In this document: positions 1 through 35,068 of the stretch, piece by piece
Layout of the letters: each line of letters begins with the position of its first letter
How positions within the stretch are numbered: the first letter of the stretch is position 1
From: a virus
Reading direction: 5' to 3' (one strand)
IMG/VR virus record: IMGVR_UViG_3300048588_000362
Coordinates: 1 to 35,068 of that record
DNA length: 35,068 nucleotides
Notes under the pieces: model-generated
Databases searched by the model: none
What the model saw: the letters and a program-made list of their open reading frames with translations, nothing else
What the model was told of the DNA's origin: nothing
Made by a program: the position numbers and the translations under genes

Positions 1-886
1 GCTCATCCGCGCCGGCAAAGTCGAGCCCGGCCACAATCTGCGCTTCGGACTGGCGGCGGTCCTGGCGCGGGTGGGTGCCTACCATGAGTTCGAGCTGTTG
101 CCGGGTAAGCATCCGGCCGGCGGTGGCTAACTCTTCGAGGTAATATTGGGTTTTGACGAGTGGATGATCGCGACCCAAGCGGGCGATCTCATTGTCCACA
201 AATTCGCCATAGGCGGGGTTGCTGACGGCGATCTCTTCGGGCAAGACGCGGTAGACCTTGCCTCGGGTGCGACCTTCGAGGATAGCTTTCTTTGACTGGT
301 AAAGCAGCGTATCCTCAGACCACGATGTTCCAAAACCGGCAATCGGCGCGTTGGTGCTGGCACGCATGGGCGAAAATGATTTTTGAAAGGTTTCCTTCGA
401 GGTGTCTTGCATCTCATCAACGATCATCAGCAAAGAAGCGGTCGCACCCACTACGCTGGCATTAGGATCGGCGCTCAGGAAGTGGATCGATGCCTTGCCA
501 CAACGGTAGATGTAGCCCATGCTCGACTTGAATTTGAGGAAGGGCAAGCGCTGCTCGATATGCTTGGCGAGTGAATCAAAGCGCATTCGACTGTTGATCA
601 GTTGGGGTTTGTACGTTGGCGCTGTGGCTATAATGCTGCTTTGCTCGCGATTGGCGTGCGTTGCCAGGAGCATGGTAGAGACGAGACTTTGGCCTTGATT
701 CTTGCCGGATTGACGCGCCATCTCGACAATCACCGTCTCATTGCGCCGCTCGCGCACTACGTCAATGATATGCTGTGCCCAGCCGATTTGGTAGGGGTAC
801 AGGGGCAAGCCAACCACATCCCGGCTAAAGAGATAGGCGTCACGCTGATATAGTTTGAATGCCTCAAGCCGCGTCGTTGTCGTCAT
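1..886 (-). CDS. terL: Terminase large subunit (N-terminal 295 residues, runs off window)
   Basis: Reading the minus strand from an ATG at 886 gives an uninterrupted frame to the window edge, so the gene is cut by the boundary. It shows the terminase ATPase layout: a deviant Walker A (ARQSGKN, about residues 57-63), a Walker B (LLMIVDE, about 152-158), a coupling-type GTSWSED stretch (about 186-192), and the start of the nuclease domain (GLDFAGADE, first acidic residue about 289). Terminase large subunits drive ATP-dependent packaging of DNA into the procapsid and cut the concatemer. The start overlaps the end of the small-subunit gene by 23 bases, as expected for a terS-terL pair. Family assignment is firm. 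The packaging type (cos or headful) cannot be told. Confidence 0.93.
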   Translation of the reverse strand, partial: MTTTTRLEAFKLYQRDAYLFSRDVVGLPLYPYQIGWAQHIIDVVRERRNETVIVEMARQSGKNQGQSLVSTMLLATHANREQSSIIATAPTYKPQLINSRMRFDSLAKHIEQRLPFLKFKSSMGYIYRCGKASIHFLSADPNASVVGATASLLMIVDEMQDTSKETFQKSFSPMRASTNAPIAGFGTSWSEDTLLYQSKKAILEGRTRGKVYRVLPEEIAVSNPAYGEFVDNEIARLGRDHPLVKTQYYLEELATAGRMLTRQQLELMVGTHPRQDRRQSEAQIVAGLDFAGADE

Positions 887-1487
887 CAGTTGCCCGCCAC
901 CATTCCAACTCCTCGGATTGCTCCGCCTCCCCCGCCGCCGCCACCGTATCCAATCGCGCATAGTCAAGCAGAGCCTTGCCCGCCGCAATCGCGTCCTTAT
1001 CCTCCGCCATCCGCCTGGCCACCGCAAGCTGTCCCGTTGCATGGTCAATCACCGGGCGGCCCCTGGCGTCGCGTTGCAGCTCGTAGCCGGTGGCAATGGC
1101 GATCATGCCCTGTACGACATCAGGCGTTGCCAGCCGTGCCCGGCGCTTGGCTTCTGCCCAGGCGGTGAGCTCCTCGCGGGTGCGGGCCGTGAGGGCCAGC
1201 CGGGCGGCCTCCTGCAATGCCTCGACAAAGGCGGGGTCCTTGCCCCAGCCGGGCTTACGCTTCCATTTGCCGGTTGCCGGGTCCATGGTGCCATTGCGGT
1301 AGTAGTTAGACTCGGTACAGATTTTATCATCACCCGTGAGCAGATGCGCGATGGGTTGGTTACGGATGTAGACATGATCGACAATCCGATCAATGGCCGC
1401 GCGCTGATCGGTCGTGAGCGGGATCAGCTTTTCGATTAGCCCTTCGGTGGCATAGGCCACCATGCGTGGCGGGAGACGGTCAAACAC
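864..1487 (-). CDS. terS: Probable terminase small subunit
   Basis: A 207-residue protein directly upstream of, and overlapping, the large subunit. It starts at a GTG at 1487 with an AGGGA-type ribosome site; an internal ATG at 1463 is an alternative. The N-terminal 60 residues can form a helix-turn-helix (around AAIDRIVDHVYIRNQPIAHL), followed by a charged helical middle and an acidic tail ending DDDNDAA. Small subunits bind packaging sites on phage DNA and hand them to TerL. The call rests on position, size and the N-terminal HTH. I did not recognise a specific Pfam family. Confidence 0.66.
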   Translation of the reverse strand: MFDRLPPRMVAYATEGLIEKLIPLTTDQRAAIDRIVDHVYIRNQPIAHLLTGDDKICTESNYYRNGTMDPATGKWKRKPGWGKDPAFVEALQEAARLALTARTREELTAWAEAKRRARLATPDVVQGMIAIATGYELQRDARGRPVIDHATGQLAVARRMAEDKDAIAAGKALLDYARLDTVAAAGEAEQSEELEWWRATDDDNDAA

Positions 1488-1563
1488 CTATACGGTCCCT
1501 ATCCAAAACTTGTTTCATCCTGGCCCATCCGGCGCGCTTTTGCCAGTGCTTGGCTACGCGCAA

Positions 1564-1986
1564 CTAGCCCCCATTGACGGCTTGGAAGATGACCCAATAC
1601 AGCTCGTACACCCGGTACAGCAACCACCACTGCACCCCCTGCATGACCACCGTGACCACCAGTAGCCATGTACTCACAATCCGCCAGCGCTCGCGCTGCT
1701 TGCCCGTCTCTGTCAACTCACGCACCCGTTGAATCAATCCCGTGGCATCATAGCGCGGATCGCCAATCAATGCGCGCGTCAGCCCGGTTACATCGTCGGC
1801 TAACGCGGCGATCTGCCGCGACAGCTCCCGTATTTGGTCCGCCTCGCGCTCGCTCACGTCCGCCAACCGATCCATAGCAATATGTACCTGGTTGCCGCTC
1901 GCCTGGTGGATATCCTTACCCACCGCGTTGCCGGCTCCCCCCTCGCCCAATGTCCCTGCTATGTAGTCGTCAGTAGTTTTCGCCAT
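1564..1986 (-). CDS. Membrane protein with coiled-coil domain, possible second holin/spanin-like lysis protein
   Basis: A 140-residue protein with a polar N-terminal half, including a heptad-like coiled segment (about residues 40-60, DRLADVSEREADQIRELSRQ), and hydrophobic aromatic-rich C-terminal segments (about 101-135). It lies 2 bases after the holin stop codon, so it is almost certainly co-translated with it. The coiled-coil plus C-terminal membrane layout recalls XhlA-type proteins that work with holins, but the sequence is not specific enough to name. Role in host lysis is inferred from position. Confidence 0.55.
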   Translation of the reverse strand: MAKTTDDYIAGTLGEGGAGNAVGKDIHQASGNQVHIAMDRLADVSEREADQIRELSRQIAALADDVTGLTRALIGDPRYDATGLIQRVRELTETGKQRERWRIVSTWLLVVTVVMQGVQWWLLYRVYELYWVIFQAVNGG

Positions 1987-1988
1987 GT

Positions 1989-2348
1989 CTAGTTATGCCG
2001 CCCTGATCCGCCGAACCAATCGGAATCCAGGTCATTCGCTGGTTCCGGCGCGGGCGGCTCGATCACAATCACGCCACTACGCTGACGCAATCTGTAGACC
2101 GCGGACTCGATCAGATCCTCCGCCTCTTCGATGTCCAAGCCAGGGAAGCGCGCTTGCAACCGTTGTTTGACCCAGGCTAGCCGCTCGGCTCCGCCCTGCC
2201 CGCGCAGCGTCTGCTCGGCAGCCTCGACGAGCGTTTCGATCATTTGCCACCTTTGTTCGGCGGTGGCTTTCGACCACTCGACAAAGGCGACATAGGCTAT
2301 GCCGATAGCGATGATGGCACCCATCATGGTAATAAGTACGGTATCCAT
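1989..2348 (-). CDS. Phage holin, LLH-family-like
   Basis: A 119-residue protein starting at ATG 2348 behind a strong GGAGGA site; a longer reading from 2510 lacks such a site. Residues 3-23 are one membrane segment (ITMMGAIIAIGIAYVAFVEW). A helical part follows with the pattern of the LLH/phage_holin_6_1 family: a conserved VEAAEQ stretch, a WVKQRL helix, RFPGLD, and a C-terminal LIESAVYRL helix. Holins of this kind form lesions in the cytoplasmic membrane at the end of infection. No endolysin gene is visible next to it, so the muralytic enzyme probably lies outside the window. Confidence 0.72.
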   Translation of the reverse strand: MDTVLITMMGAIIAIGIAYVAFVEWSKATAEQRWQMIETLVEAAEQTLRGQGGAERLAWVKQRLQARFPGLDIEEAEDLIESAVYRLRQRSGVIVIEPPAPEPANDLDSDWFGGSGRHN

Positions 2349-2580
2349 GCTTCCTCCGTGTGAACGTGTCCCCCTCCAGCGCGGGCCCATAAGAGCCCGC
2401 GCCAGAATCAGGAGGAACAACCTATGCGAACCGCTTGCCACAGCCGACCTTTGCGACGGATTCAGCAGGTCGGCCCCGGCAGTCTTCTCTCGGTGCGAAA
2501 GTCTAAACACCGCCGTCGTGTACCGGGTGGCTTCGGGTGATATCGATTGTCAAATGGGCAGCGACGTGGGCAGCGATGGA
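2349..2580 (-). other. Gene-free structured leader upstream of the holin
   Basis: No convincing gene. It holds two hairpins that would lie in the 5' leader of the holin-terminase transcript: an 8-bp stem at 2380-2387/2396-2403 (GCGCGGGC) and an 8-bp stem at 2443-2450/2467-2474 (GCCGACCT). Neither is followed by a T tract on either strand, so they are not simple terminators. No known riboswitch consensus was recognised. Confidence 0.4.
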
Positions 2581-2581
2581 A

Positions 2582-2613
2582 TAAAAACGGGGCCGGGTAC
2601 GAACCGGCCCCGT
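2582..2613 (-). terminator. Rho-independent terminator
   Basis: A perfect 10-bp GC-rich stem (2587-2596 pairing with 2604-2613, 7-nt loop) followed on the minus strand by TTTTTAT. It closes the transcript of the 70-aa gene and separates it from the holin-terminase leader. Confidence 0.8.
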
Positions 2614-2669
2614 TAAGGGGATTTTAAGCTATTTTGCGCAGTCGGTCAATTGTAAGCCGAACGCGTGTG

Positions 2670-2882
2670 CTACTCTTCGCTACTGCGCATGTCGATCCGT
2701 CCGGTGATCCAGTTGGGCCGGAGGATGATCCCGGCCCCCTGGCTAAAGCGGGGGCGGAGCTGTTCGCCGGCATAGTAACCGAGGTGCTTGGCGAGTTCCT
2801 CGGCGGCGTGGGGGTTGGTGGCGGCCATCGCTTTGGCCAGTTCGATGATTTGGCGTTGGGCGGGTGTGAGTTGGTCGGACAT
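2670..2882 (-). CDS. Small hypothetical protein (70 aa)
   Basis: Start chosen at ATG 2882, which has an AAAGG site; a longer in-frame reading would run into the upstream terminator. The product begins MSDQLTPAQRQIIELAKAMA and is helical in its first half (AAEELAKHLGYYAGEQLRPRF), then turns basic/aromatic (ILRPNWITGRIDMRS). Not recognised. It is bracketed by terminators at 2582-2613 and 2911-2951, so it is probably expressed as a short unit of its own or by read-through from the Rad52-like gene. Confidence 0.6.
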   Translation of the reverse strand: MSDQLTPAQRQIIELAKAMAATNPHAAEELAKHLGYYAGEQLRPRFSQGAGIILRPNWITGRIDMRSSEE

Positions 2883-2910
2883 CGTGTATACCTTTCGTTT
2901 GGGTGGTGGA

Positions 2911-2951
2911 AACAAAAGCCGGGCTCTATTGTGCACGACAGAGCCCGGCTT
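2911..2951 (-). terminator. Rho-independent terminator after the Rad52-like gene
   Basis: A perfect 12-bp stem (2916-2927 with 2940-2951, sequence AAGCCGGGCTCT, 12-nt loop) followed on the minus strand by TTGTTT. It lies 21 bases past the stop codon of the Rad52-like gene. Confidence 0.8.
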
Positions 2952-2971
2952 GTCATCGGTCGGATGGTGGA

Positions 2972-3673
2972 TTAGGCGGTCACTTTCTGACTTTGCGCCT
3001 TGAGCTTTTTCAGCCCTTCAATGAGCTTTTGCAGATCATGACCGTTCAGACTGCCGTCGCTCCCGGTCAAGCGCTTAACGTTGTGCGCCCTGACTTGCGG
3101 CCACTTGTCGCCATAGACCTCAGCCCCAAGCTCGTCCAACACCGTGGATAGCTCAGCATTGGCTGCCGACTGCTCGGCATCTGGCTCTGGCTCGATTGCC
3201 AAGCTTGCCGGCTGATTGTTCAGGAACCGCTGGTAATGATTGGCAATCACGCCGTTGAGCCGGCTCTTCCCTGCCTCCGAAAAGCGCTTATTGCCATCGT
3301 CGTATTCAGCCCACACCGCCGGCAGTTCGTACAGGTAGCGGCCCAACCCAAACATAGCGCACGCCCGCTTCATGGCCTGGGCCTCGGCAGCGGTGCCGCC
3401 GATATCGTTCTTTTCGGCCCGTGCGTCAGCTTCACCCGTGCTGCTGCGGGTCACACCCTTGACCGTGAGGTGGCAAATGATGCGGTCGCCCCACGGCGTG
3501 TAACTCAGTGACCAATCCATGCCACACACGGCATCGAGGCGATCCTGGTAAGCGCGGAGATCCGCATAGGCCATTGCCAAAGCCTTGGATTTGTCCTTGG
3601 TCACGGAACCCGGCTTCCAGGTGACACGGCTTGGGTGAAAGGGCTTGGCTAGTTCAACTAGAATATCATTCAT
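2972..3673 (-). CDS. Rad52-family single-strand annealing protein
   Basis: A 233-residue protein (start at ATG 3673; another ATG at 3709 would add 12 residues). The core follows the Rad52/Rad22 pattern: LAKPFHPSRVTWKPG near the N terminus, then ALAMAYADLRAYQDRLD, a strand-rich middle (WSLSYTPWGDRIICHLTVKG), and the conserved EAQAMKRACAMFGLGRYLY helix. The C-terminal third is acidic then lysine-rich (LIEGLKKLKAQSQK). Phage members anneal complementary single strands in recombination-dependent replication and repair. No partner exonuclease is visible beside it. It is closed by its own terminator. Confidence 0.85.
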   Translation of the reverse strand: MNDILVELAKPFHPSRVTWKPGSVTKDKSKALAMAYADLRAYQDRLDAVCGMDWSLSYTPWGDRIICHLTVKGVTRSSTGEADARAEKNDIGGTAAEAQAMKRACAMFGLGRYLYELPAVWAEYDDGNKRFSEAGKSRLNGVIANHYQRFLNNQPASLAIEPEPDAEQSAANAELSTVLDELGAEVYGDKWPQVRAHNVKRLTGSDGSLNGHDLQKLIEGLKKLKAQSQKVTA

Positions 3674-3742
3674 AGGGGACTCACTTTCTAAATAGAACAA
3701 ATGTTTCACGTGTGACCGAATTACAACTATTTGCCGCTACAA

Positions 3743-4042
3743 TTACGGCTTAAACACCATCGCAAACGCAGCCGTCGCACCGCCACCAACCAGCGCCTTA
3801 CCGGCCACAGCCACCAGCACCGGCCAGGCCAGATTGACCAGCACCACCGCGACCACGGGCAAGGCCAGCAAGGCCAGCAAGCGCCAGTGGTTGACGAGCA
3901 GGTTGCCGGCGGCGCGACCGACGGCGTAGAGGGCAGCGCCGGCCAGGCGGGCGGCGGAGCGAAGCAGGGCGGCCAGTGCCAGCGCGAGCAGGCAGGCCAG
4001 GATGGTGAACGGGTTGTTGGTTGATTCGATTGTGTTGGTCAT
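3743..4042 (-). CDS. Small membrane protein (99 aa)
   Basis: Starts at ATG 4042; an in-frame GTG four codons upstream is possible. It has two or three hydrophobic segments: about residues 13-30 (LACLLALALAALL), 55-75 (WRLLALLALPVVAVVLVNLAW), and a glycine/alanine-rich end. There is no enzymatic motif. It lies downstream of an inverted repeat and among small early minus-strand genes. It could affect the host membrane or exclude superinfection, but this is speculation. Confidence 0.6.
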   Translation of the reverse strand: MTNTIESTNNPFTILACLLALALAALLRSAARLAGAALYAVGRAAGNLLVNHWRLLALLALPVVAVVLVNLAWPVLVAVAGKALVGGGATAAFAMVFKP

Positions 4043-4081
4043 GATTCGATTCACTTTCGTTTTGAATTTGGTTTCGGTTGG

Positions 4082-4122
4082 GATGCACGCCGGTCAACGC
4101 TCAATTAACGCCGGCGTGCATC
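4082..4122 (-). repeat. 12-bp inverted repeat between two small genes
   Basis: GATGCACGCCGG at 4082-4093 is perfectly complementary to 4111-4122, with a 17-nt spacer. There is no T tract on either side, so it is either a weak terminator/attenuator or an mRNA-stabilising hairpin between the acidic-protein gene and the membrane-protein gene. Confidence 0.5.
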
Positions 4123-4126
4123 GAGT

Positions 4127-4396
4127 CTAGAACAGGTACGGGCAACGGCTTTCGTAGTAGCCGATCTGGTCGTCAAGGTGCTCGCCGTAGTCGTAATAAC
4201 TGAGCGGCTGCTGAAAGGGCACGTAAACATCAGAATCGCCATCAGAATCGCCATCAATATCGATGTCGGCAAGCACATCGTCGAGCCAGGCTTCTTGCGC
4301 TTCGGTCAGCCACTCGTCATACTCCGCATCTTCGGCGGCCTGCTCGGCAGTGGCCAGGGCTTCATCCTCCCAGGGGTAGAGTGCGAGTGTCATCAT
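4127..4396 (-). CDS. Highly acidic small protein (89 aa)
   Basis: Its ATG overlaps the TGA of the preceding gene (ATGATGA junction at 4393-4396), so it is translationally coupled. The composition is extreme: a run of Asp/Glu including DDVLADIDIDGDSDGDSD, and tyrosines near the end (LSYYDYGEHLDDQIGYYESR). Small acidic phage proteins can be DNA mimics or regulators of host enzymes, but no family was recognised. The DGDSDGDSD part is encoded by a short direct repeat. Confidence 0.6.
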   Translation of the reverse strand: MMTLALYPWEDEALATAEQAAEDAEYDEWLTEAQEAWLDDVLADIDIDGDSDGDSDVYVPFQQPLSYYDYGEHLDDQIGYYESRCPYLF

Positions 4397-4596
4397 GCAC
4401 CCCCCAACAGCTTGCTGAGCCAGCCGGGCTGGGCGGTGTCGGCTTGCTGAATCTCACTCTGCAAGCGGATCATGTCGGCATGGATGCGGTTGCGGTCGTC
4501 GGTGCTCAGCGTGGCATCGGTGAGAGCCTCGGTCGCTTGGCGGCCGGCGATGATCTCAGCGAGTACAGCGTCGTAGGTGTCGTTGCGATTACGCAT
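4393..4596 (-). CDS. Small hypothetical protein (67 aa)
   Basis: Start set at ATG 4596 because of a GGGGAGG ribosome site; a longer in-frame extension to 4764 is proline/alanine-rich and overlaps the upstream gene. The product is helical: AVLAEIIAGRQATEALTDA, then MIRLQSEIQQADTA, ending in WLSKLLGGA. No known family. It is flanked by an 8-base overlap with the upstream gene and a stop/start overlap with the acidic gene. Confidence 0.6.
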   Translation of the reverse strand: MRNRNDTYDAVLAEIIAGRQATEALTDATLSTDDRNRIHADMIRLQSEIQQADTAQPGWLSKLLGGA

Positions 4597-4819
4597 GAGT
4601 GGCCTCCCCGACGGAGTTCCAAGAGACGGCGACGAATGGCACGCTGTAGCAGCTGGCGACGTTCTGGGCGGCGGTGACAGCGGCGGTGGCATCGGTCCAA
4701 GCGCTGCTGCTGGTGCGGATGGTGCGGCCATCGTGGCGGAGCCAGCGATAGACCTGGCTGTCACGGATGACCGTGACGTGGGGGTTGACGCGGGTGCGCC
4801 GTTGTGGTAGATTGTTCAT
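4589..4819 (-). CDS. First gene of the minus-strand early operon, hypothetical (76 aa)
   Basis: Starts at ATG 4819 behind an AAAGGA site; an in-frame TTG two codons earlier is possible. The product begins MNNLPQRRTRVNPHVTVIRD and contains a short strand-rich part (VYRWLRHDGRTIRTSSSAW) then AAVTAAQNVASCYSVPFVAVSW. No family recognised. Being first after the divergent control region, it should respond to the HTH regulator encoded on the other side. Confidence 0.6.
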   Translation of the reverse strand: MNNLPQRRTRVNPHVTVIRDSQVYRWLRHDGRTIRTSSSAWTDATAAVTAAQNVASCYSVPFVAVSWNSVGEATHA

Positions 4820-4854
4820 GTTCAATTCCTTTGTGATATTAGGGTTGACGATTG

Positions 4855-4891
4855 GCCCGTAAGCGCTGGCAGGCGCTTGCGGGCATTTTTT
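4855..4891 (+). terminator. Hairpin with T tract between divergent units
   Basis: A 12-bp stem with one T-G pair (4855-4866 with 4873-4884, 6-nt loop) followed on the plus strand by six Ts at 4886-4891. It has the form of a plus-strand terminator, but no plus-strand gene precedes it. It may stop antisense transcripts through the minus operon. On the minus strand the same sequence would fold in the 5' leader of the gene starting at 4819. Confidence 0.6.
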
Positions 4892-4924
4892 ATTGGCTGC
4901 GATGTGGTGCTTGGTGGTGACATC

Positions 4925-4933
4925 ATTTTAACA
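4925..4933 (-). promoter_or_regulatory. Extended -10 element for the minus-strand early operon
   Basis: On the minus strand this reads TGTTAAAAT (TG-n-TAAAAT), an extended -10. No good -35 is present at 17 bases, which fits an extended -10 promoter. Transcription would start near 4918 and give a leader of about 100 nt. Confidence 0.4.
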
Positions 4934-4960
4934 CGTAATGCACACGGTGTATGCAGGACA

Positions 4961-4997
4961 AATGTCTTGTTTGCTGTCAGAATTATTACAAGACATT
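4961..4997. promoter_or_regulatory. Inverted repeat, probable operator
   Basis: AATGTCTTGT (4961-4970) is perfectly complementary to 4988-4997. The spacing of half-site centres is about 27 bp, close to 2.5 helix turns. The region also has a smaller palindrome (GACAAATGTC at 4957-4966) sharing the left arm, and a CACACGGTGT motif just left. The repeats sit between the two divergent promoters, beside the HTH gene, as phage repressor operators do. Confidence 0.6.
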
Positions 4998-5018
4998 CGT
5001 TGCACACAAAATTGCCTC

Positions 5019-5048
5019 TTGACATCCATTATTGACACATGCTATGAT
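5019..5048 (+). promoter_or_regulatory. Sigma70-type promoter for the HTH gene
   Basis: TTGACA at 5019-5024, 18-base spacer, TATGAT at 5043-5048 preceded by TG (TGCTATGAT, extended -10). A second TTGACA at 5032-5037 is too close to serve. Predicted start near 5055, giving a leader of about 28 nt with an AAAGGAG site before ATG 5083. Confidence 0.8.
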
Positions 5049-5082
5049 GACGCAGCGTCGATACTGTAAGAAAGGAGCACAG

Positions 5083-5298
5083 ATGTTTATGAAGATGAAA
5101 CAGCCCACTCATGTGCGCACGCTTTTTGCGCAACGCAAGCGGTGGATGACCATTGAGCAGATCGCCGGCGGGCTAGAGTTGCACCGGAACACCGTCCGCA
5201 AGTTCTTAAAGGGCAAGAATATTGACCCTGAGACAGCGCTAAAGGTTGCCGATGCAGTAGGCGAGGATGTGATGGAGATTGCCGAGTTTGTGAACTGA
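5083..5298 (+). CDS. Small HTH (Cro/C1-like) regulator
   Basis: Start at ATG 5083 behind AAAGGAG; an upstream in-frame ATG at 5044 lies inside the -10 element. The 71-residue product is essentially one helix-turn-helix domain: MTIEQIAGGLELHRNTVRKF (about residues 22-41), followed by the helix typical of XRE/Cro proteins (DPETALKVADAVGED). It has no dimerisation or cleavage domain as in CI. Placed next to the divergent operators, it is the likely lysogeny/lysis switch repressor or Cro. Which of the two cannot be told. Confidence 0.78.
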   Translation: MFMKMKQPTHVRTLFAQRKRWMTIEQIAGGLELHRNTVRKFLKGKNIDPETALKVADAVGEDVMEIAEFVN

Positions 5299-5302
5299 TG
5301 CC

Positions 5303-5749
5303 ATGAGCGAAGCGCATGACATCGAGCTGCCGGAGCATATAGGCGACGCCGTGACTGAGTTGGTGCGCATTGCGGAGGAGTACAAGGTACTGACCATGTA
5401 CTACAGAAGACTCCCTAATGCGCCAGACTACACAATCGCTATCGGGCAAAACAAGTCAGGAGTAGGAAAAGTATCATTAGAGAATGAGGATGCACTGTGG
5501 GGGTTGCATGTAACTGGCTTTATCCTCGCCGAGGAAGACGATAATGCGAGGCCAGGGACCGAGCGAGGACGCATATATCTAACGGCAAAAGCTTATGAAT
5601 GGGTGCGCTACCATCGTAGAAATTGGTTGGGGCGTGGTTGGATAGGGGCCTCACAATGGGGGACGCAAGTAGCGCCGCTATTCGTGGCAGTCGCCGCGGT
5701 GCTATTGACTATTTTGCAAATCATTCAGGTGGTACTGGCGCTTTGGTAA
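5303..5749 (+). CDS. C-terminally membrane-anchored protein (148 aa), unknown
   Basis: Begins 4 bases after the regulator's stop codon with no clear ribosome site, so it is probably translationally coupled. Residues 1-115 are soluble and winged-helix-like in pattern (VTELVRIAEEY near the start, ERGRIYLTAKAYEWVRYH near residue 95). The end (about residues 120-148, VAVAAVLLTILQIIQVVLAL) is a single tail anchor. Co-expression with a repressor suggests a lysogenic role such as superinfection exclusion. No family recognised. Confidence 0.65.
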   Translation: MSEAHDIELPEHIGDAVTELVRIAEEYKVLTMYYRRLPNAPDYTIAIGQNKSGVGKVSLENEDALWGLHVTGFILAEEDDNARPGTERGRIYLTAKAYEWVRYHRRNWLGRGWIGASQWGTQVAPLFVAVAAVLLTILQIIQVVLALW

Positions 5750-5759
5750 TTCGGGGCAG

Positions 5760-6017
5760 CTAAGGCCATGACCGCTCGTAATCCTGCCCTACTACCCACA
5801 AGTCACCAGTTTGAGGCGAGATATAGGTAGGATCGGACAAAGCATGCAATGTCGCACGGTGGCAATCAGATACCGTCTTGTCTTTCACTAGAAGACGATT
5901 GCCGGCTTCTAGTTGCCCCCTGCCAACCGCGGCCATATCCGCCTCGAGGCGACTGATACGGCTCTCGATCCTTGGCAGGTCACGCAGTAGTTTGAGGTAA
6001 AAGAGTAGTCGTTTCAT
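5760..6017 (-). CDS. Hypothetical protein (85 aa), apparently leaderless
   Basis: A basic amphipathic N terminus (MKRLLFYLKLLRDLPRIESR) leads into a coiled-coil-like stretch (ISRLEADMAAVGRGQLE) and a polar end with tryptophans (GDLWVVGQDYERSW). There is no ribosome site upstream. A good promoter ends 8 bases before the ATG, so the mRNA probably starts at or next to the start codon. The gene is convergent with the 148-aa gene (10-base gap). Function unknown. Confidence 0.55.
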   Translation of the reverse strand: MKRLLFYLKLLRDLPRIESRISRLEADMAAVGRGQLEAGNRLLVKDKTVSDCHRATLHALSDPTYISPQTGDLWVVGQDYERSWP

Positions 6018-6024
6018 GCCGGCC

Positions 6025-6054
6025 AGTATAGCACAATCCTAAGCCGCCCGTAAA
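6025..6054 (-). promoter_or_regulatory. Promoter for a leaderless transcript
   Basis: On the minus strand: TTTACG (6054-6049), 18-base spacer, TGC then TATACT (6030-6025). The expected start point, about 7 bases further, falls at 6018, directly before ATG 6017. Confidence 0.6.
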
Positions 6055-6455
6055 GGCCAGGATTCTGCAAGCAAATCGCAAGCCTTAAATTTTGCTTCAG
6101 TGGCAAGCTTGCCATGCAAAGAGCTTTACATTTAGCTTGCAAGTAGGTTAATATAGACGTTCAATAGATAGACAACAGAACCATTGTTCGGCGCAGACGC
6201 GCCGAACGGCGACTCCCAGTTCCGCCAAGATCGAAGAGCCGCCGTTCGCAGAAGCACATTAATAACTGAATAGTTATCAACGCGTATTTTTTCACTTGTA
6301 ACACAGCACAGTATATCAGAAAGTGCCGTTTGTTACAAGCGATGCGGAGATTATAACACATGCGTTGACAGCCAGTCAGCGGATGCAAGCGCGTCAAAGG
6401 CATCCCGATTAGAACAGGTGTGCGCTCGCATCCATTGACGTGTAGTCAACGCGTC
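6055..6455. other. Gene-free, repeat-rich region beside the integrase; candidate attP
   Basis: No credible gene. It is less GC-rich than its surroundings. GCAAGC hexamers occur at 6067-6072 and 6078-6083, within the 12-bp palindrome GGCAAGCTTGCC (6102-6113), and inverted at 6135-6140. The second half holds TCAACGC-type sites. Phage attP sites often lie next to int and carry such arm-type repeats. The attachment core cannot be identified without the host junctions. Confidence 0.45.
6277..6454. repeat. Three evenly spaced TCAACGC sites
   Basis: TCAACGCGT at 6277-6285 and again at 6446-6454 in the same orientation, with an inverted copy (GCGTTGA) at 6362-6368. The intervals are 85 and 84 bases. 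They may be binding sites for integrase, an excisionase or a bending protein. Confidence 0.45.
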
Positions 6456-7400
6456 TTAACAGACCCCGCCCTCCTCATCACCCATTGTCAACCGATACTC
6501 ATCAGCCAACGCTCCCAGCGTCCACCGAGCATAAAACGCCGTTGTCGTGCGAATGTTCGTGTGGCGCAAAATGCGTTGCACCAATGACGCATCTACCCGC
6601 TTATCATTGAGCAAGTGCATCGCGATCCCATGCCGGAACGAATGCGGGTTAAGGTGGCGAATCCCAGCCTCCTTGCACCGCCGGGCAATCGCCTGGCGCA
6701 CCCCCGCCTCAGTCAATGCCCCCACTGCTTGGTGGTAGGCACCGGCGGAGACGAGCAACCGATCAGTCACGTCAATGGGCCGATGGATTTGGTAGGCCAT
6801 AAACGCCTCCACGACATCACGGAGCAAAGGCACCACGCCGGCCCCCGTCTTGCCGCCGGGGATATGTAACACCGGCGAAGCCGGATCGCTCAAATCGAAA
6901 TGCCGCTCCTCTAATCGCACCAGCTCACCCACCCGCAGCCCGCAGAAGAAAATCACATGGACAATCAAATAGTCCCTGAGTCCGATCCACCCGTCCACCG
7001 GGATTGACCGGATCAGCGCATCGACCTCGCTACGCAGGGCGCGACGGGGCTCTGGCGCTTCTGGCCGTTTGATTTTCACGCCAGCCAGGGGTGATGTCTC
7101 GATCAGCCCCTTTTCAGCGCACCACCGGAAGAACGCCCGCAACGCCCGGTAGGCACTGGCAATCGACGATTCTGCCAAGGGCGCGGGCTTTGTGCCATCC
7201 GGCCCCGGCTGCTTGTGCCGGTCGCGCAGGTAGACCAAATACGCCTCCATAAGGTCGGGCGTAAGCGGCTGCTCCGCCTGTGGTGCAAGCCACAGGTCAA
7301 AGGCGCGGACGTGAGCGCGGTACCAATGCACGGTGGCATCAGTTACGCCGAGGGCGCGCTTGGACGTGATAAAGCGGGTAAACAGGTGCTCAGTATTCAT
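6456..7400 (-). CDS. int: Tyrosine recombinase / phage integrase
   Basis: Start set at ATG 7400 behind a GAGGGAAG site; an in-frame upstream extension lacks one. The 314-residue product has an N-terminal SAM-like core-binding domain (about 1-105) and a catalytic domain with all expected residues: Arg156 (CGLRVGEL), Lys184 (GGKTGAG), His253 and Arg256 (HSFRHG), His280 (LRHTN) and nucleophile Tyr290 (FYARW). It lacks the long arm-binding domain of lambda Int and resembles the XerC/D-sized class. It integrates the phage at a host att site, which makes this a temperate phage or prophage. Confidence 0.93.
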   Translation of the reverse strand: MNTEHLFTRFITSKRALGVTDATVHWYRAHVRAFDLWLAPQAEQPLTPDLMEAYLVYLRDRHKQPGPDGTKPAPLAESSIASAYRALRAFFRWCAEKGLIETSPLAGVKIKRPEAPEPRRALRSEVDALIRSIPVDGWIGLRDYLIVHVIFFCGLRVGELVRLEERHFDLSDPASPVLHIPGGKTGAGVVPLLRDVVEAFMAYQIHRPIDVTDRLLVSAGAYHQAVGALTEAGVRQAIARRCKEAGIRHLNPHSFRHGIAMHLLNDKRVDASLVQRILRHTNIRTTTAFYARWTLGALADEYRLTMGDEEGGVC

Positions 7401-7715
7401 TTTTCTTCCCTCTGTGTTAGGTCGGCAGTGAGGGTGCGGTGTTCGGTTGATTCGTGGATTGTACCGCAAGGCAAGCGGACGGGGAAGGCGTAAGGGTAGC
7501 AGGCGAGAGGCGAGAGGGCAAGGGGCGAAATTGTGGGAGAGTGGACAGGGTTGTCAGGTTGGCGGCGGTGGTGGGGCGGGCGCGATGTGACATGAGTTTA
7601 GGACTTTCTTTGCATTACGGAATCTTGGCGGTAGGTCGATAGGATTCGAGTGTAAGGCGAGATGGCTTGATTGGCAAATGAGCGAGATTTACAGAGGAAG
7701 TAAGGAGATAGATGC
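7401..7715. other. Intergenic region between integrase and early operon
   Basis: No gene supported. About 7480-7550 is purine-rich on the plus strand with short GCGAGAGG-type repeats. The end carries an AAGGAG ribosome site before ATG 7716. A promoter for the large plus-strand operon is expected here, but I could not find a convincing -35/-10 pair. Confidence 0.4.
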
Positions 7716-8816
7716 ATGAGTGAGTTGGTTGTATTCGACTATGGGCAGTTGGATGTCGAGACGCGGATCGTAGTGCGGCAACGGACAGACGAGATCAAGA
7801 CGCTGGTGCGGCGATCTGCGCAGGACATTATCGACATCGGCAACAAGCTGATCGATGTCAAGGCCATGCTGGGGCATGGCGAGTTTGGCCCTTGGCTTGA
7901 AGGAGAATTTGGATGGGCAGAGCGAACGGCCCAAACGTTTATGCAAGTAGCGCATTATTTCAAATCCGCAAATTTTGCGGATTTGAAGATCGGCGCATCT
8001 GCCCTCTACCTACTCGCAGCCCCATCAACGCCGGAACCCGCTCGCATCGAGGCGATCCAGCGTGCCGAGGCCGGCGAGGCCATCACGCACAGCACCGCCA
8101 AAGCCATCGTCGCCCAGCACAAACCCACGCCGCCACCCGCCGCCCCCACCCCGCCCCGGCGCGAATACGAGTCAGCCGTACCGCTCATCACGCCGCCGGC
8201 CACAGTCCTGGACCGTTCGCTATCGGCAATGGACCAGGAAGCCGCCGCCCTCATCGAGCCGGAGCCACGCCGGGCCGCAACGCCGGCAATCATCGCTGAA
8301 CCCGACCCAGAGCCGGAAGCAGAGCCGGAAGCGGAGGCGGAAGACAGCGACGAATGGTACACCCCGGAATACATTATCGAGCCGGCGCGGATCGTGTTGG
8401 GGAAGATCGACCTTGATCCAGCAAGCTGCAAAGAGGCCCAGACCGTCATACGGGCAACGACATCACTCTGGAAGGCCCACAACAGCCTATCTCCCCGCTA
8501 CCCCTGGCTTGGCCGTGTCTGGCTCAATCCGCCCTATTCTGGCCCCCTGCCGTGGGTGGAAAAGCTGCTGGCAGAGTACGGCAACGGCAACACAAAAGCC
8601 GCCCTGCTGTTGGTCAACACGACCAATAGCCCGCAGTGGGCGCGGCTGCTCTGGCAGAGCGAGCACCGCGTCTGCCTACTCGGCAAGCGGATCAAGTTCT
8701 GGCGACCCGACCGACCAGAGGGCAAGGGCTTCGACCGCGATCAAATGATTTGGTACGTAGGCCCAAACCCGCAGAAGTTCGCAGACGTTTTTTCCGAATG
8801 GGGATCAATCCGATGA
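7716..8816 (+). CDS. Fusion of DUF3102-like domain and phage Dam-type N6-adenine methyltransferase
   Basis: A 366-residue protein. The N-terminal part (about 1-135) is helical and DUF3102-like: DIIDIGNKLIDVKAMLGHGE, FGPWLEGEFGWAERTAQTFM. A Pro/Glu-rich linker (about 136-210) follows. The C-terminal part (about 211-366) matches the phage DNA N-6-adenine methyltransferase (Dam, PF05869-like) family: DEWYTPEYI, IDLDPAS, then WLNPPYSGPLPWVEKL with the catalytic NPPY at 271-274. It would methylate adenine in phage DNA, for protection or replication timing. The DUF3102 part may give DNA binding. It is the first gene of the large early operon. Confidence 0.85.
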   Translation: MSELVVFDYGQLDVETRIVVRQRTDEIKTLVRRSAQDIIDIGNKLIDVKAMLGHGEFGPWLEGEFGWAERTAQTFMQVAHYFKSANFADLKIGASALYLLAAPSTPEPARIEAIQRAEAGEAITHSTAKAIVAQHKPTPPPAAPTPPRREYESAVPLITPPATVLDRSLSAMDQEAAALIEPEPRRAATPAIIAEPDPEPEAEPEAEAEDSDEWYTPEYIIEPARIVLGKIDLDPASCKEAQTVIRATTSLWKAHNSLSPRYPWLGRVWLNPPYSGPLPWVEKLLAEYGNGNTKAALLLVNTTNSPQWARLLWQSEHRVCLLGKRIKFWRPDRPEGKGFDRDQMIWYVGPNPQKFADVFSEWGSIR

Positions 8817-9010
8817 TTGCAACCGAAGAAACCACCATCGCCATCGAGCTGCCAACCCGCCTGGCGCGCTGGCTTGCGGAAAACATTCAGTGTCAGTACG
8901 CGATGGAACAGGAGAACGGCGGGGAAGGCGAGGGCGGGGAGATGTGCGAGATATTGAGCGCGATTTACAGCAGCATTGCAACGGCGCTAGATGAGCCGGT
9001 GAGGGAGTAG
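8813..9010 (+). CDS. Small hypothetical protein (65 aa)
   Basis: ATG at 8813 overlaps the methyltransferase stop (ATGA). The product begins MIATEETTIAIELPTRLARW, then an acidic glycine run and a helical end (ILSAIYSSIATALDEPV). Not recognised. Its value is mainly as part of the strictly overlapping operon. Confidence 0.6.
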   Translation: MIATEETTIAIELPTRLARWLAENIQCQYAMEQENGGEGEGGEMCEILSAIYSSIATALDEPVRE

Positions 9011-9016
9011 GGGTAT

Positions 9017-9958
9017 ATGACCGACCACGCAAGACGACACCTAATAGACGAACGCCCGATAACTCTCACGCCCACGCTGATCAAGGTCTGGGGATTTGAG
9101 CAGGCAACCGTGCTGCAACAGTTCCATTGGCTACTAGGGCAACCGCGAACCGGCATCGATCACGATGGGCGAAAATGGATCTGGGGCACCTACGAAGAAT
9201 GGTGCAAAGACTTCTTCCCGTTCTGGGAGGGCCGCACGCTGCGCTACCACATAGGAAGGCTTAAGAAATCAGGTGTTTTGCTTGCCAAGCAATTACGAAA
9301 AGAGGAGTGGGATCGGACCAACTATTACACTATCGACTACGACAAATTCGACGCAACGATGCGGCAACATTCGGCCACATCGAGCGGGCCGGAAGCGGCC
9401 ACATCGAGCGGGCCGGAAGATGACGCATCGAAGGGGCCGGAAGATGACGGTTCATTAAAAGGAACTAATAAGTCTTCTAATAGATCATCTAATAAGTCAT
9501 CTGATGTAGGTAAGACGATCACAACTGATCGCGCGAATCAGGACATTCGTCGTCGTCGTCAGCCATCTACCCCGGCGAAAGATGGTTCTGCAAAACCAGA
9601 CCCCTTTTACGCCGAAATGCAAACCGCCATCGAAAGCAACGGCTTTGGCATGATGACCCCCATTATGGCCAGCGAAGTCAAAAAGATGATCGCCACCTAT
9701 CCCGCCGAATGGATCAGAGAGGCTATGCGAATCGCGGTAAGTAGCAACGCGCTAAGGCTCGCCTACGTCAATGGCGTTTTGGAAAACTGGCAACGTGAAG
9801 GATTTAGCTACGACAGTCGCAAACATCACAGCGACAGAAAGGGATCAACGAATGGAGCCACTAAGCGAACTAATCAACAAGGAACTGGCAAAGATGAACC
9901 CGCCGACGACTACCACGCCAACGCCTGGTACGCCAACCTTGGCACGCCCAGCGTATGA
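9017..9958 (+). CDS. DnaD-like phage replication initiator
   Basis: A 313-residue protein. The N terminus (about 15-115) is a winged-helix domain of the replisome-organiser type (IKVWGFEQATVLQQFHWLL, then RTLRYHIGRLKKSGVL). The middle (about 118-175) is a low-complexity linker encoded by tandem repeats (SGPE units, then NKSS units). The C terminus has a DnaD domain with the typical AYVNGVLENWQREGF end (about 250-264). Such proteins bind the phage origin and recruit the helicase loader, which here is encoded by the next, overlapping gene. Start at ATG 9017. Confidence 0.82.
   Translation: MTDHARRHLIDERPITLTPTLIKVWGFEQATVLQQFHWLLGQPRTGIDHDGRKWIWGTYEEWCKDFFPFWEGRTLRYHIGRLKKSGVLLAKQLRKEEWDRTNYYTIDYDKFDATMRQHSATSSGPEAATSSGPEDDASKGPEDDGSLKGTNKSSNRSSNKSSDVGKTITTDRANQDIRRRRQPSTPAKDGSAKPDPFYAEMQTAIESNGFGMMTPIMASEVKKMIATYPAEWIREAMRIAVSSNALRLAYVNGVLENWQREGFSYDSRKHHSDRKGSTNGATKRTNQQGTGKDEPADDYHANAWYANLGTPSV
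9372..9443 (+). repeat. Three tandem 24-bp repeats inside the DnaD-like gene
   Basis: Units at 9372-9395 and 9396-9419 are identical. A third at 9420-9443 matches at 18 of 24 positions. Each contains the core CATCGA(G/A) and GGGCCGGAAG. They encode the eight-residue SGPE units of the linker. In lambda and several Gram-positive phages, iterons of this kind inside the initiator gene are the replication origin. Confidence 0.75.
9467..9502 (+). repeat. Three AT-rich 12-bp tandem units, possible DNA unwinding element
   Basis: Units AATAAGTCTTCT (9467-9478), AATAGATCATCT (9479-9490) and AATAAGTCATCT (9491-9502) follow the 24-bp repeats directly. They are strikingly AT-rich in a high-GC gene. They encode the NKSS/NRSS repeats. 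The array of GC iterons plus AT-rich 12-mers has the usual build of an origin. Confidence 0.65.
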
Positions 9959-10721
9959 GTGCGGAGACTGCCAAGACACCGGCTACATCGGCTTTAAGAC
10001 ACCCTTCAATTACCCGCTTGCGCAGTGCGAGTTCTGCGAGTGCGTAGAGGGGCGATTGCGGAAAGAGCGTTGGCGGCAGAAGCTGTCAGCGGACAATCAG
10101 CGGCAAATCAACCAGCTCTTTGCAACCGCCGGCATTCCCGCCCACTTCCGTGACTTCACGCTCGAATCGATGATCGAGCGGGTGCGTGGTGACCGCGGCA
10201 AGGTTTCGGCCATTGATGCGGTCAAGCAGTTTATTGACACCGGCACAGTGCTTGACCCGCGTAGCAAGCGTTACAAATCCGGCATGGTGCTACATGGTCC
10301 TTATGGTTGCGGCAAGACTGGCCTCATGACCCCGGCGCTACGCCACGCGGTGAGCACCGGCAAGAGCGGTCTATGGGTCGAGGTCTACGATCTGATTATC
10401 TCGATTCAGCAGGGGTATACCGATGGTGACAGCAGCGCCAAGCTGACCGCCGCACAGCAGGCGGATGTCGTCCTGCTAGATGACTTGGGCGATCTGAGCC
10501 GCGACCGCGAGGAGACCGAAGATCGCCGGCGCATCATCTACCAACTGATCAACTATCGGCATAACCACGCCCTGCCCATGCTCATCACCACCAACTGTAA
10601 CCCCGTGCAACTCTCGCGCCAGTATGGCGCGCGCACGATGGAACGGATCGCAGAGTCCTGCGCATGGGTCCAGATGGGCGGGCGCAATTTGCGAGAGGAG
10701 ACGACAAGTGGAGCATCTTGA
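9852..10721 (+). CDS. DnaC-like replicative helicase loader (AAA+ ATPase)
   Basis: Start at ATG 9852 (AAAGGGA site), giving 289 residues and a 107-base overlap with the DnaD-like gene. Cysteines at about 37, 40, 59 and 62 form a small zinc-ribbon-like region (CGDC, CEFC). The AAA+ part has Walker A GPYGCGKT (149-156), Walker B VVLLDDLGD (206-214), sensor 1 LITTN (244-248) and a likely arginine finger in RQYGARTMERI. Loaders of the DnaC/DnaI class place the hexameric helicase at the origin. No phage helicase is seen, so the host DnaB is probably used. Confidence 0.87.
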   Translation: MEPLSELINKELAKMNPPTTTTPTPGTPTLARPAYECGDCQDTGYIGFKTPFNYPLAQCEFCECVEGRLRKERWRQKLSADNQRQINQLFATAGIPAHFRDFTLESMIERVRGDRGKVSAIDAVKQFIDTGTVLDPRSKRYKSGMVLHGPYGCGKTGLMTPALRHAVSTGKSGLWVEVYDLIISIQQGYTDGDSSAKLTAAQQADVVLLDDLGDLSRDREETEDRRRIIYQLINYRHNHALPMLITTNCNPVQLSRQYGARTMERIAESCAWVQMGGRNLREETTSGAS

Positions 10722-11118
10722 GAATGCACGCAAGATTTTGACAGAGTGGCAGCAAGGGCCGCGGGTGGACGGGGTGATTCGTGGTCAAGTCTATGACAGT
10801 GCTGGCAACCGGATCTACACCAACGATTACTCGGCTAGAGAGTACGGCGGCCTTGACGGGGTAGCTGTCCAACTTGGGGTGGAAGCATCGTTATTCAGCG
10901 CTGAAGCCGCTTACTTCTCGATGGTCACTGAGCTTTGCGTGTTGAACACGGATCGGACCCGTCCCTTTTGGTTTGGCTCACGCCGGCGCGGCACGATGGC
11001 ATCAGCCAACGAGATATTGCCGGAATCACTGAGCGAGGGCGGATGGTCTGCCGCCATGCTACACAATGCCTTTTGGCAAGCCTACACCCAACCAGAAAGC
11101 GAGTACACCATCCCATGA
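10708..11118 (+). CDS. Hypothetical protein (136 aa)
   Basis: Starts at GTG 10708 within the end of the loader gene, behind an AGGAG site. It is a soluble, aromatic-rich protein (FWFGSRRRGTMASANEILPE, WSAAMLHNAFWQAYTQPE) with no motif I recognise. Its place between the helicase loader and a run of small genes suggests an accessory replication or host-takeover role. This is inference from position only. Confidence 0.6.
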   Translation: MEHLENARKILTEWQQGPRVDGVIRGQVYDSAGNRIYTNDYSAREYGGLDGVAVQLGVEASLFSAEAAYFSMVTELCVLNTDRTRPFWFGSRRRGTMASANEILPESLSEGGWSAAMLHNAFWQAYTQPESEYTIP

Positions 11119-11360
11119 AAACAAAGCTATCATTCGAGTTTGAGCACCCGACTATGGGCGCAGCCTTAACCGCCGCCGCCCACCTTCTGCATCGTGACAA
11201 CGATGTCTCCTACCTGCCCGATGTTGTCTGCCACATAGTTGGCACTATCCTGGATTCCATCCGCGTTGAAGCCGGTCTGCCTAATTATGCTATCAGGCAA
11301 ATCGCAGATGAATGTCAGCGCTTCGTCGATCACGTTGGAAAGGACCAAACCCAATCATGA
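11115..11360 (+). CDS. Small hypothetical protein (81 aa)
   Basis: ATG overlaps the previous stop (ATGA at 11115-11118). The protein is mostly helical: MGAALTAAAHLLHRDNDVSY, then IVGTILDSIRVEAGLP and IRQIADECQRFVDHVGKD. No family recognised. Coupled to both neighbours by start/stop overlaps. Confidence 0.6.
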   Translation: MKTKLSFEFEHPTMGAALTAAAHLLHRDNDVSYLPDVVCHIVGTILDSIRVEAGLPNYAIRQIADECQRFVDHVGKDQTQS

Positions 11361-11602
11361 TGCTCCCCTTCCGCATCCACAAAACCGCCGTCAACGCCGC
11401 ACCCGAAACCGTCCATCTCAATCCCGCCGCCATCGCCTCTATCACCGAGCAAGAGCACCGGCATGGCAACGGCGAACTACACAAAGTCGCGGTCATCACC
11501 CTAACCCACGGCGGTCGCTTTATCGTCGAGGATGACGACCGCACCGCCGCGCAGAGCATTGCCGAGGCGCAAGCGGAGTTGAGAGAGGAGCCAAACTCAT
11601 GA
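11357..11602 (+). CDS. Small beta-rich hypothetical protein (81 aa)
   Basis: ATG at 11357 overlaps the previous stop. The pattern is strand-turn-strand: TVHLNPAAIASITEQEH, then HKVAVITLTHGGRFIVEDDD, followed by a helix (TAAQSIAEAQAELREE). This resembles the small FlbD/DUF-type beta proteins in which a residue ladder ends in a GG-xx-IVE strand. The comparison is loose. No function assigned. Confidence 0.58.
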   Translation: MMLPFRIHKTAVNAAPETVHLNPAAIASITEQEHRHGNGELHKVAVITLTHGGRFIVEDDDRTAAQSIAEAQAELREEPNS

Positions 11603-11814
11603 CCCACGTCATCCACCCGACCCAGCACACCCAGCCCACCGGACGCGAGTTCCGCGACGCACTGCACCGGCTCTACGTTGCCATCTGCTCCGGCCATCAC
11701 CGGCTAGCCGATGGCACCCGCGGCCATGACGAGTACATCGCCGCCATGCGCCAAGCGCGCCGGGTACTGCAAGCCGACAATTTCGGACGCGATACCGCGG
11801 AGCGCTTGCCATGA
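11599..11814 (+). CDS. Small hypothetical protein (71 aa)
   Basis: ATGA overlap with the preceding gene. The product begins MTHVIHPTQHTQPTGREFRD and then forms helices (ALHRLYVAICSGHHRL, EYIAAMRQARRVLQADNF). Histidine-rich N terminus but no metal-binding pattern I can name. Unknown function. Confidence 0.57.
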   Translation: MTHVIHPTQHTQPTGREFRDALHRLYVAICSGHHRLADGTRGHDEYIAAMRQARRVLQADNFGRDTAERLP

Positions 11815-12077
11815 TTTACCACATCAAAGGCAACCTGCGATATCTGCGCATGTGCCAATGCGAGCACTGCGAAGGCCACGTCGCCACGCTGTCTGTCGAC
11901 AAACTGGTCGAAGGCGCGACGGTAGACGACGCAATCGAGAGAATCTGGACCGAGTACAGCCACAACTTCGATCTAGACCTCGATCTCGAAGACCTGGAGG
12001 ATGAGCTGACAGTCACCGAGGCAACGCCGGAACAGATCATGATCCATACTGGTCAACCGATGCTCTTCGACCTGTGA
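11811..12077 (+). CDS. Small acidic protein with a C-terminal clamp-binding-like motif (88 aa)
   Basis: ATGA overlap with the preceding gene. The N-terminal part carries a cysteine cluster (MCQCEHC, residues 14-20) and a short HTH-sized helix pair. The middle is very acidic (FDLDLDLEDLEDEL). The last residues are GQPMLFDL, in which QPMLF fits the QxxLF-type beta-clamp-binding pentapeptide. A replication-linked role would fit the neighbourhood. This is a motif reading, not a family match. Confidence 0.58.
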   Translation: MIYHIKGNLRYLRMCQCEHCEGHVATLSVDKLVEGATVDDAIERIWTEYSHNFDLDLDLEDLEDELTVTEATPEQIMIHTGQPMLFDL

Positions 12078-12142
12078 CCCCCAGCCCACGCCCAGCCTGC
12101 CCAGCCGAGCGTGATACCGTAAGCGAATGGAGGAACGAACGA

Positions 12143-12220
12143 ATGGAAGGCGATACGATTGCGAGAGTACTGATGGTCGTGATTTTGTGTGCGGCCCTGT
12201 GGGCACTGAGAGGAGACTGA
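12143..12220 (+). CDS. 25-residue membrane micro-protein
   Basis: A short gene with a GGAGG site and the recurrent AACGAACGA spacer before ATG 12143. Its stop overlaps the methyltransferase start (TGATG at 12218-12222). The product has one hydrophobic segment (RVLMVVILCAALWAL) between charged ends. It may act as a leader for coupled translation of the methyltransferase, or as a membrane peptide in its own right. Real translation is likely from the signals, but the function is unknown. Confidence 0.5.
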   Translation: MEGDTIARVLMVVILCAALWALRGD

Positions 12221-13146
12221 TGGATTATCAAATATTGCAAGGCGATTGCTTGGCGGTGCTGCCCACGTTGCCGGCGCAGAGCGTGCAATGTTGTGTGACA
12301 TCGCCGCCTTACTATGGCTTGCGCGACTACGGGCACGACGGGCAGATCGGACTAGAGCCGACGCCAGCGGAATACGTCGCCAAGCTGGTTGCGTTGTTCC
12401 GGCAAGTGTGGCGGGTGCTGGCTGACGATGGGGTTGCGTGGCTTAATCTTGGGGATTCCTATGCCAACGATACGAAATGGGGCGGCATGACGGGCGGCAA
12501 GCACGCCAAGGGGTTGCACGGGGGAAGCGAAATCGGGCGAGGCCGAACAAGCAGCGGCCTGCCAAGCAAGTGCCTGATGGGCATCCCGTGGCGTGTCGCT
12601 TTTGCTCTGGTAGACGACGGATGGACATTGCGCAGTGACGTGATCTGGCACAAGCCCAACCCCATGCCAGAGAGCGTGACCGACCGACCGACGAAAGCGC
12701 ATGAGTATTTGTTTCTGCTCACGAAACAAGCCAAGTACTACTATGACCATGAGTCGATCAAGGAGCCGGCGGTCAAGGGGTACGCCGGTAGCAACTTCCA
12801 CACGGGCAAGACGGCAACGCACCAACTTGGACGCAGCAGCGACACCGAACGCGTTGACGATGGCACTCGCAACCGCCGCTCAGTCTGGACAATCCCAACG
12901 TCACCATACAGCGGTGCTCACTTCGCCACCATGCCGCCGGCCCTTGTCGAGCCGTGCATTCTGGCCGGCAGCCGCCCCGGTGACACCATCCTGGACCCGT
13001 TTTCTGGCTCTGGCACAACCGGAGCCGTTGCGATCAAACACAACCGCCGTTACATCGGCATCGAATTAAACCCGGAGTACATTACCCTGGCTCATGCCCG
13101 CATTGCCGACTACGCAGCGCAGCCCATGCTACTGGAGGCAAATTAA
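12220..13146 (+). CDS. DNA methyltransferase, beta class (N4-cytosine or N6-adenine)
   Basis: Starts at ATG 12220, giving 308 residues. The catalytic motif IV TSPPYYGLRDY is near the N terminus (27-37). The SAM-binding motif DPFSGSGTTG (259-268) and a YIGIELNPEYI strand are at the C terminus. This IV-before-I order defines the beta group, which contains both N4-cytosine and N6-adenine enzymes. The central part (KPNPMPESVTDRPTKAHEY, FLLTKQAKYYYD) is typical for the group. No restriction endonuclease lies next to it, so it is probably an orphan phage methylase protecting phage DNA from host restriction. Confidence 0.88.
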   Translation: MDYQILQGDCLAVLPTLPAQSVQCCVTSPPYYGLRDYGHDGQIGLEPTPAEYVAKLVALFRQVWRVLADDGVAWLNLGDSYANDTKWGGMTGGKHAKGLHGGSEIGRGRTSSGLPSKCLMGIPWRVAFALVDDGWTLRSDVIWHKPNPMPESVTDRPTKAHEYLFLLTKQAKYYYDHESIKEPAVKGYAGSNFHTGKTATHQLGRSSDTERVDDGTRNRRSVWTIPTSPYSGAHFATMPPALVEPCILAGSRPGDTILDPFSGSGTTGAVAIKHNRRYIGIELNPEYITLAHARIADYAAQPMLLEAN

Positions 13147-13149
13147 CCC

Positions 13150-13518
13150 ATGCGCTACCTAACCGACCTATGGCGGAATCTCCGCCACCAACCCACCGCC
13201 ACCCCCGACCCCGCCCTGGCTCTGCTCCGCCAGCGCAACACCCTGCTCACGGGCGAGAACGCCACCCTGAGCGAGATCGCCGCCCTGCTCCGCCGCGAGC
13301 TCAAGAGCACCCAGGCCCAGCTCAGCGCCAGCCGGGCCCAGCTGCTGGCCAGCCGGGCCGAGCATGACAGCGCCTTGCGGCGGCTGGCCGCGGTGGAAGC
13401 GGACTTCGCCGAGGTCTGCGACGAATTGCGCCGGGTGCGGCGACGGGAGCGGCGGAGCCGGCGGGCCATGCGGGGGTGGATTACGCGGAGTGTCAAGCCG
13501 CGGATGGCGTATAACTGA
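13150..13518 (+). CDS. Coiled-coil hypothetical protein (122 aa)
   Basis: Mostly one long alpha-helical/coiled-coil region (about 22-100), including TLSEIAALLRRELKSTQAQL and a repeated (S/A)SRAQL pattern, then an arginine-rich tail (RRVRRRERRSRRAMRGW). Such a basic end may contact nucleic acid. It starts 4 bases after the methyltransferase stop and its stop overlaps the next start (TGATG). Confidence 0.57.
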   Translation: MRYLTDLWRNLRHQPTATPDPALALLRQRNTLLTGENATLSEIAALLRRELKSTQAQLSASRAQLLASRAEHDSALRRLAAVEADFAEVCDELRRVRRRERRSRRAMRGWITRSVKPRMAYN

Positions 13519-13997
13519 TGTACGCCGCCGCCGCGCTGCCTGGTATCGAGTTGGGCAAATGGGTCAAGGTCGCTGATGGACACCCGCGCTTTTCCGAGCT
13601 TTACCGTCTACATTACAGCTGCTACCAATACGCAGACGGACGGCGGCAACAGGGACAGTATCGAAATCGGAATTTAGTCTTGGGGCCAGGTGAGAAAATA
13701 GCACTACTGACGCCCGACTGGCTCGCCGCCTTTGGGTGGCGGAAATTCTTCGACGACGGCGGACAACAGGGTGTAAATTGCGCTTTTTTCCGCAACGAGA
13801 GCGCGGCCCTATCGAGCGATCTGATACTGGCCGCCGAGTTGATTGCGTGGCGGCGCTGGCCAGGGCAGCGGTTGTATACCTACGTTGACGCATCCGCGAT
13901 CAGAAGCCGCAATCCTGGCTACTGTTACAAAATGGCCGGATGGTCAAGCGCCGGCCAAACCAAATCTGGCCTGCTCGTGCTCCAAAAAACGCCCTAG
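13518..13997 (+). CDS. GNAT-like phage protein (159 aa)
   Basis: The C-terminal two thirds fits a conserved phage pattern: GWRKFFDDGGQQGVNCAFFR, then a helix with SSDLILAAELIAW, a TYVDAS strand, and RNPGYCYKMAGWSSAG. The strand-helix-strand order with a final GYCYKMAGW is that of small GNAT-fold acyltransferases, and it is distantly like the fold of phage Mu Mom. It lies two genes after a DNA methyltransferase, so a DNA- or protein-modification role is possible. Substrate unknown. The Mom comparison is only inference. Confidence 0.6.
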   Translation: MYAAAALPGIELGKWVKVADGHPRFSELYRLHYSCYQYADGRRQQGQYRNRNLVLGPGEKIALLTPDWLAAFGWRKFFDDGGQQGVNCAFFRNESAALSSDLILAAELIAWRRWPGQRLYTYVDASAIRSRNPGYCYKMAGWSSAGQTKSGLLVLQKTP

Positions 13998-14098
13998 ATT
14001 CAACGAAACCCCCGCCGCGTGTCGAATCGCACACGCGACACCAGCCAACGCTACGCAGCGCCGTGCTGTGTGGCTCAAATGAAAGGATGGATGAAACG

Positions 14099-14521
14099 AT
14101 GAGCGAGGAGTCGTTACAAGAGATCGAAATTGTCGACACGGGCGGCAATCGCTGGCCGATCGTAGCCGAGGTCCGCAATGGGCTGGCTATCCATCACAGG
14201 GTGTTAATTAACTGGAGGGGCGTGGACTTTTTGACCGCCAAGGAGTGGGTTATCACTCACGTCAATAGCGGAGGCGTAATTGCTGTTTTTCCCAGCGAGA
14301 ATCGCGCCCGCGCTCAATTTATGAAGGCAGGCGAATTGCGGCTTGATGACACCTTGCTGGGCGACTTGTCTGGCTGCGAAATTTGCGCCAATGTACTGGA
14401 GATCGCCCGGCTCCTGAATAACCAAACAGCGCCGGAGAGATTATTGGAGAACGCCGCGATCTGCGCAGACTTATTAGCGCGTGAGCGAACAGAACAGGAT
14501 GGAACGAATGTCCACGAATAA
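14099..14521 (+). CDS. Hypothetical protein (140 aa)
   Basis: Start chosen at ATG 14099, 8 bases after a GGATGG site; ATG 14087 in the same frame is possible. Beta-rich first half (IVDTGGNRWPIVAEVRNGLA, FLTAKEWVITHVNSGGVIAV), then helical (ALLARERTE-like end with CADLLARERTEQDG). No family recognised. A 101-base gap to the upstream gene is the largest in this part of the operon and shows no clear promoter. Confidence 0.57.
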   Translation: MSEESLQEIEIVDTGGNRWPIVAEVRNGLAIHHRVLINWRGVDFLTAKEWVITHVNSGGVIAVFPSENRARAQFMKAGELRLDDTLLGDLSGCEICANVLEIARLLNNQTAPERLLENAAICADLLARERTEQDGTNVHE

Positions 14522-14831
14522 ACTCGAAATCTTAAGCGTTACCCCGGTCTATGGAGAGATCGAAGAGCCGGGGAGCTACATTTCTAGGGAGGAACGAACA
14601 ATGTCAGAACGAACCGAACCACCAACCCGCCCATCAGCCGAAATTGACGACCGCATTGCCCGGCTGGCGATCCGCTGGCATTACGAGGAAGATGCCCAGC
14701 TCCGCGGGGAACTGCTCAGCGCGGCCGCTGCGCTGTATTGGGCCTCCGACCCGACGTGCGAATGGACGAATGCCCCGGAATTTCTGGCGGGATACGTGGA
14801 GGCAGTTTTGAAAGCGGAGGGCCTGATCTAA
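14508..14831 (+). CDS. Hypothetical protein (107 aa; possible 76-aa form)
   Basis: Two starts have good signals: ATG 14508 (overlapping the previous gene by 14 bases, AGGATGG site) and ATG 14601 (GGGAGG site plus AACGAAC spacer). The long form fits the tight packing of the operon. The shared part is helical: DDRIARLAIRWHYEEDAQL, LLSAAAALYWASDPTCEW, and FLAGYVEAVLKAEGLI. No family recognised. Both forms could be made. Confidence 0.57.
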   Translation: MSTNKLEILSVTPVYGEIEEPGSYISREERTMSERTEPPTRPSAEIDDRIARLAIRWHYEEDAQLRGELLSAAAALYWASDPTCEWTNAPEFLAGYVEAVLKAEGLI

Positions 14832-15025
14832 TGACACCCGACGAACGGAGCGCCCACACCCGGCGCATCTACAGCACACTCATTCGTGAGCGTCGCGCCA
14901 GGGAGGCCCAGCACCCGCCCGGCCACGCCAAGCGGGCTGATGCGCTGACGGACATTGACGGCGCCATCGAATCGTTGCGGGCGCTGACGTTGGAACTGAG
15001 GGCAGAACAGGAGGCAAGCGAGTGA
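14831..15025 (+). CDS. Small helical hypothetical protein (64 aa)
   Basis: ATG 14831 overlaps the previous stop (TAATG). It is Arg/Glu-rich and helical: TRRIYSTLIRERRAREAQH, then IDGAIESLRALTLELRAEQE. Unknown function. Coupled to the next gene by a GTGA overlap. Confidence 0.57.
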   Translation: MTPDERSAHTRRIYSTLIRERRAREAQHPPGHAKRADALTDIDGAIESLRALTLELRAEQEASE

Positions 15026-15279
15026 CAGAGCACGAGTTGAGAGTTTGCTTTGAGACCGTCAAGCAATTCATCCGCGACGAAAAGGCCATGCGCCGGCATG
15101 TGCTCAAGGAGCGCACCGACGGCGAACGCAACGCCAAGGCCGCCAAGCTCCGCCGGTGCGACGAGGCGATGGCCGCACTGGTGGCGATGAAAGACGAGTT
15201 GAAGCGGCACGTCGAGGAACCACCGGAACAGGTGATGCTGTTGGACGATGTGCCGACGGTGAAGCGGGGAGGGTACTAG
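15022..15279 (+). CDS. Small charged helical protein (85 aa)
   Basis: Starts at GTG 15022 overlapping the previous stop. Helical and highly charged: VCFETVKQFIRDEKAMRRHV, then KLRRCDEAMAALVAMKDELK, and a tail (PEQVMLLDDVPTVKRGGY). No family recognised. Confidence 0.57.
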   Translation: MTEHELRVCFETVKQFIRDEKAMRRHVLKERTDGERNAKAAKLRRCDEAMAALVAMKDELKRHVEEPPEQVMLLDDVPTVKRGGY

Positions 15280-15280
15280 G

Positions 15281-15676
15281 ATGCCCCACCAAACCATCCG
15301 CCCCGCCAAGCGCCCGGCCCAGCTTCAGCCCGCCGGCAAGGCCACGCACCCGCTCACCGCTCCGCGTCCGCCCGCTGCTCATTTGCGCAACCTGTACGCC
15401 ACGCGGCGCATGACTGACGCGGACATAGCCGACGTTTTTGGCGTCTCCGTCACCACCGTTCGCCGGTGGCGGCTTGCCGATGGCCTGACCCCTGCCGACC
15501 GCCGGCCACCCGCCACGGAGCTGCGTCGGCTCTACGACGTGCGCCGGCTGACGGTAGGCGAGATGGCTGCGCACTACCGTGTGAGTTACTCAACCATGCA
15601 CCGCTGGCTGACCGAAGCGGAGGTAACATTCCGCCAAGGCCCGCCACGGATTGAGATACCAGAGGAGGAATCCTAA
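15281..15676 (+). CDS. DNA-binding protein with two tandem HTH units
   Basis: After a basic, proline-rich N terminus (about 1-33), two similar units follow: about residues 35-69 (LRNLYATRRMTDADIADVFG, VTTVRRW) and about 81-115 (LRRLYDVRRLTVGEMAAHYR, YSTMHRWL). Each has the form of a resolvase/MarR-type helix-turn-helix with an R-W end on the recognition helix. The repeat period is about 46 residues. The stop overlaps the next gene, which holds three more such units. Likely a sequence-specific DNA-binding protein, possibly a late-gene activator, but no known regulator family fits. Confidence 0.72.
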   Translation: MPHQTIRPAKRPAQLQPAGKATHPLTAPRPPAAHLRNLYATRRMTDADIADVFGVSVTTVRRWRLADGLTPADRRPPATELRRLYDVRRLTVGEMAAHYRVSYSTMHRWLTEAEVTFRQGPPRIEIPEEES

Positions 15677-16365
15677 TGGCCCCAGCCAACGCCACCCCCG
15701 CCCCGCCCGCGGCGGAGCTCAACGAGATGCACAACGCCCGCGGCCTGACCTATCGCCAAATGGCCAGCTTCTACGGCGTCGGCCTGGCCACCATCCGCCG
15801 GTGGATGGACGAACAGAGCGTCCCCCGTATGCAATCCGGCAAGCGCCTTGTGGACCCGTCCGCGCCCGAGCGCACGCGGCCCAGCCGGGCCGAGCTGGAG
15901 GAGATGTCGAAGACGATGAGTCAGAAGGAGATAGCTGAGCACCTCGGCTTTGGCAAGAGCACGGTGAATATGTGGATCCGCAAGTACGGCATTGTGACCA
16001 AGAAGCCCGACCCGATTCCAGAAAAGCCCAGGACCGAGCCTGACCAAGCCACCCTGTTCCGACTCTACCATGATGAGGAGTTGAATTTGGCCCAAATTGG
16101 CGAGCGGTACGGCCACAGCAGAAATTGGGCGGCTAAGCTGATGGATAAATACGGCATAGAGCGGCGACAGAAGGGTTGGCTTCCACCCGTACCCGACACC
16201 CACACCCCCGACCCGCTGCCCGTGCCCCCGCCACGCACGGGCCGGGCACGGCAAGGGCGGCCGCCCGAGCGGGCGTTCCTGCGGCTTAGTGAGACAGAGC
16301 GGCGGATTGTACAGCGGAATGTGGATAGCTTTTTGATGTATGCGCAGGTGAAGGAGGCGGCATGA
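15676..16365 (+). CDS. DNA-binding protein with three tandem HTH units
   Basis: A 229-residue protein with HTH units at about 15-46 (LTYRQMASFYGVGLATIRRW), 74-105 (MSQKEIAEHLGFGKSTVNMW) and 127-161 (LNLAQIGERYGHSRNWAAKL), joined by proline-rich linkers. A basic linker (PPPRTGRARQGRPPE) leads to a C-terminal helix (LRLSETERRIVQRNVDSFLM). The start overlaps the stop of its two-unit neighbour, so the pair is made together and contains five serial HTHs. They could bind a long composite site. Role unknown; transcriptional control is the simplest guess. Confidence 0.72.
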   Translation: MAPANATPAPPAAELNEMHNARGLTYRQMASFYGVGLATIRRWMDEQSVPRMQSGKRLVDPSAPERTRPSRAELEEMSKTMSQKEIAEHLGFGKSTVNMWIRKYGIVTKKPDPIPEKPRTEPDQATLFRLYHDEELNLAQIGERYGHSRNWAAKLMDKYGIERRQKGWLPPVPDTHTPDPLPVPPPRTGRARQGRPPERAFLRLSETERRIVQRNVDSFLMYAQVKEAA

Positions 16366-16532
16366 TTGCCATCGAAGAGAAGCGACCGCGAAGGTCGCGC
16401 AAGTACCTGAGAGCAAAAGAAGCTTTGTCAAACCTGGGGTGCAGATGGCCCGTTGCAATGACGGAAGTCTACCGACAGCTTGAACTTAGGGGCTTTCGGT
16501 GGAACAGTGACAAGCAAGCTTGGGTACGCTAG
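16362..16532 (+). CDS. Small basic protein (56 aa)
   Basis: ATG 16362 overlaps the previous stop (ATGA) with a GGAGG site just upstream. It begins MIAIEEKRPRRSRKYLRAKE and ends in GFRWNSDKQAWVR, a short G-F-x-W...W-V motif seen in many small DNA-associated modules and echoed by GGKYDGGSKTWTIP in the protein from 19023. Strongly basic. Function unknown. Confidence 0.6.
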   Translation: MIAIEEKRPRRSRKYLRAKEALSNLGCRWPVAMTEVYRQLELRGFRWNSDKQAWVR

Positions 16533-16547
16533 CCCCCGCAAAGCAAA

Positions 16548-16575
16548 GGCGCACGGCCATGCACAGCCGTGCGCC
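16548..16575. repeat. GC-rich hairpin after the early operon
   Basis: A perfect 10-bp stem (GGCGCACGGC at 16548-16557 with 16566-16575, 8-nt loop) 16 bases after a stop codon. There is no T tract, so it may be a Rho-type or pausing structure or protect the mRNA end. Confidence 0.45.
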
Positions 16576-16632
16576 CGATGTCCGTAGTGACCGAATCAAC
16601 CGAATCAACCAACGAACGAAAGGGATTATATC

Positions 16633-16851
16633 ATGTCCAACGAACAAGCCCAACGCATTGCTGAGCTAGAGCAACTCGCCGCCGAGGAAGGGATCGCCCT
16701 GCCCTGGCCGGCTGCTGTCATAGCCGCAATGGAGGAGCGCGGCCAGTATGTCGATTTGACGAGCGGGCTGACCGGGAGCGACCAGGAGCGGGTGAGCCTG
16801 ACGGTAGTAGGCGAGGCGGTGGCAGTGGCAGGGAAGAAGCGGTGGTGGTAA
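16633..16851 (+). CDS. Small hypothetical protein (72 aa)
   Basis: Start at ATG 16633 behind an AAAGGGA site and the recurrent AACGAACGAA sequence. The product has a helical acidic start (MSNEQAQRIAELEQLAAEEG), then LPWPAAVIAAMEERGQY and a strand-rich end finishing GKKRWW. No family recognised. It is separated from the operon by a hairpin and a 100-base gap. Confidence 0.57.
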   Translation: MSNEQAQRIAELEQLAAEEGIALPWPAAVIAAMEERGQYVDLTSGLTGSDQERVSLTVVGEAVAVAGKKRWW

Positions 16852-16873
16852 GATTGCCGTAAATTCGCCCCAC

Positions 16874-16903
16874 TTGCGCAGCATAGCACGGCTGTGCTAA
16901 AAT
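16874..16903 (+). promoter_or_regulatory. Promoter upstream of the FtsK-like gene
   Basis: TTGCGC at 16874-16879, 18-base spacer, TGC then TAAAAT at 16898-16903. The -10 region lies in a palindrome (TAGCAC at 16884-16889 with GTGCTA at 16894-16899), a possible operator. The 12-mer GTGCTAAAATCG recurs at the right edge of the window on the minus strand. Confidence 0.55.
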
Positions 16904-17001
16904 CGACAACGCCGCCGGTTCTGACCCCGACGGCGTTGTCTGACCAGTAACCGTGAGTGAGACGGCGACCGGCTCCGCAAATCGTAACACAGCCGCCCCG
17001 T

Positions 17002-17019
17002 CTCCCTGAAACCAGGGAG
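17002..17019 (+). promoter_or_regulatory. Hairpin that buries the ribosome site of the FtsK-like gene
   Basis: CTCCCT (17002-17007) pairs with AGGGAG (17014-17019), which is the ribosome site for TTG 17026. The loop is GAAACC. Together with a TTG start this should keep translation low or make it conditional. Confidence 0.45.
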
Positions 17020-17025
17020 CACCTT

Positions 17026-18696
17026 TTGCGCACATCCATCTGGCCCCCATTTTTCGCCTTCATCCTGGCCCTGCTGCTCATGATCTGGGCCTACAATCCC
17101 AGCTACATCGCCGCGACGCTGATCTTCATCGGCGCATGGTTCACCATGCTGCTCTATATCGCGCTGGTGGCTATCGTCGGCGCGCTGATGGTGCTAGCCT
17201 GGCTTGTCTATGCCAGAATCCAGAACCAGCAGAACCGCCCCGTAGACGGTGCCTACCCACTGCAACGCTTCCGCGTGCGCGGCGGGCGGACGGTCGTCAT
17301 CAACCCAACCCACATGATGAGCGCGGCCGCGGTCATTGACCGCCGCACCGGCGACTACACCGAAATCGAGCACCCCGCCGGCTGGGATGTCGTTGCGCCC
17401 CTCCGCCATGCCATCGAGCGCAGCAATAGCATTCGCGCCATGTTCCCCGGTGATGCGGCGCGGATGAACCAGAACGGTGCCATGTCGCGGATGCCCAGCA
17501 TGGCCGGCGTGCGCCAGCTCGAAGCCAAGGCGCCGGCCGCGCCGCGGGTGGTCGGCGCGCCGCCGCCCGTTGAGCGGGTAGCGCCGCCGCGCGAACCGCT
17601 CAGCCTGCCCGCCGCCTTCAAGCGCAGCGAGCCGGAAAAGTGGATCATCGGCCAGAATCCCGAAGCCGGTACCCTGGCCACCATCCAGCCCCGCCAGAGC
17701 GTGCACGCCGGCATTATCGGCGCGACCGGCACGGGCAAAACCGCGTCGCTCGGCTTCCTCATTGCCGCCTACGCCATCCGCCACGGCTGGCACACGGTCA
17801 TCCTTGACCCCAAGGGCGGCGCGGACTGGGAGCCGTGGAGCCGGCACGCCGAGTGGCACGAAAGCGACCGTACCACCTTCCCCGATCAGGTACGCGCCAT
17901 CGAAGCCGAGCACGACCGCCGCTATGCCACGGTCAAGGCCGCCCACGTGCCCGATGTGGGGCAACTGCGCACCCCTCCGCCGCCGGTGTTGGTGGTGGTC
18001 GAAGAATATGGCGATCTCATTGACCAGCTGCGCAAAGCCAAGCGCAGCGAAGCCGAGGCGGTCGACACGATGCTTGACCGGCTGTTGCGGCTTAGTCGGA
18101 TGACCGACATTCATCTGCTATTCATTGACCAGTATCCAGAGCACTGGAGCAACCAGGTGATTGCCGGCACGAAGGCCAAAGCGGTGTTTCAGTTGGGGCC
18201 AAACCAGGGCGCGAAGCTCGAGGAGTACAAGGCCAGCAAATTACCCGACTGTGGCCGCTTCCTGCTGCGCGGCAAAGAGTACGACGCCTGGCACGTTGCG
18301 CCCGACGTGGCCGGCATCCTGCGGGCGTTGCCGGCGCGGCGTGGGGTAGATATCGTGGGGGTGCAGTATGGCGTGGATGGTGTTCAGGATGGCGTTCGCG
18401 ATGGGGGTGGGCGGTCAAATACACGAGACAGCGACACGGGCGAACGGGCGAACGAACAACCCGCCCCCAAATGGGATGACGTAACCGCCGCGTTCTTCTC
18501 CGCTCATCCCGACCTGCTAACGGGGCCGGCCCGTGGTATCACCGACCTGGCGCGACTGATGGCAGAGAGCGAGGGCAACGCCAAGCCGCACACGGCGTAC
18601 AAGAGCATTGCGCACGCCTACTTCCACCAGTTCCGCGCCGCCGTGCGCTTGCCAAGCGGTGCCCCGCTGGGCGTTGACGTGACGGAGGCACGCTAA
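17026..18696 (+). CDS. FtsK/HerA-like membrane-anchored DNA translocase ATPase
   Basis: Start set at TTG 17026 because of the GGGAG site; a GTG at 16957 without a site would add 23 residues. The 556-residue form has two or three membrane segments (about 8-23 and 28-63), a linker with a Pro/Ala-rich part, and a RecA-like motor: Walker A GATGTGKT (about 232-239), LDPKGGADW, and Walker B VLVVVEE (about 321-327). The C terminus carries a small helical domain. FtsK/SpoIIIE-type pumps move double-stranded DNA across or near membranes. In a phage it could act in DNA entry, segregation of an extrachromosomal form, or packaging. It is not the terminase. Confidence 0.82.
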   Translation: MRTSIWPPFFAFILALLLMIWAYNPSYIAATLIFIGAWFTMLLYIALVAIVGALMVLAWLVYARIQNQQNRPVDGAYPLQRFRVRGGRTVVINPTHMMSAAAVIDRRTGDYTEIEHPAGWDVVAPLRHAIERSNSIRAMFPGDAARMNQNGAMSRMPSMAGVRQLEAKAPAAPRVVGAPPPVERVAPPREPLSLPAAFKRSEPEKWIIGQNPEAGTLATIQPRQSVHAGIIGATGTGKTASLGFLIAAYAIRHGWHTVILDPKGGADWEPWSRHAEWHESDRTTFPDQVRAIEAEHDRRYATVKAAHVPDVGQLRTPPPPVLVVVEEYGDLIDQLRKAKRSEAEAVDTMLDRLLRLSRMTDIHLLFIDQYPEHWSNQVIAGTKAKAVFQLGPNQGAKLEEYKASKLPDCGRFLLRGKEYDAWHVAPDVAGILRALPARRGVDIVGVQYGVDGVQDGVRDGGGRSNTRDSDTGERANEQPAPKWDDVTAAFFSAHPDLLTGPARGITDLARLMAESEGNAKPHTAYKSIAHAYFHQFRAAVRLPSGAPLGVDVTEAR

Positions 18697-18700
18697 GCCC

Positions 18701-18729
18701 TTGCCAGGCCGGCCGGCGTGCGGTACAAT
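18701..18729 (+). promoter_or_regulatory. Strong promoter with no following gene (ncRNA promoter)
   Basis: TTGCCA at 18701-18706, a 17-base spacer, TACAAT at 18724-18729, only 4 bases after the FtsK-like stop codon. Predicted start near 18736. The only downstream element before a strong terminator is about 130 nt of structured, non-coding sequence. Confidence 0.7.
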
Positions 18730-18735
18730 GGCCGC

Positions 18736-18869
18736 AGGCGGCGTGTGACAGAAGAAGCCGCGGCTAGAAGAGTTGCCAACAATTAGCGAATCTCTGACAG
18801 CGGCGCGAGTAATTGCGTGCCGCAAGATGTATCAAAAAGGCGAGCCTCAGCCAGCTCGCCTTTTTGTTT
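18736..18869 (+). ncRNA. Candidate small RNA, about 130 nt
   Basis: Bounded by a near-consensus promoter and a strong intrinsic terminator. There is no open frame longer than a few codons with a ribosome site. It can fold: a GC-rich pairing near the start (GGCGGC with GCCGC segments at 18737-18765), a hairpin GCGGC...GCCGC at about 18800-18823, and the terminator stem. Regulation or target unknown. No known RNA family recognised. Confidence 0.55.
18834..18869. terminator. Intrinsic terminator, works on both strands
   Basis: A 12-bp perfect stem (AAAAAGGCGAGC at 18834-18845 with 18854-18865, 8-nt loop) with T tracts on both strands. It ends the candidate small RNA. Confidence 0.85.
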
Positions 18870-18954
18870 GCCCAGCGCGGGCGAGGCTTGCGGGCGGCGT
18901 AAGGCGTGGGGGTGGAATTGGGTGAAATCGGTCAAATGTCGTAGAAATTCGGGG

Positions 18955-18983
18955 TTGCTATTTTTGATTAAATATTGTATAAT
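18955..18983 (+). promoter_or_regulatory. Promoter for the gene at 19023
   Basis: TTGCTA at 18955-18960, 17-base spacer, perfect TATAAT at 18978-18983. The -10 overlaps the left arm of the inverted repeat at 18964-19009. Confidence 0.75.
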
Positions 18984-19009
18984 CATCTTATCAAACAATA
19001 TTTAATCAA
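18964..19009. repeat. Perfect 15-bp AT-rich inverted repeat over a promoter (operator)
   Basis: TTGATTAAATATTGT at 18964-18978 is exactly complementary to 18995-19009, with a 16-base spacer that contains most of the -10. It is an AT-rich island in a GC-rich genome. The position over the -10 and the start point fits repressor binding or a transcript-start hairpin. Confidence 0.75.
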
Positions 19010-19022
19010 ACAGGAGCGAACG

Positions 19023-19298
19023 ATGAGCACAATCACAGTCAAAGTCAGCCAGAAGAATTTTGCCAAGGGTGTCAAGTATGCCAAGACATTTGGCGGCAAG
19101 TACGACGGGGGCAGCAAGACTTGGACAATCCCAACCCACCGCAACGGCGTGTACAACAACGCCTGCAATGCCCTGGGCAACTATGGGCTGATCGAAGTGA
19201 GCCGCAGCGAAGGCAGCCAAGCCGGCGCGGTTGTCGCCACCGGCGATCATGACGGCAACTGCCCCGCCAACTTCGGAGGCGCTTGTGAGTGCAAATAG
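19023..19298 (+). CDS. Small protein with F-x-x-G...W-T motif (91 aa)
   Basis: ATG 19023 behind CAGGAG. The N terminus (about 1-60) forms one module: ITVKVSQKNFAKGVKYAKTF then GGKYDGGSKTWTIPTHRNGV, resembling the small beta-alpha modules that read G-x-x-W-D...K-x-W in many phage and DNA-metabolism proteins. The C terminus is glycine/cysteine-rich (NCPANFGGACECK). It is tightly controlled, judging from its operator-covered promoter. Function unknown. Confidence 0.65.
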   Translation: MSTITVKVSQKNFAKGVKYAKTFGGKYDGGSKTWTIPTHRNGVYNNACNALGNYGLIEVSRSEGSQAGAVVATGDHDGNCPANFGGACECK

Positions 19299-19725
19299 CC
19301 ACGGAGGAGCAGGCCGCGGCCAGGGGCGCAAGCCCCTGGCGGAGCCGGTCACGACGAAATGCTTTACGCTCTTTGAGCGGCAAGCCGGGTACACGAGCGA
19401 GCAGATCCGGTCAATCATCGACCGACACGAAGTGGAGTACAATCGGGAGTGGGTCACGCTGTGGGAAGACAACGCCGGCGGGCTGTGGCTGGTGGACACG
19501 GCGAGAGCAGCGGCCTGGAGCGTTGGATCTAGCAACTTCGTGGCGGATGCGTCGGACTTGTGGATTGGCCAGACCGACGCATGGGAGACCGACAGTCACC
19601 CATACGCCGAAGCGGTTGAGCAACAGGACGGAATCAAGCTTGTGGCAGAGTACAGCAACGGGGAAGCAAAATTCTACCCCGAAGAAATGGGTAGCGCAGC
19701 GACAGAGTACTGCTTCAAGTCTTAA
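19285..19725 (+). CDS. Hypothetical protein (146 aa)
   Basis: Starts at GTG 19285, overlapping the end of the previous gene, with GGAGG 6 bases upstream. It begins VSANSHGGAGRGQGRKPLAE, a basic GxGRKP-type N terminus common in phage DNA-binding proteins, then FTLFERQAGYTSEQIRSIID and a beta-rich, acidic remainder (GGLWLVDTARAAAW, LVAEYSNGEAKFYPEEMG). No family recognised. Followed directly by a strong terminator. Confidence 0.63.
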   Translation: MSANSHGGAGRGQGRKPLAEPVTTKCFTLFERQAGYTSEQIRSIIDRHEVEYNREWVTLWEDNAGGLWLVDTARAAAWSVGSSNFVADASDLWIGQTDAWETDSHPYAEAVEQQDGIKLVAEYSNGEAKFYPEEMGSAATEYCFKS

Positions 19726-19758
19726 AGAGAGGGCAGCCAAGTGGCTGCCCTCTCTTTT
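19724..19758. terminator. Bidirectional terminator between convergent operons
   Basis: A perfect 15-bp stem (19724-19738 with 19743-19757, 4-nt loop AAGT), followed by T residues on the plus strand and TTTAAG on the minus strand. It closes both the plus-strand early region and the 15-kb minus-strand virion operon. Confidence 0.9.
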
Positions 19759-19975
19759 ATTCCGCCAACACGTACCGCGGCGGCACCACGCGCCGCACGA
19801 AGCGCGGCCGGCCCTCCACGACATGCACCCGATTGCGCATGTCCTCCGGCAACGTGAGCACGCACTCAAGCTCAGCCGGCAAGGTCTGCAAATGCCGGTC
19901 GAGCTCCGACCGATTGACACAGACCGTCGTTGTGGTTGCGCCCAGCGCATCCCCCACCGTCACGTAGAAAAACAT
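19757..19975 (-). CDS. Last gene of the virion operon, hypothetical (72 aa)
   Basis: Start at ATG 19975 behind GGGAGGG, immediately after the stop of a 27-residue membrane peptide (TGAATG). The product begins MFFYVTVGDALGATTTTVCV and ends RPRFVRRVVPPRYVLAE. No membrane segment or known family. It belongs to the cassette with the CAP lipoprotein. Confidence 0.58.
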   Translation of the reverse strand: MFFYVTVGDALGATTTTVCVNRSELDRHLQTLPAELECVLTLPEDMRNRVHVVEGRPRFVRRVVPPRYVLAE

Positions 19976-20059
19976 TCATCCCTCCCACTGCAAAAACGCC
20001 GCAAACACCGCCATGCCGAGCACGAGCCCAGCCAGAAAGAACCACACCTCACTCGCCAC
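19976..20059 (-). CDS. 27-residue single-pass membrane peptide
   Basis: Starts at GTG 20059 inside the end of the lipoprotein gene (11-base overlap) and stops directly before ATG 19975. The product is one hydrophobic helix (VWFFLAGLVLGMAVFAAF) with short polar ends. Its overlap with both neighbours supports translation. A small envelope protein encoded beside a lipoprotein is reminiscent of lysis or exclusion peptides. Confidence 0.5.
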   Translation of the reverse strand: MASEVWFFLAGLVLGMAVFAAFLQWEG

Positions 20060-20651
20060 TGGTGGGCACCTCGCAGATGGCGATCAGGATGACCCAGTAA
20101 TACGAGTACTCCGACCCGGGCACCGCCACAAACGCCACCCCGATATCACCCTGCTCACGGAAAAACGCATCCAGCCCCAGCAAATGGCGCGCATGGGCAG
20201 GCGATGCGCTCAGCAGTTGCCACGTCAGCGCCGGATCGGGCGTGCCAGCCAGAATCGATTCGATGTTGTTGCCGTTGAGCGTGTAGGCCGCGGGGAGCCG
20301 GCAACCCGCGGCCCGCGCCACGGGGTTGGGGCAGATGCCGCTTGGATCACAGTGGCCAAAGTAGCGCCGTCTTGCCATTGATTCGGCGCGGTGTTGCGCC
20401 GCTTCCACCAATGCCGGATGGCAGCGCACGGTCGTGCGCTGTTGGCGTGCGTCCGTGGCCAGGAGCTGCGCAAAGTCCACCGCCGGCCCGCTGCGGTAGC
20501 AGGCCGGCGCGGTTGGCGTGGGTGTGGGCTGCGCCAGCCGCACAAGCGGCATATAGGCGTAATGGAGCGGGCTGACGGGTTGCGGGATGTGGGCTGGGCT
20601 ACAGCCGGCGAGGAGGGCGGCGAGGATGAGCAGCAACCGCAGGTGCGGCAT
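20049..20651 (-). CDS. CAP/SCP-domain lipoprotein
   Basis: A 200-residue protein with a lipoprotein signal (LLILAALLAGC, lipidated Cys17), a Pro/Thr linker (QPTPTPTAP), and a CAP (SCP/PR-1) domain from about residue 55 to 195. Recognisable CAP features are HPALVEAAQHRAESMA, FGHCDPSG with His100, SPAHARHLLG with His153, and IGVAF. The usual GEN(I) glutamate is replaced (GNNIES, 127-132). Four cysteines beyond the lipobox could form disulfides. It should sit on the outer face of the cell membrane. In a phage late operon it may aid host lysis, block superinfection, or be carried for lysogenic benefit. Confidence 0.8.
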   Translation of the reverse strand: MPHLRLLLILAALLAGCSPAHIPQPVSPLHYAYMPLVRLAQPTPTPTAPACYRSGPAVDFAQLLATDARQQRTTVRCHPALVEAAQHRAESMARRRYFGHCDPSGICPNPVARAAGCRLPAAYTLNGNNIESILAGTPDPALTWQLLSASPAHARHLLGLDAFFREQGDIGVAFVAVPGSEYSYYWVILIAICEVPTSGE

Positions 20652-20661
20652 GGTGGGTCTC

Positions 20662-21027
20662 CTATGGGTCGCGGGTCAAAATGCAATACAGCGAATCGCT
20701 CACGTAAAACAGCGCGCCGCTGGGCACGCCCAACGAATCGAGATCGAACCGGGTCGGCTCGTCACTGTCGCTTAATGCCTCGTCTCCGATGCCGACCGAT
20801 GGCACGGTTAGGGTGCCATCGCCGCGCACCCAGAGCCAGCGCAGCCCAGGCCGGCGAATAAACCAGTGATTGTTGTCCTCCGCCCCTTTGAGGCTGGCCG
20901 CCCCATAGAACTGTTGCACGTCCCCCAGCACCGCATAAATGGCGCCAAGCGCATCGGTGTAGGTCGTGAGTTGGGCCGCGGTCGGGATGTCTCCGTGCGC
21001 GAATCGGTGCGGTACAGCGTAGGCCAT
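20662..21027 (-). CDS. Tail-associated protein A (121 aa), paralogue of the next
   Basis: Begins MAYAVPHRFAHGDIPTAAQL, a start shared with the neighbouring gene (MAYTANPTFSDGNILTAAQM). Such a MAY..F.DG...TAAQ start marks a recurring set of phage tail-tip or appendage proteins. The rest is beta-rich with a WLWVRGDGTLTVPS stretch. Located just after the tail hub genes and before the lipoprotein, so probably a virion surface protein. Confidence 0.66.
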   Translation of the reverse strand: MAYAVPHRFAHGDIPTAAQLTTYTDALGAIYAVLGDVQQFYGAASLKGAEDNNHWFIRRPGLRWLWVRGDGTLTVPSVGIGDEALSDSDEPTRFDLDSLGVPSGALFYVSDSLYCILTRDP

Positions 21028-21036
21028 AAGTCCCCC

Positions 21037-21480
21037 TTAGAGCGTGGTCGAATCGCTTTCCAGAAAATAATCAACAACCCACTCATTTGGCCCAGTCAAG
21101 CTGGTGAACTCAGCATAGACGACATAGAAGGCCCCCACCGCAGGCACGGCGGTAATGCCAGTCAAATCAATGTACGATTCCCACGTATAAGCCCCGATCC
21201 GGTTGGTGCCATCGTCAAGCTCAGCATTGCCATTGACAAAGATGCGCAGCTTATCCGTGTCGTTTTGGGTGCTACGGATCTTGTAGTGCAGATAGCGCGC
21301 TTGGCGACGAAAGGCCCAATTACGCGAGTCACCGCCTACGGTCAGCGTCTCGGAGGTAAACGGGATCTGCACGCCAGAGGTGAGGGAGTAGAGGAACTCG
21401 ATATTGTCGGCTAAGACATTCATCTGTGCGGCGGTCAAAATGTTGCCATCTGAAAAAGTTGGATTCGCAGTATAAGCCAT
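21037..21480 (-). CDS. Tail-associated protein B (147 aa)
   Basis: Shares the N-terminal module with the previous entry and ends in a beta-rich domain (VYAEFTSLTGPNEWVVDYFL). Its ATG overlaps the stop of the hub gene (TAATG). Probably a small appendage or fibre-tip protein. The shared N terminus is presumably the attachment part, and the two bodies differ. Confidence 0.66.
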   Translation of the reverse strand: MAYTANPTFSDGNILTAAQMNVLADNIEFLYSLTSGVQIPFTSETLTVGGDSRNWAFRRQARYLHYKIRSTQNDTDKLRIFVNGNAELDDGTNRIGAYTWESYIDLTGITAVPAVGAFYVVYAEFTSLTGPNEWVVDYFLESDSTTL

Positions 21481-23003
21481 TAAAAATACAACCTTCCTTT
21501 GGGGTCGCTAGCCGCGCCCAGCTCGCTCGTACCCAACAAAAAATAGCCCGCGTCAACACCGCCCGCGGCGTACTCGAACACGTCCGACCGCCGCACGCAG
21601 GTCAGCGACTGTCGGAAACCGGACGTCACACCGATCGACCAATCAATCGCCACCACAAAAAACGTATCCGCACTACTCATCTGCTCCGAGTCGTCAATCG
21701 TCACCAGGTCACCCAGATCCCGATCCGGTATCCCCGGCGTGCCCTCGATGATGGCGTACAACGTCGGCAGCTCCTGCCGCGCCAACAGGAACTCGGCAAA
21801 GGCGGCGGCTTGACTGCGGTTCTGAATCCAGGGAGACGACACCCGCCGGGTCAGGCTCGTGTCAGGCCGCACCGGATTGCCCCAGAAGCTTTCCGCCGAT
21901 GCGCGCCGCTCCTCATACGTCGCGACCACGCCGATGCTTTGCCCGGTGATGGTCAGGCCGCCGATGATCGCCGGCAACGTCGCGTGCGCGTTGGCGAACT
22001 CCAGTTCGACCCGCTCGGCATAGGCCACGCTGGTCAGCGTAATCGAGCCGCTGAGGTCCGTCCCGCCGGCGGTGCGCGCCGTGTAGGTAATGCTGCTGAT
22101 GCTGTAGGCCGGCCCGCTCAGGTCAGCCGAGACGGTAATCGTCTCACCAGGTGGCACGGTCAGCGCCTCGTCAGCGCTCCACAGCTCCCCGCTATCGTCA
22201 AGGCCGTACAGGCTGGCCCGCACCTGCGTGTTGCTCGAAAGGTCCGCATCTTCGTAGTAGAGCGTCAAACTCTCGAAGTCATCGCGGTCAAACGTCTTCT
22301 GCGATGTCACGCTCTTGGCATTGGTGAGCCAGTGCGTCCAAGACTCGAAGGTAAAGAGTCCCTCACGCGGGCAGTAAAACCGCCCGCCGCTGGCCGCCGC
22401 CAAGCGCCAGCACGCTTCGACCGGGCTTGCATCCGCCAACCAGAACCACGGCACGACGAACGACCCATCGTTGATGTCCAGCTCACCGGAGAGCAACCCG
22501 ACGTAGTTCAGCAACACATCCTCGATCAGCTCCGCCTCGGTCATGCCGGCCGCGTTGTAGGCCACGAAGTCGTCAAGCTCCGTGTCGAGCCGCATGTTGA
22601 GGATCCGCTCTTCGTGCCCCCGGCAATCGAGCTTGAGCGTCTTCGGCTGGCCCGGCGCCAGCGTCGTGTGCCTTGGCAGCTTGGCGTTGCCGTTGAAGAC
22701 GGTCTCATAATTCGACCCGCCGTCGATGCTGACCAGTAGTGTGATCGGCAGATGGTACATCCCGCCGTTGCTGATGTCCGCATAGAGCGGCCCGGTCGTA
22801 ATCAGCGGACTGTAGCGATTGTCGGAGTTGTCCAGCTCGATGCTCATCTGCGCAATTTGGCCAGAGGTTGCGGTGATGCTCTGCTGGGGCGGAGCGATGC
22901 GCAGCGACCCGCGGGCGGAGATGAGGCGATCAGTCTCCTCGGTGTAGGTGCCATCGATGTCCCAATCAATATCGACGCGGGCGCGGATTTGGCGTGATGT
23001 CAC
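21480..23003 (-). CDS. Tail hub / baseplate-type protein (507 aa)
   Basis: Starts at GTG 23003 (overlap with the previous stop, GTGA). The first part (about 1-175) resembles tail hub domains: VDIDWDIDGTYTEETDRLIS, a GQIAQMSIELDNSDNRYSPL stretch, and TLKLDCRGHEERILNMRLDT. Later parts have repeated beta domains and an ELPTLYAIIEGTPGIPDRDL,GDLVTID segment typical of phage tail proteins that follow the tape measure. Located downstream of the tape measure and distal-tail genes, it probably forms the central tail tip. Confidence 0.72.
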   Translation of the reverse strand: MTSRQIRARVDIDWDIDGTYTEETDRLISARGSLRIAPPQQSITATSGQIAQMSIELDNSDNRYSPLITTGPLYADISNGGMYHLPITLLVSIDGGSNYETVFNGNAKLPRHTTLAPGQPKTLKLDCRGHEERILNMRLDTELDDFVAYNAAGMTEAELIEDVLLNYVGLLSGELDINDGSFVVPWFWLADASPVEACWRLAAASGGRFYCPREGLFTFESWTHWLTNAKSVTSQKTFDRDDFESLTLYYEDADLSSNTQVRASLYGLDDSGELWSADEALTVPPGETITVSADLSGPAYSISSITYTARTAGGTDLSGSITLTSVAYAERVELEFANAHATLPAIIGGLTITGQSIGVVATYEERRASAESFWGNPVRPDTSLTRRVSSPWIQNRSQAAAFAEFLLARQELPTLYAIIEGTPGIPDRDLGDLVTIDDSEQMSSADTFFVVAIDWSIGVTSGFRQSLTCVRRSDVFEYAAGGVDAGYFLLGTSELGAASDPKGRLYF

Positions 23004-24601
23004 AGTGTCCCCCGTTCCGGCGCGCCACTAATCGCGATCGACCCGCTCCACACCAGCGCATTATCGACATTCATCTCCACTTTGTACCCACTCACAAACA
23101 CGGTATCGCTCTCATAGGTCACCGCGCCGTCAATCTCGACAAACAGACTGTTATCCGCGTCCTGGCTCTGCGCCACCTGCGCGCCCAGCACATCGTCAAG
23201 GGCCGCGGCCCATAGGCCCGTCATGTTGAAGCGCCAGTCGGAGAGGATCGGAATCTGTTCGGCGGCAGTGCTAGGGATGACCGTGGTATCGGCCACCCGC
23301 ATGTTGCTCTCCAGGCTCCACGATTTGAGCCAGGGCCGCAGGTCGGTGCCATTGAACAAGATCCCCTCGTTGACTTCCTCGATGGCCAGGGACAGCGCAA
23401 AATAGTCCTGCGTGCCCGTCGTGTAATTCAGCGCCCGCGCCGCCGTCGCCCCGGCCACGCTCAGCAGCTCCGTGCCCCAAAAAGTGTGACAGGCCGTGCT
23501 ACCCAAATCAATCCGCTCGAAAAAGCCGTCATGCGCCGCGGCTTCGACCCCCGTCGTCGCGCTGTTGCTGGCAATGCCGACCAGGAGCGCGTCAACGCCC
23601 TCGGCGGTCACCGAGGGGTAGGTGATGCCGGCGGCGGCCGTACCTGTGCCCGCGGTCGTGTCGCTGATGGTCAGCGACTTGCCGTTGGGGCTGTAGATGG
23701 CCGCGATGATGCCGATCATGGCCACGGTTGCGCCATCAAACGCCACGGTCACCGCGTCGCCCGCGTCGCCCGCCTCAGCCGTGCGGCTGTAGATGTGCTG
23801 GCCGCCGGCCCCGGCCTGCGCAGAGAGCAGCGTCCAGCCCGTTGGCGTGGTGATGGTGCGATCCGCATCCGTCACGACTTGGAGGAGCAGTAGATCGCCG
23901 GCCTCGGCATCGGCCGGAATATCGACATCAAACGAGGTAGTGCTATTCGTGGGGCCGTAGCTATCGTAGGAGCGCCACTGTGGGCAGCGGTAGACCGTTG
24001 CGCCTTCGACCAGCGCCAGGCTAATGCAGTTGCTCGCCGCGGTCGTGCCCGTGGCGGTGCGTGTGCCCGAGGCCCCCGCCGCGCCGATGGCCTCGGTCAT
24101 ACAGTAGGCGCGGTTGCTGCTGATCGTCACATCCCACTGCTCGGTCATCCCCGGCGCCGGCGTCGTGTTAAACAGCAGCGTCGTGCCGTAGCAGATGAGG
24201 TAGCCGGCGGCGGAGAATGTCACCGACGGATAGACCCGATCCCCGCTGGCATTGTACTGTTGTTGCACGTCGTCAATCGTGATCGGCTGCGCGGTGTCGG
24301 AGTAGAAGCTAATAATGCCCGCGCCAATCGCGCCGGTCAGGTTGATGGTCAGGGTATAGTCAGCCGGCTCCGATGCCCCGGCCACCTTGAACCAGCCGAC
24401 CGCAGGATCATCATCGTTCAGCCCGCCGCGCTGGATCTCGGTCCAGCCCGCCGGCGCTTGCAGAATGCCGGCGGCGGGATTGCTGACGGTGGTCATGAGC
24501 AGCATAAAGTCGCCGGCCACCGTGCCCGTCGGCTTGGTGACGGTGACGCTGGTCCCGTTGGTCGATACCGGGTCGGTTTTGGCGCGGATCTGGATCGCCA
24601 T
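23000..24601 (-). CDS. Large tail protein: two adhesin-like repeats plus a tail-tube-like C terminus (533 aa)
   Basis: Two similar units (about 12-190 and 205-390) carry the pattern of a beta-sandwich repeat: AGDFMLLMTTVSNPA with APAGWTEIQRGG, and AGDLLLLQVVTDAD with TPTGWTLLSAQAG. The C terminus (about 395-533) aligns with the 133-aa tail protein encoded at 27792-28193: ADTTVIPSTAAEQI matches IDTTVLSSTAGEKI, and LVWSGSIAISGAPERG matches ITWSGTLSVSGNPVRS. It probably binds the tail through this end and displays the repeats for host recognition. Confidence 0.75.
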   Translation of the reverse strand: MAIQIRAKTDPVSTNGTSVTVTKPTGTVAGDFMLLMTTVSNPAAGILQAPAGWTEIQRGGLNDDDPAVGWFKVAGASEPADYTLTINLTGAIGAGIISFYSDTAQPITIDDVQQQYNASGDRVYPSVTFSAAGYLICYGTTLLFNTTPAPGMTEQWDVTISSNRAYCMTEAIGAAGASGTRTATGTTAASNCISLALVEGATVYRCPQWRSYDSYGPTNSTTSFDVDIPADAEAGDLLLLQVVTDADRTITTPTGWTLLSAQAGAGGQHIYSRTAEAGDAGDAVTVAFDGATVAMIGIIAAIYSPNGKSLTISDTTAGTGTAAAGITYPSVTAEGVDALLVGIASNSATTGVEAAAHDGFFERIDLGSTACHTFWGTELLSVAGATAARALNYTTGTQDYFALSLAIEEVNEGILFNGTDLRPWLKSWSLESNMRVADTTVIPSTAAEQIPILSDWRFNMTGLWAAALDDVLGAQVAQSQDADNSLFVEIDGAVTYESDTVFVSGYKVEMNVDNALVWSGSIAISGAPERGTL

Positions 24602-24602
24602 G

Positions 24603-24950
24603 CTACACCTGCCTTAGCGTCAGGCTGACGTTGTAGCGCGGCCCGCTGGCTGCGTTCACTTCCTCGTATTCGAGGGGTGGCAACGATTCATCTTGAATGA
24701 CAGTCCACGCGGTGCTGTTGTGGTCGGTGTAGGTGCCCGATGCGCTCAGCGCGTCGTAGCCGGTTTGAATGGCGGTCAGTTGGGCCGCGGTGATGGCTTG
24801 CCAGGTGATGGATAGGATCGACTTGGCGGAGGAGCTTACGAGGTCATGCACCACGGTGCCATTGGCCAAGACGAAAGACGCCCCACGATAGGCCCGCCGC
24901 ACGGTCTGCGTCGCGGCGTCGGGGATGGATTGCGCGGCAAGTGTCGCCAT
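24603..24950 (-). CDS. Distal-tail-type protein (115 aa)
   Basis: Directly follows the tape measure gene (TAATG overlap). Beta-rich: RRAYRGASFVLANGTVVHDL, AQLTAIQTGYDALSASGTYT, and LPPLEYEEVNAASGPRYNVS. Size, position and the final short strand match small proteins that join the tube to the tip in siphovirus-type tails. No specific family recognised. Confidence 0.66.
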   Translation of the reverse strand: MATLAAQSIPDAATQTVRRAYRGASFVLANGTVVHDLVSSSAKSILSITWQAITAAQLTAIQTGYDALSASGTYTDHNSTAWTVIQDESLPPLEYEEVNAASGPRYNVSLTLRQV

Positions 24951-27199
24951 TAGCGGGCTCCCTGTAGGCTAGTGTTTTGGCGTTGGAGCGCGTCGACCGC
25001 GGGAGTAACCAGTTGCGCGAGTAATTCGACCAAGGCATTTGGAACCGACTGGCCAACGCTGGAGAGAAAACCGGACCCCCACGCCGCCCCACTAATCCGC
25101 CCGCCTTCGGCAAGTCTCTGTAGGTTGGATTCAGCCCTCAGTTGTTCATCAAGGGCCGCGGTTACTTGGCCGCCCAGGTTGCCGTCAATCACGCTGGCGC
25201 GCACCCCGTCCGAAAAGGCCACCGATGCGCCGCTCCCGGCCGCGCCGTATTGTGATGCGATCTGACTGGTGTCCGGTGGTGCGAGTACGCCACCAACACC
25301 AAGCGCGCTCTGAGCCGCCCCAAGGATCTGCCCTTGTCCCAACCCGCCGAACTCTTGCGCCAGTTCGCCCGCGATCTCTTGCGCAAGCTCCGCAAGCTTC
25401 GCTTCGCCGATCAGCATTCGGCGTACGCGCTCCTTGGCGGCATCGCGATCGATGAGGGCGGGCACAAGCCCGTCTTGGAAATCTCGCAGGACTTTCGCCG
25501 CCTCGGTCTTAATGTCGCCACCGGCAAACGCCTCGCCAAACAGATCCGGAAACTCTTTTGACAGATAGTCAGCCCACGGCGAATCGAACCCATTGACGGC
25601 CACGTCTGCGAGGCGGCGGGCATTTTCATTGATGGCATCAGCCCGCGGCAAGATGCTGTCCACATCGACCCCAACCCCAGGATCAAGCGCACCCTGTAAG
25701 ACCCCTTGCACGGTCCCCGCCAAGCTATCAAACTCGCGCTGTAGATCACTCGCCTGCTTATTCGCTGCGCTCAGGCTCTGCGATGCCCAGCGCTGCGTAG
25801 CCCGGTCCGCTTCCTCCACGGCATCAAAGACGCCCAGCGCTTTGTTTTCGAGTTCGGTGTAGGCGAATATCAGATCGAGCCCGCTCAGCCCCTGCGATTC
25901 GAGTTCCAGCGTCTGCTCTTGGAGCATCCGCAATTGCTGCTCAGCCAGGCGTTGCGCCTCACCACCGCCGGTAATGCCGACAATCCCCTGCGCACGGCTG
26001 ACGATGGCATTGGCGGCAGAGCCGGCCAGCTTGTCGAGACTCGCGGCCAGGGCGACGGTTTCGGTGGCATCGATGGCCGCGGCACGGGCGGCCGCGTGCA
26101 TGGCCCCTTCCCGCTCGCGCTCAGCATCGGCGGCGGCCATGCTGGCCCGCTCCTGCTGGCCAAAGGCATCGGCGGCTTGGAGGGAGAGGTCCGCGGCTTG
26201 TTGCATCGTGCCGAGCGGGAACTCAAGTTGCGCCAGTTCCAAGCGCAGGGCCATGACGGCGCGCTCGGCCTCTTCGACCGCCTCGGCATCGCGCCCGCCG
26301 AACTCAGCACCCAGGATATTGAGCGGCTTTGTCGTGTCGAGAATTTCGAGCAACTCGATAGCCGCTCTCAGCTCGGAGTTGATCGTGTTCTCGCCACGCT
26401 CGCCGGTCATCTGCTCATTGAGCACGCCAAGCTGATCGGCTATCCGGCCTATGGTGTCAGCCCCGGCAATTGCCAGCAACGCGCCAAACGAATCCTTGAG
26501 ATTCTGGACGTTGGCGTCAAAGCGCTCAAATTGCGTGGCCGCACTATCGGCGGCGTCGCGGTTGGCAGCAATGGCCGTTGCGCCTTGACGGAAGGCTTCG
26601 TTGAGTAGGGCTTGTTTGCGCTCGGCTTGGGTCAGTTCGTTGGCTTTTTTGCCGATAGTGGCGGCATAGTCCGCTGTGGCTTTGTCGAGGTCGATGATTA
26701 AGCCGAGGTTATCGAGGATCAAGCGCGATTCACGCGCCAACCCGGTGGTGATAAATTCGAGCGCCTGCGTGTCGCTGATGCCCTGCGCACGGCCAAGCGC
26801 GGTCGATAGCTCAATGAGCTTGGCGAACTGTTCCGGTGTTTTCGCGACCTCAAACTGGATCGCCCGGTTGGCGTTGAGGATCAGCTCAAATTCGGAGATG
26901 GTGCCCTGTGCGGCCTTTTTGGCCGCGCTCACCATCGCGTCGGCGGAGCTACCCACCGACGCGGCAAAATCCCCCAGCACGCTGCCAAGCTGATCAAAGA
27001 CAGCCCCACGCCGCGCCACGTCATCCATTGCGCTGGCGAGCTGGTAGAGCCCGGCAATGCTAGCCCCTGCGGCCAGTGCAGCCAGGCCACCCGCGGCCGC
27101 GCCCGCGGCCTTGTCCAGCATCCCAAGCTGCTGGCTCATCTTCTGGACTTCGCCCGCGCCCTGGGACCGGGCGCGGATCAGGATGTCAATTAGGCCCAT
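24950..27199 (-). CDS. Tail tape measure protein (749 aa)
   Basis: The N terminus has alternating glycine/alanine-rich hydrophobic helices (AAGAAAGGLAALAAGASIAG) and a long helical middle with FERFDANVQNLKDSFGALLA and Gln-rich coiled parts (AEQQLRMLQEQTLELESQGL), typical for the protein that sets tail length and enters the host membrane. At about 1.5 angstrom per residue, 749 residues suggest a tail of the order of 110 nm. The ATG overlaps the end of the chaperone gene by 14 bases. Confidence 0.9.
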   Translation of the reverse strand: MGLIDILIRARSQGAGEVQKMSQQLGMLDKAAGAAAGGLAALAAGASIAGLYQLASAMDDVARRGAVFDQLGSVLGDFAASVGSSADAMVSAAKKAAQGTISEFELILNANRAIQFEVAKTPEQFAKLIELSTALGRAQGISDTQALEFITTGLARESRLILDNLGLIIDLDKATADYAATIGKKANELTQAERKQALLNEAFRQGATAIAANRDAADSAATQFERFDANVQNLKDSFGALLAIAGADTIGRIADQLGVLNEQMTGERGENTINSELRAAIELLEILDTTKPLNILGAEFGGRDAEAVEEAERAVMALRLELAQLEFPLGTMQQAADLSLQAADAFGQQERASMAAADAEREREGAMHAAARAAAIDATETVALAASLDKLAGSAANAIVSRAQGIVGITGGGEAQRLAEQQLRMLQEQTLELESQGLSGLDLIFAYTELENKALGVFDAVEEADRATQRWASQSLSAANKQASDLQREFDSLAGTVQGVLQGALDPGVGVDVDSILPRADAINENARRLADVAVNGFDSPWADYLSKEFPDLFGEAFAGGDIKTEAAKVLRDFQDGLVPALIDRDAAKERVRRMLIGEAKLAELAQEIAGELAQEFGGLGQGQILGAAQSALGVGGVLAPPDTSQIASQYGAAGSGASVAFSDGVRASVIDGNLGGQVTAALDEQLRAESNLQRLAEGGRISGAAWGSGFLSSVGQSVPNALVELLAQLVTPAVDALQRQNTSLQGAR

Positions 27200-27410
27200 C
27201 GTTGTCCTGCTCTGCCTCTGCTACAATCTGGTCATGCTCCGCGAATTTCTCCCACTGCGCCGGGCTGATGTGCTTGCCCTCGATCAGCCCCTGCGTCTGT
27301 TGGATGCGTAGCGTTTCCGTCTGCTGAATCGCCATCGCCTCTACCGCCCGCATGAGCCGCGGCCAGTCCTCGTTATCCCAGGTCGACAGCGGGAGGCCGA
27401 AGCGCTCCAA
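27186..27410 (-). CDS. Tail chaperone, downstream (gpT-like) part, reached by -1 frameshift
   Basis: Open in the -1 frame relative to the upstream chaperone gene, with no stop between the A-run at 27483-27491 and this segment. It has no convincing own start (an in-frame TTG at 27410 lacks a good site). The product is rich in Gln and Trp (TWDNEDWPRLMRAVEAMAIQ, SPAQWEKFAEHDQIVAEAEQ). As in gpG/gpGT of lambda, the frameshifted fusion would be 200 residues and helps coat the tape measure during assembly. Confidence 0.78.
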   Translation of the reverse strand: MERFGLPLSTWDNEDWPRLMRAVEAMAIQQTETLRIQQTQGLIEGKHISPAQWEKFAEHDQIVAEAEQDNDGPN

Positions 27411-27442
27411 GAGCCAGGCGTCGGTCTGCTCAGGCGGGAGGG

Positions 27443-27787
27443 TTACGCTTTCGCCTCGGTGATGCCTAATGAGCTGCGCACGTTTTTTTTTGTGAGCGCC
27501 TGCAACTCGTTGACCGCATGGCCGTAGGCGGTCGATAGCCAGACCGACAGCTCATAATCGAGCGCGTCGATATTTTCGTCGGTGAGGTCGTCAGGGCTAT
27601 CGAGGACCAGGCCGGCGGCGGTCTCCAGGTAGACCGCCTCTGTCTTGGCAACGAGGAGCGCGCCGGCTTCTTCGGCGGAGATGCCAACGGACGCGCCCCA
27701 GAATGTCCGAATCTCGCCGCGCGTCCACCGTTCGGAGACTTCGACGAAGAAAGACTCGCGGCCGGGTAGGGTGCAATTGATACGCAT
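27443..27787 (-). CDS. Tail assembly chaperone (gpG-like, 114 aa)
   Basis: Encoded between the tail tube and tape measure genes. It begins MRINCTLPGRESFFVEVSER, then an acidic middle (LDSPDDLTDENIDALDYELS) and ends NELQALTKKNVRSSLGITEA. The codons for TKKN contain the slippery A-run. The order tube, G, T, tape measure is the classic one. The zero-frame product is the main form; a minority fuses to the next frame. Confidence 0.82.
   Translation of the reverse strand: MRINCTLPGRESFFVEVSERWTRGEIRTFWGASVGISAEEAGALLVAKTEAVYLETAAGLVLDSPDDLTDENIDALDYELSVWLSTAYGHAVNELQALTKKNVRSSLGITEAKA
27483..27491 (-). promoter_or_regulatory. Slippery site for -1 ribosomal frameshifting
   Basis: On the minus strand: ACA AAA AAA AAC in zero frame, nine A residues then C. 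It includes A AAA AAC (and A AAA AAA), both classic -1 heptamers. Moving to -1 gives K-K-R-A-Q-L... and stays open to 27186. Confidence 0.8.
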
Positions 27788-27791
27788 AGGC

Positions 27792-28193
27792 CTAGCTCCG
27801 CACCGGGTTGCCGCTGACGGAGAGGGTGCCGGACCAGGTGATCGCGCCGCCAGGATTGTCCGCGTTTACGCGGTAGTTGCTCAGGAAGGCATTGCTAGTC
27901 CAGGTATAGGTAACTTGGCTGCCCGATGGCCCGATCACCACCACCAGCGTTTTGAGCGTGCTGGGCGGGCTGACCGCATCCGGCCCCAGATAGCCGTCGA
28001 GCGTCGAACTCCAGAAGCCGCCCACGGGGACCGACCAGTTACCCAAGCCGGCAATCTTTTCGCCGGCGGTGCTGGATAGGACGGTCGTGTCAATTTCCGC
28101 GATTACCGCTTCGAGTGAAGCCTGATTCAGATGCTCCTCCAGGCTGTCACTGTCATAGGTTACGGTCACATTGGTTAAGGCCTTCACTGCCAT
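27792..28193 (-). CDS. Tail tube-type protein (133 aa)
   Basis: A compact beta-rich protein: VTYDSDSLEEHLNQASLEAV, IDTTVLSSTAGEKIAGLGNW, then a final ITWSGTLSVSGNPVRS. The pattern matches siphovirus tube proteins. It precedes the chaperone gene by 4 bases. A second tube candidate of 245 residues lies upstream. This one is also related to the C-terminal part of the protein at 23000-24601. Major or minor role cannot be fixed from sequence. Confidence 0.72.
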   Translation of the reverse strand: MAVKALTNVTVTYDSDSLEEHLNQASLEAVIAEIDTTVLSSTAGEKIAGLGNWSVPVGGFWSSTLDGYLGPDAVSPPSTLKTLVVVIGPSGSQVTYTWTSNAFLSNYRVNADNPGGAITWSGTLSVSGNPVRS

Positions 28194-28204
28194 GTGCTAT
28201 CTCC

Positions 28205-28942
28205 TCAGTATGAAACGCCGCTCAGCGCGACAATCAGCAAAAATGTAATATCATCCGCGCCGCCCAAATCGGTGATATTGGCACGAACGTAACGCCCCAC
28301 TGTCCCGCTCAGCGTCGCCTGGTACGCGCCAACCGCTGAAAATGTAAAGGTTGCTTCCGTCACGGCCCCCGAATAATCGCTTGCGCTATCACTCTGCACC
28401 ACGATCGTGGCGTCCGTCGCGGTCCCCGTAATGCCCTGCACAAAGAGCCAGGCCGCCCCGCCGGCACTCCCACCGGCCCCAAAGTCCACCCCGCCCACGG
28501 CTCCGGTCGCATCCTCCGCCGTGCCCAGCGCGGCTTGCAAGCCGCGGTAAATCCGCGACGTGCCCCCTGGCCAGTTACCGTTGACGGCGATCAGGTTTTC
28601 GATGGGGGTGTCGATGCGGAGCTGCTGGTTGAAAGATTGCGGTAGCACATAGCCCACCGGCGCAGCCAGATGCGTGCCGAACACCAACCCGACATACACG
28701 TCATTCGCACTGCCCAGCCGGCTGTGTAGCTCGGCTTCGATGTCCCCGGCGTCGGGGCCATTGTAGTAGCCGCGGTGCTCGATGGCCGGGCTGACCAGAT
28801 TGGGGATTTTCAGCACGCCGGCATTTTGCAGCACCTGGTACTCGATGATGCTGGTGTCGGTGTTGAGCACCACGCCGTTGGTTTGGCCGCTGAAATCAAA
28901 CTCGTCAATCAGGATCTTCGTGTTGTAGCCTAAGACTGCCAT
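28205..28942 (-). CDS. Major tail protein candidate (245 aa)
   Basis: Begins MAVLGYNTKILIDEFDFSGQ and shows a beta-sandwich layout with QVLQNAGVLKIPNLVSPAIE, GVDFGAGGSAGGAAWLFVQG and a final GADDITFLLIVALSGVSY. Proteins starting with this L-G-Y-N-T-K...D-E-F-D-F-S-G pattern are found as tail tube or tail sheath-like subunits in related phages. Position between connector/fibre genes and the tube-chaperone genes fits. Confidence 0.68.
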   Translation of the reverse strand: MAVLGYNTKILIDEFDFSGQTNGVVLNTDTSIIEYQVLQNAGVLKIPNLVSPAIEHRGYYNGPDAGDIEAELHSRLGSANDVYVGLVFGTHLAAPVGYVLPQSFNQQLRIDTPIENLIAVNGNWPGGTSRIYRGLQAALGTAEDATGAVGGVDFGAGGSAGGAAWLFVQGITGTATDATIVVQSDSASDYSGAVTEATFTFSAVGAYQATLSGTVGRYVRANITDLGGADDITFLLIVALSGVSY

Positions 28943-28954
28943 GCGTGCCCCCGC

Positions 28955-30202
28955 TTAAATTGCGTCAAGAATCGTGTCATACTCGCCATCGGTGCCGCGA
29001 GCAAAAACCGTAAAATCATCAGCCGTATGGCCGGCATCATCCAACAAGATAATGCCCTGCCCTGTGCCATCAGCCAGCGCAGCATCAGCAATAGTCTGCT
29101 CTGCCCCAACCGCCACATTGTTGTAAAAGAGCCGGAACTTTTGGCCATCGCAGATCACCCGAATCGGCGCGCCGGCGACGTAGGCGGCCGCGGTGTCAAT
29201 GAGTGTGGTTGGCGTGCCGTTGACGACCTTGATCAGCCGCGCATTGGTTTTATTGTGCACAGCCTTGACGTAGTTTGCGCCATCGGTCCACCGCACCACC
29301 ACCCCGCCGCTACCCGTCGCCAGTGTCACGTTAGCAGTTGCGATCACATCTGCAACGCCACTATCCACGGTCGCAATATTCTCTACGCCGATCCCGTCCT
29401 CGCTGTACGCTACGCCACCCGCTGCGGTCCAGGTCTCCGATTCGCTAGCCCACGTTTCGCCAGCCCCGCCACTGCCCAGCCCGCCGGTAACGCCCTCGGC
29501 ATGGCCCAGACCGTCCGATGCGCCCCAGGCCGAAAAGCCGTCACTGACGAGGGGGGCGGGCAGCCAGAGCTTAGCGGGGACGGCCAGTAACGACACCTCC
29601 AGCGCACCACTGACAATGGTGGCGAAACTCGGGTACATGACCGCCGAATTCTCACTCGCTGTAAAATAGAGCAGCAACCAATGGCCAGCGCGCTTCACAA
29701 GCGCCATTGCGCCCACCTCGCGCAGAATCGAGCACCATTCGGTCTCTGTGGTATAGGTGCCCGCCACGGCAAAAGAGTTGTTGTCATAGATCCGAATGTC
29801 ACCGCCCGGAATGACCCCAATGCCGTGCGCCGTCGTCGCGATGTTCCCCAGTGCATCCGCCCAGCCGTTGTTGGTCAGGGCCGCCGTGTCTACCGTCCAA
29901 CGCATCGCCACGCCGGCGCGGCGATTTACACCGTTGTACCAGACGCGCTCGTTTTGCGAGGGCAGATTCAGCGTGCCGCCGCTGATATTGATATCGCTGC
30001 CGGCATCGGCGATCTGCGCGATATATCCCGGCCCAGGATCAGCCGGCGCGCCGCTGACCGCGCCCTGTGCGCGGTCGGTGTCGAACGCATCGCGCATCAG
30101 GTAATACGGTGGCGCGGTGAAATCCGCCTGGTGGCCCACGCCGCCCCCCTGGCCCATGCCCAGCGGTGCTTTGCCGAGCAGCCAACCAAGTAGCGGTCGC
30201 AT
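28955..30202 (-). CDS. Virion surface protein with a LamG/ConA-like domain (415 aa)
   Basis: Start at ATG 30202, overlapping the previous stop (TAATG). Two beta-sandwich units are visible. The second (about 275-410) has the concanavalin/LamG pattern: VVVRWTDGANYVKAVHNKTN, GAPIRVICDGQKFRLFYNNV, then GIILLDDAGHTADDFTVFAR. The first shows GVAMRWTVDTAAL and IGVIPGGDIRIYDNNSFAVA. Such folds bind carbohydrates. Lying upstream of the tube genes, it may decorate the head-tail joint or tail. Confidence 0.7.
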   Translation of the reverse strand: MRPLLGWLLGKAPLGMGQGGGVGHQADFTAPPYYLMRDAFDTDRAQGAVSGAPADPGPGYIAQIADAGSDINISGGTLNLPSQNERVWYNGVNRRAGVAMRWTVDTAALTNNGWADALGNIATTAHGIGVIPGGDIRIYDNNSFAVAGTYTTETEWCSILREVGAMALVKRAGHWLLLYFTASENSAVMYPSFATIVSGALEVSLLAVPAKLWLPAPLVSDGFSAWGASDGLGHAEGVTGGLGSGGAGETWASESETWTAAGGVAYSEDGIGVENIATVDSGVADVIATANVTLATGSGGVVVRWTDGANYVKAVHNKTNARLIKVVNGTPTTLIDTAAAYVAGAPIRVICDGQKFRLFYNNVAVGAEQTIADAALADGTGQGIILLDDAGHTADDFTVFARGTDGEYDTILDAI

Positions 30203-30480
30203 TAGAGTTCCACCGCCAGCCAGCAAACCTTATCGCCGCTGCTGTCCGCATCGAACCAGAAGTCGGAGAGGCCGCCCGTCAGCACCACCCCCTCGCCAGG
30301 ATTGAGCGGAAAGCCGTTGGCACTCGTCACGTCAGGCGAGCCGGCGCCGTCGTTGCCGACCCAAATCGTGTCGGCATTATCCGGGTGCGCCTTGACCGCG
30401 ACGACTTTCGCCACGTTGAAGGCGCCTTGCACGGCAGTGCCGGCGGTTGTTACGGTGATTTGCCCTGCTCTTACAGCCAT
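30202..30480 (-). CDS. Small virion protein (92 aa)
   Basis: Beta-rich: ITVTTAGTAVQGAFNVAKVV, KAHPDNADTIWVGNDGAGSP, NGFPLNPGEGVVLTGGLSDF, WFDADSSGDKVCWLAVEL. The KAHPDN...VGNDG...FPL.PGE pattern is typical of small phage structural proteins that attach to virions. Its stop overlaps the next start. Exact role unknown. Confidence 0.65.
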   Translation of the reverse strand: MAVRAGQITVTTAGTAVQGAFNVAKVVAVKAHPDNADTIWVGNDGAGSPDVTSANGFPLNPGEGVVLTGGLSDFWFDADSSGDKVCWLAVEL

Positions 30481-30490
30481 CGTCTCTACC

Positions 30491-30889
30491 TCACCAAACC
30501 ATTACGCGGATCTGTTCCACCCGATACATCACACCATCAATCACCGGATAGTCCATCGCGGAAAATTCTTCGTCAACTGTCAGCGAATCCCAATTCGCGG
30601 TCGGTCCGCTGTTCGCCTCGAGGAGGTCCAACACATCCTCGCTCAAATCGTCAAGGTCGTCCTCGGTCGTCGCTTGCCACTTCCAGTAGATGGAAATCAG
30701 CAAGGCGTGCTCCCGATGAAACGCGCCCAAGGCCAGCGCCGGCCCCGGTCGGGTGCCCTCGCTGCGCACCATCGCCACCGGCGAAAGCCCGCCGAAATCA
30801 GGTGCTTCGCGGGCATAGACCGCCTGAAACGTCGCAATGTCGTCAATCAGGCCGGCCAGGGCTTGGCGGGCGGCTTTGCGGCTATTCAC
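30491..30889 (-). CDS. Tail terminator/completion-like protein (132 aa)
   Basis: A mixed alpha/beta protein with an N-terminal helix (SRKAARQALAGLIDDIATFQ), a central LLISIYWKWQATTEDDLDDL and a final strand (MYRVEQIRVMVW). Position after the HK97 gp10-like gene matches the tail-terminator slot. Its start overlaps the stop of that gene by 8 bases. The sequence itself is not diagnostic. Confidence 0.6.
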   Translation of the reverse strand: MNSRKAARQALAGLIDDIATFQAVYAREAPDFGGLSPVAMVRSEGTRPGPALALGAFHREHALLISIYWKWQATTEDDLDDLSEDVLDLLEANSGPTANWDSLTVDEEFSAMDYPVIDGVMYRVEQIRVMVW

Positions 30890-31298
30890 GGGTCACCGTG
30901 GCCACGTAGCCGGTAAAGAGTTTGTTGATGGGTTGATCCATATCCTTGACCGTCTTCCCTAGAAAGCCGCGCCGCTTTTCGACAGGGCCGGCGTAGGCCA
31001 GATTCGTGGCCACAAAGCCCACCGGGCCGCCCTGGTTGCGTGTGCCCCAAAAGAAGCTATTCTTGAGCCGGCCCGTGATGACCGGCAACACCCCCGTCAG
31101 GCCGACCGGCGGGCGCTCTTTGCCGAGGCTTAAAAGGTAGCGGTGCACCATCCCCGCCCCCAGATTCAGCATCAGCCGCAGCCCGCTGCTGTTCTCGGCA
31201 ATGCCGGCGTTGGTGCGGGCGAGCTGTTGCTGCGCTTCGATGAGGCCGGTGATGCTGACCGCTCCGACGCGGCCGGCGGAGAATGCTGATGGTGCCAT
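30882..31298 (-). CDS. HK97 gp10-like neck/minor tail protein (138 aa)
   Basis: Start at ATG 31298, overlapping the previous stop (TAATG); a longer in-frame reading has no ribosome site. It contains GVLPVITGRLKNSFFWGTRN and VGFVATNLAYAGPVEKRRGF, the 'G.L..S...VG..V.YA..VE.G' pattern of gp10-like proteins that join head and tail. Confidence 0.72.
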   Translation of the reverse strand: MAPSAFSAGRVGAVSITGLIEAQQQLARTNAGIAENSSGLRLMLNLGAGMVHRYLLSLGKERPPVGLTGVLPVITGRLKNSFFWGTRNQGGPVGFVATNLAYAGPVEKRRGFLGKTVKDMDQPINKLFTGYVATVTRE

Positions 31299-31639
31299 TA
31301 GGTTGTCTTGACCTGTCCTACGATGATGTGCAGCGACGGAATGTCGCCGTCCGTCCATTCGAGCACCGCGTCAATCGGGTACTCATTCGCCCCGATGACC
31401 AGGATGTCACGCTCTCGCACGTCAGGCAGCGCCCCGCCGGCCACTGGTACATGGAAGCACTCTTTGGTCTCTCGCGGGCTGTTGAGGTCCAGTAGGCGGA
31501 TTGTTTCACGGCCCACTGGCCACAATGGCGTGATCAACAGGCTGGCCAGGTTGGTGACCGCCGCGCCTAAGCGGTTGCCAGATGCGGCCGCGTTGCGCTT
31601 GGTCGATGCGTCAACAGTGCAGAAATCGCGGGCGCTCAT
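31298..31639 (-). CDS. Head closure/stopper-like protein (113 aa)
   Basis: Follows the adaptor-like gene (overlap of 4 bases) and precedes the gp10-like gene. Beta-rich with VRERDILVIGANEYPIDAVL and IPSLHIIVGQVKTT, the usual layout of small stopper proteins that plug the connector. Called mainly by order and size. Confidence 0.62.
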   Translation of the reverse strand: MSARDFCTVDASTKRNAAASGNRLGAAVTNLASLLITPLWPVGRETIRLLDLNSPRETKECFHVPVAGGALPDVRERDILVIGANEYPIDAVLEWTDGDIPSLHIIVGQVKTT

Positions 31640-32472
31640 GAAAAATCATAGTCCTTCGTTTCACGCCGCAATGGTCGCATGACCACCCGCGACGCACCCC
31701 CGCCACCCGACCCGCTGACCAACTCCCCAATCGCCTTACTCTTTTGGCTCCGGCTCTCGCGCCGCGGCCCCAGGCTCACATCGGTCTCGGTCACCGCACT
31801 GCGCTGCACCCGCTTGAGCATCTCCGACTCTACCAAGTCGATCACGGTCGCAATGTCGTTGGGGTCCAGGTAGCGCACGTCTGGCTCTGCGGTCTCGGTA
31901 TTCAACGCGCCCATCGAGCGCAGGGCGGCATCGATGGCGTAGGTATAGCTCCCCTCGGTCAGCGCGCCGCTTGCGGTGGTGCTCAGGCTGTAGTCGGTAG
32001 CGAGCTGGCCCAGCCGGGCGTGCACCTGCGCGGCAATCTGCGCACGGGTTTGGGGTACGAACCAGAGCCAAACGTCGTCAATGCGCACGGGGATCGCTGC
32101 GTTGTTGAGCAGCTTGAGCGTGTACGTGTTGCCGGGTGCCAGGCCGAGCAGGTCGGTGTTGACCTGCCAGGTGTCAGCGGTATCGCCTTCGAGGCTGACC
32201 GCCACCACCGTGCCGCTGTCGTCATCCGTGATGACCGCTTGCAGGTCGTCAGTCGCCAGCGTATCCCCGACGGGCTTCACCGCAACTTGCAGCGTGTAGG
32301 TTCGCGCATAGGGTACGGTGAAATCCTGCGTAATGTAGCCGCCCGCAGCCAGCACGGCGACGCCATACTGCTCGTCACCGTCGCCGGCGCTATAGGTGGC
32401 GTCGGTGGCGGTCCAGTTGTCCAGATTCATCAGGAAGCGGCCATTGGTGAGATGGCTGCGGTCAGCGTACAT
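31636..32472 (-). CDS. Head-tail adaptor with an N-terminal carbohydrate-binding-like domain (278 aa)
   Basis: The first half (about 1-140) is a jelly-roll-like module: LTNGRFLMNLDNWTATDATY, GGYITQDFTVPYARTYTLQV, PGNTYTLKLLNNAAIPVRID. This pattern is found in extracellular carbohydrate-binding modules. The second half (about 140-278) is helical and adaptor-like (RAQIAAQVHARLGQLATDYS, IATVIDLVESEMLKRVQRSA) with a basic Ser/Gly tail. The stop/start overlaps on both sides place it in the connector block. A connector with a sugar-binding-like domain is unusual. Confidence 0.62.
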   Translation of the reverse strand: MYADRSHLTNGRFLMNLDNWTATDATYSAGDGDEQYGVAVLAAGGYITQDFTVPYARTYTLQVAVKPVGDTLATDDLQAVITDDDSGTVVAVSLEGDTADTWQVNTDLLGLAPGNTYTLKLLNNAAIPVRIDDVWLWFVPQTRAQIAAQVHARLGQLATDYSLSTTASGALTEGSYTYAIDAALRSMGALNTETAEPDVRYLDPNDIATVIDLVESEMLKRVQRSAVTETDVSLGPRRESRSQKSKAIGELVSGSGGGGASRVVMRPLRRETKDYDFS

Positions 32473-32474
32473 GG

Positions 32475-32609
32475 TTAGTCGGTCTCCACTGTGGCCACCG
32501 GTGTGGGCGTTGGCCCCTGCGATTGTTCGGTCCAGCCGCGCGGGCTAGGCCGCAGGGCAAGGAAGATCAAGAGCATTGTCACCGATAAACCGAGTACTAA
32601 CTTTTGCAT
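32475..32609 (-). CDS. 44-residue membrane peptide in the head operon
   Basis: ATG 32609 has an AGGA site, and the stop lies 2 bases before the adaptor start. The product has one membrane helix (KLVLGLSVTMLLIFLALRP) followed by an exposed tail with PTPTPVATVETD. A signal anchor followed by a Pro/Thr linker is like extracellular linkers of the supposed host. Function unknown. Confidence 0.55.
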   Translation of the reverse strand: MQKLVLGLSVTMLLIFLALRPSPRGWTEQSQGPTPTPVATVETD

Positions 32610-32638
32610 GATTTGTCCTATCTTTCTCGACAATCGCC

Positions 32639-32932
32639 CTAATCAATCTCCGCTAACTGCGCGTCCGGGTCGGGGCTCCACGGGGCCGCAATGGGCCGGT
32701 CATGCCGCTGGATCTCCTGGCTCTGGTACGTGGCGATCTCGTCTTCGGTCGCCATGCGCCAGCCGGCTGTTGCCAGCCGGCCGCGGGCGTGTTCGCGGGT
32801 GACGCCATGCACCGCGCCGGCGGGGTTGACGATGTAGTACGCGCCGTCCTTGCCCTGCTGCTTGATGGGCTTGGCGGGTGCTTCCGGCGGGGTCGTTGGT
32901 TCGGTTGGTTCGGTCGTTGGTTTGGTGGCCAT
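32639..32932 (-). CDS. Hypothetical head-region protein (97 aa)
   Basis: Begins with a Thr/Pro/Glu-rich stretch (MATKPTTEPTEPTTPPEAPA), then a small globular part (KDGAYYIVNPAGAVHGVTRE, HARGRLATAGWRMATEDEIA). This resembles small proteins of unknown function often placed after capsid genes. No membrane segment. Confidence 0.6.
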   Translation of the reverse strand: MATKPTTEPTEPTTPPEAPAKPIKQQGKDGAYYIVNPAGAVHGVTREHARGRLATAGWRMATEDEIATYQSQEIQRHDRPIAAPWSPDPDAQLAEID

Positions 32933-32941
32933 AGGCTCTCC

Positions 32942-33424
32942 TTAGTTCCGCGGTAGCATGTACACGGACAGATCGACCGTATTGGTTGTGCTATCCGTGG
33001 CAATGTCCCAATTGACGCACGTATACGCCCCATACAGATCATAACGATTCAGACTGTCAGTTGCGGCGCTCTGCGTGGCTACGATCTGCGGGCCATCCGT
33101 GTAGTTGGTGTTATCGTTGCTGTGCTCCAACATGACGGTCATGTTGACCGGCGTGCTGTTGGGGGCCATAACGAGCTGCACATCGCCGGTCGTGAACTCG
33201 CGCGTATCGCGGCAGATCCGCCCGTCCGCGGTCACAACTGCGGTCACAATCGGGATGAGCGGCCCAATCTTGGAGCCCGACGGCTCATTGCCCGCCACGG
33301 GCGTGATACCCGCGGCCACGGGCGCGGCGTAGACAGAGGGGCGGGTGTCGATCATCGTCATGAGCGCCACGACGGCGATCAAGCAAAGAGCGGCAAAGGT
33401 GGTGAATAAAGTTTTCATGGTCAT
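32942..33424 (-). CDS. Exported protein next to the capsid gene (160 aa)
   Basis: Start at ATG 33424 (AAGGAAAC upstream). Residues 1-30 form a signal peptide or signal anchor (MTMKTLFTTFAALCLIAVVA) with a possible AxA-type cleavage after SVYA. The rest is beta-rich: TTGDVQLVMAPNSTPVNMTV, DLYGAYTCVNWDIATDSTTN. It sits in the slot where decoration proteins are often encoded, but a Sec signal is not expected for a capsid protein. It may be a surface protein made late, or a decoration-like protein with a retained signal. Two cysteines. Confidence 0.62.
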   Translation of the reverse strand: MTMKTLFTTFAALCLIAVVALMTMIDTRPSVYAAPVAAGITPVAGNEPSGSKIGPLIPIVTAVVTADGRICRDTREFTTGDVQLVMAPNSTPVNMTVMLEHSNDNTNYTDGPQIVATQSAATDSLNRYDLYGAYTCVNWDIATDSTTNTVDLSVYMLPRN

Positions 33425-33470
33425 GTTTGTTTCCTTGAGATTTGGTCTCAACTATGCGGCGGGGGCCGGC

Positions 33471-34367
33471 TTACAGTTCGGACGTGCGGACGGTGATCCC
33501 GTGATTGTCGCGCATCTCGGCCACGCCATAGAGACAGTCGATCGTGAATTGCACACCAAGCAGATCCTTGTCGTAGCCGATGGTGACACGAATCCCGATC
33601 CCGTCCTCGCTCATGACCGTCTGTTGCACCCCGGCATTGGCTGGCGCGGGCGGCAGCGGGCGGCTGGCCATCATGATGGCGTTGCGGTGGAAGAAAAGGT
33701 TCTTACATTCGCCGGCCGCGGTCGTGATCATCTGATCCATGAGAATCTCCCAGCCCATGAACCGACCGACCATGCTGTCGGCTGCCATCTGGCCTAACGA
33801 CTCGGTGTAGTCGCGATTGACGATCTTCTCGATGCCCAGGGCTTCGTAGTCCGCGTCTTCGTGCAGGACGGCGTAGCGCTGCGTCTGTGGTGCCTTGGCG
33901 CTATTCAGCAGCCGGCGAGCGTTGCGAAAGTCGTCCTCCCCCAAGCCAGAGGTCGCGTCAATCGACTGCGAAAAGCCGGAATACAGCGCGGCAATGTCGC
34001 TATCAATCTGCTCGGCCATCTTCGACATAGCGTCGCCAGCGTAGACACTGAACCAGTCAGGCCGGGCGAAAGCCTTGGCGATGTCCTCGAGGAGGAACGT
34101 AACTTCCTTGTGCTTGTTGAGGGTCAAGGTGTAAACGCTGTCGCCAGGCACTTGCCGGGTGACGACCGTATTGGCAGTCTTGTCATTGACAACGAGCGCG
34201 CCGCCATAAGGCACGGTGATTGTCTGACCAAATGTCTGCACTTCGTTCTCATAGTCGCGGTTCACCAACCGCGCCAACACGGTGTTGGCGCGCAGGTAGC
34301 CGAGCGCCTGCGCGGCCACGATGGTGGGAATACTGTCATCGACCAGGGTGGTGGTAATGTTTGCCAT
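33471..34367 (-). CDS. Major capsid protein, P22 coat/HK97 fold
   Basis: A 298-residue protein beginning MANITTTLVDDSIPTIVAAQ and showing the P22-type pattern: LGYLRANTVLARLVNRDYEN, then GQTITVPYGGALVVNDKT, KEVTFLLEDIAKAFARPDWF, QIDSDIAALYSGFSQSIDAT, and a C-terminal GYDKDLLGVQFTIDCLYGVA. Immediately downstream of the scaffold gene. It would form the icosahedral shell. Confidence 0.88.
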   Translation of the reverse strand: MANITTTLVDDSIPTIVAAQALGYLRANTVLARLVNRDYENEVQTFGQTITVPYGGALVVNDKTANTVVTRQVPGDSVYTLTLNKHKEVTFLLEDIAKAFARPDWFSVYAGDAMSKMAEQIDSDIAALYSGFSQSIDATSGLGEDDFRNARRLLNSAKAPQTQRYAVLHEDADYEALGIEKIVNRDYTESLGQMAADSMVGRFMGWEILMDQMITTAAGECKNLFFHRNAIMMASRPLPPAPANAGVQQTVMSEDGIGIRVTIGYDKDLLGVQFTIDCLYGVAEMRDNHGITVRTSEL

Positions 34368-34474
34368 TGCAAAAAACTCCTTAGAAAGAACATAACTGCT
34401 GCTCTCCCCTTTCGCTTTTTACAAGGCACGCCTTGAGAGGATTGATATGTGGGTACTGCGGTACTACTGTCCTA

Positions 34475-34972
34475 CTACCGCGCCGTCTGGCTCTGCTTGA
34501 GCAGGCTGCCGGCGTTCTTGCGAATCTCTTCCGGCGTCATGTTGCTGATGTCGAGCCGGGTCGGCTGGGCGTTGCGGTTGCCGGGCGGCACGCCTGGGGC
34601 GCTGGCCGGCTTGATGAACTGCAACAGCGTGTCAGCGTCTTTGGCGATGGCCTCGGCATCGTCGCCTTGCAGCCGGTCAATCAGATCAGCCGGTAGCCCC
34701 TTTTGCAGGGCCACCTGCATTTTCAGGTTGCGGGTGCGTTCGCTCTTGAGCTCGTTTTCCCGCTGCTGGTACAACTCCTGCCACTTCTGCTGCTCTTGCA
34801 ACTCTTTCTCGCGGCTCGCCTTGGCGGTTGCCTCGGCTTTTTCTTGCGCGGCCTTGAGCTGCTGCAACTGCGTATTCACTTCCCGAAAGCGCTCATACGG
34901 CACAGGGCCGGGCGATTGCTCGCCTTGCGGTGCTGGGGCGGGTGTCTCCGCCTTGGGTGTCTCATCTGCCAT
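34475..34972 (-). CDS. Scaffold protein (165 aa)
   Basis: Pro/Ala/Glu-rich N terminus, then a long Gln/Lys/Glu coiled-coil (VNTQLQQLKAAQEKAEATAK, QQKWQELYQQRENELKSERT) and a C-terminal part (DISNMTPEEIRKNAGSLLKQ). This composition and the position just before the major capsid gene define phage scaffolds. The N-terminal acidic linker is typical of siphovirus minor scaffolds. No protease domain is seen; a protease may lie outside the window. Confidence 0.82.
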   Translation of the reverse strand: MADETPKAETPAPAPQGEQSPGPVPYERFREVNTQLQQLKAAQEKAEATAKASREKELQEQQKWQELYQQRENELKSERTRNLKMQVALQKGLPADLIDRLQGDDAEAIAKDADTLLQFIKPASAPGVPPGNRNAQPTRLDISNMTPEEIRKNAGSLLKQSQTAR

Positions 34973-35035
34973 TATTGGGTTGCCTCGCCCGTATCGCCGG
35001 CGGCGCGTGTATGGTGGGTGCGGTGTGTGGGGTCG

Positions 35036-35068
35036 GTGCTTAAAATAGTGTTAAGGCGATTTTAGCAC
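35036..35068. repeat. AT-rich inverted repeat at the right edge
   Basis: GTGCTTAAAAT-type left arm and ATTTTAGCAC right arm, imperfect by one bulge. On the minus strand it contains TGCTAAAAT (35067-35059), the same extended -10 as at 16895-16903. It may hold the scaffold promoter, but the -35 lies beyond the edge. Confidence 0.4.

Follow-up and report, generated by a model that had tools for sequence, protein, structure and literature searches.

A predicted transcription-unit boundary and candidate small RNA behind the early operon of an uncultivated temperate phage

Introduction

In its classical form, a small RNA gene combines a promoter of its own, a length of 100-200 nt and a Rho-independent terminator (PMC9438474). 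Phage-encoded small RNAs form an established class, and the trans-acting PreS of phage lambda and VpdS of phage VP882 are short noncoding RNAs located between phage genes (PMC12197685). MicX-type small RNAs stem from mRNA 3' ends and have their own promoter (PMC9438474); they lie directly after a stop codon and share the terminator of the operon, with the known cases being backed by conserved sequences and transcripts. A related build is the lambda pR'-tR' leader (lambda 6S RNA), where a promoter, a short leader and an intrinsic terminator follow the last early gene. A -10-like pause element among the first transcribed bases is a defining element of Q-dependent promoters (PMC6606751). Here, we describe a gene-free stretch of a phage genome whose layout resembles these systems, and weigh what it may encode.

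Results

The window, i.e. the whole stretch of DNA analysed (35,068 bases of the viral collection record IMGVR_UViG_3300048588_000362), is a temperate phage or prophage that encodes a tyrosine integrase, an FtsK/HerA-like ATPase, adenine methylases, a DnaD/DnaC-like replication module and a P22-type coat protein. The early genes occupy the + strand from ~7.7 to 18.7 kb, an operon of ~11 kb running from replication to the FtsK-like gene, and the structural genes lie on the - strand, read from 35 down to 20 kb. The gap studied here lies directly 3' of the FtsK-like gene, the final one in the early run, whose TAA stop codon is at 18694-18696 (Table 1). A near-identical contig, L014, bridges the right end of the window (35068) and its left end (1) via 4.7 kb (673-5420 of L014) with genes that read as terminase-, portal- and head-protein-like. 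Because L014 joins both ends, the phage genome is judged to be circular or circularly permuted, at ~39.8 kb. A search of the window for tRNAs and tmRNA returned none.

Table 1. Positions of features at and around the studied gap (window coordinates).
Feature	Position	Strand	Remarks
FtsK/HerA-like ATPase gene	16957..18696	+	last in early operon; Pfam FtsK_SpoIIIE E 4.6e-7, DUF87 E 4.7e-7; phrog_1358 E 1.5e-12
Sigma70-type promoter-like site, TTGCCA-17-TACAAT	18701..18729	+	10/12 matches; one of just 5 sites with at least 10/12 in the window
Predicted RNA, ~130 nt	18736..18869	+	body a long interrupted hairpin (~18738-18822), then the terminator; z -3.3 for the whole, only -1.7 for the body; no Rfam match
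Intrinsic terminator, 13-bp perfect stem, 8-nt loop, T-tract	18833..18866	+	no other strong + strand terminator from 7.7 to 18.9 kb
Same stem read in reverse, GGCGAGC...GCTCGCC TTTTT	18833..18866	-	would halt transcription from the late side
Second promoter-like site, TTGCTA-17-TATAAT	18955..18983	+	10/12; would serve the next gene independently
Palindrome, 21-nt arms (90%)	18963..19010		overlaps the second promoter; likely operator, from sequence
Orphan 91-aa gene, 3' of the terminator	19023..19298	+	no family; no relative past the near-identical contig

The sequence-only reading of this locus had described a near-consensus promoter 4 bases past the FtsK-like stop codon, leading through foldable sequence into a strong 12-bp terminator. 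Both elements held up. The terminator stem is in fact 13 bp and perfect, with arms CAAAAAGGCGAGC and GCTCGCCTTTTTG followed by TTT, and is almost certainly real. A first-pass terminator scan had omitted it, probably because pairing between T-tract and A-tract was counted as stem. Strong terminators occur at three places in the whole window, compared with 0.23 expected from shuffles (both strands). Beyond this stem, the next strong + strand terminator after 7.7 kb is at 19.73 kb, and a perfect 16-bp palindromic terminator at 19724-19757 separates converging + and - transcription units. Since no other strong + strand stop serves the early run, and since the stem doubles as a terminator on the - strand, it probably insulates the early operon against transcription from both sides.

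Promoter-like sites with at least 10/12 matches number 5 in the 35-kb window, with 1.2 expected from shuffles (both strands), when scored against the E. coli consensus, which may not be that of the host. The site behind the FtsK-like gene would start transcription at about A18736, and we consider it somewhat more probably active than silent. Elsewhere, the top match in the window (TTGACA-18-TATGAT, 11/12, 5019-5048) lies at a repressor-like helix-turn-helix gene, and on the - strand, at 2588-2649, the start expected from a promoter-like site coincides with the stem of a strong terminator (CGGGGCCGG...CCGGCCCCG TTTTT). None of 60 dinucleotide-preserving shuffles placed a terminator 60-350 bases behind a promoter of the same strand, whichever strand was read. 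Given this, and the excess of promoters and terminators over shuffle expectation, the unit is not a product of chance.

The sequence between the two elements proved less distinctive. Said to be GC-rich, 18730-18869 has 55.7% GC, below the 60.6% of the window. That the RNA is foldable applies to the whole molecule, but its body without the terminator (18736-18828) folds little beyond shuffles, and the strong score of the whole comes mostly from the terminator. As for an intramolecular antiterminator or self-switching attenuator, blocking the 3' arm of the terminator would cost 14.5 kcal/mol, making such a device unlikely.

Downstream of the terminator, 18955-19010 looks like a repressor-controlled promoter upstream of the orphan 91-aa gene. 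The arms of the palindrome (TTTGATTAAATATTGTATAAT and ATCAAACAATATTTAATCAAA) are very AT-rich within a 61% GC phage, and an exact match to its half-site was found nowhere else in the window. As the next gene has this 10/12 promoter and operator-like palindrome of its own, it does not need the first promoter, which is unlikely to serve it.

With respect to relatives, the RNA region is identical in the one near-identical IMG/VR contig (~25.5 kb aligned), which carries no information on conservation or selection, since it has at most one mismatch in each of two long alignments. For the FtsK-like protein, IMG/VR holds one distant relative, on a contig that ends before the gap, and three bacterial genomes of one family encode relatives with 35%, 43% and 31% identity. 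None of these three cellular loci has the RNA after the FtsK-like gene: in two of them the stop is followed by a hairpin of another kind (L013 and L065, within ~150 bases), and one continues straight into the next gene. The L013 locus reads as a prophage in a bacterial MAG and has a 19-bp perfect hairpin with an overlapping promoter-like site (9676-9728), ~35 bases past the FtsK-like stop. Conservation wherever the FtsK-like gene is kept, which the sequence-only reading had made a test of the RNA, is thus partly contradicted, by relatives of only 31-43% identity. This absence is weak evidence, because the relatives are too distant and small RNAs turn over fast.

Searches for the RNA itself gave little more. 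Three 16-17-base patterns from its body matched, apart from the near-identical contig, only by chance in IMG/VR, none extending longer. Blastn of the unit found nothing useful in phage and plasmid collections, and among 396 genomes from the class of the MAG with an FtsK-like relative it gave 30 weak matches reaching ~70 bases, none spanning the unit and many falling on the generic terminator stem. Used as baits, the downstream gene and the DnaC-like gene retrieved no informative relative, and relatives of the major coat protein (62-64%) have head genes in common with the window, on contigs that match neither the FtsK-like protein nor the RNA.

The suggestion that the RNA acts as a regulator or a decoy found no backing. 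Rfam covariance models, 6S RNA included, had no match above gathering score in the window, and at relaxed thresholds the best sub-threshold hit was BsrF (20.9 bits vs 50). Likewise, a target scan of the 52 phage gene starts, which disregards internal structure, yielded no significant target, with 10 of 200 shuffled RNAs matching the best duplex. We regard a regulatory small RNA having a target as doubtful; this grading, like those of the terminator and the promoter above, is our own estimate and not a computed value.

Discussion

We propose that the stretch 18701-18869 is a transcription-unit boundary. Its hairpin would end the early operon on the + strand and block - strand transcription from the late side. 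The sigma70-type promoter past the FtsK-like stop probably fires alone, which would give a short RNA from ~18736 to ~18866, and we speculate that this RNA would most likely be an orphan base-pairing small RNA. That terminators and promoters are each commoner than in shuffles, and their pair absent from all 60 of them, supports this explanation. A boundary that probably also yields a ~130-nt orphan phage small RNA is the reading we favour, at roughly even odds.

Compared with the classical small RNA gene, the locus has an own promoter by sequence, beyond chance, and a Rho-independent terminator 100-200 nt downstream. The earlier statement that this is the expected build of a phage small RNA therefore stands as far as the non-chance layout goes, but all three FtsK-bearing relatives lack the RNA, and the terminator is explained by the operon end. 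Like PreS and VpdS, the predicted RNA would be short, noncoding and located between phage genes; it differs from them in being predicted from a promoter and an intrinsic terminator in the sequence, and no sequence relation to them was found. With MicX-type RNAs it has in common the position directly after a stop codon and the sharing of the operon's terminator, whereas conserved sequences and transcripts back the known members of that type.

The strongest competing explanation is that the stretch merely ends the operon, as a 170-nt 3' untranslated tail with its terminator, the promoter-like site being silent or due to chance. The hairpin is the sole strong terminator after ~11 kb of + strand genes, two of the cellular FtsK-like loci also have a hairpin after the stop in the absence of the RNA, and the body of the RNA scores poorly as a fold. 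Since the end of the early operon explains the terminator, no new RNA gene is needed to account for it. Yet this leaves the promoter in need of explanation: with shuffles giving 1.2 sites per window over both strands, ~0.002 sites of 10/12 would be expected in the ~110 bases concerned. We regard an operon end on its own as a serious possibility, if a tentative one.

By analogy, the closest build is the lambda pR'-tR' leader, as the window likewise has the last early gene, a promoter, ~130 nt, an intrinsic terminator and then same-strand genes. A constitutive promoter would here give a terminated RNA until a phage factor permits read-through into 19023-19722. Unlike in lambda, however, TANNNT, the -10-like pause element, is absent from the initial transcribed 20 bases (AGGCGGCGTGTGACAGAAGA), the next gene brings a promoter and a likely operator of its own, the structural genes are on the opposite strand, and no Q-type protein, antiterminator family or PHROG was seen among the early proteins scanned, a scan that could miss unfamiliar types. 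Because of the promoter and operator of the next gene and the lack of an antiterminator in the scanned proteins, an antitermination leader is less likely than a boundary with an orphan small RNA, and improbable overall. More improbable still is a constitutive short RNA that would serve this temperate, non-lambdoid phage as a switch where early and late regions meet, be it a leader controlled by an unfamiliar antiterminator or a structured RNA with host RNA polymerase or a chaperone as its binding partner. Finally, translation of a small protein from TTG 18773 is hardly credible: the earlier reading saw no coding frame of note, which holds with the caveat that an open frame of 50 codons starts there; this frame crosses the terminator stem, matches no Pfam family and lacks an evident ribosome site at the proper distance.

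If the predicted RNA is not transcribed, the stretch would be an ordinary two-way terminator separating phage operons. If it is, an uncultivated temperate phage, represented only in a viral contig collection, would contribute a further small RNA, and one placed just where lambda has a regulatory leader RNA, behind the early operon.
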